Part shown: positions 1 through 53,575 of the stretch, one piece after another | Layout of the letters: every line of letters starts with the position of its first letter | How positions within the stretch are numbered: position 1 is the first letter of the stretch | Source of the DNA: Candidatus Microgenomates bacterium | GTDB lineage: Bacteria; Patescibacteriota; Microgenomatia; UBA1400; UBA12108 | Direction: 5' to 3' | NCBI GenBank assembly: GCA_003576945.1 | Contig: QEVC01000005.1 | Location: 1 to 53,575, forward strand | DNA: 53,575 bases | Translations under genes and position numbers: made by a program | Notes under the pieces: model-generated | Told to the model about the DNA's origin: nothing | What the model saw: only the letters and a program-made list of their open reading frames with translations | Databases searched by the model: none

Positions 1-34
1 TGTATAGAGCATAAGTACCTTTCTTTGGGTTAAA

Positions 35-58
35 TCCCAAGTATTTGTTAACTTGGGA
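35..58 (-). terminator. Hairpin downstream of the recombinase gene
   Basis: A perfect 8-bp inverted repeat (TCCCAAGT and ACTTGGGA around an 8-nt loop) lies 8 nt past the recombinase stop codon. The following T-run on the minus strand is weak (ATTTAA), so this may be a transcript-end hairpin rather than a strong intrinsic terminator. Confidence 0.4.
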
Positions 59-65
59 GATTATC

Positions 66-1250
66 CTACTTGATCGGTACTTCTTTCATAGCATCATAGA
101 CTGTCTCATGAAACTGGGCTCTAGGGACTCTCCAGTATTTATGGTTTCGTTCACAGTGATAGCCTGGGTGCTTCTTGCCACCCTTCCCCGTGGATGTACT
201 GCCTCTCAATGTTTTACGACAGATTGGACACATAACAACATCTTTAAATGGGAACAAGGGATTGTGTTTTGATCTTCTTTTCAAGGACTCTAACTTCACA
301 TCATAAAGCACCTGTACCGCTTCACCTTCCTTCACAATTTTGACCTTCCCACGGTTGGCGGCATTGAAAGTTTCTATGCTCACTAGCCCAGGAAACTTGG
401 CTAAGACTGGTGTGTAGTGAGTCCATTTTTCAAGAATTACGCCTGCATATATTGGTCGTTTAATAAGTTCCTGAAATTGTTTCACAGTCAAGGGCTTACC
501 GCCTTTTATTCCAATTGCTTTCATGGTTCGCCTGTCTCTAGCTCGAAAGATACGGCTTTTATATCCCAGGGCGTTTATTCTCTCAACTATCTTCCTATCG
601 TTAAGTTTCCCCTGCTCTCTCAGGCGATACATCATTTGCATATACTTGGCCTCACTTGTCTCTTCCTCAAGTATATTTCTGAGTCTATCATCGGCAGTTT
701 CAGTCTTCTTATTGTGGAATCCGTAGGGTGGCCGTCTGTTCCAGTAGCCCTTATTTACATATGCTATTTCCGCCCCGATCATCTGAGTCAAGGAGTTACG
801 CACATAGCTTTTTGCTTCCTCTGCCTCTTTAATTTCACTTGCCTCTGTAGGCGAATACCTACTCCAAGAGTATTCGACCCCGTATTTGTCCATTGTGTTG
901 ACTTCTTTACCGATGGTGCCGTAGATGTCTCTTAGCTCCACGCCAACTTTCTTCATCCTATTCTTAATGGTCAGATACATCTGGCCGCCTTGGCGAGTGA
1001 AGCGACTAATGTTCTTAAAAACGATGTACTTAATTTGGTTTTTAGGATTTTCGCAATAACTCAACACTTCCTCGAAATATTCCCGTTCCTCAATACTCCC
1101 ACTTTCTACCAATGGAAATATCTTGGCCTTCTCCCAGCCAACTCTTTCTATGTACTCTTGGCATTGTAGCTTTTGATCATCAAGGGTGTCTCCACTGATG
1201 ATTTGTTTGCCGCTAGATGCCCTAGCCAAGATTACTGCTCGTTCTTTCAT
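66..1250 (-). CDS. Large serine recombinase (site-specific integrase/resolvase family)
   Basis: This is a DNA strand-exchange enzyme of the serine recombinase family, likely the mobility gene of the accessory segment at the left of the window. From the ATG at 1250 it is 394 aa. The N-terminal catalytic domain has the R-x-S motif (RASSGKQ, predicted nucleophile Ser12) and the ISRFTRQG motif. A 'recombinase' domain follows with YWNRRPPYGF, and then a C-terminal zinc ribbon (CPIC ... HC). An in-frame TTG at 1283 would add 11 residues, but it has no ribosome site. The ATG at 1250 has AAGGA nine bases upstream and puts the catalytic motif at its usual distance from the N-terminus. The gene overlaps a small ORF ending at 1222, which suggests translational coupling. 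Direction and targets of recombination cannot be read from the sequence. Confidence 0.9.
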   Translation of the reverse strand: MKERAVILARASSGKQIISGDTLDDQKLQCQEYIERVGWEKAKIFPLVESGSIEEREYFEEVLSYCENPKNQIKYIVFKNISRFTRQGGQMYLTIKNRMKKVGVELRDIYGTIGKEVNTMDKYGVEYSWSRYSPTEASEIKEAEEAKSYVRNSLTQMIGAEIAYVNKGYWNRRPPYGFHNKKTETADDRLRNILEEETSEAKYMQMMYRLREQGKLNDRKIVERINALGYKSRIFRARDRRTMKAIGIKGGKPLTVKQFQELIKRPIYAGVILEKWTHYTPVLAKFPGLVSIETFNAANRGKVKIVKEGEAVQVLYDVKLESLKRRSKHNPLFPFKDVVMCPICRKTLRGSTSTGKGGKKHPGYHCERNHKYWRVPRAQFHETVYDAMKEVPIK

Positions 1251-1392
1251 TAGCTTTTTCCTTGTTTTCAAGGTATCTGTCAATGCATTTTGAAGCTAGT
1301 GTTTTCATTGTTTGTATGAGGAAAGCGACTTCTTGATCGGAGTAGAGAGATGATTTTTCTCCAAGGGCTTTCCTTGCCTCTATGATCGTCAT
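1222..1392 (-). CDS. Small unrecognised protein overlapping the recombinase start
   Basis: This is a 56-codon ORF in another frame that runs 29 nt into the recombinase gene. The product starts MTIIEARKALG, contains LYSDQEVAFLIQTMKTLA and is probably mostly helical. An AGGGG Shine-Dalgarno-like stretch stands about seven bases before the ATG. The overlap, shared strand and ribosome site suggest an operon with the recombinase, perhaps an accessory or directionality protein, but that role is inference from position only. I do not recognise the family. Confidence 0.55.
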   Translation of the reverse strand: MTIIEARKALGEKSSLYSDQEVAFLIQTMKTLASKCIDRYLENKEKANERTSSNLG

Positions 1393-1472
1393 AACACGCC
1401 CCTATGGGTTAGCGAATAGTGTTATTTCGATCTCTATCTATATATAAGGTGGCGTAGGGGTACGCCCAAGGC

Positions 1473-1754
1473 TTACTTCCTCTTAGTAGCCTTGATCTTG
1501 TTTATTATCTTCGCCTTTTCGGCGTGGGTAGTTTCGATTTTCTCATCTAGTTTTTTTACAAGTCCCATCTCATTGGCCCTGGTGGCTAACTCTTTCAATA
1601 ATTCGGGAGGGACTGCTACAAATGAATTCTCTGGTTTATATGAATGGTAGTAGAAGGGTAGCTCGCCATGTTCAAAGTCATTCCGTATGCCTGAGGCGGT
1701 GGTCTTCGTCTTGACCATCTCTGAGGCCTTTACTAGCTTAAAGTTGTATTTCAT
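1473..1754 (-). CDS. Unrecognised small basic protein
   Basis: The 93-aa product starts MKYNFKLVKASEM. It has a central stretch with many aromatic and acidic residues, a VPPELLKELATRANEMG helix, and a Lys-rich C-terminal helix (about residues 65-93) that may form a coiled coil or bind nucleic acid. I do not recognise the family. The frame stays open to a TTG at 1790, but that TTG is part of a TTGACA -35 box. The -10 box TACATT ends seven bases before the ATG at 1754, so a leaderless mRNA starting at this ATG is the simplest reading. It lies between the recombinase module and the Xre-type repressor, so it is probably part of the same mobile segment. Confidence 0.6.
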   Translation of the reverse strand: MKYNFKLVKASEMVKTKTTASGIRNDFEHGELPFYYHSYKPENSFVAVPPELLKELATRANEMGLVKKLDEKIETTHAEKAKIINKIKATKRK

Positions 1755-1761
1755 AAGTACC

Positions 1762-1790
1762 AATGTACCATTATGGTTATATTGTGTCAA
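1762..1790 (-). promoter_or_regulatory. Sigma70-type promoter for the 1473-1754 gene
   Basis: On the minus strand, consensus TTGACA (1790-1785) is separated by exactly 17 bp from TACATT (1767-1762). The start codon follows seven bases later, where transcription should begin, so the mRNA would be leaderless. Confidence 0.6.
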
Positions 1791-1871
1791 TATGTCGTCT
1801 TAGATCGCCTGCTAACTAATTATTGTCGGAAATGGTAATATAATGTTCAAATAATTATATTAGGAGGACAT

Positions 1872-2273
1872 ATGACTGAGCGTGGTGGTTCCGATTTGCC
1901 TATACTTGATCGAATAATGACAGCTGGTCAAACCCTGGGAGTTTCAAGGCGAGAAATTAGTAATGAAATATCTAGATTGGCCTCCGAAAATGATATTGCT
2001 GGCATGCAAACACTGTTCAATGCCTACAAGAACTGGGAATTGAGAGAGAGAGAGGCTTCTGTTTCTGAGGAGGTTACTGAAGAACTCGCTTACCGCAACT
2101 TTGATGTGGTGGCAAGGGTCGCCGATGGGCTGGAAGAGGGGGATGAAGACTTAGTAGCTATGGCTAAGGCTGTACGGAGAGGCCAAGGTATCGGTAAGAT
2201 TACCAAATTTTATCGCAATGCCGTAAGTTATGAACCTCCCAAACAACGCACTGATAATTTTTATGATAACTAA
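1872..2273 (+). CDS. Unrecognised acidic protein of the mobile segment
   Basis: A 133-aa soluble protein with an excellent ribosome site (AGGAGG six bases before the ATG). The sequence is helical and acidic in the middle (EEVTEELAYRN, DGLEEGDEDLVAMAKAV) and has no Cys, signal peptide or membrane segment. I recognise no domain. The segment TLGVSRREISNEISRLASEND could be a short helix-turn-helix, but that is weak. It lies between two minus-strand genes and just before the Xre repressor, a common position for genes of integrated elements. Confidence 0.65.
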   Translation: MTERGGSDLPILDRIMTAGQTLGVSRREISNEISRLASENDIAGMQTLFNAYKNWELREREASVSEEVTEELAYRNFDVVARVADGLEEGDEDLVAMAKAVRRGQGIGKITKFYRNAVSYEPPKQRTDNFYDN

Positions 2274-2294
2274 GACAAGTAAGCTCAAAGAGTC

Positions 2295-2522
2295 TTAATC
2301 TTGTGATCCTGGATACAGTTTGGCTACTGATACCCCCAGTGCACGAGCAATGCGGTGTAGCGAATATGAAGATGGTACACGACTAGCTGTTTCAAGTAGC
2401 GAAACATAGGATGGGTAAAAACCTGCCTTGATTGATAACTTATCTTGTTTCAATCCCTGGAGATTTCTCTCCCTTTTAATGTTTTGCCCTACGATTTGTG
2501 CGAATCTACTCTTGCTAAGCAT
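2295..2522 (-). CDS. Xre/Cro-C1 family DNA-binding protein
   Basis: A 75-aa single-domain helix-turn-helix protein. The fold spans about residues 8-70: IVGQNIKRERNLQGLKQDKL, then AGFYPSYVSLLE as recognition helix region, then HRIARALGVSVAKLYP, which is the standard end of the HTH_3 domain. Such stand-alone repressors usually control the mobile element that carries them. A strong AGGAGG occurs about 36 nt before the ATG, too far to serve this start, and no other in-frame start fits it. The region 2523-2662 between this gene and the next plus-strand gene is the likely regulatory space. Confidence 0.85.
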   Translation of the reverse strand: MLSKSRFAQIVGQNIKRERNLQGLKQDKLSIKAGFYPSYVSLLETASRVPSSYSLHRIARALGVSVAKLYPGSQD

Positions 2523-2662
2523 GAGCTCATTGTTACGACTTCTGTTAAATAATTCCTCCTACAACTCGTAAGAATACATATTGAAAGTGTGGAAATATAA
2601 GTCTAAAATCAGTTTTAACGATAACTAATCGTCAAGCATTACTAAATTATTGAAAGGAATCT

Positions 2663-3307
2663 ATGAAAATCTGTAAAAGTTGTAAGAAGGAAATTGATGA
2701 CAAAGCTAGTAAATGCCCCCACTGCACGGCGGACCAGCGAATCTGGTTTGCCAAACATCCAATTTTAACAGTTATCCTAGTCTTAATAGTTATTGGCATG
2801 GTTGGATCGGGTAAAAGTGGTAATAAGACGACATCTAATACTGGCAACCCTTCTCAATCCACTAGCGAGTCTTCAAAGCCAGTCGGAATGACTTACAAGA
2901 TTGGTGAAACTTTTAGTACAGGCAAAATGGATTTCACAATGATCAGCGTAGACCAAAAGAGTATGGTAGGCGGCCAATACCTTAGCGAAAAAGCCTCAGA
3001 GGGAGCGACACTAATTGTTGCACAGTACAAATATAAAAACTCCTCAGACAAGCCCCTCTCGTCATTTACTCAGCCATCAGTCAAGCTAACTGATGCAAAA
3101 GGTACGGAATATGATGCTGATCTTGGCAAAACCAGCACTTACAAAGTCCAAGTTAAGATGGACGAGAAATTTTTGAGCGATCTAAACCCTGGAATTACAG
3201 TTAACGCAGCTCAGGTTTTTGAAGTCAGTAAAGACAGTTACTTGCAACCAGGATGGAAAATAAAAGTTTCCTCTGAGGGTGGTAACTACTTTATTGAGGT
3301 TAAGTAG
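2663..3307 (+). CDS. Zinc-ribbon, membrane-anchored DUF4352 protein
   Basis: A 214-aa protein in three parts. Residues 1-25 form a zinc ribbon (CKSC ... CPHC). About residues 31-50 are one membrane helix (HPILTVILVLIVIGMVG). After a Ser/Thr/Gly linker comes a DUF4352-type immunoglobulin-like domain (from about residue 73, starting YKIGETFSTGKMDFTM) predicted outside the cell. The zinc ribbon would face the cytoplasm. DUF4352 proteins are typical surface or lipoprotein-like proteins of unknown function. The ATG is preceded by AAAGGAATC, a good ribosome site. The next gene follows after 23 nt and also encodes an anchored protein, so the two may be co-transcribed. Confidence 0.8.
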   Translation: MKICKSCKKEIDDKASKCPHCTADQRIWFAKHPILTVILVLIVIGMVGSGKSGNKTTSNTGNPSQSTSESSKPVGMTYKIGETFSTGKMDFTMISVDQKSMVGGQYLSEKASEGATLIVAQYKYKNSSDKPLSSFTQPSVKLTDAKGTEYDADLGKTSTYKVQVKMDEKFLSDLNPGITVNAAQVFEVSKDSYLQPGWKIKVSSEGGNYFIEVK

Positions 3308-3330
3308 CTTTTAGCAAAAGTCAGGAATAT

Positions 3331-3945
3331 ATGCAGGAGTTGACACAACTCGAGAAGTTATTGGTAGATGGTAAATCTCGATTAGTAGCACTGCAAAAAC
3401 AACTGGAACGATCATATCAAGATAAGTCGGATAGTATGACGGCATTTCAAAAAATATTTTTTGGTATTTTTTTGATCATGGCAGTCTACTTTTATGGTGT
3501 ATACCAAACTAAGGTCGAATTACTCACTCGACAACAACCTATCTCTGTAGCATCCCCTACTCCGAGAACTCAACTCCCTACAACTGCTTCCCCGAGTCCA
3601 ACTACCCAGCCCAGTACAAAACCCTCTGTAGTGCCAGCTAAGACTACAAATATACCTAAGCCGACTTCTACACCGACCCCAGCACCACAACAACAAGTTC
3701 AGCCATCCTGGCCAGATAGACCCACAGCCGAAGCCACAGTAAAAGCTAACGCCATGAAAGAGTGGGGGGACAACTATGAGATGGTGCAGTATGAATTTAA
3801 TAATCAGATGGAAGCCTACAGCTGGCTAATACAACAAACCCAATACCCAGCAATTATGATTAGGGCTCAAAGCGAGTGGGGCGATAATTACGAAATGGTT
3901 AAATACGAGTATGAGAATCAAGTAAAGGCGTATAAATCGCTCTAA
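3331..3945 (+). CDS. Membrane protein with Pro/Thr linker and two C-terminal EWGDNYEM repeats
   Basis: The 204-aa product begins with a coiled-coil-like helix (about residues 1-30) and a membrane helix (IFFGIFLIMAVYFYGVYQ, about 41-60). A long Pro/Thr/Ser linker follows (about 70-130). The C-terminus has two copies of a roughly 28-residue unit built on the core EWGDNYEMVxYExxNQxxAY, with a shorter spacer between them. The repeat cores are nearly identical (KEWGDNYEMVQYEF and SEWGDNYEMVKYEY). The layout suggests a stalk presenting a small binding module at the surface. I do not know the function. The ATG has an AGGA site and the gene follows the DUF4352 gene closely. Confidence 0.75.
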   Translation: MQELTQLEKLLVDGKSRLVALQKQLERSYQDKSDSMTAFQKIFFGIFLIMAVYFYGVYQTKVELLTRQQPISVASPTPRTQLPTTASPSPTTQPSTKPSVVPAKTTNIPKPTSTPTPAPQQQVQPSWPDRPTAEATVKANAMKEWGDNYEMVQYEFNNQMEAYSWLIQQTQYPAIMIRAQSEWGDNYEMVKYEYENQVKAYKSL

Positions 3946-4662
3946 TTTTTATGGCTATATGGTATTAGATAACATGATATAAGATACATCCTGTTCTCCA
4001 GTACGCCGCCCATCATAGCACGATAGATAAAACATGGTTCAATAAGTAGAAAATTTCCCTGGGGGCGGAGCTAAAAAGAAACCCTTACCTACCATTTCCC
4101 TAGTTTATTGCTAGATAATACCTATGTATCAATCTAATTATCCAGTAGTTAAATTTATAGTGAATTAATAGGTAATAAGTGTGTATCGAGTTAGGTAAAT
4201 CTTAATACAAGGATGAGCGAAGTAGCGTAGTGGTAGACCTATAAATATGTGAGGACTTGAACGGTGGAATTATATGTGTCTTGAGGCAAATATTGTTAAG
4301 CTTCAACTTCCTGCTTATATTAGCACCCCATAATTATTTTTAGTCGTAATAACTAACCCTATATTATGTGTGTTCTAATACTTAATAGGTAATACTACTT
4401 CCTGCAATTGTGGTGATTCCAGGCTAACATATTTTGGGACCACCTCCAAGATATTCCTCAAGTTGTCCATCAGGGTGTTCCAACATAGCCCGACTTGGTT
4501 CACACTTTCAACTACAAAATCTGACATTCTGTTTTGAGGTTGCTATATAAAAAAGCCCGCGAACACTACGAACTTTATAAACGTGATCAGGTAGAGCAGG
4601 GTTCATCGAGGAAACCTGGGCAAAGGATGCTGCAATTAAGTTTTTGGAATCTGCGAAATAAT
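3946..4662. other. 717 bp with no convincing gene; probably decayed DNA
   Basis: Most frames are closed by many stops and the stretch is AT-rich. The longest plausible open stretch is a 50-codon minus-strand ORF at 4375-4527 (starts MSDFVVESVNQVG) without a ribosome site. A plus-strand frame around 4530-4690 (containing AREHYELYKRDQVEQG) has no start and looks like a remnant. I see no tRNA, array or terminator. It separates the recombinase-bearing segment from core genes, so it may hold the far boundary of that element, but I found no direct-repeat pair to prove it. Confidence 0.5.
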
Positions 4663-4956
4663 CTATCGGATGGTGGCACCGACAAAATCAATTAAAGGAA
4701 AAATAGTTCTCACTTCACCCCAAAACTTTTCGGAAAGCCTGGCTGAGTAAGTGGCATTGTTCCCTTTTTCCATTGTGTTACAGAGGCGGCGATCCCAATC
4801 CTCAATAATCTTCCGCACCACTATGCCTTGCTCGTTAAAGATAACTTGATTGGCTTTTTTGTTTTCTTTGTAGAGATTGTGAATAAAAAGAAATTCGTCG
4901 AAGACTTTTTTGTTCTCCTCACACATTCTTTTGAAATATTCTTTGTATTTGACCAT
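4663..4956 (-). CDS. Conserved-looking hypothetical cytoplasmic protein
   Basis: A 97-aa helical protein (MVKYKEYFKRMCEENKK ... LSEKFWGEVRTIFPLIDFVGATIR) rich in charged and aromatic residues, with no signal peptide or membrane helix. It follows the cation exchanger gene with one base between the exchanger stop and this ATG, so the two are almost certainly co-transcribed. I have an impression of similar short proteins ending FWGEVRxxFPLIDFVG in other Patescibacteria, but no function is known to me. Confidence 0.7.
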   Translation of the reverse strand: MVKYKEYFKRMCEENKKVFDEFLFIHNLYKENKKANQVIFNEQGIVVRKIIEDWDRRLCNTMEKGNNATYSARLSEKFWGEVRTIFPLIDFVGATIR

Positions 4957-4957
4957 A

Positions 4958-5905
4958 TTAGGCTTGTCCTACTTCGATAACTACAAAAATAACATAGATT
5001 AGGAGTAAGACCAAGGCCTCAACTTTGGTAAGTTTCTTTTGGGAGCGAATGAAAATATAAAAAAGCAGGAGTGAGGCTGCAAGAATTACGATTCTGACCA
5101 GGGCGTGATTAGGGAGGACGATGCTTTTGCCATTAAAGATCGTAAACAAACCAATCAGGAGGGTATTAGTTGCGGCGGAGCCGATGTAGTCGGCTAGTGC
5201 CACCTCGGACTTACCAGACAAACTGGCACGAAGTACGAGTGAGAGCTCGGGAATATTGGTCCCTAGTGCCACAATAATGAGGCCAACTACAAAAGGGGAC
5301 CAATTAAATGCTATCGCAAAATACTCGGCAGTATTTACCATAAATTGAGAAGCTACGAGGATTATTATGATCCCAGCAATCACTTTGAGGGTGCGATGCT
5401 CGCTCTTATGAGTTAGATTCCTTAATCTGTTAACTATTTTTTCATATAGACTCTCCTTGCTGGAGAGGACCACAAACAATAGCCCGTAGAGTAGAACAAG
5501 GAGCACTCCCTCCCAAAGATGTAGTGAGCGATCGGCGATTAAGAGCGCGGGGGCAAGGATTGTAATTAAAGAGAGGATCAATTGTTTGCGGTGCATTACC
5601 TTAGGTAAATTGACAGTGCCACCAAATAATCCCAGGAGTGGGATTACGAGCAAGAAAACAACTAGCGTTCCTCCAATCAAATTGCCGACCGTAAAGGCAG
5701 CTTCACCTCTATAGAGCGAAGTAAGACCAATGGTGGTTTCGGGGAGAGAGGTCAGAATACCCAGAACAAAGAAGGATAAAGTAAAGGCAGAGATATTGAG
5801 AGACCTGGCGATTGAGCTGATCGAAGCAACGACCAAGCCTGTCCCCCACCATAAAGCAAGTGCAGAGACGATAAAAATTGCGACTTGTATTACGAGGTCA
5901 AACAT
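4958..5905 (-). CDS. Sodium/calcium (cation/proton) exchanger, CaCA family
   Basis: A 315-aa membrane antiporter with about ten helices in two inverted halves. The two alpha-repeats are visible: GILTSLPETTIGLTSL ... VGNLIGG near residues 50-80 and ALGTNIPELSLVLRAS ... ADYIGSAATN near 210-245. The acidic residues of the PE motifs bind the cation in this family. Length is normal for bacterial YrbG-like exchangers. The ATG at 5905 is preferred over the TTG at 5908. It lies between two other membrane or small genes on the same strand (6361 to 4663), a likely three-gene operon. Ion specificity (calcium, sodium or potassium) cannot be decided from sequence. Confidence 0.88.
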   Translation of the reverse strand: MFDLVIQVAIFIVSALALWWGTGLVVASISSIARSLNISAFTLSFFVLGILTSLPETTIGLTSLYRGEAAFTVGNLIGGTLVVFLLVIPLLGLFGGTVNLPKVMHRKQLILSLITILAPALLIADRSLHLWEGVLLVLLYGLLFVVLSSKESLYEKIVNRLRNLTHKSEHRTLKVIAGIIIILVASQFMVNTAEYFAIAFNWSPFVVGLIIVALGTNIPELSLVLRASLSGKSEVALADYIGSAATNTLLIGLFTIFNGKSIVLPNHALVRIVILAASLLLFYIFIRSQKKLTKVEALVLLLIYVIFVVIEVGQA

Positions 5906-5914
5906 CAAGTACCC

Positions 5915-6361
5915 TTACTTAATTTTGATTTTGCCGATTTGCATCATACTAACACCCTGAACAAAATCCATAAACAAGGCGAGTGCAACTACGACAATCC
6001 AACTACTTACACCAAAGCCATAAATCTCGGCGTAGCGGGTGATCAAGTAGACGCTAAGTGTATTAACTACAAAATAGAGCTTCATCCAATCCATGGGAGC
6101 AAAATCTTTTTTAGACTTCCATTCCTTGTAAGGCACGAGAAGCATCACCAATAACCCAATAAGAGACAATTTGGTGCCTGAGAGCATGAGTGACCAAAAA
6201 GGAGTCAGGGCAAAGGTCCCGAGCACGACACTTGTCGGGAAGAGGAGATTGGCTAAATAGATAACTAAGACGTTACACACAAATAAAACAAAGTAAGAGA
6301 GAACGATCATCACGCCTTGTTTAGCTTGTAATTCTCGCTCATTTAAAACTAATTTAACCAT
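5915..6361 (-). CDS. Four-helix integral membrane protein, unrecognised
   Basis: The 148-aa product has four predicted membrane helices (about residues 18-38, 47-60, 64-82 and 118-138) separated by a basic loop (PYKEWKSKKDFAPMDWMK). A ribosome site TAGGAG precedes the ATG by six bases. It is the first gene of the likely operon with the cation exchanger, ending 10 nt before the exchanger start. I recognise no domain. A role in ion or membrane homeostasis is only suggested by position. Confidence 0.7.
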   Translation of the reverse strand: MVKLVLNERELQAKQGVMIVLSYFVLFVCNVLVIYLANLLFPTSVVLGTFALTPFWSLMLSGTKLSLIGLLVMLLVPYKEWKSKKDFAPMDWMKLYFVVNTLSVYLITRYAEIYGFGVSSWIVVVALALFMDFVQGVSMMQIGKIKIK

Positions 6362-6408
6362 ATAAAACTCCTACCAAAATGATGTTAATAGATTTAGTTT
6401 AGCAGGTT

Positions 6409-8775
6409 TTAAGAAACGAAAGCGAGTGAGAGGACTTCGTCGATAGTTTTTACCCCGTGGAAGGTTAAGTCGCGCTTAACTTCTTCGGGGATTTTTTCGA
6501 GATCTTTGGTATTTGCCTCGGGATGGATAACAACTTTCAGGCCAGCGGCATGGGCGGCAATTACTTTTTCCTTTAAACCACCGATTTCTAACACTCTACC
6601 ACGGAGCGTAATTTCACCAGTCATAGCAACGCTCTTTTTGACTTTGCGACCTGTGAGCGCTGAGACTAAAGCTGTCGCCATAGTAACACCAGCAGAGGGG
6701 CCATCCTTGGGGACGGCACCTTCGGGAACGTGGATATGAATATCTTGTGATTTGTAGAAGTCTGGTTTTAAGCCAAAATCATGATGGTGAGTGCGGACAT
6801 AGCTATAGGCAGCGCTCGCGCTTTCTTTCATGACCTCCCCCAATTGACCAGTGATCTGGATCTTGCCAGAGCCTGGCATAAGCGAGACTTCGATCGAGAG
6901 TGTCTCACCACCGACACTAGTCCAGGCGAGACCAGTGGCAGTCCCGACCGTATGTTTTTTCTCGGCAAGGTTTTCGGAGAATTTGGCGGGACCGAGGTAT
7001 TTTGCAAGATTGGTGGTGGTAATGGTTGGCAGTTTTTTGCCGCTAGCGAGATTTCTTGCAACCTTACGAGCGAGGCGAGCAAGTTCGCGTTCGAGCGCAC
7101 GCACACCTGCCTCACGAGTGTAGAGTTTGATGATATTTTTTAGGAGTGTGTCACCGAGTTTTAATTGATTCTTTTTGAGGCCATTTTTTTCGGCAACCTT
7201 AGTGACGAGGTAGTTTTTGGCGATGTGAAATTTTTCGAGAGAGGTATAGCTACTAAAGCGAATGATCTCCAGGCGGTCGCGGAGCGCGGATGGGATGGTA
7301 TCTAGAACATTGGCGGTTGCGATAAACATAACTTGCGAGAGGTCTAGCGGGATTTCGAGGTAGTGATCGCTAAACTCACTATTCTGTTCTGGGTCTAGGG
7401 CTTCGAGGAGTGCGGCGCTTGGGTCCCCCCGAAAATCATTACCAATCTTATCAATCTCATCGAGCATAAAAACAGGATTCATGGATTTGGCAGATTTTAT
7501 GCCTTCAACAATGCGCCCGGGCATGGCCCCAACATAAGTCTTACGATGTCCCCTGATCTCTGCTTCGTCCCGGATACCACCAAGACTAACTTTGACAAAA
7601 CTGCGTTTGAGAGAGCGAGCGATTGATTTGCCTAAACTAGTTTTACCAACACCAGGTGGGCCCACAAAACAGAGAATGGTGGGCAAGGAAACACCATCTT
7701 TTTTGCTAACAGATTTCTTCAACTTCATAACAGAGAGATATTCGAGGATGCGCTCCTTAACCTCTTCGAGGCCATAATGATCGAGGTTGAGGATTTTCTC
7801 GGCAGATTTGAGTGAGACGTGATCTTTGGTCGAGCTACCCCATGGCATTTCAAGCACGTTTTCGAGGTATGTTCTTAAGTAACTAGCTTCTGGATTATGA
7901 GAAGACATTCGCTCTAATCTATTAAATTCCTTTTGGATTTTATCTTTATGTTTCTTGGGAATTTTTAATTTTTGGATAGCCTCATTTAAATCATCAAGCT
8001 CTTGATCTTCGTGATCATTTTCACCTAGTTCTGCCTTAATAGTTTCGAGTCTCTCTCTTAGCACAGTTTCTTTCATGCTTTTACTAAACTTTTCCTGAGT
8101 TTTGCTCGCAATACTTTTTTCGATTTCGAGTACTTTAACCTCTTTGGTTAAGAGGTCGTTGATCGTGTAGAGTCTAACTTTGAGATCCAGTGTTTCGAGT
8201 AGTTTCTGGCGAGTGGCAGTATTAACGTTTAAAACGGCGGCAATCTGATCAGAGAGCTCGCTCGCTGAGACTCCACCCATAAGCCTCATAAAGTTCATAA
8301 ATTCAACACTTTTACCCATCCCAACGGCATCTTTAAAAAGTGCGCTAATCCGGCGGCCTAGCGCTTCGAGCTCTTCATCAAAAAGAATTGTTTCTGTTAG
8401 CTCTTCAACTTCGGCTAACTGGACAGATTGGCTAGTGTTTACACCCTTTAGTTTAACCCGTTTGAGTCCCTTAACGAGCACATTTAATTCATCATCGTTT
8501 TTGAGTGTGCGTTCAACACTCGCCAAAGTCCCAATGGTGTATAAGTCACTGGCCGTTGGGTTATCGATTGCACTACTTTTCTGGGTAAAGATCGCAATAT
8601 ATTTTGGATTTGCTCCGAGAGCCTGATTGATTGCTCTAATTGATTCTTTACGAGTAAAGGTTAAGACAATCTCATTGGTCGGGAAGATCACAACATCACG
8701 AACAGGGACAATCGGCACATTATGTCTATGGGGCATCTCGATTGGGAGGTCGTTACTATAGATCGTATCTGTCAT
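6409..8775 (-). CDS. lon: ATP-dependent Lon protease
   Basis: A full-length 788-aa LonA protease that degrades misfolded and short-lived regulatory proteins in the cytoplasm. It has an N-terminal substrate domain (about 15-205), a coiled-coil helical region, an AAA+ module with Walker A GPPGVGKT (372-379) and Walker B VFMLDEID (435-442), and the S16 protease domain. The catalytic dyad is Ser694 in KDGPSAG and Lys737 in GGLKEK, with spacing identical to well-studied Lon proteases. It is a single-gene unit downstream of the RsuA-family gene. A CIRCE-like element lies immediately upstream, which suggests HrcA heat-shock control. Confidence 0.98.
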   Translation of the reverse strand: MTDTIYSNDLPIEMPHRHNVPIVPVRDVVIFPTNEIVLTFTRKESIRAINQALGANPKYIAIFTQKSSAIDNPTASDLYTIGTLASVERTLKNDDELNVLVKGLKRVKLKGVNTSQSVQLAEVEELTETILFDEELEALGRRISALFKDAVGMGKSVEFMNFMRLMGGVSASELSDQIAAVLNVNTATRQKLLETLDLKVRLYTINDLLTKEVKVLEIEKSIASKTQEKFSKSMKETVLRERLETIKAELGENDHEDQELDDLNEAIQKLKIPKKHKDKIQKEFNRLERMSSHNPEASYLRTYLENVLEMPWGSSTKDHVSLKSAEKILNLDHYGLEEVKERILEYLSVMKLKKSVSKKDGVSLPTILCFVGPPGVGKTSLGKSIARSLKRSFVKVSLGGIRDEAEIRGHRKTYVGAMPGRIVEGIKSAKSMNPVFMLDEIDKIGNDFRGDPSAALLEALDPEQNSEFSDHYLEIPLDLSQVMFIATANVLDTIPSALRDRLEIIRFSSYTSLEKFHIAKNYLVTKVAEKNGLKKNQLKLGDTLLKNIIKLYTREAGVRALERELARLARKVARNLASGKKLPTITTTNLAKYLGPAKFSENLAEKKHTVGTATGLAWTSVGGETLSIEVSLMPGSGKIQITGQLGEVMKESASAAYSYVRTHHHDFGLKPDFYKSQDIHIHVPEGAVPKDGPSAGVTMATALVSALTGRKVKKSVAMTGEITLRGRVLEIGGLKEKVIAAHAAGLKVVIHPEANTKDLEKIPEEVKRDLTFHGVKTIDEVLSLAFVS

Positions 8776-8778
8776 AGT

Positions 8779-8805
8779 CTAGCAGTGTAGCTTATAGAGT
8801 GCTAA
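8779..8805 (-). promoter_or_regulatory. CIRCE-like HrcA operator upstream of lon
   Basis: On the plus strand the order is CTAGCAGTG, nine bases, GAGTGCTAA. The known CIRCE consensus is TTAGCACTC-N9-GAGTGCTAA. The lon-distal half is a perfect match, the proximal half matches 6 of 9, and the nine-base spacer is exact (15 of 18 in total). A possible -10 (TATAAG, minus strand) lies at the spacer edge, so a bound repressor would block polymerase. It ends four bases from the lon ATG and overlaps the stop codon of the upstream RsuA-family gene. Confidence 0.65.
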
Positions 8806-9488
8806 GAGTCAAGGCTAATCATCTTACTCTGGCCAGACTTAAGGTCACCAAGCTCCCAAATACCCAAGCGTGTGCGGATTAAACGGAGGACGGGGTAGCC
8901 GACTGCCTCGCACATTTTGCGTATCTGGCGGTTGCGGCCTTCGTGGATCGTAAGATCAATCCAGGTATTGTGGGGTTGATGCTCGGCGATTGTTACTTTG
9001 GCGGGAGCGGTTTTTTTGCCTTCGATGGTGACACCATTTTCAAGGTAGGTTATTACTTTGTCAGTTATTACCCCTTTTACGAGTACACGATAAGTCTTAT
9101 TAACTTCATATTTTGGGTGAGTGAGCTTTTGAGCTAGGTCTCCGTCATCGGTTAGGAGCATAAGTCCCTCAGAATCATAATCAAGACGACCTACTGGATA
9201 TAAGCGTTTTTTAGATTTAACTAGACTAGTGACGGTGCGACGCCCTTCGGGATCACTAGTGGTTGAGACCACGGCCCTCGGCTTATTAACTAGATAATAA
9301 ACATGACTTGTGGGTGGAGTTAATTTTTTTCCATGAACAACGATCTGGTCTTTGTCAGAATCTACTATTTGACCAATTAGCGCACGTTTGCCATTTACAG
9401 TCACCACGCCCTCGCTAATTAAGACCTCACTCTTGCGCCTAGAGGCGATACCTGAGTCTGCCATTAGTTTGTGCAGTCGCATTTTCAT
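8802..9488 (-). CDS. RsuA/RluB-family rRNA pseudouridine synthase
   Basis: A 228-aa enzyme that converts a specific uridine of rRNA to pseudouridine. It has an N-terminal S4 RNA-binding domain (RLHKLMADSGIASRRKSE ... VNG, residues 3-45) and a catalytic domain with the RluB/RsuA signature GRLDYDSEGLMLLTDDG, in which the Asp is the nucleophile, and GRNRQIRKMCEAVG near the C-terminus. The frame extends to 9527, but the ATG at 9488 follows a TATAAT box by six bases, so leaderless initiation at MKMRLHKL is most likely. Whether it modifies 16S or 23S rRNA is not determined. Confidence 0.93.
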   Translation of the reverse strand: MKMRLHKLMADSGIASRRKSEVLISEGVVTVNGKRALIGQIVDSDKDQIVVHGKKLTPPTSHVYYLVNKPRAVVSTTSDPEGRRTVTSLVKSKKRLYPVGRLDYDSEGLMLLTDDGDLAQKLTHPKYEVNKTYRVLVKGVITDKVITYLENGVTIEGKKTAPAKVTIAEHQPHNTWIDLTIHEGRNRQIRKMCEAVGYPVLRLIRTRLGIWELGDLKSGQSKMISLDS

Positions 9489-9494
9489 AAGTAT

Positions 9495-9540
9495 ATTATA
9501 CACTATGAGATAGTTTGATATACACAACTACTGATACAAT
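9495..9540. promoter_or_regulatory. Divergent promoters between the RsuA-family gene and the YibE/F gene
   Basis: Minus strand: TATAAT at 9500-9495, six bases before the ATG at 9488. Plus strand: TGATACAAT, an extended -10 (TGn plus TACAAT at 9535-9540), 13 bases before the ATG at 9554. I see no good -35 box for either. Confidence 0.5.
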
Positions 9541-9553
9541 AAAACATGAAAGT

Positions 9554-10573
9554 ATGAAGTACTTAACGACAATAGTCGCAATCCTCCTAATCCCAGTGAT
9601 TTTTTTGAGTACCAAACTAATCCCTGTACCAGATAGCGTAGGGAGAGTAGAGAGTGTGTCTGAGCTTAAGGATGATGTCTTGCCACACCACACAGTAGTC
9701 TTATCAACAAATAATGGTAGCGTTAGTGCGCTTGCCTATGCAGGATCAAGCAAAATAAATGTTGGTGAGATGGTGAGCTACCGAGACGAAGGCGGAGCTA
9801 TGATCGTTGGAGAAAAATATCGCCTACCAAGCCTAGTTTCTTTGACAGTATTGTTTGTGGTGGTGGTGCTTCTAGTCTCAGGGACACATGGAGCACGATC
9901 TCTCCTCGGATTAGTATTCTCGTTTGTTGTGATTTTTAAGTTTGTCCTACCTCAAATCCTAACAGGGAGTAACCCCATTGCTGTTGCACTACTAGCAAGC
10001 ATTGTGATCCTGATGGTTTCATACTTTCTCTCACACGGAGTTAACTCAAAATCAATTATCGCTATCGTGGGAACACTGGGTTCATTGATAGTGACAGGGG
10101 TACTGGCAGTAGGATACGGAAACTTGGTGGGACTAACAGGACTTGGGAGCGAAGAGACAGGATTTTTGTTGGATACTTTGCCTCGTGAAAGTTTTTACAA
10201 ATTAATGCTTGCGGGAATGATTATTGGATCACTTGGCGTACTCGATGATATTACGATTTCTCAAGCATCAATTGTGGAAGAATTGAAAAGAGCAAACCAT
10301 AGACTAAGAATGAGTGAGCTATTTATCTCAGCCATGCGGGTTGGACATGATCATATTGCCTCCCTCGTAAATACGCTCATTTTGGTATATGCCGGCAGCG
10401 CGCTTCCGCTACTTCTACTATTTTTAGTTAGTCAAATTGGGTATGTTGACCTACTTAACTACGAAGCATTAGCCGAGGAAATCGTGAGAACTCTTGTTGC
10501 CTCAATCGGACTGGTCTCGGCAGTACCGCTAACGACATTAATCGCTAGTTACTGGTACGACGGTTCGAGATAG
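9554..10573 (+). CDS. YibE/F family multi-pass membrane protein
   Basis: A 339-aa membrane protein with an N-terminal signal anchor (KYLTTIVAILLIPVIFL), a short extracellular domain (about 25-90) and about seven further helices. The hallmark GSLGVLDDITISQAS (about residues 235-250) and the following ELKRANHRLRMSELFISAMRVGHDHIAS region are typical of the YibE/F family. The molecular function is not established, though it is often guessed to be transport. The annotated start at 9554 fits the extended -10 at 9535 and puts the hydrophobic signal at the N-terminus, while an upstream frame start at 9515 lies before the promoter. It is convergent with the ZIP gene, with a 2-nt gap. Confidence 0.88.
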   Translation: MKYLTTIVAILLIPVIFLSTKLIPVPDSVGRVESVSELKDDVLPHHTVVLSTNNGSVSALAYAGSSKINVGEMVSYRDEGGAMIVGEKYRLPSLVSLTVLFVVVVLLVSGTHGARSLLGLVFSFVVIFKFVLPQILTGSNPIAVALLASIVILMVSYFLSHGVNSKSIIAIVGTLGSLIVTGVLAVGYGNLVGLTGLGSEETGFLLDTLPRESFYKLMLAGMIIGSLGVLDDITISQASIVEELKRANHRLRMSELFISAMRVGHDHIASLVNTLILVYAGSALPLLLLFLVSQIGYVDLLNYEALAEEIVRTLVASIGLVSAVPLTTLIASYWYDGSR

Positions 10574-10575
10574 CT

Positions 10576-11319
10576 TTATTCGTGATGGGAAATTAGCATC
10601 ATTAAAATTATCCCGATCAGAAACATTAGGATAGTCGCCAGCGTTTTCTTGCTGGTTTTGCCCTCTTTTAGTTCGGGGATAAGGTCGGCGCCAGCGATAT
10701 AAATAAAGCCTCCTGCAGCGACTGGGACTAGGTAGCTAGCAAAAACCTCAGTACTGTGAGTGAGAAAATATCCTACTACGCCACCGAGAACTGCTGCCTG
10801 AGAGACTGCGATATTGGCGAGTATGGCCTTAGTCCGAGTAAAGCCAGAATGCAAGAGTACACCAAAGTCACCAATCTCCTGTGGTATCTCGTGGAGAGCG
10901 ATCGCAAGAACAGCAACGATACCGAGTGAGTCGCCAGCGGCAAAAGAGGCAGCGATGAGGAGTCCATCAATAAAGTTATGAATACCATCACCAAGTAAGT
11001 TCATGTAGCCAATGGTGTGACGAGTCAGATGCTTTTCGTCGTGGCAGTGGCGCCAGTGGAGGAAACGCTCTAGCAAGAAGAAGCCAATAAATGAGGCAAG
11101 GGCGAGTTGAAAAACGAGATGAGGATCTAAGACTTCGACGCTCTCCGGGAGCAAGTGAAGAAATGATGCACCAAGCATAGTACCTGCAGAGAGGGAGACA
11201 AGTGGGAGCAAAAATCTGTTAAGAACTGCGGGTTTGATAGAGATAGCAAGAACACCAATGAGTGAGCCTGAGCTAATGATTAAGGTCGCGACTAGGATAG
11301 AGAATAGTTCATTCGACAT
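10576..11319 (-). CDS. ZIP family divalent metal (zinc/iron) transporter
   Basis: A 247-aa importer with eight predicted helices. Metal-binding signatures are in place: HLLPESVEV in helix 2, DGIHNFIDGLLIAASF in helix 4, and ALHEIPQEIGDFGVLLHSG in helix 5. The loop before helix 4 is His-rich (HWRHCHDEKHLTRH). It is the last gene of a cobW-fur-zip operon, starting three bases after the Fur-family stop. With a CobW GTPase and a Fur-family repressor as partners, zinc is the likeliest substrate. Confidence 0.93.
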   Translation of the reverse strand: MSNELFSILVATLIISSGSLIGVLAISIKPAVLNRFLLPLVSLSAGTMLGASFLHLLPESVEVLDPHLVFQLALASFIGFFLLERFLHWRHCHDEKHLTRHTIGYMNLLGDGIHNFIDGLLIAASFAAGDSLGIVAVLAIALHEIPQEIGDFGVLLHSGFTRTKAILANIAVSQAAVLGGVVGYFLTHSTEVFASYLVPVAAGGFIYIAGADLIPELKEGKTSKKTLATILMFLIGIILMMLISHHE

Positions 11320-11322
11320 AGA

Positions 11323-11736
11323 TTAACCTTTCTTTTGACAACTGTGACATAACCCAAATAATTCGAGGGCATGACGAGTAATGCTAAAACCACTACCTAC
11401 TTTTACATTCTCCATGATAGCTTCGAGTCTTTTATCCTGAACTTCAATGACTTTGCCGCAACTCTCGCAGACCGCATGATGGTGGTGATCACTCACATAT
11501 TCGTAGCGGAATTTGCCTTCTTGAAAATCGATTCTTGTTAAAATGTTGGCAGAAGCTAATTTTTCTAGGGTGCGATAGATAGTTGCTAGATGTGCTGTAG
11601 AACCAACCTTGGCTGCTACATCAGCGACAGATAAGGGGCGTGTGGCACTAATGCATGTTGACAGTACGTTGATACGTGCGGGAGTAGCTTCTAACCCCGA
11701 ATTGACTAAGATTTTTTTAGCGCGAATAATTTGCAT
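11323..11736 (-). CDS. Fur-family metal-responsive repressor (Zur-like by context)
   Basis: A 137-aa Fur-superfamily regulator. It has a winged helix (about 1-80, with TPARINVLSTCISATRPLS and TIYRTLEKLASANILTRID), the His-rich metal site DHHHHAVC, and structural-zinc cysteine pairs CESC (about 95-98) and CHSC near the C-terminus. Fur, Zur and PerR cannot be told apart from sequence alone. The operon with CobW and ZIP genes points to zinc. The 17-bp palindrome upstream of the operon is its most likely operator, which implies autoregulation. Confidence 0.93.
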   Translation of the reverse strand: MQIIRAKKILVNSGLEATPARINVLSTCISATRPLSVADVAAKVGSTAHLATIYRTLEKLASANILTRIDFQEGKFRYEYVSDHHHHAVCESCGKVIEVQDKRLEAIMENVKVGSGFSITRHALELFGLCHSCQKKG

Positions 11737-11745
11737 TAATATAAT

Positions 11746-12642
11746 CTAATGCGAAAGCTTCGCAGATGCAAATAAACTCTCAATCTCAGTCTTATCTAGT
11801 GCCGTACCGATTACAAGGATTGCCACTTGATAGCCTTCTATTGGCGCAGTAACTGATCTAACATCTACGCGATTACCCACTTTTTGGAGAAGATAGTTGT
11901 CGCTATATCCTTTAACACGGAGGATATTTTTTGGTAGTTGTGATATGGAGCGACTAAGTAGAGCGATGTCATGCTTCTCGTTACTTAGGTAATAATACTG
12001 ATCAAAAGTCGCGTGAGAGTGGTGATGATGTTCTGCCTGGAAAAGGTGTGGAGTAAAAGGTGGATCAAAGATAATGCTGGTATCAAAACTATCATCCCAG
12101 ACAAAAGTCTTGGTGCCGAGCCCAATACTGCTTACTCGCTCAACCAGTGAGATTATGTCAGTCGGAGAATGAGAGCTAGTTTTGGAGATCACGGCATAGT
12201 CGGCCTCGGCGATCTGGGAGAGGACGAGTGGGTGGGATTGGGAAGTATTCTCAAAGTTGTCGGCGTCGACGACCGCGACGACTGTGTCTAGGTGGATGAG
12301 GGTCGATATACCAGAACTAGTGAGGGTGGCACGAACGGGATCTGGATCGGAGAGGCCAGAGGCTTCGATGATTAAATACTCGCTAGCTGGCGCCTGCTCG
12401 AGGGTATAGCGGATAATGCGAGGGAGGTCGACGTTCGCCACACAACAGAGGCAGCCACCTGATAGCTCGCTAACCATACCAACCCCTTTGACTTCGATAA
12501 ATTTGGACTCTAGCATGACACTCCCAAACTCATTAAGGATTAGGGAGATTTTTTTATCTGGATGACTAGATAAGATTTTGTTAATTAGGGTAGTTTTGCC
12601 AGAACCCAAAAAACCAGTAATTAGTATAACCGGAACTTTCAT
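11746..12642 (-). CDS. CobW/COG0523-type metallochaperone GTPase
   Basis: A 298-aa P-loop GTPase of the COG0523 group, which hands zinc or other metals to client proteins. It has Walker A GFLGSGKTT (10-18), the family's metal motif CLCC (Cys64, 66, 67), and a His-rich loop HHHHSH (about residues 205-210) before the C-terminal CobW domain. It is first in the cobW-fur-zip operon. The ATG follows TGC-TATAAC by seven bases, so the mRNA is probably leaderless. Placing a COG0523 protein under a Zur-type regulator is a well-known zinc-starvation arrangement. Confidence 0.92.
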   Translation of the reverse strand: MKVPVILITGFLGSGKTTLINKILSSHPDKKISLILNEFGSVMLESKFIEVKGVGMVSELSGGCLCCVANVDLPRIIRYTLEQAPASEYLIIEASGLSDPDPVRATLTSSGISTLIHLDTVVAVVDADNFENTSQSHPLVLSQIAEADYAVISKTSSHSPTDIISLVERVSSIGLGTKTFVWDDSFDTSIIFDPPFTPHLFQAEHHHHSHATFDQYYYLSNEKHDIALLSRSISQLPKNILRVKGYSDNYLLQKVGNRVDVRSVTAPIEGYQVAILVIGTALDKTEIESLFASAKLSH

Positions 12643-12649
12643 ATAGTTA

Positions 12650-12716
12650 GTTATAGCATATAATGAATATGTATGCGAATTGTTCGCATTATATAATAGA
12701 ATGAGACTTATATAAT
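12650..12716. promoter_or_regulatory. Divergent promoter region with a 17-bp palindrome (candidate Zur/Fur box)
   Basis: At 12673-12689 stands the perfect inverted repeat ATGCGAA-TTG-TTCGCAT. The leftward -10 is TATAAC (12655-12650, with TGC extension) and the rightward -10 is TATAAT (12711-12716), each seven or six bases from its start codon. The palindrome lies in the upstream part of both promoters, near the -35 positions, where a dimeric Fur-family repressor could silence both directions. The sequence resembles, but does not match, published Zur boxes. Confidence 0.65.
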
Positions 12717-12722
12717 TTTATT

Positions 12723-13238
12723 ATGAAGAAATACCTACGATTGATAACAACTTTTACATTGATGGTCATAGCGGCTGGCGCATACTACTGGCAAACCTCG
12801 ATTTTGCACGAAAGTGAACATGTCCACTATCATGCGGGATTTAAGGTTTACATTGATAATGTACTCCAAGATTACTCTGGCTACCAATACATGAACTACA
12901 CACCATGCTCACAACACAACAAGAAGAAATCACCAGAGGAAGAACAAATAGAAAAGGCCCACCTACACGAAAATGTGGGAGACGTAGTCCATACCCACCG
13001 GAGTGGGGCGGTGTGGGGTGATTTGTTTACTAATATTAAAGCCAATTTCCCAAGTGACAAAAAAATTGTAGGTTATATAGATGGAAGAAGGGTTGAAGAG
13101 ATAATGTCGACACCTATCGAAGCATATACCACAGCCATTATTTTGATTGGAGAGTCGGATGCAACTAGGAGTGCGGAGATAGTCCCAAAAATACATATAG
13201 AAGAAGTTGAGAAAAGAAGTGAGTTGTGTGGCTCTTAA
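12723..13238 (+). CDS. His-rich membrane-anchored protein, probable extracellular metal binder
   Basis: A 171-aa protein with an N-terminal signal anchor (LRLITTFTLMVIAAGAYYW) followed by an outside domain holding two His clusters: HESEHVHYHAG (about 29-39) and HLHENVGDVVHTH (about 81-93, followed by GAVWGDLF). Two Cys near residues 62 and 169 may pair. I know no experimentally characterised homologue. Its position opposite the cobW-fur-zip operon across a shared palindromic site suggests induction under the same metal stress and a role in scavenging zinc at the surface. TATAAT lies six bases before the ATG. The stop overlaps the end of the convergent HMA gene by four bases. Confidence 0.75.
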   Translation: MKKYLRLITTFTLMVIAAGAYYWQTSILHESEHVHYHAGFKVYIDNVLQDYSGYQYMNYTPCSQHNKKKSPEEEQIEKAHLHENVGDVVHTHRSGAVWGDLFTNIKANFPSDKKIVGYIDGRRVEEIMSTPIEAYTTAIILIGESDATRSAEIVPKIHIEEVEKRSELCGS

Positions 13239-13471
13239 ATTATTTTGTATCCGAGTTTCTCGATAATCTGCATAAACTTAGTTGGATTGGTTAACTTGGG
13301 ATCGTAGACGATAACTGATTCTTGCTTAGCATAACTTGTATTGCTACTGAGTACTCCTTTTAGCTCTTCTAACTCACCATCGATAGTTAAGCTACAGCTA
13401 CTACAGTGTAGTCCGGAGAGTTTGAGGGTAATTGTCTCGCCGACAGACTTCTTTTTGAAAAAGTTAAACAT
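13235..13471 (-). CDS. HMA-domain copper chaperone-like protein
   Basis: A 78-aa heavy-metal-associated domain with a short N-terminal basic lead (MFNFFKKKSVGE). The metal motif is LHCSSC (about residues 21-26) within a ferredoxin-like fold ending EKLGYKII. Such proteins carry Cu(I) to a P-type ATPase. It is the last gene of the copper operon (ArsR-TRASH, copA, TauE-cupredoxin). The GAAGGA that serves as its ribosome site is the end of an intergenic repeat at 13480-13502, so the repeat may have been co-opted for translation. Confidence 0.88.
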   Translation of the reverse strand: MFNFFKKKSVGETITLKLSGLHCSSCSLTIDGELEELKGVLSSNTSYAKQESVIVYDPKLTNPTKFMQIIEKLGYKII

Positions 13472-13479
13472 AATAATAA

Positions 13480-13502
13480 TCCTTCGACAAGCTCAGGATG
13501 AT
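13480..13502. repeat. REP-like intergenic repeat (CCTTCGACAAGCTCAGGATGA type)
   Basis: The 21-base core CCTTCGACAAGCTCAGGATG, followed by A, matches a short imperfect palindrome that recurs in intergenic DNA of many bacteria, as far as I recall. It sits between the TauE-cupredoxin stop and the HMA start. Only one clear copy is visible in this window. Confidence 0.55.
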
Positions 13503-13509
13503 TTAATTC

Positions 13510-14565
13510 CTAAATCACCTCCATGACGCCACTATACATGCCCATGCTGCAAGAATAGGTGTACTTACCTTTTTTCTCGGGAATAAATTTGTGGACTTTG
13601 GTATCGACTGGTTTTAAGACTTCGTAGATATCAAAAGCCTTAAAGGCAAAGGCAGTTGCACAACTATAGACCTGCCCGTCAGTTTCGAGAGTTAGCTCGA
13701 CAGGGGCACCAGCTTTAACCCGGAAATACCTGGGGGTATAGCCACCATTCTCAACGCTAATGGTGACTTTTTGAATTCCCTTGTCTATTTTGACATTAGG
13801 ATCCTCACCGAGGTTAATCGGTGATTTGTCGTAGGGTGGGAGTAATCTTACTAGTTGTGGGCCTAGTCTCTGAACTGAGTATGGACTGTCCGTAACCTGC
13901 AAAATCCCATTAACACTACTAGCAGCCATAAAGATCAGTAGATAGGAGGCAAATTTTAAGAAGTCAGTACGCCAAACTTCGGAAAGCCTGGAAGTACCGA
14001 TTCCTATTAGGAAAAACAGAGGAAAAGTACCAAGGACGAATGCACCCATGGTCAGAGCACCCTGGATAGCGGAACTACTTGATAAGGCAACCACCGCCAT
14101 AGCCTGCGTTACACCACAGGGAATGAAGACAGTAAGAAAACCGAGAATGCTTGGAGCAAAGAGGCTAGCACTTTTTTCGTTATTTTTAAGCAAACGATAG
14201 GCCCATTTAGGAGGTTGAAAAGAGAGATAGCGAAAGATCGGATGAACATTTAGTAAATTGAGGGCAGTTGCCAACATAAATAGTGCTGCAATTCCTTGAA
14301 AAATTAATTTAGAGGTTAAGGAGAGCTCGACCACGCTACCGATGGCGCCGAGCAAGGCACCAAGAATAAGATGACTAAATAGTTTGGCACCAAGAAATGC
14401 GGTGACAGGGGCTAGATCATCATTACCTAGTCCATCATCTTTGGATCCACTACCTGTTGCGAGTTTTTGATTGGCGATCACACTCGCGAGCAATCCACCC
14501 TGCATGGCGGCGCAAGTGACACCTCCACTGGTTAAACCTGTCAAAAAAATTAACCACAAATTCAT
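13510..14565 (-). CDS. TauE/SafE-type membrane protein fused to a cupredoxin-like domain
   Basis: A 351-aa protein. Residues 1-220 hold six or so membrane helices in the style of TauE/SafE (UreH, DsbD-like) proteins, starting TGLTSGGVTCAAMQGGLLAS and containing IPCGVTQAMAVVAL. From about residue 260 comes a cupredoxin-like domain (VTISVENGGYTPRYFRVKAG ... YSCATAF ... YTYSCSMGMYSGVMEV) with Cys and Met in positions suited to copper. The gene follows copA after 10 nt with an AGGAG ribosome site. Context points to copper export or periplasm-side copper handling. The transported species is unknown. Confidence 0.82.
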   Translation of the reverse strand: MNLWLIFLTGLTSGGVTCAAMQGGLLASVIANQKLATGSGSKDDGLGNDDLAPVTAFLGAKLFSHLILGALLGAIGSVVELSLTSKLIFQGIAALFMLATALNLLNVHPIFRYLSFQPPKWAYRLLKNNEKSASLFAPSILGFLTVFIPCGVTQAMAVVALSSSSAIQGALTMGAFVLGTFPLFFLIGIGTSRLSEVWRTDFLKFASYLLIFMAASSVNGILQVTDSPYSVQRLGPQLVRLLPPYDKSPINLGEDPNVKIDKGIQKVTISVENGGYTPRYFRVKAGAPVELTLETDGQVYSCATAFAFKAFDIYEVLKPVDTKVHKFIPEKKGKYTYSCSMGMYSGVMEVI

Positions 14566-14575
14566 AACTCTCCTA

Positions 14576-16777
14576 TCATATACGAGACGCCCGTAAGCGC
14601 AAAGAATTAGTGACTACCGAAACTGAGGAAAAGGCCATGGCAGCACCAGCTAATGCTGGGTTTAACATGATCCCATAGATTGGATACAGGATGCCAGCAG
14701 CAATTGGAATGCCAATAACGTTGTAGGCGAAGGCCCAAAATAAGTTTTGTTTAATAACTCTAAAAGTAAGCTTAGCAAGCTTGATGGCTTGTGGGAGTCT
14801 ATTCAAATTGCCACCAAGGAGTGTAATCCCAGCTGACTCGATGGCGACATCGGTTCCAGTGCCCATAGCGATACCAACTTCGGCGCTAGCTAGAGCCGGG
14901 GCATCATTAACCCCATCGCCCACCATAGCGACCTTATAACCTTGTTTTTGTAACTTGGTTATTTCAGCAGCTTTGCCGGCAGGCAAAACTTCGGCGATCA
15001 CGGTATCAATCCCGGCTTGCTTGCCGATATAGTTAGCAGTTTGTGCATGATCACCAGTGAGCATCGCCACTTTGACGCCAAGTTTGTGTAGCTCTTTAAC
15101 GACGGCGGTTGATTCATCTTTGAGAGTGTCGCTAAGCCCGGCATACAGAATAATCTCACTAGTACTTGCGAGAATGATGGGAGTCTCACCACGTGAACTC
15201 ATTTCTGAAATCAGCTTACTATTGGGCGTGAGATCTAATGAGGAGATAAAGCTAGGATTACCGGCGTAGTAAATCTTATTATTGATCTTACCCCGAATTC
15301 CCAACCCTGGATGGGAGGCAAAACCAGAAACAGTCTGGAGTGAAGATTGATTTTTGACGAGAGTAGTGAGCGCATGGGCGAGAGGGTGTTCAGAATTTTT
15401 TTCGAGTGAGACGAGGAGATTGATCGCTACTTTTTGGGAGATGTTCTTGCTTGCCGAAAACATGCCTGTAACCTGCGGGAATCCTTTAGTTAAAGTCCCA
15501 GTTTTATCAAGCACAACATAATCCACAGCGCGCAATTTTTCGAGGGCTTCGGCATTTTTAACCAATATACCCAGGCTCGCTGCTTTACCAACACCTACGA
15601 TTATGGCGGTGGGAGTGGCTAAACCCAAGGCACAGGGACAGGCGATAACTAAGATTCCAACAAAACTGAGTAAACCTAGTAGAGGATTGCCAAGAATAGA
15701 CCATGCAATAAAGACGAGTACAGAGAGAACTAGAACAATTGGGACAAAAATTGAAGAAATTTTATCTGTTAAGCGCTCGACGCTTGCGTGACTCCCTTGG
15801 GCGTCTTCAACCATGCGGATAATTTGAGATAAAACTGTATCTTGACCCAACGCACTAACCTTAACCTGAAGATACCCCTGCTTATTAAGAGTCCCTCCTG
15901 CTACTTTGTCACCAGTGTTTTTGTCGACAGGTAGTGGCTCTCCAGTGAGCATTGACTCATCAAGACTACTACTACCACTAACAATGATTCCATCAACCGG
16001 TACTTTGACACCGGGTTTGACGATCACAATATCACCAACTAGGAGTTCTTCAACTGGGATCTCGATTTCTTTTCCATCGCGCATAACTAGCGCAGTTTTT
16101 GCCTGGAGACCAAGTAATTTTTCGATTGCTTCGCCAGTTTTCATTTTTGAATTGGCTTCGAGATATTTTCCAAGTGTAATGAACCCAATGACGACGATGG
16201 TGACATCGTAATAGAGATGGTCGACTGGGAGGTAGAGCATAAGGACGTTTTCGAACGCAGAAAGGATGAAGGAATATAAGTAAGCCACACTAGTTCCTAT
16301 GCCAATTAAGGTGTCCATATTGGCGACTCTGGTTATAACAAAAGTGATGACTGCCCGTAGGTATGGCCAACCAATAACAAAAAGCATATATGTTGCGAGA
16401 ATGGGGAGCAGATGATGAAAGAATGTTTTGACGACCTGTGGATAAGGAAAAAATGATTCCCAGACCATCATCATGATCGAAATTGCGACCATGGGGAGAG
16501 AAACTATTACTTGTTGTTTGAGTGTTTGCAAATGTAGCTTTTTTTCATCTTGTGAGTTTGCAGACTCATTGTTTAGCACCTTGATCTCGTAACCAAGCCG
16601 AGTGATATCTTGATTAAGGATTGCGTGAGACAACTTCTTGCTACTTTCGATTTCGATCTCTTCTGTCGCAAAATTGACTCGAGCATCAATCACCCCGGGG
16701 ATTTTTTTAACTTGCTTAGATATCACGCTAGCGCAGCTTGCACAATGCATGCCAGTTACAGGATACTTATTTTTCAT
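14576..16777 (-). CDS. copA: Copper-exporting P1B-type ATPase
   Basis: A 733-aa Cu(I)-pumping ATPase. It has one N-terminal HMA domain (GMHCASC, Cys12 and Cys15), eight predicted helices, the CPC metal site (380-382), phosphorylation motif DKTGT (Asp424), SEHPLA (462-467), TGDH, and GDGVNDAPA (620-628). The YN (helix 7) and MxxSS (helix 8) motifs typical of Cu(I) pumps are present (FAYNVIGIP and [11 protein letters not shown]). The start overlaps the end of the ArsR-TRASH gene by 11 nt and has a GGAG site, so the two are coupled. Confidence 0.97.
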
Positions 16778-17210
16778 ATTTGACTCCGTTTTTAAATTTA
16801 GTTAAGCATCCCTTACCACAAAAATAATGACGAACCCCGTTATATTCGGTAGTGTATGTGGAGCTACTAGGAGTGAGGTGCATCAAGCAAATGGGATCAA
16901 TGACAGTGGGTTCACTCTCTACCAAGGGTCTAACCTTCGTAAAATGATCTAAAAATAAAGAGAGATTCAGAAAGGTGTTGCCGATGAGAGTGTAATAAAA
17001 TTCCTTGCCGAGCTTTTTACTTTGTACTAGTTTGCTAGCTTTAAGAGACATTAAGTGCTGCGAGACTGCTGCCTGGCGCATTCCGGTCATCTGCACAATC
17101 TTGTTTACGGTTAATTCATGACCATGTAATACGCAAAGTATCTCTAACCTCTTGCTGTTTCCTAGTTCTTTGTAGAGTTTCGCATTTTTGTTAATCTCAG
17201 ATGGTTTCAT
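16767..17210 (-). CDS. ArsR-family repressor fused to a TRASH/YHS metal-sensing domain
   Basis: A 147-aa regulator. Residues 8-80 form an ArsR winged helix ([19 protein letters not shown] ... [19 protein letters not shown]). Residues 103-143 form a TRASH/YHS module ([10 protein letters not shown] ... [12 protein letters not shown]) with Cys108, Cys131 and Cys135 as the predicted metal ligands. Fusion of a helix-turn-helix to TRASH is known from archaeal copper regulators; here the DNA-binding part is ArsR-type. It heads the copper operon and probably represses it until Cu(I) binds. The ATG follows TATGAT by six bases, so the mRNA is probably leaderless. Confidence 0.88.
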
Positions 17211-17216
17211 TGATCC

Positions 17217-17244
17217 ATCATATTCTATTTTTTGAATATGTCAA
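17217..17244 (-). promoter_or_regulatory. Copper-operon promoter with an embedded inverted-repeat operator
   Basis: On the minus strand, TTGACA (17244-17239), 16 bp, TATGAT (17222-17217), then six bases to the ATG. The inverted repeat CATATTC-N8-GAATATG (17219-17240) covers the spacer and part of both hexamers. This is the classic place for an ArsR-type repressor and the repeat resembles SmtB/ArsR sites, so it is the likely binding site of the gene it drives. Confidence 0.7.
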
Positions 17245-17699
17245 ATAGTGGTAGATAGGGTAGAAATATATGCCTTTATACTCTCTCTAAAAAATCCATT
17301 ATCGGCACCAAAAGAGAGACTGACAAACTCCGAGGGTGTCACCCAACGATACTCTGTGTGCTCGTCGGAGAGCGTCACCTCCCCTTCCCAATCACGACTA
17401 ACATAACAAACCCCAAAGACATTAAGACCGGCGAAGAATCCCTCTTTTACATTCATGTGATTATCGACAAAAATAGGACTAACAGTCTTAGCAGTGAGAC
17501 CGGCTTCTTCTAACACTTCTCTCTTTACTGCCGCAATTATGTTTTCTCCCTGCTCATACCCACCGCCGGGGAGATCCCAGTTACCACCGCGCGAATGGTC
17601 GTCAGCGGCGCGTTTTAGGGCGAGGATACGTCCGTCGCCTCTCACGACAATACATTTTTGAATTATTCTGACATTCTCGAGTATTTTTGGATTAGACAT
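17241..17699 (-). CDS. Nudix hydrolase
   Basis: A 152-aa Nudix pyrophosphohydrolase acting on a nucleoside-diphosphate-type substrate that cannot be specified. The Nudix box is GGYEQGENIIAAVKREVLEEAG (broken here for length: GGYEQGENIIA, then AVKREVLEEAG), with all consensus Gly, Glu and Arg present. The frame is open to 17786, but the ATG at 17699 lies six bases after TATAAT and starts the normal fold (MSNPKILENVRIIQKC). The stop lies at the edge of the copper-operon promoter. Confidence 0.88.
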   Translation of the reverse strand: MSNPKILENVRIIQKCIVVRGDGRILALKRAADDHSRGGNWDLPGGGYEQGENIIAAVKREVLEEAGLTAKTVSPIFVDNHMNVKEGFFAGLNVFGVCYVSRDWEGEVTLSDEHTEYRWVTPSEFVSLSFGADNGFFRESIKAYISTLSTTI

Positions 17700-17706
17700 A
17701 AAGTGA

Positions 17707-17850
17707 TTATAGCTTGTGTAGCTGCCCTTTACCCCTGACACTGAGCTCTTTAGTGTCAAGATCGATAATAACAAAGGTGTGCTCATCGATCAGATTTTTG
17801 ATATTTTCTGGCACCAAACCAGCTGCGATGGGAGTAATGACTTTGACCAT
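17707..17850 (-). CDS. Small unrecognised protein, 47 aa
   Basis: A short ORF between the Nudix gene and the 17852 gene. It starts one base after the upstream stop (TAG-T-ATG), which implies coupled translation, and encodes MVKVITPIAAGLVPENIK ... DLDTKELSVRGKG. Its coding-like composition and tight spacing support a real gene. Its TAA stop sits inside the TATAAT -10 box of the Nudix gene. I recognise no family. Confidence 0.55.
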   Translation of the reverse strand: MVKVITPIAAGLVPENIKNLIDEHTFVIIDLDTKELSVRGKGQLHKL

Positions 17851-17851
17851 A

Positions 17852-18322
17852 CTAGATTTTGCCAGCTAAGGCAGCATCTATTTCTTTGAACCTAAACAAG
17901 GTATTGGGATTGACTGTTGAGTTGTAGACAGATGGGTTATTAGTAACCAAAAAACTAAGATGTCGGATGCCATGTGAAACTACACTCTCTAGGGAAATTT
18001 CCTTTGGAGCGGGGTGTGTGGGATCACCAGATTCAATTATTTTGATTTCAGAAATTGGCAAAGACGCAGGATCAGAAAACTCAAAATCATCAGAATATAC
18101 AATATAGGCAATGATGGTAGAGCCGGTTGAGACATATCTCCAACTAGTGGAGTGGCTGATTAAGCGGTTTTTTTCAATAACATCAGCACTGTGTTTTTGA
18201 ACTAAAAGTAGCACTAATTCATCTGGATTCTCAGACTTATTTGTGATATCAAGCTCAACTTTTTTGTATAGAATTTCTTCGTCAACGATTTTTGTAAGTA
18301 TTACTTCAAGAAAATATGCCAT
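17852..18322 (-). CDS. Hypothetical protein, 156 aa
   Basis: A soluble protein with alternating beta and helical stretches (AYFLEVILTKIVDEEILYKKVELDI ... split: SWRYVSTGSTIIAYIVYSDD ... SHGIRHLSFLV) and no signal peptide, Cys motif or known catalytic signature. It begins two bases after the MFS transporter stop and is followed after one base by a 47-aa gene, so it belongs to the Nudix/S51/MFS operon that starts at 21329. No function is proposed. Confidence 0.7.
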   Translation of the reverse strand: MAYFLEVILTKIVDEEILYKKVELDITNKSENPDELVLLLVQKHSADVIEKNRLISHSTSWRYVSTGSTIIAYIVYSDDFEFSDPASLPISEIKIIESGDPTHPAPKEISLESVVSHGIRHLSFLVTNNPSVYNSTVNPNTLFRFKEIDAALAGKI

Positions 18323-18324
18323 AG

Positions 18325-19515
18325 CTAACTATGAATTGTAGCATAACGGCTCGAGTGAGGGATTATCGAGCTTAACTTGTTTAAGATCAAAATTGGTATA
18401 ACCGAAATCAAGATAAACAATATTTGTAGAAAGGTTGGATTTTCGAATGTAAAACCGACTATCAGTAGCAACGCAAGTGGGACGATGCGACCTAATCCCA
18501 TCGCAATTTCTCCAATAGCGAGGACGGTACTTATATTGACTCTTATCGTCTCGTTCTCATTTACGAGCGAGTAGATTACCCCCTCATAATGAAGTGAAAA
18601 GCTAGAGTTTAATAGGACAACCACTATTTGGTATAGCATAAAAATGACAAAGCTCCAGTTAGTGGCGAGTAGTAGTGCGATGCTTGCAAAAAGAAACGTA
18701 GTGATTGTTGATACTGCATTGCGAACCGAAGAACTAGATATTCTACTGTAGAAGTAGGCACCGATTATGCTTAATATTGTTAGTGAGGTTGAGATGTATC
18801 CCCACCTGGCAACATCACCTATAAAAATATAGGTAACGATCCCCAATATCGCCCACATAGGCCCGTTATAAACGCCATAAAGGAGTCGAGTAATCGCAAA
18901 TATTCTGACTTCGTCAATTTGCATCAGAGAGCGGTACCCCAATGAGCTACTTTGCTCGCTGGATGGTGGAATAGATATTTTTGAAATCAACACGATTATT
19001 GCCAAGCCAGCAAAGAAACTAATAACGTAACTAATATGATATGAGCCAAATAATGATATTAGGCTAGTAATTATTGGGACTGAAATGATACTAATTACAT
19101 TCATTAAAGAAGATTTAATAGCCAAGAATTTAGTCGTGTCTTTATTGCTAGTCACAAAACTTACGATCAAAGAATAACTCATTGCCTGAAGTCCGATACT
19201 AGTCCCAGCCAAGATACCAAACGGAATTATGACATTACCAATACTACTCCCAACTATCATTAATACTAAAGCTTGAATTAAGCCAAGTAATATAGAGGAT
19301 ATATATACTTTTTTAGCACCATGCCCATTGATTAGACCTGAAGTTAATTGGGTGGTTATTAATATACTTAGAAACAAGAAAATGTAGTAACTGATTATCC
19401 TACTCGCTTCTTTGGTAGTCTCCCATAGGTATAAACCCACCAAAGACCCTAAAGTAAAGTCAAAGACTACGTAAAGAGATAACACCGCCAAGAATATTTT
19501 TTGAGATCGTGTCAT
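18325..19515 (-). CDS. Major facilitator superfamily transporter
   Basis: A 396-aa protein with twelve predicted membrane helices. The loop between helices 2 and 3 (LINGHGAKKVYISS) corresponds to the MFS motif A position, although the usual GxxxDRxGRR is degraded. Bacterial MFS exporters have this length. It follows two S51 peptidase genes in one operon (gap 7 nt), so it may export or import small peptides or their products. Substrate is unknown. Confidence 0.82.
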   Translation of the reverse strand: MTRSQKIFLAVLSLYVVFDFTLGSLVGLYLWETTKEASRIISYYIFLFLSILITTQLTSGLINGHGAKKVYISSILLGLIQALVLMIVGSSIGNVIIPFGILAGTSIGLQAMSYSLIVSFVTSNKDTTKFLAIKSSLMNVISIISVPIITSLISLFGSYHISYVISFFAGLAIIVLISKISIPPSSEQSSSLGYRSLMQIDEVRIFAITRLLYGVYNGPMWAILGIVTYIFIGDVARWGYISTSLTILSIIGAYFYSRISSSSVRNAVSTITTFLFASIALLLATNWSFVIFMLYQIVVVLLNSSFSLHYEGVIYSLVNENETIRVNISTVLAIGEIAMGLGRIVPLALLLIVGFTFENPTFLQILFILISVIPILILNKLSSIIPHSSRYATIHS

Positions 19516-19522
19516 TGGTTAA

Positions 19523-20158
19523 TTATGACACGCTAGTTATTTTAAAACTATTACCTGTTATTTCGATGTAGCAATTATTTGGAATAAACATATAGGGATA
19601 ATCTTCGTGATATGTCTGAGGGAATTTGTGTTCCTGATAATCTTTCCTCTTATTATTCAAACCCCAGTGTGGCATAAAGACGGCGTTAATAAAATGAATT
19701 CCACTAGTATTGGTTAAACCGTATTTCGCGGCGTTTTTTCCAGGCCTACCATTAGCTCTAATATCTATGCCAGCAACTACTGACCCAGCGCTCTCGGAGA
19801 CATAAATCATCCCCTCCTCTACTCTCTTGATCACATAGCTAATAAAATTATTGCTCTCAGTCTGTTTCAGAAAATAGAATGGATCGCCACCCTCGACATA
19901 CATGACTTGGAAACTAGCGAGGTCTTTTACTAGATCGGCTTCTGACTTGCCAGCAATATCGTAATCTTCACAAATAAAACCACCCTCCTTGAGGGTGTTG
20001 CGATTTTTGTAATGCCAGTCTAGCTCAGCTTCGGTGAAGTTTTTGTACTTAATAGGTGTTGTAATAAAGACAGTTTTTTGTTTTTGCTCATCGCTAATTT
20101 TGTGACTAATGGCCAACCCACTAACATAAAACTGTGAGGCGAGATATATACGCTTCAT
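19523..20158 (-). CDS. Peptidase S51 family protein (second copy)
   Basis: A 211-aa member of the S51 (dipeptidase E/cyanophycinase) family. MYVEGGDPFYFLKQT forms the oxyanion loop and SESAGSVVAG (Ser near residue 121) the nucleophile elbow. His in MPHWGLNN is the likely third catalytic residue. Such enzymes hydrolyse Asp-X dipeptides or related amide bonds. The start overlaps the stop of its paralogue by four bases (ATGA). The two copies share the same fold but differ widely, so this is an old duplication. Confidence 0.85.
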   Translation of the reverse strand: MKRIYLASQFYVSGLAISHKISDEQKQKTVFITTPIKYKNFTEAELDWHYKNRNTLKEGGFICEDYDIAGKSEADLVKDLASFQVMYVEGGDPFYFLKQTESNNFISYVIKRVEEGMIYVSESAGSVVAGIDIRANGRPGKNAAKYGLTNTSGIHFINAVFMPHWGLNNKRKDYQEHKFPQTYHEDYPYMFIPNNCYIEITGNSFKITSVS

Positions 20159-20832
20159 GATTCGTTCCTAACATCGATGATCTGCGACTCGTCACCGATG
20201 ACCTCGATATATTGGTAGTTATTGAGAGCGATTAGTGGAGTCTTGCCGCTAAACATGTAATTAAACGACTCTTTTGATAGCCAGCGGTCGTGAAAGTCTT
20301 TGCTCCCCCAGTGTGGGAGGATAGTGTAGGGAACTAAGCCAAAACCCGTAGTATCAACTGGGTTCTTAAGGATGCTCAAATCAGTAGGGTTTTGAAGTTC
20401 TACCATACTGGTCCCGGCGATTATTGACCCGGCAGAGGTACCAATGTAGATCACGCCAGAGTTTATTAATTCTTTAACACATTCTGCAAAATTATTTTCA
20501 TTTCCTTTTTCTTTGAGAAAAAATTCGTTACCACCAGAGATGTAGATGATCTCTATGCCATTTAGGTTGTGCTTGATTTGGTCATTAGTTTTGCCAGTGA
20601 TTGTGTAATCAAAAGTTATAAAACCATTATTATTTAGTCCGTCACGATCTTCTTGAACCCAGGAGAGATCATCTTGATCACTATCGCCTTCGACTGGTGT
20701 AGTTATAAATGCTGTTTTTAACAACCTGTCATGACCAAGTCTATTACGAATACTCTCCCCCACCCCTTTGACTCCGATACTACTGGTTAAAAATAGATGT
20801 TGCATGAGAATTATTTTAACAGGTGATCCCAC
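20155..20832 (-). CDS. Peptidase S51 family protein (first copy)
   Basis: The 225-aa product shows the S51 core: IYISGGNEFFLKEKG, nucleophile elbow GTSAGSIIAG (Ser near 138), and LPHWGSKDFHDRW with the catalytic His. Family members are cytoplasmic dipeptidases acting on Asp-X substrates. It lies between a Nudix gene (overlap 22 nt) and a second S51 gene (overlap 4 nt). The ATG is inside the Nudix gene, so translation is probably coupled. The exact substrate cannot be assigned. Confidence 0.87.
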   Translation of the reverse strand: MGSPVKIILMQHLFLTSSIGVKGVGESIRNRLGHDRLLKTAFITTPVEGDSDQDDLSWVQEDRDGLNNNGFITFDYTITGKTNDQIKHNLNGIEIIYISGGNEFFLKEKGNENNFAECVKELINSGVIYIGTSAGSIIAGTSMVELQNPTDLSILKNPVDTTGFGLVPYTILPHWGSKDFHDRWLSKESFNYMFSGKTPLIALNNYQYIEVIGDESQIIDVRNES

Positions 20833-21329
20833 TCACCACTCCATAATCTATAGAGGACTGACTGAGTATCCTTACTTACATTATTTTTCGAAATAAATTC
20901 TTCAAAATCGGTCTGACTTACCCAAGCATATGTTTCGACCTCCGATTCTTGGATAACAATTTTATCTCCTCGATATACCCCAAGATACCAGTGAATAAGA
21001 TGGGTTTCATGCTCAAGAGATTCTTTCTTTTTAAATATTGGATAGAGCTTGTTTACGCTTATTCCCATTTCTTCTGTAAGTTCGCGATGCGCGGACATCT
21101 CGCTCGTATCTCCATATGTAATATGGCCTGCAGCAGTAATAGTCCAGATTCCTGGTGCGACTTTCTTGGTTTTTGCCCGTTTTTGTAAGAGTGCTCTTTT
21201 TTTGTCATCAATTATTACAACAGCAACCTCTGGGTGGAGATATTTGGGGTCTGAGTTAGCGAGACTAATCGGGATCGGACCAAGAACATTCTCCTTTTCA
21301 TCTATCCAGACAACTAGTTCTTCTGCCAT
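20811..21329 (-). CDS. Nudix hydrolase, IPP-isomerase-like group
   Basis: A 172-aa Nudix protein. The box reads GHITYGDTSEMSAH then RELTEEMGI; the first consensus Glu is replaced by Asp, while the REUxEExGU metal-binding part is intact. The region MAEELVVWIDEKENVLGPIP and the LLQKRAKTKKVAPGIWTITAAGH stretch (here split: LLQKRAKTKK and APGIWTITAAGH) look like the YfcD/IPP isomerase-like group. It is the first gene of an operon with S51 peptidases, MFS and others. TATAAT lies eight bases before the ATG. Confidence 0.85.
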   Translation of the reverse strand: MAEELVVWIDEKENVLGPIPISLANSDPKYLHPEVAVVIIDDKKRALLQKRAKTKKVAPGIWTITAAGHITYGDTSEMSAHRELTEEMGISVNKLYPIFKKKESLEHETHLIHWYLGVYRGDKIVIQESEVETYAWVSQTDFEEFISKNNVSKDTQSVLYRLWSGEWDHLLK

Positions 21330-21345
21330 AGGATATTATTATAGT

Positions 21346-21546
21346 ATGGGGAAGATAATTGCGATAAATGATCTAATGCAAAGTGACTATCGGTATGAGC
21401 TAGTAGCGCCGATCGGTGAAGATTTTGATAATGACGTAGACCGATGCAACGCCAAGCAATACTGCACTGGGCTTATGACTCACGAAGGATTTAATTACTT
21501 TTTCTTATTTTTTGGTTTGTCGATTTTGTCTAGCCCTAGACCGTGA
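21346..21546 (+). pseudogene. Probable 3'-truncated gene remnant
   Basis: The reading frame starts MGKIIAINDLMQSDYRYEL and continues with VAPIGEDFDNDV. This opening reminds me of a family that reads DLMQSDYxYEL ... GxNF followed by LTPxEMLxLGVFGGKYMTDC in other bacteria, but the continuation is missing. From about 21495 the frame is merely antisense to mscL. TATTAT lies six bases before the ATG, so the start may still be expressed. The family recollection is from memory and untested. Confidence 0.35.
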
Positions 21547-21806
21547 ACACCGTAGTAGACCACTGCGGCAACAACTGCAAAATCAATAAAAGTAGAGAGG
21601 AGATTGCCCCACATGAATGTAGCTGTCCCGAGGGTTAGAGTAGCATCTTTAAGATTACCTGCTGCACCGAGAATTAGACCAAGTATCGGATTAATTAGAT
21701 CATTGATTAAGGCTGTTACAAGCTTTGAGACCGCGCCACCCAATAAAAAGCCTACGGCTAGTCCGACTACCCCTTGTTCGCGAATAAAATTTAAAAAACC
21801 CTTCAT
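21495..21806 (-). CDS. mscL: Large-conductance mechanosensitive channel
   Basis: A 103-aa MscL, which opens under membrane tension to release solutes during hypo-osmotic shock. The N-terminal amphipathic lead and first helix are typical (MKGFLNFIREQGVVGLAVG then FLLGGAVSKLVTALINDLI), and the second helix is NLLSTFIDFAVVAAVVYYG. The C-terminus is a short basic tail (DKPKNKKK), and the periplasmic loop is short. Length is at the small end of the family. It stands alone between two plus-strand features. Confidence 0.92.
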   Translation of the reverse strand: MKGFLNFIREQGVVGLAVGFLLGGAVSKLVTALINDLINPILGLILGAAGNLKDATLTLGTATFMWGNLLSTFIDFAVVAAVVYYGVHGLGLDKIDKPKNKKK

Positions 21807-21903
21807 AGCTATGATTCTCCCATCATTTGCTTATAATAAGGATATTCTACTCTAATTTTAAGGCTAAAATTACCTATTTACAAGTAAAACCATGTTATGT
21901 GCT

Positions 21904-22013
21904 ATAATAGCCGCTAGTTATATATGTGTTCAGGCTTTTCCCAATTATAGTTAGTTTTCACTGCTAGTTTGGTTAAAAAAGTTTTGGCACGCTAATTTAT
22001 GGAGGTGCCATAC
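21904..22013 (+). promoter_or_regulatory. Promoter and roughly 98-nt leader of the RRM gene with a hairpin at the ribosome site
   Basis: TGC-TATAAT (TATAAT at 21904-21909) is an extended -10. The leader ends with TGGCAC (21985-21990) complementary to GTGCCA (22005-22010). This puts GGAGG of the ribosome site at 22001-22005 inside or at the edge of a 14-nt loop. Cold- or stress-controlled translation is possible. This is one of the few genes in the window with a long leader. Confidence 0.55.
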
Positions 22014-22379
22014 ATGGCAACCAGACTATTTGTCGGCAGTCTCGCTTGGGCGACGACGGACGATTCATTATCAGCATTTTTCTCCCAAGTAGGTACTGTT
22101 ACCAGTGCTAAGGTCATAACCGATCGTGCAACTGGACGCTCAAAAGGCTTCGGCTTTGTTGAGATGAGTTCTGACGAAGAAGCTCAAAAGGCAGTTGCCG
22201 AACTTAACGGTAAAGACCTAGATGGTCGTGCTATCGTTGTAAACGAAGCTCGCCCTATGGAACCCCGCGAAAACCGTGGCGGTTTTGGTGGTGGATCACG
22301 TGGTGGATTTGGCGGCGGCTCTCGCGGCGGATACTCACGTGACAACAACCGTGGTGGCTACAGCAACCGCAGTTACTAA
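22014..22379 (+). CDS. Glycine-rich RRM RNA-binding protein
   Basis: A 121-aa protein with one RNA recognition motif (residues 2-79) showing RNP2 LFVGSL and RNP1 SKGFGFVEM, followed by a Gly/Arg/Ser-rich tail (GGFGGGSRGGFGGGSRGG). This is the architecture of cyanobacterial and plant cold-induced RNA-binding proteins, which bind and remodel single-stranded RNA. The ATG at 22014 is chosen because GGAGGT precedes it by eight bases; an ATG at 21999 would come before that site. A strong terminator follows, so it is a single-gene transcript. Confidence 0.93.
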   Translation: MATRLFVGSLAWATTDDSLSAFFSQVGTVTSAKVITDRATGRSKGFGFVEMSSDEEAQKAVAELNGKDLDGRAIVVNEARPMEPRENRGGFGGGSRGGFGGGSRGGYSRDNNRGGYSNRSY

Positions 22380-22404
22380 GCCTTAAAGTATTAGTATAAA
22401 AATT

Positions 22405-22434
22405 AAACATCCCGCCTCGACGGGATGTTTTTTT
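22405..22434 (+). terminator. Rho-independent terminator of the RRM gene
   Basis: Perfect stem AAACATCCCG / CGGGATGTTT with a six-base loop, followed by a T-run on the plus strand; 25 bases after the RRM stop codon. Confidence 0.9.
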
Positions 22435-22503
22435 ATTAACTGAGATGTTTACTACCCCACTCTGACGGTTGAGATCCTTAAAAATAATCTCCAAGCTACT
22501 TAG

Positions 22504-22662
22504 ACATATTTTCGTTTAAAAAGGGATGACTGGCACAAGAAGCGCGCACGTATCGCGTATGGTGTAGAAGGTAGTAATATTAGCAAACTACTCATCATGA
22601 ATAATGAGTTCATCCCAGGTCGTATGCACGTTATCTTAGTCCAAGAAGAACTAGGGTTCTAA
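22504..22662 (+). pseudogene. 5'-truncated gene remnant, unrecognised
   Basis: An open frame of 52 codons without a start codon begins right after a TAG. It encodes KRDDWHKKRARIAYGVEGS, then NISKLLIMNNEFIPGRMHV and ILVQEELGF before TAA. The residue pattern looks like a genuine protein C-terminus, but I cannot name the family. It overlaps the convergent GIY-YIG gene by 12 nt. A deletion of the 5' part is the simplest explanation. Confidence 0.4.
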
Positions 22663-22908
22663 CTTAGCTTTTTCTTTGTGAGTCAGTTTTTTTATTTCGT
22701 GCTCACGCTTGAGAGCGGATGATTTGTCTAGACATTGCTCAGAGTATGCGATCCTGATGGGCGGGAAGCTCCTGGTGTATTTGGCGCCACGACCACTCAA
22801 ATGTATGGCAAAACGTTTGCCGACATCTTTGGCAACACCAGTGTAGTAGTTATTACCTTCGCAGATGAGCACATAAACCCAGTATTTATCCTTAGGTTGA
22901 TTGGGCAT
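22651..22908 (-). CDS. GIY-YIG domain endonuclease-like protein
   Basis: An 85-aa stand-alone GIY-YIG protein of the UPF0213/YhbQ type. The core motif appears as YWVYVLICEGNNYYTGVAKD, where YVL and YTG stand for GIY and YIG. R at KRFAIHLSGRGAKYTR and the Glu in ALKREHEIKKL are the conserved catalytic positions. Such proteins may act in DNA repair or processing, and their exact task is uncertain. The start overlaps the end of the short-chain dehydrogenase gene by 17 nt. Confidence 0.88.
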   Translation of the reverse strand: MPNQPKDKYWVYVLICEGNNYYTGVAKDVGKRFAIHLSGRGAKYTRSFPPIRIAYSEQCLDKSSALKREHEIKKLTHKEKAKLEP

Positions 22909-23674
22909 AAAGAATAGCCTTGGTGACCCAGGAACGTGGTAAGAAGCGAACTAAGAGCGTGCCTAGTCTATTAACCCAGCCATAAACTGCGACTCTTTTT
23001 GAGTTCATCATGGCATGATATCCATATTCAGCAACTTGTCGTGAGGTGGGCATTTTACCGAGGATTCCGCAGGTCTTTTCTTTACCAGCTACAGACCAAA
23101 AGTTGGACTGCGTTGGCCCTGGACAGAGGGTGGTGAGCGAGACATTGGTGCCTGATAATTCTTCTGAAACTGCCTCTGACAAATGAAGAACATAGGCTTT
23201 GGTGGCAAAATAAACTGCCATAAGTGGTCCAGGCTGGAAGGCGGCACCACTTGCGACATTCACAATGTATGCTGGTTCTCCTCCTAGCATTTTGTTAGCA
23301 TACATTTTGGTCAAGTAAGTGAGTGTGGTGATATTTAGATTGATCATTTTTAGTTCTTTTTCCCAGCTAGTCTGAGTAAAGGTACCATAATCACCAAAAC
23401 CGGCGTTGTTGATCAGATAGGTTGGATTTATTTTTTGTTTACTGAGCTTACCGACGAGGATCTCAGCATTTGAGACTTCGGAGAGATCTAGGGGGTGAAT
23501 GATTACTTTGATTTTGTAGAGTTTGATGAGTTCTTTTGAGAGCGAATTAAGTGCATTGATATTTCTGGCTACTAAGATCAGGTTGACCTGATTCTTGGCA
23601 AAAATGCGTGCGAATTCTAGCCCTATCCCACTACTGGCACCGGTAATTAGAGCCCATTTTTGATTATTCTTCAT
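22892..23674 (-). CDS. Short-chain dehydrogenase/reductase
   Basis: A 260-aa classical SDR oxidoreductase using NAD(P). It shows the cofactor motif TGASSGIG (10-17), the structural NNAG motif (about 90-93), catalytic Ser in VNVASGAAF, and YFATK with Tyr and Lys. The C-terminus is somewhat hydrophobic. Similar DltE-like SDRs act on acyl or sugar substrates, but the substrate is not clear here. TACAAT lies eight bases before the ATG, back to back with the promoter of the zinc-ribbon gene at 23724. Confidence 0.9.
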   Translation of the reverse strand: MKNNQKWALITGASSGIGLEFARIFAKNQVNLILVARNINALNSLSKELIKLYKIKVIIHPLDLSEVSNAEILVGKLSKQKINPTYLINNAGFGDYGTFTQTSWEKELKMINLNITTLTYLTKMYANKMLGGEPAYIVNVASGAAFQPGPLMAVYFATKAYVLHLSEAVSEELSGTNVSLTTLCPGPTQSNFWSVAGKEKTCGILGKMPTSRQVAEYGYHAMMNSKRVAVYGWVNRLGTLLVRFLPRSWVTKAILYAQST

Positions 23675-23723
23675 ATATCTTTATTGTACCTCCCCGAACG
23701 ATCATGTGTTATAGTAGAACACT

Positions 23724-24260
23724 ATGGAAGAGAAATGTCCTAAATGTGGTTCAGATTTATCACCAGTAACAACAACCAGAACAGGTAGGGAGTTGCAGCG
23801 CTGTAGCGCTGGAAGCTGGAATCCAGAAACACACAAGAACGAAGGCTGTGATTATGTTAAGTGGCTGGAGTTTAAACCCCAAGAACTTGATGAGAAGTGT
23901 CCCAAGTGTGGTAGCCCACTTGTGATTAATATGACTCGCTTTGGCAAGAAAATGAAGAAGTGTAGTACTAATGTTTGGAATAGGGAGACAAAAAAAGCTG
24001 AGGGCTGTGACTACGTAGAATGGATTAACGGCACTACCGAAAAACTTGATGAAGATTGTCCTGAGTGTGGTCAAAAGCTAGTTCTCTATACAACAGCTGC
24101 GGGCAAAAAAATGAAAAAATGTAGTACGGCTGGATGGGATAGAGAGAATAAGCAGGCAACAGGCTGCACCTATGTCCAATGGCTTAAGGTTGATGACTAC
24201 GCCAAGACCCCCGAAGGAGATGAGTTTATGCCACCCGAACCGCACCCTAGTGAACTCTAA
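23724..24260 (+). CDS. Triple topoisomerase-type zinc-ribbon protein
   Basis: A 178-aa protein made almost wholly of three tandem C4 zinc ribbons of the kind found at the C-terminus of DNA topoisomerase I. Each has CPxCG, a Gly-Lys/Arg segment, C-S, and GCxY(V)xW (near residues 4-48, 54-102 and 108-156). An acidic Pro-rich tail follows. No topoisomerase catalytic domain is present. The protein may bind single-stranded DNA or RNA on its own. TGT-TATAGT lies eight bases before the ATG. Confidence 0.85.
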   Translation: MEEKCPKCGSDLSPVTTTRTGRELQRCSAGSWNPETHKNEGCDYVKWLEFKPQELDEKCPKCGSPLVINMTRFGKKMKKCSTNVWNRETKKAEGCDYVEWINGTTEKLDEDCPECGQKLVLYTTAAGKKMKKCSTAGWDRENKQATGCTYVQWLKVDDYAKTPEGDEFMPPEPHPSEL

Positions 24261-24269
24261 AATATTTTC

Positions 24270-25412
24270 TTATTTAGTTTGTTTTAGTGGGAGATAGATT
24301 GCGCCGAGCCCGATCCAGGTTGCAATCATACCAATAAAATATCCTCCAACTGGGACGAGCTTGAGGAGGTGGAATATAGTAACACCGACAAACATCTCAA
24401 ATAATGGAGTAGTCTTGCTAATAGATGCCGCACTAAAAACTGTACGCGCGATAGCGAGCGAAATCACAATTTTAGCTGTGTAAAGAAGAATAACGTATAG
24501 AGGTAGTGCGAGGAGTGCGAGCGGAACACCAATCACAGTGAGCGATAATAAGACGAGAGCTGGTGGGGTAAGGATCGTGATAAGTAGGCCTGAGCCGAGT
24601 GCATTTAAGCTACGGTTGTGGAGTGAGCTCACTGCAGTGTTGAGAGGTTTTTTAAGCAGCCAGATCATGACACCACCTACGAGGAGCATGCTAACGTATG
24701 ACCAGATGCGCCAAATGTAGCCAAAGTTGCGACGATTTTGCTCGTCGATAGTTTGCTTTTGTTTCCACGTTTCGGGCTCGGTTACGACGTTGGTAACACC
24801 CTTGACACTAGATTGATTGTCGATTGTACCGTTTTCGGGAGAGAGAAAATAGGTAAGATCTTTGTTGATACTGGTTTTGGGACCGAGAGTTATATCCTCG
24901 CCGGCGAGACGTGCCTCACCTAGGACGGGGGCGTTATGATAAATACTCCGACCTGCGAGCATGAGGGAGCGAGCGACGGTGGCATCACTCCTTATACTGT
25001 TACCTGCGGACAGAAGCGAACCACCCAGTAAGGTATCACTACTGACATTAACGCTTTGACCTGCCATATGGAGCGAGTCGCTAACCTTTGCACGATTTAG
25101 CGAAATATTGCGACCAAACAGGTAAGCGTCCTGGCCGATGGAGCCTTCGATCGTTAAGTCGCTGCCGATAGCGGTCGTGTCACCAGTAATCGTACCGGTA
25201 ACAAAAATGTTCTCCGCCATAGCATAGAGATCTCCTTCTACCCTACCCTCGATCCGCACGGTTTTACCAGCGACATAAAGGTCATCTACTACTACTTCAT
25301 TTTTACCAACTACTATCTCCCCCTCACCATACTGGACTTTGGCCAGGACAGAAGAAGGAAATAGCATGAGTACTGAAAGAGTAAACAATATAGTCGCTAG
25401 AGATTTTTTCAT
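24270..25412 (-). CDS. Bactofilin-like beta-helix membrane protein
   Basis: A 380-aa protein with a signal peptide (MKKSLATILFTLSVLMLFPSS), a long repetitive region (about 25-195) rich in VxGxVxGD-like turns (DLYVAGKTVRIEGRVEGDLY) typical of a right-handed beta-helix as in bactofilins, and four membrane helices in the last 150 residues. The frame extends to 25502, but the ATG at 25412 starts a proper signal peptide and lies just after the upstream stop. The repeat domain probably sits outside the cell and may polymerise. Exact role unknown. Confidence 0.8.
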   Translation of the reverse strand: MKKSLATILFTLSVLMLFPSSVLAKVQYGEGEIVVGKNEVVVDDLYVAGKTVRIEGRVEGDLYAMAENIFVTGTITGDTTAIGSDLTIEGSIGQDAYLFGRNISLNRAKVSDSLHMAGQSVNVSSDTLLGGSLLSAGNSIRSDATVARSLMLAGRSIYHNAPVLGEARLAGEDITLGPKTSINKDLTYFLSPENGTIDNQSSVKGVTNVVTEPETWKQKQTIDEQNRRNFGYIWRIWSYVSMLLVGGVMIWLLKKPLNTAVSSLHNRSLNALGSGLLITILTPPALVLLSLTVIGVPLALLALPLYVILLYTAKIVISLAIARTVFSAASISKTTPLFEMFVGVTIFHLLKLVPVGGYFIGMIATWIGLGAIYLPLKQTK

Positions 25413-25417
25413 AATAA

Positions 25418-25660
25418 TTATTTTCCTATACCAATAAATTGGAGTAAGTGATAAACCAAAAACCCGGGCCAGGTAATGGTCTGAAAGATATGCCAGAGCC
25501 ACTCGGATATCCCATTAGATCCGGGGAGAAAATAAAAGGCAGCGCCGATTAGGCCGATCCCGTAGAGCGGACTCTCCACACTACCACTCTTTTTGCCACA
25601 ATTACAGTTACAATCTTGACACATCTCTACCGTCTTTTCTTTTACCGCACTTTTCTTCAT
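25418..25660 (-). CDS. Small membrane protein with a Cys-rich N-terminus
   Basis: An 80-aa protein. The cytoplasmic N-terminus has MCQDCNCNCGKK, which could hold a metal. Two hydrophobic stretches follow (YGIGLIGAAFYFLP and WPGFLVYHLLQFIGIG). The ATG has AGGAG seven bases upstream, and the bactofilin-like gene starts five bases after the stop, so the two form an operon. I have an impression of similar proteins in other Patescibacteria; function unknown. Confidence 0.72.
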   Translation of the reverse strand: MKKSAVKEKTVEMCQDCNCNCGKKSGSVESPLYGIGLIGAAFYFLPGSNGISEWLWHIFQTITWPGFLVYHLLQFIGIGK

Positions 25661-25731
25661 TAAGTCTCCTTCTGAATATAATATATACTACGTGGTCTTG
25701 ATTATATATGAATTAATATTCAAATCTCGTA

Positions 25732-26059
25732 ATGGCAATAGAGAAGTGGTTAAACGAAAATAGAACTCAAATAGAGACTGTATTAGAGGACTTTGCAATT
25801 AGTCACGTATATTTTTGGACAGTGACCAAGAAAGAGGTTGTCACTATCTGATCACGGTTTATGCAGCGTAATCGAAAATAAACGAATTGTTTTTCCTCCA
25901 CCATTTCAACACAAAAAGGTTACAGTTTTTTCGAATGATGACCCAGATGGCACTCCACACTTTGTAGGTTTCGATGGAATAAAAATATTAGACATAGTAT
26001 CAGGCCAATTCTTTAGTAAATGCAATACAAGAAAATCTAGCACTGACTTACGTATTTAA
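25732..26059 (+). pseudogene. Possible frameshifted hypothetical gene
   Basis: An ATG at 25732 opens a 39-codon frame (MAIEKWLNENRTQIETVLED ... TKKEVVTI) ending at 25851. The +1 frame is open from 25825 to 26059 and continues in protein-like style (LSDHGLCSVIENKRIVFPPP ... DDPDGTPHFVGFDGIKILD). Read together they give about 110 aa, as if one gene had lost or gained a base near 25825-25851. No ribosome site is evident. It could also be two chance ORFs. Confidence 0.3.
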
Positions 26060-26132
26060 CTACCCGAAATCTTGATTAATCTAATTTGTATCTAATTGTT
26101 CAGGCATAGTATGGGGATCTAGTCTAGCTTAT

Positions 26133-26270
26133 CGCCGAACAGGTCTCCCAGACATTCTGTCTGGAGGCATTTCTCAGGTGCCTGTGGCACTTGAAGTGCA
26201 GGACCCTCACCCTGTTGGGTTCGAGTAATACCTGTATCATTCAAAAAAGTCGGACTAATCCGAATTTTTT
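26133..26270 (+). ncRNA. Candidate structured RNA of unknown class
   Basis: A nested fold can be drawn. Outer stem P1 pairs CCGAACAGG (26135-26143) with CCTGTTGG (26211-26218), one G bulged. Inside are hairpin P2 (26145-26166, CTCC-C-AGAC with GTCTGGAG) and hairpin P3 (26177-26205, GGT-CCT and AGG-ACC around GCACT-TGA-AGTGC). A terminator-like hairpin with T-tract ends at 26270. No protein frame fits and I cannot assign a known RNA family. Confidence 0.35.
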
Positions 26271-26275
26271 GAATG
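26238..26275 (-). terminator. Bidirectional terminator hairpin after tRNA-Gln
   Basis: CATTCAAAAAA, stem TCGGA / TCCGA with a small loop, then TTTTTTGAATG. A-tract and T-tract flank the stem on both sides, so it can end the tRNA-Gln transcript on the minus strand and any plus-strand transcript from 26133. Confidence 0.8.
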
Positions 26276-26346
26276 TTGCCGAGCAGGGACTCGAACCCCA
26301 ATATTCAGATCCAGATTCTGAAGTCCTACCATTAGACGACTCGGCA
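26276..26346 (-). tRNA. tRNA-Gln (anticodon CTG)
   Basis: The cloverleaf folds well: acceptor TGCCGAG/CTCGGCA, D arm GTC...GAC, anticodon stem TCAGA/TCTGA with loop ATCTGGA (anticodon CTG, reads CAG), and T loop TTCGAGT. The discriminator is A and the next bases are CAT, so CCA is not encoded and must be added by the CCA enzyme (35790-37193). TGG-TAAAAT, an extended -10, lies 11 bases upstream. Confidence 0.92.
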
Positions 26347-26528
26347 GTGATGTATGTATTTTACCACGACTTAATCGTTACCCAGAGTAGATCGCCGAGA
26401 TATCTTGTGATTTGACAAACATTGACCGAGCGACCAAGAACAGACACTAGTAACGAGAATAACCTCTAAAAAGAAAGCAATCGATAATTCTAATTTTTGA
26501 AAAATATTTCGCTCTATGTTGTTGTTCA

Positions 26529-27296
26529 TTATCTACTTTTGTAGTATAGCTTGGGGAAGAAAGGGGGAGTCTTTTTTGCGTAGGCCGCCCAGTCTTTGCG
26601 ATCTTTATACTTTGCTTCGAGTATGGGGATACCCGAGACTTTGAGTAATAGAAAATCGATCATGATTGGACCAGCAAATGCTAGTAGATTGCCGGAAGCA
26701 AAATATGAGATGAGGGCGATCCCCCACCAGAGTGTAGCTTCGCCACAGTAGTTAGGATGGCGAGTATAGCGCCATAGGCCTGTGGTCATTAGTTTGCCTT
26801 TGCTGGATTTTTGGCTTTTGAACACAGTTAGTTGATAGTCCCCAATGGCCTCAAAGTAAAAACCAAGCAACCAGATTGCAAATCCGACAAACAGCCATGA
26901 ACGGCTAACATCCCCGGCTCCGGTGCCAAGTAAAATCGGGAGTGATGCCAACTGCATAAAAACCCACTGAAGCAGATAAACCTGTAAAAATGATCGAACC
27001 AACCACCATTTCCCCCAATCTTTCCGCCACTGGGCATAGCGAAAGTCCTCTTTTTTCCCGAGGTTACGCAGGGCGATGTGGGTCGCGAGACGGACGCCCC
27101 AAGTAGCAGTTAAAACCATGATGAGTGTGGTGACAGTGGTCGGATTATGTAAATAGGCAATGACTGAGATTAGAACAAAACCTAGACCCCAAATGATGTC
27201 GACAATTCCGTTATTTTTGATGAGAGTTGCGGTCAAAAAAGTAAGGATAAATAGAGTCAAGCTAGCGAGAGAAGTAGATAAAATTAATGTTTCCAT
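26529..27296 (-). CDS. DUF1295 membrane protein (steroid 5-alpha-reductase-like fold)
   Basis: A 255-aa membrane protein with about six helices. The C-terminal half has the DUF1295 signature GLWRYTRHPNYCGEATLWWG (about residues 175-195) followed by EAKYKDRKDWAAYAKKTPPFFP, the pattern shared with isoprenylcysteine methyltransferase and steroid reductase-like enzymes. Such proteins are thought to be reductases or methyltransferases acting on lipids at the membrane. No partner gene indicates a pathway. It is divergent from the HD-domain gene with 27 nt between starts. Confidence 0.88.
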   Translation of the reverse strand: METLILSTSLASLTLFILTFLTATLIKNNGIVDIIWGLGFVLISVIAYLHNPTTVTTLIMVLTATWGVRLATHIALRNLGKKEDFRYAQWRKDWGKWWLVRSFLQVYLLQWVFMQLASLPILLGTGAGDVSRSWLFVGFAIWLLGFYFEAIGDYQLTVFKSQKSSKGKLMTTGLWRYTRHPNYCGEATLWWGIALISYFASGNLLAFAGPIMIDFLLLKVSGIPILEAKYKDRKDWAAYAKKTPPFFPKLYYKSR

Positions 27297-27323
27297 AGTA
27301 CCTATGCTACCATACAGCTAACT

Positions 27324-27923
27324 ATGCAAATCCGTGATCTTTACGACAAATACAACTTAATGCCACAACTAAGAGAGCATCAGCTTAGAGTGGGGGGTGT
27401 AGTTAGGCTAATTACAAATGATCACGACAGCATAGTGACGGCACTTGTTCACGACATGGGAAATATAGTTAAATTTGATCTTGGTAAATCTGGGCTGGCA
27501 GAGGATGAGCTAGAGAGATGGTTGGCAGAGCAAAAGCAAACTAGAGAAATGTACGGGACGGAGGCGCATGAGACTACCTACACAATGTTGAAAGAAGTTG
27601 GGATGACTAAATATGTACAGTACCTCAAGGAGGAAGGGAAAGCCTACCAGTGGGATGATCTGGATCAGGAGTTTTTTATTAACTTATCAAAACCTGCACT
27701 GCTGACGCTGTATGGCGATTTAAGGGTCGGTATTAATGGCGTTACGAGCATACAGGGTAGAATTGAAGATTTAGAGAGACGATATGGAGCACCACGACCA
27801 GAATCACCTTGGATCGAGAAGCTAGAATCATATGTACAAACCTTAACAATGATGGAAATTAAGAACATAAGAGAAGAGATGGTTGTTCCCCTTTTTGACG
27901 AGTTGTTGACAATAACCGTATAA
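27324..27923 (+). CDS. HD-domain protein (putative phosphohydrolase)
   Basis: A 199-aa protein with the HD pattern: His in LREHQLRVGGVV (about 18), then HDMGN (about residues 48-52) and a downstream Asp. HD proteins hydrolyse phosphate esters of nucleotides with metal help, but the substrate is not evident. The last codons overlap the proS promoter: the -35 (27895-27900) is in the gene and its TAA stop lies within the -10 TATAAT (27919-27924). Confidence 0.75.
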   Translation: MQIRDLYDKYNLMPQLREHQLRVGGVVRLITNDHDSIVTALVHDMGNIVKFDLGKSGLAEDELERWLAEQKQTREMYGTEAHETTYTMLKEVGMTKYVQYLKEEGKAYQWDDLDQEFFINLSKPALLTLYGDLRVGINGVTSIQGRIEDLERRYGAPRPESPWIEKLESYVQTLTMMEIKNIREEMVVPLFDELLTITV

Positions 27924-27924
27924 T
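27895..27924 (+). promoter_or_regulatory. Promoter of the T-box leader and proS
   Basis: TTGACG (27895-27900), an 18-bp spacer, and TATAAT (27919-27924). Predicted start of transcription is near 27931. The TAA inside TATAAT is the stop codon of the HD-domain gene. Confidence 0.75.
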
Positions 27925-27930
27925 GTAACT

Positions 27931-28092
27931 AATTGAAAAAGCGATGAAGGGGTTTCCCGCCCTGGAGCTGGATACGATGAGTATCCCGAGGTCACGCGAG
28001 AAGTGATAAAGTAAGTTAAACAGCGAGGTGGTAACGTCCGTTTGAAGACCCTTGCATGTATCCGAGTTATTGGGTGCGTGCAAGGGTTTTTT
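27931..28092 (+). promoter_or_regulatory. T-box riboswitch controlling proS
   Basis: The 3' half is a textbook T-box switch. Antiterminator: GCGAGG (28023-28028) pairs with CCTTGC (28050-28055), with a seven-base bulge TGGTAAC (consensus UGGNACC) whose TGGT pairs with the ACCA end of uncharged tRNA, plus an inner GTC/GAC helix. Terminator: ACCCTTGCA (28048-28056) pairs with TGCAAGGGT (28079-28087), then a T-run. The shared CCTTGC makes them mutually exclusive. The 5' half has base stem GCG(A)TGA/TCACGC and apical hairpin GGATAC/GTATCC. CCC or CCG (27985-27988), a Pro codon, follows the apical hairpin as probable specifier. Transcription of proS would rise when tRNA-Pro is uncharged. Confidence 0.88.
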
Positions 28093-28121
28093 GTACCTAA
28101 AATAATATGTAAGGAGAATAT

Positions 28122-29363
28122 ATGAAATACTCAAAACTATTTAGCAAAACTCTAAAGTCGGCGCCGGCTAATGCAGACACAGTTAATCACAAACTCTTAG
28201 TCCAAGCCGGATACGTAAGACAAGTGATGGCTGGCGTATATACCTACACCCCCTTAGGGCTTAGAGTACTTAACAAAATCAGTAACATTATTCGCGAAGA
28301 GATGAACACGATCGGGGGACAAGAAGTGCTCATGCCCCTACTGCACCCCAGCTCGATCTGGAAACAGACTGGAGGATGGGACAAAATCGATGTGCTTTTT
28401 AAGGTAAAGAGCCGAACTGGTCGCGACTACGCGCTAGCACAAAGCAACGAAGAAACAGTCACCCCACTGGTTAAAGAGTGGATCCATAGCGAGCGTGACC
28501 TCCCTCTTGCGGTATACCACATCAACTCCAAGTTCCGTGACGAGCTTAGGAGTAAGAGTGGCATATTACGTGGTCGTGAGTTTTTGATGAAGGACATGTA
28601 TAGCTGGCATTCCACACAAGAGAACTTTGACCGCTTTTACCAAATAGTAAAAGAGGCCTACTTTAAAATATTTAATCGCATGGGATTATCGGCTAAGGCA
28701 ACAGAAGCGTCGGGTGGAGCGTTTACTGAGAAAGTTAGTTATGAGTTTGAGGTACTATCTGAGGCAGGTGAAGCACACATTCTTCACTGCGAAAGCTGCA
28801 ACTGGTGTGTTAACTCAGATGACATAACTACATATAAAGCTGGTGAAGATTGTCCTAAGTGTGGTAAAGCCAAGCTAGAAGAAGCCAAGGCGGCTGAGCT
28901 AGGGAATGTATTTGACCTAGGCACAAAGTATACAAAAGCTTTTGACATTAGTATTAACAATGCCCAAGGTGAAAAAATATATCCAATCATGGGTTGTTAT
29001 GGAATAGGTGTATCGCGCACTATGGGAGTACTCGTCGAGACCTTTCATGACGAGCGTGGGATTATCTGGCCCGAATCGGTTGCGCCATTTAAAGTTCACC
29101 TCATCTCTCTTGCTGGTAAGAATGGTGAAGTCGCAAAAAGAGCTGATGAGGTTTACACAAAACTCACCCTCGCTGGCATTGAAGTACTATACGATGAACG
29201 AGAGAGTGCTGGAGCTGGAGCAAAACTCGCAGACGCGGACCTACTCGGCATCCCTTATAGAGTGGTGGTCTCAGAAAAAACGGGCGACGCTGTTGAGCTT
29301 AAAAAGCGGAGCGAAAAAGAATCAAAATTGGTCAGTACTGAAGAACTACTTAAGTCGCTCTAA
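28122..29363 (+). CDS. proS: Prolyl-tRNA synthetase without the large editing domain
   Basis: A 413-aa class II synthetase that charges tRNA-Pro. Motif 2 (FRDELRSKSGILRGREFLM, near 138-156) and motif 3 (GCYGIGVSRTMG, 291-302) are present, with a C-terminal anticodon-binding domain (from about 320). The usual bacterial insertion of about 180 residues between motifs 2 and 3, which edits Ala-tRNA-Pro, is reduced to a short segment with a Cys cluster CxxCxxC ... CxxC (Cys223, 226, 229, 244, 247) that may bind zinc. An AAGGAG site precedes the ATG. The upstream T-box senses tRNA-Pro. The stop overlaps the convergent gltX end by 18 nt. Confidence 0.96.
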   Translation: MKYSKLFSKTLKSAPANADTVNHKLLVQAGYVRQVMAGVYTYTPLGLRVLNKISNIIREEMNTIGGQEVLMPLLHPSSIWKQTGGWDKIDVLFKVKSRTGRDYALAQSNEETVTPLVKEWIHSERDLPLAVYHINSKFRDELRSKSGILRGREFLMKDMYSWHSTQENFDRFYQIVKEAYFKIFNRMGLSAKATEASGGAFTEKVSYEFEVLSEAGEAHILHCESCNWCVNSDDITTYKAGEDCPKCGKAKLEEAKAAELGNVFDLGTKYTKAFDISINNAQGEKIYPIMGCYGIGVSRTMGVLVETFHDERGIIWPESVAPFKVHLISLAGKNGEVAKRADEVYTKLTLAGIEVLYDERESAGAGAKLADADLLGIPYRVVVSEKTGDAVELKKRSEKESKLVSTEELLKSL

Positions 29364-30731
29364 GACAACATCCCGACCGAGAATGATCATTGACTCAGTA
29401 AGTGGCGGGCTCACTTTTTTGCCAGTGATGGCCAGTCTTAATGCGGCAAAGAATGGTCCATTCTTCCATCCCTTGGCTTTGACCGACTCGACGAGTTTGG
29501 TCTCGATCCCCTCTTTGGTCCAATCGCAGGCTGACAAAACCTCTTTGGCAACACTTAGATAAATTTGCTCCTCTTCGCTAAACTCTGGTGATGTTGGAGT
29601 GCGATAAAAGAAATCAGTTAATGACTCAAAATCGCGGAGCGTAGTTAAACGAGATTTGACTAAGGGCATTAGCGCTGGAAGGAGGTCAATTGGACAATCG
29701 GCTGGGATAAAGCCCGATTGTAAACGCTGAATTAATTCTTCGTCACTTAATGCGCGGATGTAGTAGCCGTTGTAATAGTTGAGTTTATCAAGATCATAGA
29801 TCGGAGCAGTTTTTGTTACACGATCTAAACTAAAAACTTCCAAAAATTCTTTGAGCGAGAAAATCTCTTTACCTTCAAGATGAGACCACCCCATGAGAGC
29901 CATAAAGTTGTTGAGAGCTTCTGGCAAGTATCCGCGATCGCGGTGTGAAAGGATGCTAACATCATTTTTGCGCTTGCTCATCTTACTTTTATCTTTGTTA
30001 CGTATAACTGGGAGGTGAGCAAAAACTGGTGGTTCCCATCCAAATGCAGCGTAAAGAAGAAGATGCTTAGGGGTACTACTGAGCCATTCTTCACCACGGA
30101 CAACGTGAGTAATCTCCATCAAATGATCATCTACAACCACAGCAAGATGGTAGGTAGGATATCCGTCGGATTTTATGAGAACTTGATCGTCGATTCCGGC
30201 GTTTTCGAATGCTACTTCACCGCGAATAGGGTCATGACAGATTGTCACGCCATCTTTTGGTACAGCCAAGCGGATAACAAATGGCAAATTGGACTGAAGA
30301 TTGGTCTGAATATCTGAATCCGTGAGAGTTCGACAGTGACCATCATAACGTGGTAATTGTTTGGCTTTTAGCTGTGATTGTCTAACTTTTTCTAATCTTT
30401 CCTTGGTACAGAAACAATAATACGCGTGTTTATTTATGACCAGTTCTTTTGCATACTTTTGATAGATATCGAGTCGCTCTGATTGTGTATAGGGAGCATG
30501 AGGCCCACCTAAATCTGGTCCTTCGTCGTGAGTATAACCGAGCCATTTCATGGCATCAAATATTACAGCGACGGCACCTTCGACGTAACGCTCGCGATCT
30601 GTATCTTCTATACGGATTAAAAACTGACCCTTGCCTTGGCGGGCTAGTGCAAGATTGCGCATTGCGATGTAAGCGGTGCCTAAGTGAGCAATGCCAGTCG
30701 GTGATGGAGCAATCCTAGTTCGAGTAGTCAT
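29346..30731 (-). CDS. gltX: Glutamyl-tRNA synthetase
   Basis: A 461-aa class I synthetase. The HIGH-type signature is APSPTGIAHLGTAYIAMRN (8-26) and the KMSKS loop is KSKMSKRKND (near 250). The C-terminal helical anticodon domain is complete. The CxC zinc-type region after HIGH reads YCFC. It may charge tRNA-Gln as well, because the window shows tRNA-Gln and many bacteria lack GlnRS; this is inference. TATAAT lies seven bases before the ATG, back to back with the promoter of the next plus-strand gene. Confidence 0.96.
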   Translation of the reverse strand: MTTRTRIAPSPTGIAHLGTAYIAMRNLALARQGKGQFLIRIEDTDRERYVEGAVAVIFDAMKWLGYTHDEGPDLGGPHAPYTQSERLDIYQKYAKELVINKHAYYCFCTKERLEKVRQSQLKAKQLPRYDGHCRTLTDSDIQTNLQSNLPFVIRLAVPKDGVTICHDPIRGEVAFENAGIDDQVLIKSDGYPTYHLAVVVDDHLMEITHVVRGEEWLSSTPKHLLLYAAFGWEPPVFAHLPVIRNKDKSKMSKRKNDVSILSHRDRGYLPEALNNFMALMGWSHLEGKEIFSLKEFLEVFSLDRVTKTAPIYDLDKLNYYNGYYIRALSDEELIQRLQSGFIPADCPIDLLPALMPLVKSRLTTLRDFESLTDFFYRTPTSPEFSEEEQIYLSVAKEVLSACDWTKEGIETKLVESVKAKGWKNGPFFAALRLAITGKKVSPPLTESMIILGRDVVLERLK

Positions 30732-30738
30732 GGAAAGT

Positions 30739-30748
30739 ATTATATACT
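30739..30748. promoter_or_regulatory. Overlapping divergent -10 boxes of gltX and the 30756 gene
   Basis: TATAAT on the minus strand (30744-30739) and TATACT on the plus strand (30743-30748) share two bases. Each ends seven bases before its ATG. Only one polymerase could use the site at a time, and both mRNAs would be leaderless. Confidence 0.6.
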
Positions 30749-30755
30749 AGAGCAT

Positions 30756-31805
30756 ATGGCAACTCTCGGTGAAACAGCGATAGTCGCACGAAAAGCGATA
30801 AAATTTGGCGCGATCGGACTAGTAGTCTTGATGATTGGGCGGGTCGTGGTAACCTCTGCTTACACTTACTGGAAAACACTTCACCCAGATCCACCACCAC
30901 CACCTGACGTTAAGTTTGGCAAACTACCCAAACTCGTATTTCCTCAAAAAGAACCGATCCCAATCCAATACAGTTTGGAAACGAGGACTGGCGCATTGCC
31001 AACTAACCTGCCTACTCAGTTTACGGTTTATTTTATGCCGATCAAAAAGCCGAGCTTGCTCGCTTATGATGCTGCCAAGAGCGTAGCAACAAGGCTCGAT
31101 TTTATTGCTGAGCCATTGAAGCTATCAGAAGATACCTATCGTTGGGATGCTACTGATCCTATCCCCTCAACATTTACAATAAATGTCATAACTGGCGCTT
31201 TTGTATTGGACCGGAGATGGCAGGTGGAGCCGTCTTACACCACTCCTAACTTAATTTTTAATGATGAACAAGCAGAAGACAGGGTGCTAAACATCTTATC
31301 GAGACTAGAACTATTGCCTGAGGATATTAAAGAAGGCGAGGTCACAATGAATGAACTTAAGGCTGATAAAGATCAGATAGTCTCGGCAGTCTCTCGGTCT
31401 CAAGCCCATTTTGTGAGGGTCAACTTATATCGAAAGCCTGTTGAGGAAATCCCAGTAGTTTATCCAAGAAGTGATCGTGGGCCTATATCGGTGATACTCG
31501 CATTGCAGCGAGATGAAGATAAACAATTTGTGAATATTGATTATAACTACTACCCCGTCGAGAGAGAGACTAGTGCGGTCTACCCAATTATCTCGGCAGC
31601 TGAGGCATGGAAGAGACTCCAAGCAGGTAATGGATACGTGGTGAATGTTAAGCAGAATGTAGCTACTACGGTGGTGCGAGATATTAGCATCGAATACTAT
31701 GATGCAGAGGAGCCACAACAATACCTACAACCGGTCTATGTTTTCCGAGGTGACAATGATTTTGTAGCGTATGTTCCGGCACTATCGGACGCGTGGGTAG
31801 AATAG
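30756..31805 (+). CDS. Membrane-anchored hypothetical protein
   Basis: A 349-aa protein with one N-terminal membrane helix (GAIGLVVLMIGRVVVTSAYTY, here about residues 24-44; counted as two overlapping stretches), then a Pro-rich linker (HPDPPPPPDVKFGKLPKL) and a large outside domain of mixed strands and helices. No Cys or catalytic motif is evident. The linker style KFGKLPKLVFP is, by my recollection, recurrent in Patescibacteria. The gene is alone between divergent gltX and convergent aspS, and begins seven bases after TATACT. Confidence 0.75.
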   Translation: MATLGETAIVARKAIKFGAIGLVVLMIGRVVVTSAYTYWKTLHPDPPPPPDVKFGKLPKLVFPQKEPIPIQYSLETRTGALPTNLPTQFTVYFMPIKKPSLLAYDAAKSVATRLDFIAEPLKLSEDTYRWDATDPIPSTFTINVITGAFVLDRRWQVEPSYTTPNLIFNDEQAEDRVLNILSRLELLPEDIKEGEVTMNELKADKDQIVSAVSRSQAHFVRVNLYRKPVEEIPVVYPRSDRGPISVILALQRDEDKQFVNIDYNYYPVERETSAVYPIISAAEAWKRLQAGNGYVVNVKQNVATTVVRDISIEYYDAEEPQQYLQPVYVFRGDNDFVAYVPALSDAWVE

Positions 31806-31856
31806 GATTGTTTCGTAAATCCGTTAATCCGTAAACCAGTGAATCTGTATTTACAG

Positions 31857-33137
31857 TTAGGGTCTGAGTCGCTTAACATCGCGTGGGAGAAAGGTTGCCT
31901 CCTTTACGCTAGGCAGTCCGAGAATCTGGGCAACAATGCGAGCTGGGCCAATACCTACTCCACCATGTGGTGGGACTCCGTAGCGGAAGAAGCTGAGATA
32001 GTCTGATAAACCCTCTTCGGTTAATCCCTTTTCGGTAGCCTGAGCAAGTAGTTTTTCGATCCTGTGTTCGCGCTGCGCGCCGGTTGTAATCTCGACACCT
32101 TTGTAGAGTAGGTCAAACCCCTTGGTTAAGCCAGTCTCCTCGTCGCGCATGTGATAGAAAGCGCGGTGATCTTTGGGATAGTCGGTAATAAAGACAAACT
32201 CGCTACCTGACTCTTCTTTGACGATTTTGCATATACCACGCTCTTCGTCAGGAGAGAGGTCGCCGACTTTTTCGCTAGTGATGCCAGCTCGCTTTAATTT
32301 AGCTTTTGCATCAGCCAGACTGATACGAGCAAAAGGTACTGATATTTCTTCGTCGATCAGTCCTTTTGACTTTAATTTGGCAAAGCCAGATTTTAGCATT
32401 GCCTCTTCAGTGTCCATAACATCATGGTGACTAGTGATGTGAGCGATTTCAAAATCCCAGCCTGTGAACTCGGTCATGTGGCGGGTGGTAAAGCTTAGCT
32501 CGGCACGGAATACTGGTCCGACCATAAAGACTTTTTCAAAGCCACTCGCGATTGCCATCTGTTTGTAAAACTGAGGTGACTGAGCGAGGTAAGCCTTACC
32601 TTCAAAATATTTGACCTCAAAGACTTCGGCACCACTCTCGCTAGGAGCACTCATGAGAGCAGGTGAATATAGCTGGGTAAAAGAATTCTCGGAAAAGTAT
32701 TCCCTAATACCCTGCTCGAGCACAGTCCAGACCTGAAAGATTTTTTGAGACTCCTTCTTTCTTAAATCTAACCAGCGATAGTCAAAGCGCTTAGTGACAT
32801 CTACTTCTTCGGCGCCTTTTTCAGTGACTACTGGTATTGGGAGAGGAAGGGCGGTTGATTGTATTGTAATCTTAGCAGCATCAATCTCGACACCCTCTGG
32901 CACTTGCTTACTCTCTTTGACTAATCCCTCGACTTGGACAACTGATTCAACTGATAGGTCTTTGATCGACTCAAAAACTTCTTTATTCCAAACCCCAGTC
33001 ACAACCTGAACACTGCCGGTAACATCCCTAACTCGTAGAAAGGCAATTTTCCCTTGATTGCGAATAGAGTGAACATAGCCTGCGATAGTGACTGTTTGGT
33101 TCTTTTGGGTTAGGATAGAATTGATTGATACTCTCAT
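31857..33137 (-). CDS. aspS: Aspartyl-tRNA synthetase, archaeal-type, probably non-discriminating
   Basis: A 426-aa class II enzyme. It has an N-terminal OB-fold (15-105), then motif 2 (FRAELSFTTRHMTEF) and motif 3 (GIGPARIVAQ), ending FLPRDVKRLRP. It lacks the roughly 150-residue GAD insertion and C-terminal extension of the bacterial type, so it is the archaeal/eukaryotic form. His23 and Pro80 occupy anticodon-domain positions that in archaeal enzymes favour charging both tRNA-Asp and tRNA-Asn, which would need an amidotransferase. TATAAT (33150-33145) lies seven bases before the ATG and contains the dacA stop codon. Confidence 0.95.
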   Translation of the reverse strand: MRVSINSILTQKNQTVTIAGYVHSIRNQGKIAFLRVRDVTGSVQVVTGVWNKEVFESIKDLSVESVVQVEGLVKESKQVPEGVEIDAAKITIQSTALPLPIPVVTEKGAEEVDVTKRFDYRWLDLRKKESQKIFQVWTVLEQGIREYFSENSFTQLYSPALMSAPSESGAEVFEVKYFEGKAYLAQSPQFYKQMAIASGFEKVFMVGPVFRAELSFTTRHMTEFTGWDFEIAHITSHHDVMDTEEAMLKSGFAKLKSKGLIDEEISVPFARISLADAKAKLKRAGITSEKVGDLSPDEERGICKIVKEESGSEFVFITDYPKDHRAFYHMRDEETGLTKGFDLLYKGVEITTGAQREHRIEKLLAQATEKGLTEEGLSDYLSFFRYGVPPHGGVGIGPARIVAQILGLPSVKEATFLPRDVKRLRP

Positions 33138-33145
33138 GTTGTTGA

Positions 33146-34108
33146 TTATAGACTACCATCTGGAACTATCCAAGCATGATGAGCATACGCCCATTCGACT
33201 AGCTTGGTTGTATCGCTAAAACGATTAGTACTACCGAGAACCACGGTGATAATCCCGCGCCCTCCTCGCTCGACGTAACTAACAAAACACTCCCCAGCAC
33301 CAGTAGTCCAGCCAGTCTTGCCACCGATTAATCCTGGCAACTGCGTGAGTAGTTCGTCGGTACTTTCTAGTTCATGCTTATGTTTACCTGTAATATCGGT
33401 AATCACGTACTTATCTTTGCTAACGATACTGGAAATAGATGGATTGGATAGCGCGATAGATGCGAGAGTGGCAATGTCCCGTGCAGTGGTTGCATGACCA
33501 TATTGATCTATCCCGCTGGGATTCTTGAAAGAGGTGCGATTTAGCCTAAGAGATAGTGCTTTTGCATTCATCGCTTCGACAAACTTTGCGTAGCCACCGG
33601 GGTAGTTATCAGCAATGGTGAGCGCGGCGTCATTACCAGAATGGATGAGGAGGGCGTGGAGGAGCGAATCGAGTGTTAACTCCTCCCCTTCTATAAGGTC
33701 GATGGTTTGACCAATTGCACGATTTTGATTTTTGACAATAAGCACAGTACTAGTGTCTGGCCAAGCATCGAGCGCAACCATGGCCGTCATCAGCTTGGTG
33801 ATCGAGGCAGGTGGCAGCGGCGTATCGGGTCTACGAGAAGCTAAGACTGTTTTACTCCTAATGTCTTGGATAATATACGAAGTTGAGGCAACTGATGGTG
33901 GTGTCACACCATCTGAAGAGGGATAGTCGGCGAGAACAATTTCTAAATTCTCTCTTGCAAAAAGTGGACCAGGACTGATTACTGTTCGCTGGAGAAGGTT
34001 GTGCCCTGGATAAAGAAGAATTAAAAATGCCAAGGTAGATGCAAAAATTAACACAGGTTTTGGCTGATTGAGAATAAAAGCTACAAACTTTGATTTAGAT
34101 TTCGACAT
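33146..34108 (-). CDS. dacA: D-alanyl-D-alanine carboxypeptidase (peptidase S11, PBP5-type)
   Basis: A 320-aa membrane-anchored penicillin-binding protein that trims peptidoglycan pentapeptides. One N-terminal membrane helix (about 17-33) is followed by the S11 domain with all three motifs: SITK (Ser102, Lys105), SGN (157-159) and KTG (264-266). The C-terminal PBP5 beta domain is missing. It overlaps recJ by 14 nt and is co-transcribed with it. Its TAA stop is part of the aspS -10 box. The presence of this enzyme implies a peptidoglycan wall. Confidence 0.94.
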   Translation of the reverse strand: MSKSKSKFVAFILNQPKPVLIFASTLAFLILLYPGHNLLQRTVISPGPLFARENLEIVLADYPSSDGVTPPSVASTSYIIQDIRSKTVLASRRPDTPLPPASITKLMTAMVALDAWPDTSTVLIVKNQNRAIGQTIDLIEGEELTLDSLLHALLIHSGNDAALTIADNYPGGYAKFVEAMNAKALSLRLNRTSFKNPSGIDQYGHATTARDIATLASIALSNPSISSIVSKDKYVITDITGKHKHELESTDELLTQLPGLIGGKTGWTTGAGECFVSYVERGGRGIITVVLGSTNRFSDTTKLVEWAYAHHAWIVPDGSL

Positions 34109-35753
34109 AATTTGCCACCAGCTGGACAGATTCTTTGTTGTTCCAAATGTTTACGTCAATGCTGGCAATACATTGTTTGAGCTTATTTATTGGATGAGTA
34201 TATTTGGTATTAAACATGAGGAGTGATCGGGTGACTCCACCTTGTTCAAGAGTTAACTTGTGATGCTTGCCGGCGTCACCCAAAGCACGATCTTCGAGGA
34301 CGTTTAAATCTTTAAAAAGAAAACGGGGTTTAGTATTACCCAGTCCGTAGGGCTCCAGTTTGGTAAGTGCTTTGGCGAGTGAGAGGGTCGAGGCAGAGAG
34401 TGGTAACTCTAGATCGGCAAATTCACGTTTTAACAATAGCTCATCACTAATTACTTTGTCTCCTAGCTCACTTACCTCGGCAATGAGCTGCTCTAAGCTG
34501 TCAGAAGATATGCTAAAACCAGCTGCTTGTTCGTGACCACCAAGACCCAAAAAGGGGGGACTAAGACCACGAAGAAAACTAGTGATATTAAACCCTGGGA
34601 CCGAGCGAGCGGATCCTTTGACAATATTGCCGCTCTCGCTAAGTACGATTGCGGGACGATTAAACTGCTCCACCAACTTGCCAGCAACAAGCCCAATTAC
34701 TCCTTCGTGATATGGTCCGATCAAGGTAGTGATCTTGTGGGTGTGATCTTGCTCGAGCGCGTGAGTTAGTGCGCTATCCGTTAATGCCTGCCTATCTAGA
34801 TTATGTGATTCTATTTGATCAGCCAGGGCAATCGCAGTTTTTTGATCCTGAGTGCAGAGCAGGCGAAGGGCGTCCAGTGGGCTATAAATCCTTCCGGCTG
34901 CGTTAATGCGTGGAGCAATACCAAAACTAATATCATAGGTTGTGAGTAGGCGTGTGGGAATACCCATTCTATTTTTGAGTGCGCAAAAACCGACATTACT
35001 GCTACTACTTAATGCACCAAGCCCCGCAGTAACTAGGCTTCGATTAAAACCGACTAAAGGCATCATGTCAGCGATCACCCCAATAGTTGCAAGATCTAGG
35101 TAGGAACTAGTACCACCCAACAAGTGTGAAACAAATATCCAGGACACTCCCGCCCCTGAGGTAGTAGTTGTATGAATAATGTGGTTAGCGGGAGGAAGAT
35201 GATCTTCCATCATGTGGTGGTCGGTAATAATAACGTCAATACCTACCTTGCGAAATGAGGCAATGCCATCGTGGGCGACGATGCCAGTGTCTACGGTAAT
35301 AATCAGTTTGGGACTAAACTGTTGCTGCGACTTGAGCTTGAATGCTTCGCCAGACAAAATTTCGTCGACGGCTTTTTTTGAGAGGCCATAACCATGAATA
35401 TGTCTATCGGGAATAAATGGGAGCAGGCGAGATTTACTACCTTTTTGTTTTATGTAATCTGATAAACCCAAATACATGACCGCTGTGGCGGTGACACCAT
35501 CGGCATCGTAATCACCAAAGATACAGATATCATGATTGGCTGTTAAATGAGAGTCTAGGAGTGATTGACCTGCAACTAGATTTTCTTTGGGTATGCCGGA
35601 GTATTGGTAGAGATAATCTAGATCAACTGGAGCGGGATTGAGAAACCGGAATTGTTCTTGTTGGGTTGTTAGACCACGGCCAACTAGCAGGCACTGAATA
35701 ATATTGTCGGTGGTCGGCTCATTAGTTAGTTTATTTTTTGTGATAACATCCAT
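34095..35753 (-). CDS. recJ: Single-stranded-DNA-specific exonuclease RecJ
   Basis: A 552-aa DHH-family 5'-3' exonuclease for recombination and repair. Motifs visible: IFGDYDADGVTATAV (near 75-90, manganese site), DHHMM (about 173), and GGHEQAAGFSIS (DHHA1 GGGH-type motif, here GGHEQAAG near 405). Length is normal. TATAAT lies eight bases before the ATG, and a mirrored TATAAT drives cca in the other direction. Confidence 0.95.
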   Translation of the reverse strand: MDVITKNKLTNEPTTDNIIQCLLVGRGLTTQQEQFRFLNPAPVDLDYLYQYSGIPKENLVAGQSLLDSHLTANHDICIFGDYDADGVTATAVMYLGLSDYIKQKGSKSRLLPFIPDRHIHGYGLSKKAVDEILSGEAFKLKSQQQFSPKLIITVDTGIVAHDGIASFRKVGIDVIITDHHMMEDHLPPANHIIHTTTTSGAGVSWIFVSHLLGGTSSYLDLATIGVIADMMPLVGFNRSLVTAGLGALSSSSNVGFCALKNRMGIPTRLLTTYDISFGIAPRINAAGRIYSPLDALRLLCTQDQKTAIALADQIESHNLDRQALTDSALTHALEQDHTHKITTLIGPYHEGVIGLVAGKLVEQFNRPAIVLSESGNIVKGSARSVPGFNITSFLRGLSPPFLGLGGHEQAAGFSISSDSLEQLIAEVSELGDKVISDELLLKREFADLELPLSASTLSLAKALTKLEPYGLGNTKPRFLFKDLNVLEDRALGDAGKHHKLTLEQGGVTRSLLMFNTKYTHPINKLKQCIASIDVNIWNNKESVQLVANYVEI

Positions 35754-35761
35754 ATCTTTTC

Positions 35762-35782
35762 ATTATAACCGCTTGTTATAAT
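35762..35782. promoter_or_regulatory. Divergent promoters of recJ and cca
   Basis: TATAAT on the minus strand (35767-35762) and TATAAT on the plus strand (35777-35782) are mirror images inside ATTATAACCGCTTGTTATAAT, split here as ATTATAACC and GCTTGTTATAAT. They end eight and seven bases before the two start codons, so both mRNAs would be nearly or fully leaderless. Confidence 0.6.
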
Positions 35783-35789
35783 GATTAGT

Positions 35790-37193
35790 ATGAATCTCAA
35801 ACTTCATCCAGCGGCAGTCATAATCGTTAAAACGTTACAGGAAGCGGGATATGAAGCGGAAATAGTCGGAGGTGCGGTGCGTGATTTGCTTCTTAATCTA
35901 CCCTCGTATGACTGGGATATCACAACAAACGCGACTCCAGAAATGGTTGAGCCGCTGTTTACGGATAGTTTTTATGATAATGAGTACGGGACAGTTAAAG
36001 TTGCTGGGAAACACTTAAAAGAACAGTTTAAGCTCAGTGAGGATGAGTGTGATGATTCGATGATTTTTGATATCACAACCTACCGCTCTGAGAGTGGTTA
36101 TACGGACAAGAGACGCCCAGATAAGGTGGTGTGGGGCAAAACCATAGAAGAAGATTTGAAGCGGAGAGATTTTACGATCAATGCGCTCGCATTAAGAGTG
36201 AATAGCGAGGAGATAGGAGAAAAGAAGCTGGAATATGATTGCGAGATAATTGATCCCTATGGGGGACAAGAAGATATCAAAAGTAAAGTTATTAGGGCAG
36301 TGGGCGTGCCGATTGAGCGTTTTAATGAAGATGCGCTCCGCATCATGCGAGCGATTAGGCTCGCTGCACAGCTAGGTTTTGCGATTGAGACAGAGACGTT
36401 TGTGGCACTAAAGGCTACTGTCTCGAACCTAAAGGAAATTAGCTGGGAAAGAATTGGGGCAGAAGTAATGAAACTCCTCGCAACTGAACATGCGGCGGAC
36501 GGGATAGTGCTCATCGCCAATACAGGAATACTCGAGATTGTTATACCTGAGCTAATTAAATGCCGAGGAGTCATGCAGGGAGGACACCATACCCATGACG
36601 TCTATACTCATTTAATCGAATCTTTGCGTGGGTGTAGTAGTAGTGACCCGGTAGTTAGACTCGCGACCCTACTGCATGATATTGATAAACCGACTGTTGT
36701 AAAAGCAGAGGGACCGCGAGGGGTGACGTTCCACAATCATGAAGTAGTGGGAGCTAGAACGGCCAAGAGAATTGCGGAGAGACTGAAACTTCCTAAGAAA
36801 GATCAAGATAAAATCTTTACCCTGGTTAGGTGGCACATGTTCCATTATGACCCCAGGATGACAGACTCAGCGATCAGACGCTTTATTAGGCGAGTGGGAG
36901 TGGAGAACATCCACGACATGATCGCGCTACGGATCGGAGACCGGATAGGCAGTGGGGCTAAGACTACGAGTTGGAGGCTAACTGAGCTACAAAAAAGAAT
37001 CGGCGAACAACTATATGAGCCACTATCGCTTAAAGATATGGCGGTTGATGGAGCGGACGTAATGAAAATTCTTAATATTAAACCAAGTCGTAAAGTTGGC
37101 GAAATACTTAACGCCTTGTTTGAAGAGATCATTGAGGATAGTGGCAAGAATACGAAAGAATATCTGGAAAAAAGAATTGTGGAGTTGGGATAA
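35790..37193 (+). CDS. cca: CCA-adding tRNA nucleotidyltransferase with HD domain
   Basis: The 467-aa enzyme adds CCA to tRNA 3' ends. It has the class II nucleotidyltransferase core GGAVRDLLLN (about 28-37) with DWDI carrying the metal Asp pair, the ERxxxD-like DAL/RIMRAIRLAAQLGF region (about 195), and an HD domain with HHTHDVYTHL and LLHDIDKP. The ATG at 35790 is chosen over 35781 because the latter overlaps the -10 TATAAT. It is needed since the tRNA-Gln gene here lacks CCA, and it lies directly before the RNase P RNA gene. Confidence 0.94.
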   Translation: MNLKLHPAAVIIVKTLQEAGYEAEIVGGAVRDLLLNLPSYDWDITTNATPEMVEPLFTDSFYDNEYGTVKVAGKHLKEQFKLSEDECDDSMIFDITTYRSESGYTDKRRPDKVVWGKTIEEDLKRRDFTINALALRVNSEEIGEKKLEYDCEIIDPYGGQEDIKSKVIRAVGVPIERFNEDALRIMRAIRLAAQLGFAIETETFVALKATVSNLKEISWERIGAEVMKLLATEHAADGIVLIANTGILEIVIPELIKCRGVMQGGHHTHDVYTHLIESLRGCSSSDPVVRLATLLHDIDKPTVVKAEGPRGVTFHNHEVVGARTAKRIAERLKLPKKDQDKIFTLVRWHMFHYDPRMTDSAIRRFIRRVGVENIHDMIALRIGDRIGSGAKTTSWRLTELQKRIGEQLYEPLSLKDMAVDGADVMKILNIKPSRKVGEILNALFEEIIEDSGKNTKEYLEKRIVELG

Positions 37194-37206
37194 GTTATAA
37201 TACCTT

Positions 37207-37488
37207 TGCCAAATGTGGTTGGTGGGTGATCGGGCGAGTCGCAAGACGAGTCAGGAAAGTCCAGACAGCAGAGTGCAGGGTGGGTAGCGTAAGCTATCAC
37301 GGGTAACCGCTAGTTTAGAGCAACAGTGACGAATCCCTTTAGTGGGAGTGAAACGGGCAATCCTCCCCGCTGCAACCGACGACTGGGACGACAAAGACAG
37401 TAGCACTCCTGAGTCCCGAAGCTTGCGGGCATTAGAGAAATGATCGCACTAAAAACAGAATCTGGCTTATGCCAACCACATTTTGGCA
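37207..37488 (+). ncRNA. rnpB: RNase P RNA, short form
   Basis: The catalytic RNA that removes 5' leaders from tRNA precursors. The 5' core CAGGAAAGTCCAGAC and the 3' core ACAGAATCTGGCTTAT form the universal P4-containing elements. Ends pair in a long P1: TGCCAAATGTGGTTGG (37207-37222) with CCAACCACATTTTGGCA (37472-37488). About 282 nt makes it short. The P15-like stem GGGAC/GTCCC (37385-37389, 37413-37417) encloses a loop without the GGU that pairs with CCA. TATAAT at 37196-37201 places the start of transcription at the 5' end. It sits 13 bases after cca. Confidence 0.95.
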
Positions 37489-37490
37489 CT

Positions 37491-38387
37491 TTATTTGAAC
37501 ATCTTTCTTGAGGATAGCTTGTTCCAAAATACAAGGATTGGCGCGGCGGTAAAAGTAGAACTATAAGTACCAGAAATGGTCCCGACTAGTAAGGCTAGGA
37601 TAAAGTATCGAATCGTCTCTCCTCCTAAGAGATACATTGAGAGGAGCATAAAAATGATGGTTAAGCTATTGTTGAGTGACCTACCCATCGTTTCTACCAC
37701 CGCCCGATTAATAATGTCTTCAAACTCAAGGTAACCATAATGCTTTTTGAGTTCACGAATACGATCGTAGACAACGATGGTGTCGTGGACTGAGAAACTG
37801 AGAATCGTTAAAACAGCCGTGACAAAGAGTGTGTCGACTTCAACTCCCGCAAAATAACCCAATAAGGAGAAGGTGCCCAAGAGCACCAATGAGTCGTGAA
37901 ACATCGCAAGTATCGCAGAAATACCATACCTTAGATCTTTAAAACGATAGGCAACATATAACATAATTAGCAAGGCAGAGAGACTCACACCGTAAATAGT
38001 TTTTCGGATCAGTTCGCTACCCAGACTAGGACCGACAGTTTGATACTCTAATTCTGTAATTTTTGCCTCTACTATCCGACTATCTGCGCGTAGCTTCTGA
38101 TATGCTTCAGACTCTAGGGGCGAGGTAGTAATACTTAATTTGTTACCATCCTGGTGTTGCTCTTTAATAACTGCACCAACCGAAGAGACTGCCGCGGCTA
38201 AATCCTCTGCCTTCAGCTCCGCCTGCAACTGCCAAACAATGTTACTGCCACCGGTAAAGTCGATTGAGGGGCGGAGTCCATAGCGAATGAGTGAGTAGGA
38301 ACCAGGAATGATAACACTCAAGGAAATCAAGAAATAAACCCAATAGTACTTCATTGGCTCGAGTATTTTTAAAGGCATTTGATTCAT
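37491..38387 (-). CDS. secF: Protein translocase subunit SecF
   Basis: A 298-aa six-helix protein that works with SecD and SecYEG to pull proteins across the membrane using the proton gradient. Typical features: short periplasmic domain after helix 1 starting RPSIDFTGGSNIVWQ, and the helix 5-6 motif VHDTIVVYDRIRE with NRAVVETMGRSLNNSLTI. Start is two bases after the secD stop. The stop abuts the 3' end of rnpB on the other strand. Confidence 0.96.
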   Translation of the reverse strand: MNQMPLKILEPMKYYWVYFLISLSVIIPGSYSLIRYGLRPSIDFTGGSNIVWQLQAELKAEDLAAAVSSVGAVIKEQHQDGNKLSITTSPLESEAYQKLRADSRIVEAKITELEYQTVGPSLGSELIRKTIYGVSLSALLIMLYVAYRFKDLRYGISAILAMFHDSLVLLGTFSLLGYFAGVEVDTLFVTAVLTILSFSVHDTIVVYDRIRELKKHYGYLEFEDIINRAVVETMGRSLNNSLTIIFMLLSMYLLGGETIRYFILALLVGTISGTYSSTFTAAPILVFWNKLSSRKMFK

Positions 38388-38389
38388 AG

Positions 38390-39718
38390 CTATGACTTCC
38401 CTTTGATAAATGCACGTAAGAGATTGCGGGTGACGAAGAGGCCAGTAAAGAGGCTGACGAGAATACCCAAGAACAAGGTGAGGGCGAATCCTCTAACCAT
38501 GCCACTACTATTGAGGAAGGACCAATCAAAGGGATTGTAGAGGATAAAGGTTGCCATGAGGGTGGCAGTATTGGCATCTTTGATCGCGTCCCAAGCTTTA
38601 CCGAAACCAAGCTCCAGACTACTTGCGAAGCTACCTCCTTTACGGGTTTCTTCTTTCATACGCTCGAAAATTAGAATATTGCTGTCGACTGCCATCCCAA
38701 TACTTAAAATGAAGCCAGCTAAGCCAGGGAGTGTGAGGGTGATGGGAATCAATTTGTAGAGGGCGAGAGTCAAGACGCCGTAGAAGATTAAACCAAGCGA
38801 AGCCATAAAGCCGAGCGAGCCATAATTCAGAATCATGAAGAGAGCAACTAGAACAAGTCCTACGCCACCCGCGATTAAACTAGCTTTGACACTCCCCTCA
38901 CCCAAGGATGGGGCGACATTTTGCTGTTTAAGCACGGAGACACTTACGGGTAACGCCCCAGCATTTAGGGTAAGGACCATATTTTTCACTTGCTCGAGGG
39001 TAAAGTCACCATTAATCACTGCAGTGCCACCGGTAATTTTGGTTTGAACAATCGGCGCTGAGAGTGGAACATCATCCATAAAAATGCCTACTGGCTTACC
39101 CACATTCTTTTCGGTTAAGACTTCAAACTTCTTGCCACCTTCCTCACTAAACTGCAGACTTACCTCAGGATCCCCAGACTCTGGATTAAAGGAAACAGTT
39201 GCACGCTTGAGGTCAGAGCCAGTTAAATCGGTTGAGACAAAATCTGCGTAAGTTGCACTGTCCGTCGCGCTCTTTGGTAGCTCTCGAAAATCAAGCTTGG
39301 CGGTACTACCGATCAGGGCTAATGCCTCATCGGGATTATCAATGCCAGGCATCGCAACCGAAAGGCGATAGTCTCCACCACTCGTGATGGTTTTGACTGT
39401 GGCCTCAGCAACACCATACATATCAACACGACGGGCAATAACTTCGCGGACTGAGTCGAGAGCATCGGTGCGATCAGCTTCAGCGATATTGCTCATGTCT
39501 GCTTGGAGAGTCACCTCAGTACCCCCACGAAGATCTAGGCCTAATTTTAGTTCAAGATCGCGAGTCCAGTTACCAAGCTTAAGAGTAGGCGAACTGATGT
39601 TAAAGCTTATATTACGATTAAAAATCGTAAAACTAACTGGATAGTTTTTGGGGGCAGCAAGTACGAGTGAAATAGCAAAAATTAGTGAAATTAAGAAGAG
39701 ATTTCGTTTAAGTTTCAT
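38390..39718 (-). CDS. secD: Protein translocase subunit SecD
   Basis: A 442-aa partner of SecF. After an N-terminal helix (NLFLISLIFAISLVLA) comes the periplasmic part beginning LGLDLRGGTEVTLQ, then the C-terminal membrane domain with GMAVDSNILIFERMKEE (conserved D519-like motif) and GFALTLFLGILVSLFT. It is shorter than the E. coli protein, as in many small-genome bacteria. It is the first gene of a secD-secF pair. TAATAT lies six bases before the ATG, a possible -10. Confidence 0.96.
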   Translation of the reverse strand: MKLKRNLFLISLIFAISLVLAAPKNYPVSFTIFNRNISFNISSPTLKLGNWTRDLELKLGLDLRGGTEVTLQADMSNIAEADRTDALDSVREVIARRVDMYGVAEATVKTITSGGDYRLSVAMPGIDNPDEALALIGSTAKLDFRELPKSATDSATYADFVSTDLTGSDLKRATVSFNPESGDPEVSLQFSEEGGKKFEVLTEKNVGKPVGIFMDDVPLSAPIVQTKITGGTAVINGDFTLEQVKNMVLTLNAGALPVSVSVLKQQNVAPSLGEGSVKASLIAGGVGLVLVALFMILNYGSLGFMASLGLIFYGVLTLALYKLIPITLTLPGLAGFILSIGMAVDSNILIFERMKEETRKGGSFASSLELGFGKAWDAIKDANTATLMATFILYNPFDWSFLNSSGMVRGFALTLFLGILVSLFTGLFVTRNLLRAFIKGKS

Positions 39719-39754
39719 AGCAAGATATTAGAATAGCAGGGAATCGACAAATTG

Positions 39755-39946
39755 TCATGAACCTTCCCCTAGCTTTAACTGCTTAGTAGACGGGAAGCTA
39801 GCTGTTAACAACTGAACTTCTTCTTGGTAGACTAGCTCGACAAGATCCCCTTCTTCAAGAGAGAGGGCTTTGATCACGCTAGTGGGAACAATAATACCCT
39901 TGGAGTTGCCAATACGAGTTATCCTGGTGGTAATTTTATCAGCCAT
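39755..39946 (-). CDS. AbrB/MazE-type swapped-hairpin DNA-binding protein
   Basis: A 63-aa protein whose first 45 residues form the AbrB/SpoVT fold (TRITRIGNSKGIIVPTSVI ... LSLEEGDLVEL). It resembles antitoxins such as MazE, but there is no toxin-like gene next to it. It starts six bases after the stop of the HTH/nucleotidyltransferase-fold gene, so the two are an operon. Probably a transcriptional regulator. Confidence 0.85.
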   Translation of the reverse strand: MADKITTRITRIGNSKGIIVPTSVIKALSLEEGDLVELVYQEEVQLLTASFPSTKQLKLGEGS

Positions 39947-39952
39947 AGAAAC

Positions 39953-40534
39953 TTAAGCTACCAGCTCTTCTTCATCGCCGATAATCATGATGCGAGAACT
40001 CTCCAAGATGCGAGCGATGAATGGGTCATTGTGAGTTTTGCGATAGGTGAGCTCTTCCTCGGTCATAACAGTATAGTTAATCTCGCGCGACAATTTAGCT
40101 TCGGTCTCACGAATCAAATCAGCGAGCTGGGGCAAGATCACGTCGCCAACCAAGAGTAGATCAACTGTATCTTTGGCACGAGGCATGTGCCTTAAAAACC
40201 TCCCAGAGATCATGGCAAATTTAATGTGCCCTAGCTTAGGTGCGGTTTTGAAAATTGCGAGCCCGAGCCCACTACTTTTACCAACCATGCTCAAAAGTTC
40301 TTTATAATAGAGATAGTTCTTGTTAAGGGTGTAGTAGATACGATTGCCTCGTTTTTCATCTTTGAGAATGCCACAACTGGTGAGATGTATTAATTCACGC
40401 CTGACGGCGTTAATTTCCTCCTCAACTTTGCGAGTGAGTTGTCTAATATAGTACATTTCGGCAGGATTGCTTAAGAACTCCGAGAGGAGTTTAACTCGAA
40501 CTTTAGAGACGATAAAATCTTGCATTGAAGACAT
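39953..40534 (-). CDS. Winged-helix regulator with a degenerate nucleotidyltransferase-like domain
   Basis: A 193-aa protein. Residues 8-75 look like an ArsR-type winged helix (VRVKLLSEFLSNPAEMYYIRQLTRKV split as VRVKLLSEFLSNPAE and MYYIRQLTRKV, then GNRIYYTLNKNYLYY). The C-terminal part has a nucleotidyltransferase-like pattern (AMISGRFLRH ... DTVDLLLVGD) in which the usual GS is changed to SG, so it is probably not catalytic. A good AAGGAG site lies seven bases before the ATG. It is paired with an AbrB-type gene. Target genes unknown. Confidence 0.75.
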   Translation of the reverse strand: MSSMQDFIVSKVRVKLLSEFLSNPAEMYYIRQLTRKVEEEINAVRRELIHLTSCGILKDEKRGNRIYYTLNKNYLYYKELLSMVGKSSGLGLAIFKTAPKLGHIKFAMISGRFLRHMPRAKDTVDLLLVGDVILPQLADLIRETEAKLSREINYTVMTEEELTYRKTHNDPFIARILESSRIMIIGDEEELVA

Positions 40535-40549
40535 AAGTAACTCCTTGGG

Positions 40550-40580
40550 CGTACAACTATATTACTCTTTTATCGTACAA
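40550..40580. promoter_or_regulatory. Direct repeats upstream of the winged-helix regulator
   Basis: Two CGTACAA copies (40550-40556 and 40574-40580), 24 bp apart, flank a TATAGT sequence on the minus strand. They lie just upstream of the regulator's ribosome site and may be its own operator. Confidence 0.4.
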
Positions 40581-40630
40581 AAATGGTGATCGTTATGCAA
40601 TACAACAAAATGGATCGAATGTGACAAATT

Positions 40631-40653
40631 GGGCGGGATGACCCCGCCCCTAC
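40631..40653. repeat. Intergenic palindrome of the GGGCG...GCCCCTAC type, copy 1
   Basis: GGGCGGG and CCCGCCC pair around a short loop, followed by CTAC. The outer bases match the element at 51722-51746 while the inner stem differs. It could also end transcripts, though no T-run follows. Confidence 0.5.
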
Positions 40654-40665
40654 GACGAGAATAAT

Positions 40666-41892
40666 TTAATACGTGACGGTATTATCGGTGGGTAAAATTT
40701 CGACCCAGAGGGTGCCGCGATTGAAGGCGACTGCCTTGCCTTTGCCATCCTTGAAGACGGTTCGACTTTCGCGATCTTTTTTGCTCCAGGTAATCTCGGT
40801 GGCAGTACCATCCTGAAAGAGAATTCCCTTACCTGTGCCGATCACCTCATAGAGCATATGTTTATGATCATCAAGAGGGCCCAGTTCTTTGGTGAATTGG
40901 GCTAAGACAGCCTTAGCGGTAAACTGTTTGTCATCGTTTCTATCTTTGTGAGCTGCATCACCATTGGTGCGAGCATAAGTGTTAGCTGTTTTGTCATAGG
41001 TCCAAGTAACATCAAAGTCATGATAGCTCTCCCAGAATCCAAAAGAGATTTTGGCGACATCGCCGCGAGCGGACTCTGCAGCGTCATCCTTCCAGGTAAA
41101 CTTGGTGAAACCATCTTTCCAATCTAGCTTGGCATTTTTTGGCATCATATCCTTGGGGGCCAAGTTGGTCCAGCCACGAGTGCCTGAGGCATATTTCCAG
41201 AGTTTTTCGGTACTACTATACATCGTGTGCTCGGTAGCAACGGTGCGACCCATCCGCTCATAGTCTCGCCAGAAGGTGGGAAAGCCGATACTAAACTGGT
41301 TGAGGTCATTACCAGTTCGACCTACCCAGCCATAAGAGTTTAATTGTTCGAGCGCTTGGACGCGCTTGTCAGTAGTACAAGTCTTGCCGCCATCAGCACT
41401 ACTGCAGTTGGCACCACCAACGTGCGCGTAGAGTGGATAGTTATATTCAGAGGCGAGGTTAACAAAATGCGTACGGGCAGAACGGACAGGACCCACTATG
41501 GTGTCGGCGCGAGCTACACCACAATAGAATACGGCACCAAAGCGAGTAACGCCACCTTCGGCGACTGCTTCGTATACAATGTCGGCGCTCCCAAGACCAG
41601 ATTGGGGACGGGCATCGACTGAGTTTTCGATCATGACAAAGAGAGGTCTTCTGGTTTCCCAGACTTTTTGTTCGGAGATCGTATACATCGCGCCGTTGAT
41701 CGGACACTCGGCTGTACGTGGAGCCGAAGGATCAATGTTTAGTCCACCCCCAACTGAAGGGGTAGCAACGGGAGTGATGGGGCCGGCTGAGTCTGGTGTA
41801 TAAAGATAGAGCGTCATCCCATAGCTAGTGGCTGTAGAAAAGCCGAAAGCGAGTAGAGCCATGATTAGTGATTTGAGTATGGGATTTTTCAT
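40666..41892 (-). CDS. DUF3048 (YerB-like) secreted protein
   Basis: A 408-aa protein with an N-terminal signal/anchor (ILKSLIMALLAFGFSTATS). The DUF3048 N-terminal domain is recognised by PLFVMIENSVDARPQSGLGS then ADIVYEAVAEGGVTRFGAVF (about 80-120) and GPVRSARTHFV. The C-terminal DUF3048 part contains TWSKKDRESRTVF-like strands near the end. The family is extracellular and of unknown function, known from YerB of Bacillus. It follows the DUF4446 gene after 11 nt with an AAGGAA site. Confidence 0.9.
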   Translation of the reverse strand: MKNPILKSLIMALLAFGFSTATSYGMTLYLYTPDSAGPITPVATPSVGGGLNIDPSAPRTAECPINGAMYTISEQKVWETRRPLFVMIENSVDARPQSGLGSADIVYEAVAEGGVTRFGAVFYCGVARADTIVGPVRSARTHFVNLASEYNYPLYAHVGGANCSSADGGKTCTTDKRVQALEQLNSYGWVGRTGNDLNQFSIGFPTFWRDYERMGRTVATEHTMYSSTEKLWKYASGTRGWTNLAPKDMMPKNAKLDWKDGFTKFTWKDDAAESARGDVAKISFGFWESYHDFDVTWTYDKTANTYARTNGDAAHKDRNDDKQFTAKAVLAQFTKELGPLDDHKHMLYEVIGTGKGILFQDGTATEITWSKKDRESRTVFKDGKGKAVAFNRGTLWVEILPTDNTVTY

Positions 41893-41903
41893 AAAAAATT
41901 TCC

Positions 41904-42365
41904 TTAACGCTTGATAATCTTTTGTTCGTCGCTAGAGAGAGGGTGTTCTATTCCTACTCCCCCTTTAACTGATTTTACATAGAAACGAGTATTTTCTCTA
42001 CTATGTAAGGATGTTATGACTATACCATCTTTGTTGCCATCTAAGATAGCCAGAAGAAAACTCTGATCCCCGCCAGTGTCGCCGAAGGGATTAAAGCGCT
42101 TGAGAGTAAGGGTTTGAAGATGGGTTTTAACCTGAGACTCGAGCGAGGTGAGCTCTTTACGAGTGATGGCATTGCCCCTTTCGTGTTCGCTAAGTGTTTT
42201 TTGAATGCCCTCTAGAGCCTTGATTAAGTTTTTTGGCTCAACTCCTTTGGTTAGCGTGTTGTAATGCCTGGTCATGCGACGCAGGGAAATAAAGACAATA
42301 AAGGTGAAGACTAGGTTGAGACCGAGCACAATCAAAACAACGATTAATTCGAGAGACAGAGTCAT
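41904..42365 (-). CDS. DUF4446 family protein
   Basis: A 153-aa protein with one N-terminal membrane helix (LIVVLIVLGLNLVFTFIVF) and a cytoplasmic coiled-coil helix. The C-terminal DUF4446 motif is RFNPFGDTGGDQSFLLAILD followed by DGIVITSLHSRENTRFYVKS. Function unknown, but the family is common in Firmicutes and Patescibacteria. It probably begins the operon with the DUF3048 gene. TGC-TATCAT ends seven bases before the ATG. Confidence 0.9.
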   Translation of the reverse strand: MTLSLELIVVLIVLGLNLVFTFIVFISLRRMTRHYNTLTKGVEPKNLIKALEGIQKTLSEHERGNAITRKELTSLESQVKTHLQTLTLKRFNPFGDTGGDQSFLLAILDGNKDGIVITSLHSRENTRFYVKSVKGGVGIEHPLSSDEQKIIKR

Positions 42366-42388
42366 GACATGTATGATAGCATGAAGCT

Positions 42389-42988
42389 ATGGCATACGTT
42401 AGCTTTGATGCTCACGCAAGTGAGACGGGAGTAGATTTTGGTACAAAGTGGAGTGCAATATTAAAAATTGCATCCTTATTTGGATTTGCGCTCGTAATAG
42501 GTTTAATTTTGCTTATTCGCAACCTGGGTGATGGTGGAGTTAATCAAGTAACAGTCTCAAACAATTTTGGAGTCATCGAGTTTAAGGTCCCATATAAGAA
42601 CACACTTTATGAGAACTTTGGATTTGTACAGGAACCAAAGGTAACAATGCCGCTTAAGACATTGGAGGGGTATGTTGATACTACTTTCCTACTAGATTCA
42701 GGTGCGGTGGTTTCGACACTCCCTCTTCAGGCAGCGCATGATACTGGAGTAGATCTCGCCAAAGCCAAGCGCATTACGCTGCAAGGATTTTCTGGTGTAC
42801 CAGCGTTTGCCTATATGGACAAAATCATTATTCAGATTGGTGGAGTTGATTTTGAATTCCCGGCAACATTTACAGAATCTAACGCGACGACATATATCCT
42901 AGGAAGAAAAGGGTTGTTTGACGACTTTACGATTAACTTTGACCATGAAAACCGAGCAATAACAATAAAAGGCAAATCTACAAAATGA
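42389..42988 (+). CDS. Membrane-anchored retropepsin-like aspartic protease
   Basis: A 199-aa protein with one membrane helix (ILKIASLFGFALVIGLILLI split over about 25-45) and a single retropepsin-like domain. The active-site motif is TFLLDSGAVVSTLP (Asp near residue 103), and the second hydrophobic-Gly-hydrophobic element is TTYILGRKGLFDDFTINFD. Like viral retropepsins, it must work as a dimer. A substrate is not known. It stands divergent from DUF4446 and is followed after 30 nt by a TIG-domain gene. Confidence 0.85.
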   Translation: MAYVSFDAHASETGVDFGTKWSAILKIASLFGFALVIGLILLIRNLGDGGVNQVTVSNNFGVIEFKVPYKNTLYENFGFVQEPKVTMPLKTLEGYVDTTFLLDSGAVVSTLPLQAAHDTGVDLAKAKRITLQGFSGVPAFAYMDKIIIQIGGVDFEFPATFTESNATTYILGRKGLFDDFTINFDHENRAITIKGKSTK

Positions 42989-43018
42989 TCAGACACACGT
43001 TATAATGAGAGGAAAGCT

Positions 43019-43837
43019 ATGACAGAAAATATCTACGATCGCATCAATCGAACACTTTCCTGGAAGAGAGTACTGACTTTTAACCTGGGCTTGTTTTTGA
43101 TTTTGATCATTCCTCTATCGGTCAGACTTGCTCAAGAGGACACGGAAAACCGCTCGGGAGCAGCGGGTGAAATCGATGTTCCGGTGGTTACCCCACCTCC
43201 ATCATACCCTGTCGAAGCACCAAGACTTGATAGAGTCAGCATGTTCTTTGGGAAGAAGGGAGACACGATTGTTTTGATAGGCAACAACTTTGGAGATTAC
43301 CAATGGGGTAGCTCGGTCTATGTCGGCAACTCCCTAGCTCCGAGTGACGCAATCGTCCGGTGGAGTAATAGCATTATTGAGGTTAAAATCCCAGAGACTG
43401 CTAGAAGTGGCAAGGTATGGCTGAGCGTAAATGGAAGAGACGCTTCTTGGGATGGCAACCTACTGCTCTATGATGAGACCTTTAGTACTAAAGTGGGACT
43501 TAATAGAATTAGTGCCACGGAAGCCCAGTTCGTCGTCAATGGTGCCACAAAATATACAAATGGCTTAGTTGAGCTTGGCTATGTATCTGAACCACTTAGC
43601 ATTACAGCTCTCGAGAATGTTGCGATTGAAAGTCAGACTCCAGGAGCCGATGCGCTAGGAAAGAAAATGCAGGTTCGTTTTAGCGTAGGTAGCAACTCCC
43701 CAACACAACAGACAATATTTAATATTAACCATCCTGGAATTGGGGCGATAGATCTAGTCCGGGTTGAGCTTTATGGTGAGAGTGGAAATATACTCCCCCT
43801 CTTTGCAGATCCACTGGCGATGAAGGTTCTTCCCTAA
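43019..43837 (+). CDS. TIG/IPT-domain surface protein
   Basis: A 272-aa protein with an N-terminal anchor (VLTFNLGLFLILIIPLSV), a Pro-rich spacer, and an IPT/TIG immunoglobulin-like domain (about 72-155: GKKGDTIVLIGNNFGDYQWG ... PETARSGKVWLSVNG). The C-terminal 110 residues form a second beta-rich domain. An AGAGGAAAG site precedes the ATG. It is probably co-transcribed with the retropepsin-like gene. The stop overlaps the uppP end by four bases. Confidence 0.8.
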   Translation: MTENIYDRINRTLSWKRVLTFNLGLFLILIIPLSVRLAQEDTENRSGAAGEIDVPVVTPPPSYPVEAPRLDRVSMFFGKKGDTIVLIGNNFGDYQWGSSVYVGNSLAPSDAIVRWSNSIIEVKIPETARSGKVWLSVNGRDASWDGNLLLYDETFSTKVGLNRISATEAQFVVNGATKYTNGLVELGYVSEPLSITALENVAIESQTPGADALGKKMQVRFSVGSNSPTQQTIFNINHPGIGAIDLVRVELYGESGNILPLFADPLAMKVLP

Positions 43838-44613
43838 AGCAGGTAGTAAAGAATGACTGCAGTTATCAGTCGGTAGTAACCGAAAATTTTTAGGTTGTGG
43901 GAACTTAGATAGTTAATAAGCCAGCGCATTACCCAAAGTGCAGAGAGAAAAGCACTCATAGTCCCCAAGAATAAATATAGTACTTCACTTGAGGAAATTG
44001 TACTTAATAAAGATCGATTTTGATAAAGGTCGAGGGAGGTTGCAGCAAGAATGGTGGGGAGTGAGAGCATAAAAGCGTATTTGGCAGCTGACGCGCGTTT
44101 ATACCCTAGTGCGAGCATTCCGAGAAGAATTGAGCCTGAGCGAGAAAAACCTGGAACTGTAGACATGGCTTGAAATAAGCCTATTATGAGAGCGTGGCGA
44201 ATGGATATATCTGAAAGTTTTTTTGAGAGATTGAGATGTTTATTTGTGACTAACCATTCCAAAATAATAAAGAGTAGTCCAACTAGTGCAAAAACGGACA
44301 ACTGTAGAATTGTGTTTTCGAAGAAGTATCCCTTAATTAGTTTATAGAGGACCCCGCCGACGATGGCAGTTGGAATGAATGAGTAAAAAAGGTTTTTTTG
44401 CAACTGTCGATTTGAGACTAACTTTTCTTTATATAACCAAATGATGGAGATGATTGCCCCAGATTGAATAACAACCTCAAAAAGTTTAAGAAAATCATTT
44501 TGAGTAAGTGCGAGGAGTTTGGATGCAGCAATTAGATGAAAAGTTGAAGATACGGGGATAAACTCTGTTAAACCCTCAACGATGCCAAGAATGATGCTGT
44601 AGAGCGCTGTCAT
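43834..44613 (-). CDS. uppP: Undecaprenyl-diphosphate phosphatase
   Basis: A 259-aa BacA-type membrane phosphatase that recycles the lipid carrier for cell-wall synthesis. The two signature regions are present: EGLTEFIPVSSTFHL (about 13-27, where Phe replaces the usual Gly) and PGFSRSGSILLG (about 154-165, active-site Arg and Ser). Length is normal. It follows the TM-helix gene on the same strand with a 9-nt gap. Loss of this enzyme in other bacteria raises bacitracin sensitivity. Confidence 0.95.
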   Translation of the reverse strand: MTALYSIILGIVEGLTEFIPVSSTFHLIAASKLLALTQNDFLKLFEVVIQSGAIISIIWLYKEKLVSNRQLQKNLFYSFIPTAIVGGVLYKLIKGYFFENTILQLSVFALVGLLFIILEWLVTNKHLNLSKKLSDISIRHALIIGLFQAMSTVPGFSRSGSILLGMLALGYKRASAAKYAFMLSLPTILAATSLDLYQNRSLLSTISSSEVLYLFLGTMSAFLSALWVMRWLINYLSSHNLKIFGYYRLITAVILYYLL

Positions 44614-44622
44614 AAAAGACCA

Positions 44623-45315
44623 TTAGTCTCTAAGTTCTTTTTGAATAGCCTTGTACCACTCAACCAAGACCTTGCTAACCAAATCTTTCGCACCAAGACC
44701 AATGGCGAGACCAAATCCAAGTGAAAGCATTGAAACAAAGCCAATGAATAGGATATTGATAAAGCTTGCGGCAATGTTTAACTCTGATAAGGCTGCGAGG
44801 ATGGCGATTGTTACAACGGTATAGCTGCTCACCTTACCCATTAAGCGGGCTGTTTTTAAGTCGATGGAAGAGAGTGATCCTTTAACTAATCCCTCAACTA
44901 ATCCTGCCAATAGTACGCCAAGTGCAACCACTAGGACCGCAGAAACCACACTCGGAACGTAGGTGAGAATGCCTGTTAAGACTTCGGCTACTGAGCTGAG
45001 CCCGGCAATACTTGTAGCGCTAATAAAGAAGGTGATGACAATGATCCATTTGACTGCACCAGCGATTAGATCTTCTAATTTATGTGTAACCTCTGCTTTT
45101 TTGAGAAAAAGCTGGAACTTACTATCATGAACGAGTTGGTCAAACTTGACTAATCGGAGTGCCTTAATAATGAGACTAGAAATATAGTTACCAAAAATAA
45201 CACCCAAAATGGCGATGAGGATTGCAAAAATAATACGTGGAATATAGGCGACTAATGAGCCCATGGTTTGGTCCCAAGCCATATTTAGACTGCGTGTCCA
45301 AAGATTAAAATCCAT
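44623..45315 (-). CDS. Conserved-TM-helix membrane protein (CmpX/MscS-related)
   Basis: A 230-aa protein with five predicted helices. It has two 'conserved TM helix' repeats (IPRIIFAILIAILGVIFGNY and YVPSVVSAVLVVALGVLLAG) and ends FGLAIGLGAKDLVSKVLVEWY, the helix that lines the pore in MscS-like channels. The cytoplasmic beta domain of MscS is missing. Ion-channel activity is possible. An AAGGAGG site lies seven bases before the ATG; the AI-2E gene precedes it by 12 nt. Confidence 0.82.
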   Translation of the reverse strand: MDFNLWTRSLNMAWDQTMGSLVAYIPRIIFAILIAILGVIFGNYISSLIIKALRLVKFDQLVHDSKFQLFLKKAEVTHKLEDLIAGAVKWIIVITFFISATSIAGLSSVAEVLTGILTYVPSVVSAVLVVALGVLLAGLVEGLVKGSLSSIDLKTARLMGKVSSYTVVTIAILAALSELNIAASFINILFIGFVSMLSLGFGLAIGLGAKDLVSKVLVEWYKAIQKELRD

Positions 45316-45327
45316 GTTCTGCCCTCC

Positions 45328-46308
45328 TTAGCTATTGTTTGTTGATAACTCAGTAATTACAGTTTGCGCGACTAAGTATAGTGGCATAGCTAGGATGGCG
45401 CCCATTACGCCACCAAGGGTATAGCCAACCAAGAGGACAATGATAGTTGCGAGAGGGGCAGTACCGGTTGCAGACTGCATTACCTTGGGGACAATAAGAT
45501 TATTTTCTAGCTGCTGAATCAAAATGCTCATCGCGAGTGCACCGAACCCCACAAGTGGAGAAACAGCAAAACCCATAAGGACAGCGGGAATTGCGGCGAT
45601 GGTTGGACCTAGATTAGGAACAGCCTCCAGCAAACCTGCGAGAGTTGCAAGTGGGAGTGCGTAGGGTATACCAAGAGAAACTAGTCCAATATAAGTTAAG
45701 AGACCAATAATAACCATTAAGATTAACTCGCCCCGTACCCAGCCACCTACTTGTCTCTCGGTAGCATGGACCAATCTTTCAGCTCTAATCTCTGCGTTTT
45801 TGTTATCGAATAGACGGAGCAAGTATTTGTGCAAGTGAGGGCGCTCGACGATTAAGTAATACGTCATAAAGAAAACAGCCATGACATTTAAGGCATTGCC
45901 AAATACTCCAGCAGCCAATTTGAGAATGTTGCTTGGGACACTACCCAAATACTCGCTAGTAAAAGAAGGATCAAAGCGAGTATTAAAAGTGTCTTCTAAG
46001 TTGTGGAGGTAGGTTGGTAGAGCTTGTGACAAACCCTTGGTCTGACTAACTACAGCCGGGATTAGCGAAGCAACTAGTGTCGAGAACAGGGCGATGATCG
46101 CTATATATACAGTTAAAACTGTCAGGATCGTTGGGATTCTCCACTTCTGGGTATAACGAACTAAAGGATTGATGGCTGTCATGAGAATGAAGGAGATAAA
46201 AACCAGGACGAGAATGCTTCTTACCTGGTAAGTAATATAAATAGCTAGAATCGACGATAGCATGTAAAAAATACTTTTGGGGGTGATCTCAACGTGATAT
46301 GTGGTCAT
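45328..46308 (-). CDS. AI-2E family transporter (PerM-like)
   Basis: A 326-aa membrane protein with about eight helices and the family signature near the C-terminus: EAVPNLGPTIAAIPAVLMGF and LVGYTLGGVMGAILAMPLYLV. Family members include TqsA and sodium/proton antiporters, so the solute cannot be named from sequence. The start overlaps the miaA end by 20 nt and has a GGAG site, so translation follows miaA closely. Confidence 0.9.
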   Translation of the reverse strand: MTTYHVEITPKSIFYMLSSILAIYITYQVRSILVLVFISFILMTAINPLVRYTQKWRIPTILTVLTVYIAIIALFSTLVASLIPAVVSQTKGLSQALPTYLHNLEDTFNTRFDPSFTSEYLGSVPSNILKLAAGVFGNALNVMAVFFMTYYLIVERPHLHKYLLRLFDNKNAEIRAERLVHATERQVGGWVRGELILMVIIGLLTYIGLVSLGIPYALPLATLAGLLEAVPNLGPTIAAIPAVLMGFAVSPLVGFGALAMSILIQQLENNLIVPKVMQSATGTAPLATIIVLLVGYTLGGVMGAILAMPLYLVAQTVITELSTNNS

Positions 46309-47164
46309 ATATCTCCTCTATACTCATTCTACCACGATCATACCAGATGACGTTTTGCTTGCGAAAGTATGTGAGCTGACGCTTTGCATACCTTAGCTCA
46401 TCGAGCGTCCAAAGCTCGACTAATTCACCTAGTGATATTTCGCCTAATATATACCTGCGAATTTGGAGGTAGCCGAGAGCCGATATACCTTGAATATTAG
46501 ATCCATATTTTGAGAGCAAGTTTTCTGTCTCTTTAATTGCACCACTATCTATACGAGCAAGAACTCGCTCTCTAATCACTTTTTTCTGCATCTCTAAGTC
46601 TTGATAATATAGTCCAATAAGTGGTTGTGTAACAGTAGGCACTGAGGAAATGGTGGTATTTAGACCAGTGGAGGAAACCTCGATTGCGCGAACAAGTCTT
46701 CGTGGATTTAACTGGTCAGAGTGGTTAAGTTGATTGAATTTGGAAATATTTTTCTGCTTCAAAATTTCCTGCAACTCTCCCACTGATAACTTTTCTAGTT
46801 TGGCACGTAACTCAGGGTTGATTGGAACTACTAAGGTTTCGATACCACTGGTTAAGGCGCGAACATAGAAACCAGTGCCGCCAACGACGATTACCTGTCT
46901 CCCCGCATCTTGCGCCTTATCGTATAGTGGTTTTACAGTGTCGTACCACTGACTCACCGAGAAATCTTGGTTGGGACCTACCAGGTTTATGCCTTTAATA
47001 TCAATATTCTTGGGGTGATCTTTGCCGGTAACAACATCCATCTCTCGATAGACTTGTCTACTATCAGCAGAAATAACCAGGCTGCCCGGTGATTTATTGG
47101 CGAGCATGACAGCAAGCTTAGTTTTGCCAGTGCCGGTTGTGCCAACGACAAATATCGCACCCAT
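46289..47164 (-). CDS. miaA: tRNA dimethylallyltransferase
   Basis: A 291-aa enzyme that adds an isoprenyl group to A37 of tRNAs reading UNN codons. P-loop GTTGTGKTKL (near residue 8) and the following SADSRQVYREMDVVTGK are typical, as are GGTGFYVRAL (about 96) and the conserved RRLVRAIE. The frame begins at a GTG (47191), but the ATG at 47164 gives the usual N-terminal distance to the P-loop. The gene lies at the end of the ABC-2 permease gene with a 4-nt gap. Confidence 0.95.
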   Translation of the reverse strand: MGAIFVVGTTGTGKTKLAVMLANKSPGSLVISADSRQVYREMDVVTGKDHPKNIDIKGINLVGPNQDFSVSQWYDTVKPLYDKAQDAGRQVIVVGGTGFYVRALTSGIETLVVPINPELRAKLEKLSVGELQEILKQKNISKFNQLNHSDQLNPRRLVRAIEVSSTGLNTTISSVPTVTQPLIGLYYQDLEMQKKVIRERVLARIDSGAIKETENLLSKYGSNIQGISALGYLQIRRYILGEISLGELVELWTLDELRYAKRQLTYFRKQNVIWYDRGRMSIEEIYDHISR

Positions 47165-47168
47165 ATTA

Positions 47169-47954
47169 TTATTCAACTGAAATAAGTCCACGTTTTAAAA
47201 TGTGATTGTAGCTACTGATTAGGAGATATAGTGCAATTAAAAGATAAGCTACACATAGCAAGAATGGAGGAAGAAGAGCATTTAATGGAACAGGGTTGCC
47301 AGCGATCTCACTGCGCATCGCTTCGAACACATAACTAGCTGGGACATAGGTCGCAATAGTTTGGGCCCAGGATGGAAGAGTACTAATTGAGTAATATACC
47401 CCCACAAAAGGCGAGATGAGATGGATAGCAGTCCAGGCTAGAGTCTGAATTTTGGTGCCATAGCGCATAATAATCCCACTAACTAACAGGCCAAATACCC
47501 ACCCAAAAATGATTAAGATGCCTGCCCAAGGTAAGAGTTTTATTCCCAGGGTATAAATATTGGTTTGATATAGCGCGATTGCGACTGCGCTTGCGAAAGC
47601 AAAAGAAACGGCTGCTTTCAGGATTCCAATCAGCATTAGAGTGGTAATCCATTCGATAAATTTTACGGGAGTGGTAAATAAGTTGACGAGATTCCTATTC
47701 CAGAGATCTTCGAGTAGACTCACGGTGATTTCGTATTGCCCGCGCCATGGGAAAATCCAGAGGATTATTCCACCCAATAAGGCTAGAACAATTGTGTTAT
47801 TTAGTGCCCCAGTTTTGACTAAGTATTGACTGGTGAGTCCCCACATAAGTAGATCAACGACAGGCCAAAAGAACATGTCGGTTAGACGATCATAGGATCT
47901 TAGAAGATTGTAATAGTACCTAAGGAAGAGTCCCCATAAACGATGAAATTTCAT
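47169..47954 (-). CDS. ABC-2 type export permease
   Basis: A 261-aa permease with six predicted helices and a region RYGTKIQTLAWTAIHLISPF then VGVYYSISTLP typical of ABC-2 permeases for polysaccharide or drug export. It overlaps the upstream ATPase gene by four bases (ATGA), so the two form one transporter with a homodimeric permease. The short helix around FRLWGLFLRYYYNLLRS-like N-terminus (HRLWGLFLRYYYNLLRSYDR) is an amphipathic elbow. Substrate unknown. Confidence 0.85.
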   Translation of the reverse strand: MKFHRLWGLFLRYYYNLLRSYDRLTDMFFWPVVDLLMWGLTSQYLVKTGALNNTIVLALLGGIILWIFPWRGQYEITVSLLEDLWNRNLVNLFTTPVKFIEWITTLMLIGILKAAVSFAFASAVAIALYQTNIYTLGIKLLPWAGILIIFGWVFGLLVSGIIMRYGTKIQTLAWTAIHLISPFVGVYYSISTLPSWAQTIATYVPASYVFEAMRSEIAGNPVPLNALLPPFLLCVAYLLIALYLLISSYNHILKRGLISVE

Positions 47955-48865
47955 ACAGTCTTTTCCTTTGCCACTTTCATAAAGTAGTCTTCTAAATTGG
48001 GCTTATCGATATTAATTTCACTGTATTGAATGTTTAGCTTGGTTAATTCATATAGGAATAGTGGGAGAATTTTCTCTTTAATTTCGATGCGAGTGACCCC
48101 ATCAAGAACAGTCGAGGTAAGCTTTCTCCTGCGCAACAGCTCGTCCAGTTTTGAGTCATTTTTGGTGATACGCAAATTTAAATAACAGTCCTCGATTTTT
48201 TTGGCGAGATTGGCTGGAGTGTCGATGTCAAAAATCAAGCCGTCTTTGAGAATCAAAACGCGATCACAAAGTTCTTCGACCTCCGCCATGTTGTGACTGG
48301 TTAGGATAATGCTTTTGTTGTAAGTCGCTCGTTGCTTAGCAAAAAACTCTCGCATGTAACTGGCAACTTCGGGATCGAGGCTAGCGGTGGGTTCGTCCAA
48401 GAGTAGTAGCCGCGGATAGTTAACCATAGATCTCGCTAGATTGACCCGCGTTTTTTGGCCAGCGGATAGGGAGGCAACTGGCATGTTCCATATTTTTTCT
48501 AGTCGGAAGAGTTCCATTACCTGCTTTAGCCTTTTTTTGCGATCTGTAATCTGGTAGAGATAAGATGACCAAGTTAGGTTTTCTTTGACGCTAAGTCGCC
48601 ATGGCATATCAACGTAGGTTGAAGAAAAGTTAACTGATTCAAGAATTTCGGATTTGTGAGTAGCAATATCCTGACCAAAAATCTTAATACTGCCGCTAGT
48701 TGGGGTGAGAATGCCAAGGAGCATCTGAAGGGTTGTGGTCTTGCCGGCACCATTAGGACCGAGGATCCCCAGGATTTCACCTTCGGCCACGTCAAAGCTA
48801 ATCCCCTTGATAATTGGAGATTGCTTAAATGTCTTAGTTAAGTTATTTACCTCAAGAACTGACAT
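47951..48865 (-). CDS. ABC transporter ATPase subunit (second system)
   Basis: A 304-aa ATPase: Walker A GPNGAGKTT, signature LSAGQKTRVNLARSM, Walker B LLLLDEPTASLD, and switch His in LTSHNMAEVEELCDRV. A C-terminal extension of about 90 residues is typical for exporters of the NatA/DrrA type. The ATG at 48865 is preferred to the frame start at 48889, because TATACT with TGG extension lies six bases before it. It pairs with the permease at 47169. Confidence 0.93.
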   Translation of the reverse strand: MSVLEVNNLTKTFKQSPIIKGISFDVAEGEILGILGPNGAGKTTTLQMLLGILTPTSGSIKIFGQDIATHKSEILESVNFSSTYVDMPWRLSVKENLTWSSYLYQITDRKKRLKQVMELFRLEKIWNMPVASLSAGQKTRVNLARSMVNYPRLLLLDEPTASLDPEVASYMREFFAKQRATYNKSIILTSHNMAEVEELCDRVLILKDGLIFDIDTPANLAKKIEDCYLNLRITKNDSKLDELLRRRKLTSTVLDGVTRIEIKEKILPLFLYELTKLNIQYSEINIDKPNLEDYFMKVAKEKTV

Positions 48866-48892
48866 CAGATAAGTATACCACCAGATCAAATA

Positions 48893-49714
48893 CTAGGATG
48901 AGGCAGAGCTATAGGTAAGAAGCGATTTTTTCCAGAACCATAAAGAGAGTTTTAGTTGAGCAATTGCCAAGAGGCCAAAACCGACTAAATAATATGGATT
49001 AGCGAGTCCAAAAATAAGATTGGCGGGGACGGTGGCCATTAGTCCAAAGGGGAAGAGATAGGTCAGCACTCCTGCCCCCCACTTGCCATACATTGAAACT
49101 GGCATGGCGGCGAGGCGCTCTAAGTCTCGGTACAACATAATAGTATTATCAACTTCGAGATATCTAATTCCGATCCCGAGCATAAAGATATGCCAAGCTA
49201 TTGCCATGATAAAGGCAATAATCAGTGCAATAATTAAGGCAGAAACTAGTGGGAGGGTTAGTGAGTACCCGGCCCCAAGCCAGGCCCAGACAACAATCCC
49301 GCCATACGGGATGATGAGGAGGAGATCCATGGGATCAGTAAAACTGAAGAGGCTATAAAAGAGCTCGGATAGTGGATTGAGGAGGTAAAAGTCGAAAGTA
49401 CCATCTACAATTTTTTGACGAAACACGTAGATCCCGCGCATAAAGAGTTGAGTTAATGTTGAAAAGAAGTTAAAGAGAGCGAGTATTAGAATGGCCTGCT
49501 CTAGATTATAGCCACTAATCAATTTAGCTCTACCCACAACGAGATAGACGAGCAAGAAGGCAGTACTTAAGCGAAAGAGCTTGCCAGCGATAAAGAGGAC
49601 GGCAGCTCCCCTGGCATTACTAATCTGACTTTGAAACTGCTGTGTTGTCAGTTTAAGCCAGACCCGCCCATAGCTACGCAATGTGGCGGGCAAGCTCGGT
49701 TTATTTTGATACAT
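48893..49714 (-). CDS. ABC-2 family permease (first system, subunit 2)
   Basis: A 273-aa protein with about six helices and the DUF990/ABC-2-like pattern. It follows the other permease with one base between stop and ATG and has GAGGGAAGG as ribosome site; an upstream frame start at 49762 is ignored. It and the 49716 gene probably form a heterodimeric permease served by the ATPase at 50498. Substrate unknown, but similar systems confer drug resistance or export lipids or peptides. Confidence 0.85.
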   Translation of the reverse strand: MYQNKPSLPATLRSYGRVWLKLTTQQFQSQISNARGAAVLFIAGKLFRLSTAFLLVYLVVGRAKLISGYNLEQAILILALFNFFSTLTQLFMRGIYVFRQKIVDGTFDFYLLNPLSELFYSLFSFTDPMDLLLIIPYGGIVVWAWLGAGYSLTLPLVSALIIALIIAFIMAIAWHIFMLGIGIRYLEVDNTIMLYRDLERLAAMPVSMYGKWGAGVLTYLFPFGLMATVPANLIFGLANPYYLVGFGLLAIAQLKLSLWFWKKSLLTYSSASS

Positions 49715-49715
49715 A

Positions 49716-50501
49716 TTACCTTCCCTCAGCTTCATAACGTAATAACCCACGCTTCCACACATAATGCGCGAGTAGATATAGCAAGATTACCCAGATAAAC
49801 TGCCCGATTAGATACATGATAGCTTCACTACTTCCTAAATAGATTCGTAGCGGAATAAAGAGGAGGTAAGGAAAAGGAGTCCAAAGGAGAACGTTTTGCC
49901 AAAGGCTAGAGAGCATGTCGAGGGGGAACATCGCCCCTGTTGCAAATTCGAGAATCACCATCAAAAGAAAGCGCGGGGCCCAGACATCGCGGGTCCAGAA
50001 CCCGAGAGAACCAAAGATAATGTTGATGAAGAAGTAGATCATAATGGCGAAGATAATAGACACCATTGTAATCATGAGAGTGTAGGGATTAGCTTGCAAA
50101 AAAACTGGTGGGCGAAAGATGAGTAGAATCAGAGGAATCTCGATAAACATAAAGCTTAAGTTAAAGAGTTTGTCAGCCGCATCGCGAGTTAGTAAAAACC
50201 CAAACATGTTGAATGGACGCATAAGGGGGATAGTAAGCATGCCGCTATTGATCATCCAACCCAGGTCGACTGTGCGACTCCCCATGACAAGCGACCTCAG
50301 AATGGTTGTGCCAAAAAGATAGGTCATAATACTCCCAAAGTCATATCCATAAATATCTCCCCCACCACCCAAGACAGCGCGCCAGAGGAAGTATGGTAAT
50401 AAAAAAACAAAGACTTGCCTGACTCGCCACATAAACATATTGAGATGATAGACAAAGTATTCCTGAAGAGTGATGGAAAAAATCGAGAGATATTTTTTCA
50501 T
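49716..50501 (-). CDS. ABC-2 family permease (first system, subunit 1)
   Basis: A 261-aa six-helix protein with ABC-2/DUF990 features, for example DVWAPRFLLMVILEFATGAM then FPLDMLSSLWQNVLLWTPFPYL (split), where FP-hydrophobic-xxLP-like segments line the last helices. It overlaps the ATPase stop by four bases (ATGA). It is paired with the permease at 48893 in one export complex. Confidence 0.85.
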   Translation of the reverse strand: MKKYLSIFSITLQEYFVYHLNMFMWRVRQVFVFLLPYFLWRAVLGGGGDIYGYDFGSIMTYLFGTTILRSLVMGSRTVDLGWMINSGMLTIPLMRPFNMFGFLLTRDAADKLFNLSFMFIEIPLILLIFRPPVFLQANPYTLMITMVSIIFAIMIYFFINIIFGSLGFWTRDVWAPRFLLMVILEFATGAMFPLDMLSSLWQNVLLWTPFPYLLFIPLRIYLGSSEAIMYLIGQFIWVILLYLLAHYVWKRGLLRYEAEGR

Positions 50502-51421
50502 TTTTTGGCGAAGACTTGGCGAATGATGTCTTCGATTGCAACTTCTTTGATGTTAATGTCAGAGATTGGTAAGTCAGCAATAAGCTTGGCAGTTTTTTCG
50601 GCGATTTTGCTCCTTGGAACTTTATAGGTTTTGGTGGTCCCATCTTGGAGTATAACCTCAATTATCTTATGACTACTGAACTTGGAAATAACCCCAGAGA
50701 GTTCGCCGTCGTAGAGAATTGATCCCTCACTAATGATGATGACTCTTTTACAGAGCTCAACCACATCCGCCATGTAATGACTAGTTAGCATGATAGCCCC
50801 GTCGTGAGTACGATTGTAGGTCTTAATAAATTCTCTGACTTGAGACTGCATAGTAACATCCAAACCGATCGTTGGCTCATCGAGAAACAGGACTTTGGGG
50901 TCATGGAGAAGGGCAGCTACTAACTCGGCTTTCATGCGTTGACCGAGTGACAATTTGCGCACCTGGACATCAAGGACACTACCGAGATCTAACATTTCGA
51001 CAAGAGTTTTTAAATTGCGTTTATAAACATTGTCGGGAATGCTGTAGATGTCGCGATTTAAGGAAAAGCTTTCACTCGCGGGGAGGTCCCACCAGAGTTG
51101 ATTTTTTTGACCCATGACCAAACTGATTGATCTTAGAAAAGAATCCTTGCGTTCCCAAGGATCCTGATCAAGCACGCGAACTGTGCCACTAGTGGGATAA
51201 AGCAGTCCTGACAATGTCTTTAACGTCGTAGTTTTGCCGGCACCATTTGGACCAATAAAACCTACTAATTCTCCTGGCTCGATCGAAAAACTAATATCGT
51301 TAATTGCTATCTTGTCCTCATAGATCGGATTAACCAAGTCGCGCAGGGAACCAGCTAATCCTTCACGCTTTTTTTGAGTTTGATACGACTTGGTTAAATG
51401 TTTGACTGTAATAACTGGCAT
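50498..51421 (-). CDS. ABC transporter ATPase subunit (first system)
   Basis: A 307-aa NatA-like ATPase with Walker A GPNGAGKTT (about 55-63), signature LSLGQRMKAELVAALLHDP, Walker B VLFLDEPTIGLD and switch His in LTSHYMADV. The N-terminal lead (YQTQKKREGLAGSLRDLVNP) is characteristic of the ATPases paired with DUF990-type permeases. It starts 10 nt after the HU gene stop. It energises the permeases encoded at 49716 and 48893. Confidence 0.94.
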   Translation of the reverse strand: MPVITVKHLTKSYQTQKKREGLAGSLRDLVNPIYEDKIAINDISFSIEPGELVGFIGPNGAGKTTTLKTLSGLLYPTSGTVRVLDQDPWERKDSFLRSISLVMGQKNQLWWDLPASESFSLNRDIYSIPDNVYKRNLKTLVEMLDLGSVLDVQVRKLSLGQRMKAELVAALLHDPKVLFLDEPTIGLDVTMQSQVREFIKTYNRTHDGAIMLTSHYMADVVELCKRVIIISEGSILYDGELSGVISKFSSHKIIEVILQDGTTKTYKVPRSKIAEKTAKLIADLPISDINIKEVAIEDIIRQVFAKK

Positions 51422-51431
51422 GACGTGTACC

Positions 51432-51707
51432 TTACCAAATTATTTTCTTGAGCGGTTTGGCAACTTTGAAGTTGACAACGTGATGAGATTTAACAGTCAC
51501 GCGCTTGTCACTATGGCCAAACGGAACAACATCCTTCGGTCCGACTTTTCCAACAGAGAGAGTTCCCACGCCAGATAAGACTACTTTGTCACCCTTTTTT
51601 AAGGTCTTAACAACTTCACTCAAAAATGAATCGATAGCATCTTTGGCAGTCTTTTTAGTCATGTGGGCATTTTTGGCAACGATGTCATAGAAATCTGATT
51701 TCTTCAT
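51432..51707 (-). CDS. HU-family DNA-binding protein
   Basis: A 91-aa HU/IHF-fold nucleoid protein: KKSDFYDIVAKNAHMTKKTA helices followed by the beta arms with GVGTLSVGKVGPKDVVPFG and KSHHVVNFKVAKPLKK. The arm sequence deviates from classical HU (the GRNP motif is replaced by GPKDVVPFG). It bends DNA without strong specificity. A GAAAGGAA ribosome site precedes the ATG. It could be transcribed together with the ABC genes. Confidence 0.92.
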   Translation of the reverse strand: MKKSDFYDIVAKNAHMTKKTAKDAIDSFLSEVVKTLKKGDKVVLSGVGTLSVGKVGPKDVVPFGHSDKRVTVKSHHVVNFKVAKPLKKIIW

Positions 51708-51721
51708 TTTTTCCTTTCAAT

Positions 51722-51746
51722 GGGCGACCGCATCGGTAGCCCCTAC
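51722..51746. repeat. Intergenic palindrome of the GGGCG...GCCCCTAC type, copy 2
   Basis: GGGC-G-ACCG, loop CAT, CGGT-A-GCCC, then CCTAC. It shares GGGCG and GCCCCTAC with the element at 40631-40653, but its inner stem is different, with a single G/A mismatch. It lies between the HU and RNase Y genes. Confidence 0.5.
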
Positions 51747-51756
51747 ATAATTAATG

Positions 51757-53298
51757 TTATTTGGCGACCTGTTGAGATCTAAGTTCCCTAATCACCGTGA
51801 CAGTGACGGTACCAGGATAGGTGACCTTAGCCTTAATTTCATCTCTAATGTCGCTTGCTAATCTGATGGCCTCGTCATCGGTTGCCTTACCGGGATCGAC
51901 CATAACTCTGACCTCACGACCAGCGCTGATAGCGTAAGCTTCGTAGACACCGGGCTTACTCATCGCGATATCTTCAATGCTCCTAAGACGGTTCGCGTAC
52001 TCTTCGATATTTTCGTAACGAGCACCAGGCCTCGCCCCAGAAATGGCATCGGCGATATAGACCAGGATAGACTCTTTGCTCGTGAACTCAGTGTCTTCGT
52101 GGTGCTGCGCGACTGCGTCCACCACTGGCTTGGGCATGTTATATTTTTGGAGTAATTTGACACCAAGCTCGACGTGACTACCCTCTTCATCGGTCACAAT
52201 CTTACCAATATCGTGGAATAGACAACCAAGCCTGACAATGTCTACATTGGCTTTTAGCTCGGCGGCGAGCTTCATGCCCATCTTGGTCTCTTCGAGGGTG
52301 TGAGAGAGCATGTTCTGGCCATAACTGGTACGGTACTTAAAGCGTCCGAGCATTGCCATTAATTCGTGAGGGACATTGTAGGCGCCAACGGCGTGACAAA
52401 GCCTCTTACCTTCTTCGAACATGATTTTTTCAATATCTCTTTTGGCTTTGGCGACGTATTCTTCGATCCTACTGGGTTGGATGCGACCATCTTTGATAAG
52501 CCGCTCTAAAGAAACCCGCGCAATCTCACGGCGAACTGAGTCGTAGCTAGATAGGCGGATTACTCCAGGAGTTTCGTCCATGTCGATGTCGATACCTGTC
52601 ACTTTCTCAAAGGTTCTAATGTTTCTACCATCCTTACCTATAATCCGGCCTTTAACATCTTCATCTGGGATTTTGACAGTACTAATCGTATATTCAGCTA
52701 CATAGTCAGTGGCACCATGATAAATTGTGTCGACCAGGATTTCCTGTGCTTTTTGGTCGGCTTCTTCTTTGATTTTGGCTTCGGCTTCACGGATGCGCTC
52801 GGCGACTTCGCGGGTTAGCTTTTTGTCCACTGCTTCGAGCAGTATTTCCTTAGCCTTGTCACGAGTTAGACTACTGATTTTTTCGAGTTTTTCAACCTGC
52901 TTCTTTTTTAATTCTTCGATCTGAGTCTTTATTTCCTCAAGTGATTTATTCTTAGCCAAGAGATCAGCTTCGGTACGAGCGAGGGTATCGGCTTTGCTAC
53001 GCAGATTGGCTTCGTCTGACTTTAGCTTATCTTCGATGTTTTTCAGGGAGCGTTTGAGTTCGTCCATCTCGGCTTTAGCGCTACTTCTAATTTTCTCGGC
53101 TTCTTCGCGGGCAAAATTAATAATCTCTTTAGCGGTTGCCTCAGCCTCCTTGGTTATTGCTTTATTTTCCTGCGGAGCTGCAACTACCTTCTCAACCTTT
53201 TTATCTTCTTTTTTCACCTCTACCTTGGGTTGAGCAACCTTGGCCTGTGGCTTATTTTTTTTGAATGTATTTAATAATGATTTTAAGAGTAAACTCAT
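51757..53298 (-). CDS. rny: Ribonuclease Y without an obvious membrane anchor
   Basis: A 513-aa endoribonuclease that starts mRNA decay. A long coiled-coil region (about 45-190) leads into a KH domain with GRIIGKDGRNIRTFE (about 213-227) and DIDMDETPGVI, then an HD domain with LFHDIGK and AQHHEDTEF. The usual N-terminal membrane helix is absent: the protein begins MSLLLKSLLNTFKKNKPQAK and turns basic at once. An in-frame stop five codons before the frame start (TTG at 53304) excludes a longer form. ATG at 53298 is chosen. Confidence 0.95.
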   Translation of the reverse strand: MSLLLKSLLNTFKKNKPQAKVAQPKVEVKKEDKKVEKVVAAPQENKAITKEAEATAKEIINFAREEAEKIRSSAKAEMDELKRSLKNIEDKLKSDEANLRSKADTLARTEADLLAKNKSLEEIKTQIEELKKKQVEKLEKISSLTRDKAKEILLEAVDKKLTREVAERIREAEAKIKEEADQKAQEILVDTIYHGATDYVAEYTISTVKIPDEDVKGRIIGKDGRNIRTFEKVTGIDIDMDETPGVIRLSSYDSVRREIARVSLERLIKDGRIQPSRIEEYVAKAKRDIEKIMFEEGKRLCHAVGAYNVPHELMAMLGRFKYRTSYGQNMLSHTLEETKMGMKLAAELKANVDIVRLGCLFHDIGKIVTDEEGSHVELGVKLLQKYNMPKPVVDAVAQHHEDTEFTSKESILVYIADAISGARPGARYENIEEYANRLRSIEDIAMSKPGVYEAYAISAGREVRVMVDPGKATDDEAIRLASDIRDEIKAKVTYPGTVTVTVIRELRSQQVAK

Positions 53299-53304
53299 AT
53301 ACAA

Positions 53305-53480
53305 AAGTCCTATAAACTACCTATAATAACCCTAGAAAAAACGCAAGAAACAAAGTTAACCTTTATTGGACAACTATCTGTTTGGTCTGAAATGACGCGG
53401 TATTGCACATAAATAATTTGCGTGTTTTCTAATGGTAGATGTCATTCTACCCTTTTATCCCCAACTCGTCCAGTTTGTGT
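53305..53480. other. Non-coding end of an insertion sequence and rny upstream region
   Basis: No gene is visible. The part next to the transposase stop is expected to hold the right-hand end of the insertion sequence. The sequence ACCTTTATTGGACAAC near 53361-53376 resembles the TGGACA-ending inner part of IS3-type terminal repeats, but no partner end is in the window. Confidence 0.35.
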
Positions 53481-53575
53481 TCACGTCGCATACATATTGG
53501 AATATTGCCTTGTAAATTGAGCAGGCGTTAGTGAACCAAGCGATTGGTGGGGTCGCACCTCATTATACCAGTGAA
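53481..53575 (-). mobile_element. C-terminal end of an IS3-family transposase gene, cut by the window edge
   Basis: Read from the right edge on the minus strand, the frame gives HWYNEVRPHQSLGSLTP followed by AQFTRQYSNMYAT and TGA. YNxxRPHxSLGxLTPxxF is the C-terminal signature of the rve integrase domain of IS3-type (orfB) transposases. Only the last 31 codons are present, so copy integrity cannot be judged. Confidence 0.82.

Follow-up and report, generated by a model that had tools for sequence, protein, structure and literature searches.

The canonical class I T-box, represented by Rfam model RF00230, has a long Stem I, which presents the specifier in a side bulge and ends in an apical double T-loop motif for the tRNA elbow, together with a Stem III and a terminator/antiterminator switch that contains the T-box bulge. 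A second kind has an ultrashort Stem I with the specifier in its apical loop; the ileS T-boxes of Mycobacterium tuberculosis and Nocardia farcinica are of this kind, reportedly as described by Sherwood in 2015 and as seen in structures 6UFG and 6UFM. These actinobacterial leaders are translational and hide the ribosome-binding site (PMC7583486), and TBDB limited its search for the short class to Actinobacteria and to truncated hits of class I (PMC7778990). We found no report of T-boxes in Patescibacteria in a literature search outside which most subscription papers and TBDB entries lay.

The locus described here lies in a 53,575-nucleotide stretch of DNA from a Candidatus Microgenomates bacterium (contig QEVC01000005.1), referred to below as the window, in which positions 27895-28121 are confirmed as a promoter, a T-box leader and an intrinsic terminator ahead of proS. 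We conclude with high confidence that the leader is a proline-specific T-box controlling proS transcription, and that it belongs to a terminator-type set with ultrashort Stem I and multiple specificities found across Patescibacteria.

The leader and its place among known T-boxes

The features of the locus are these:

27895..27924, + strand, promoter: TTGACG (27895-27900), N18, TATAAT (27919-27924)
27940..27969, + strand, ultrashort Stem I, 30 nt; closing pair A-U, A-U, U-A and G-C across the four orthologues
27956..27958, + strand, specifier codon CCC (Pro) in the 7-base apical loop TTTCCCG; the next purine is G27959
27970..27986, + strand, Stem II, GGATAC/GTATCC with loop GATGA; 4 of its 6 pairs change on both sides in the four orthologues
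27987..28006, + strand, Stem IIA/B-like pseudoknot: CG 27987-27988 with CG 27997-27998, and TCAC/GTGA, 27992-27995 with 28003-28006
28007..28022, + strand, purine-rich linker of 16 nt, no helix in the four orthologues
28023..28055, + strand, antiterminator: A1 GCGAGG (28023-28028)/CCTTGC (28050-28055), bulge TGGTAAC (28029-28035), A2 GTC/GAC
28045..28092, + strand, intrinsic terminator, -32.6 kcal/mol: ACCCTTGCA (28048-28056)/TGCAAGGGT (28079-28087), then T6
28111..28116, + strand, ribosome-binding site AAGGAG, outside the terminator
28122..29363, + strand, proS (proline-tRNA ligase), 413 aa

Checked letter by letter, the promoter, the A1 helix with its seven-base bulge and the terminator with its T-run are all as the initial annotation had given them, and the antiterminator has an inner helix, A2, as well. 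The bulge lies between A1 and A2, and its TGGT is complementary to a tRNA ACCA end; after TGGN it reads AAC in the window vs. a consensus of ACC, which is found in two of the orthologous leaders, G001 and G002, the former also containing the textbook T-box AAGGTGGTACCGCG. The orthologous antiterminators read AGGTGGTACCGCG, GAGGTGGTACCGC and GAGGTGGTATCG. Antiterminator and terminator are mutually exclusive, as had been proposed, because both use 28048-28055, and on its own the antiterminator is a weak structure of -7.0 kcal/mol. Folding of the whole leader gives -61.8 kcal/mol (z = -5.6, with 0 of 200 shuffles as good), and z = -0.27 once the terminator is removed; the folding excess thus belongs to the terminator, so that single-sequence folding is no proof of the upstream part, for which comparative evidence is needed.

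Stem I is formed by a closing helix, AGC/GCT (27940-27942 with 27967-27969), and an upper helix, GGGG/CCCT (27949-27952 with 27960-27963), and its base, GC-GAT-GA ... GA-GC, has a sequence that suggests a kink-turn. The initial annotation was right in expecting a proline-specific T-box with a short and unusual Stem I, and misplaced the codon, which it put after the apical hairpin: the CCCG at 27985-27988 combines the last bases of Stem II with the first strand of the pseudoknot, and the specifier is the CCC of the first hairpin's apical loop. Stem II itself is a plain 6-pair hairpin in which no S-turn is recognisable in the window, and its loop is invariant across the four orthologues. All four pairs of the second pseudoknot helix change on both sides in these leaders. 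The first helix, of 2 pairs only in the window, probably forms as well: complementary strands, placed as in the IIA/B pseudoknot, are present in 24 of 26 proline-type leaders, with a summed score of 232 vs. 128.5 in shuffles (maximum 196, n=2000). A Stem III with 5'-RRRxG...AA flanks was not found in the four orthologues, where the linker takes its place in the leader.

With the actinobacterial ileS T-boxes the leader shares the short Stem I with apical-loop specifier and kink-turn or kink-turn-like base, followed by Stem II, a IIA/B or IIA/B-like pseudoknot and then the TGGN bulge domain. It differs from them in its plain Stem II with the GATGA loop and in its mode of output, since they sequester the ribosome-binding site whereas the patescibacterial set ends in intrinsic terminators, in the window with T6 and with AAGGAG left outside. 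The actinobacterial type, moreover, is described for ileS, while the patescibacterial set serves at least seven amino acids. With canonical class I the leader has in common the terminator/antiterminator switch, the T-box bulge, the kink-turn-like base and a C-ending specifier followed by a purine, but the long Stem I with side-bulge specifier is absent from the window leader, and with it the double T-loop motif for the tRNA elbow, as is Stem III. We have therefore filed this RNA as a terminator-acting T-box variant, not of the actinobacterial translational class.

As the initial annotation had suggested, the ProRS is reduced (Pfam detects no domains beyond the class II core and the anticodon-binding domain) and the host belongs with the Patescibacteria, its closest named relative being GW2011_GWF2_46_18 of the Microgenomates group (75% ProRS identity). 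Two further synthetase-like genes, recognised by reading translations, lie nearby on the - strand: a GluRS-like gene at 29346-30731, overlapping proS tail to tail on the opposite strand, and an AspRS-like gene at 31857-33137. The genome encodes tRNA-Pro genes with UGG and GGG anticodons, both with A73; an encoded ACCA end was looked for and not found, both genes lacking the CCA, which would come from a CCA-adding enzyme. The specifier CCC is complementary to the GGG anticodon and TGGT to ACCA with A73, so that pairing at both sites is predicted. The genome has a second member of the type:

G000:C30:2467-2591, - strand, second ultrashort T-box (L243): loop CTTTCCA (TCC, Ser), bulge TGGCACC, terminator

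The gene behind it appears on reading to be serS, encoding a SerRS-like protein, and the tRNA-Ser(GGA) of the genome has G73, which fits the TGGC of the bulge.

Orthologous leaders and covariation

A search with the ProRS returned 37 relatives, and a search with the leader DNA matched in G001, G002 and G004, which all belong to the family of the window genome. In all three the gene upstream of the leader is the same as in the window, and the leader precedes a csaA-like gene and then proS, with one extra gene between in G004. The four leaders were aligned over 123 columns, with 26 pairs in six helices. In this alignment 99% of cells are paired (36-51% in slid controls) and 11 pairs are changed on both sides, vs. 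4.6 in shuffles, none of 500 of which reach that number. The first hairpin has in each case a kink-turn-like base of the form GC-NNN-GA ... GA-GC, with a loop of TTTCCCG or TCCCCA, and the closing helix beside it covaries. Among 26 proline-type leaders, in an alignment fitted to the structure, 95.6% of cells are paired, including all those of the Stem I closing helix, and covariation is 0.613 vs. 0.163 +/- 0.013 in shuffles. Covariation in homologous leaders, one of the checks proposed for the T-box reading, is thus present in both sets.

In most lineages the proline T-box is separated from proS by a csaA-like gene for a tRNA-binding protein (L034, L033, L032, L112 and many other loci), which hints that the protein is a partner of the small ProRS. 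The window genome has lost csaA from this spot, its nearest homologue elsewhere being 37% identical. The promoter block of the window is retained in G001 and also in G003, where no leader follows it: there (L235, G003:C13:15100-15170) the csaA start codon is directly behind a promoter of the window type, and the T-box is cleanly absent.

The missing csaA, together with G003, where a leader was lost or never present behind the promoter, and the departure of the bulge (TGGTAAC) and pseudoknot from consensus, could be taken to mean that the T-box of the window genome is decaying and has no live regulatory role. We consider this improbable, as the helices are all intact and the terminator is strong, TGGT and CCC still fit tRNA-Pro(GGG) with A73, and the A1 and A2 pairs are kept in G001 despite 90% ProRS divergence.

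Spread and specificity of the ultrashort type

The covariance-model check suggested at the outset had a divided outcome: the window leader gave no match to RF00230 (cmscan, at gathering thresholds and at E<=10), while the orthologous leader upstream of csaA-proS in the same genus (G001:C10) matched with 49 bits and E=3.8e-10, below the 93-bit cut-off. The negative result in the window counts against a T-box, as do the departure of the bulge from consensus, the two-pair first pseudoknot helix, the lack of a recognisable S-turn and of Stem III, and the weakness of the antiterminator by itself; it is probably misleading, as RF00230 is dominated by the long Stem I. When the model was run over 287 sampled Patescibacteria genomes, it matched at E<=0.1 in 99 and above the Rfam cut-off in 9; canonical long forms do occur in the phylum, many of the matches having a long Stem I and preceding tyrS, argG, proS and other genes (identified by reading translations). 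One such, L052 (G362:C6), is a proline T-box with a long Stem I (GAA-CCT) that precedes proS in another patescibacterium; proS is thus served by both the long and the ultrashort form.

For the ultrashort type we built a covariance model, R1, from the four orthologous leaders (threshold E<=0.01). Matches came from 64 of the 329 genomes searched in the class, and from 36 of 380 genomes sampled across the phylum. RF00230, built independently of R1, matched at R1 coordinates in most of 20 R1-positive genomes, the two coinciding at G001:C10, G379:C53, G521:C3, G568:C15, G588:C2, G430:C25, G610:C26, G632:C43 and others. Its one match above the Rfam cut-off in these genomes was at another place than the R1 loci, and at gathering thresholds cmscan called none of the 20 ultrashort loci; a new covariance model would therefore add many annotated regulators. 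Among 80 named proS loci R1 found only GW2011_GWF2_46_18 and Woesebacteria RIFCSPHIGHO2_01_FULL_39_32, indicating a patchy occurrence of the proline T-box.

T-boxes are best known from Firmicutes, and horizontal transfer is held to be important in their spread (review PMC7583486), so that a recent acquisition of a Firmicutes T-box by this lineage might be imagined; the initial annotation had indeed called the distribution unusual and possibly due to transfer. The RF00230 matches at E<=0.1 in about a third of the sampled genomes do not support an unusual distribution. The type is found across Patescibacteria before many different genes and the order promoter-leader-csaA-proS is the same in G001, G002 and G004, an arrangement common to the family that makes inheritance the simpler account. 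Recent transfer is accordingly very doubtful, though a transfer dating back to the origin of the group may have occurred.

The specificity of the R1 hits was read with a rule blind to the downstream gene (closing helix, asymmetric loop, hairpin, and the last NNY of the loop before a purine), applied to all hits, and the downstream genes were named with NCBIfam. The loop codon corresponds to the amino acid of the downstream gene in 40 of 47 loci, vs. 15.5 on average and 27 at most in 50,000 permutations, a figure that is not a strict probability, as R1 was built from proline leaders and the loci share ancestry. Agreement within the non-proline loci is the cleaner test of the code, and there it is 16 of 20 (permuted mean 4.0, maximum 11; 50,000 permutations). 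The codons read stand for Pro, Ile, Val, Thr, Ser, Asp and Tyr, and include ATC before ileS, GTC before valS, ACC before thrS, AGC before serS, GAC before aspS, TAC before tyrS, CCT before proB and CCC before ornithine cyclodeaminase. Within the family, G005 has ATC ahead of ileS and GAC ahead of aspS, and G001 has TCC ahead of serS; in G217, ahead of ileS, the same Stem I element reads GCGATGAAGGAG-TCATCA-CTCCGTAGC. Three loci without the hairpin (L193, L203 and L229) were left out of the 47. Among the seven misses, two (L199 and L202) have inserts in Stem I, four (L215, L228, L230 and L231) are hits that lack an ultrashort Stem I and probably represent T-boxes with a long Stem I that the model truncated, and the last, L227 before alaS, does contain GCC in its loop. 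A specifier caller without the kink-turn constraint gave 30 of 49 and picked false hairpins; it was replaced by the constrained and still gene-blind rule.

The proline set consists entirely of proline genes: proS of both types, csaA-proS, proB and ornithine cyclodeaminase. The proline T-boxes before proB and ornithine cyclodeaminase (L190, L195 and L204) predict regulated proline synthesis in Patescibacteria. Ultrashort proline T-boxes also precede ProRS of the archaeal/eukaryotic type (TIGR00408; L179, L184 and L199), the switch being kept although the synthetase type differs.

The code also bears on whether the leader could act by ribosome-mediated attenuation, through a short leader peptide with Pro codons. 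A suitable reading frame does exist (ATG 27944-27946, MKGFPALELDTMSIPRSREK) and holds CCC and CCG, but it has no good ribosome-binding site and is unconserved, being frameshifted inside the Pro codons with an early stop in G001, starting with TTG in G002 and stopping after 15 codons in G004. The changes among orthologues preserve helices instead, and the loop codon varies with the downstream gene while its flanks stay constant; we reject attenuation as highly unlikely. Control of the terminator by a protein such as ProRS or a kink-turn-binding protein of the L7Ae type, with no tRNA input, is scarcely credible, for although the leader has a kink-turn-like element and L7Ae-type proteins bind T-box kink-turns (PMC7583486), it leaves unexplained the agreement of loop codon and TGGN bulge with the downstream gene and the tRNA.

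Proposed mechanism and implications

Comparison of the sequences gives the structure, specifier position, specificity code, terminator and distribution of the proline T-box; tRNA binding, the sense of the charging response and antitermination would follow by analogy with the known T-box mechanism (PMC7583486). Transcription would start near 27931, and the CCC in the apical loop of Stem I would be presented to the GGG anticodon of tRNA-Pro, with Stem II and the IIA/B-type pseudoknot bracing the codon-anticodon pair. The ACCA end of uncharged tRNA-Pro(GGG) would then pair with TGGT in the bulge and stabilise the antiterminator, and proS would be transcribed; charged tRNA-Pro would be unable to pair with the bulge, and the much more stable terminator would form.

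On balance we favour a broader view, in which transcription-terminating T-boxes with the specifier at the apex of an ultrashort Stem I form an old class of their own in Patescibacteria, for the most part unannotated and serving many amino acids. The proline subtype would be a further reduction of this class, its Stem II S-turn replaced by a GATGA-type loop and its Stem III dropped. If this is correct, the proline subtype would be the smallest transcriptional T-box known, and the elbow-binding motif would not be needed for speed on the time scale of the polymerase, contrary to the working rule by which a long Stem I carrying that motif is required of transcriptional T-boxes. The apical-specifier type, known from a single gene in a single phylum, would extend to a second phylum with at least seven amino acids served there, which bears on which form of the T-box is ancestral. 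It would also place predicted sensors of tRNA charging, ahead of essential synthetases and the proline-making genes proB and ornithine cyclodeaminase, in ultrasmall and mostly uncultured bacteria whose gene regulation is little known.
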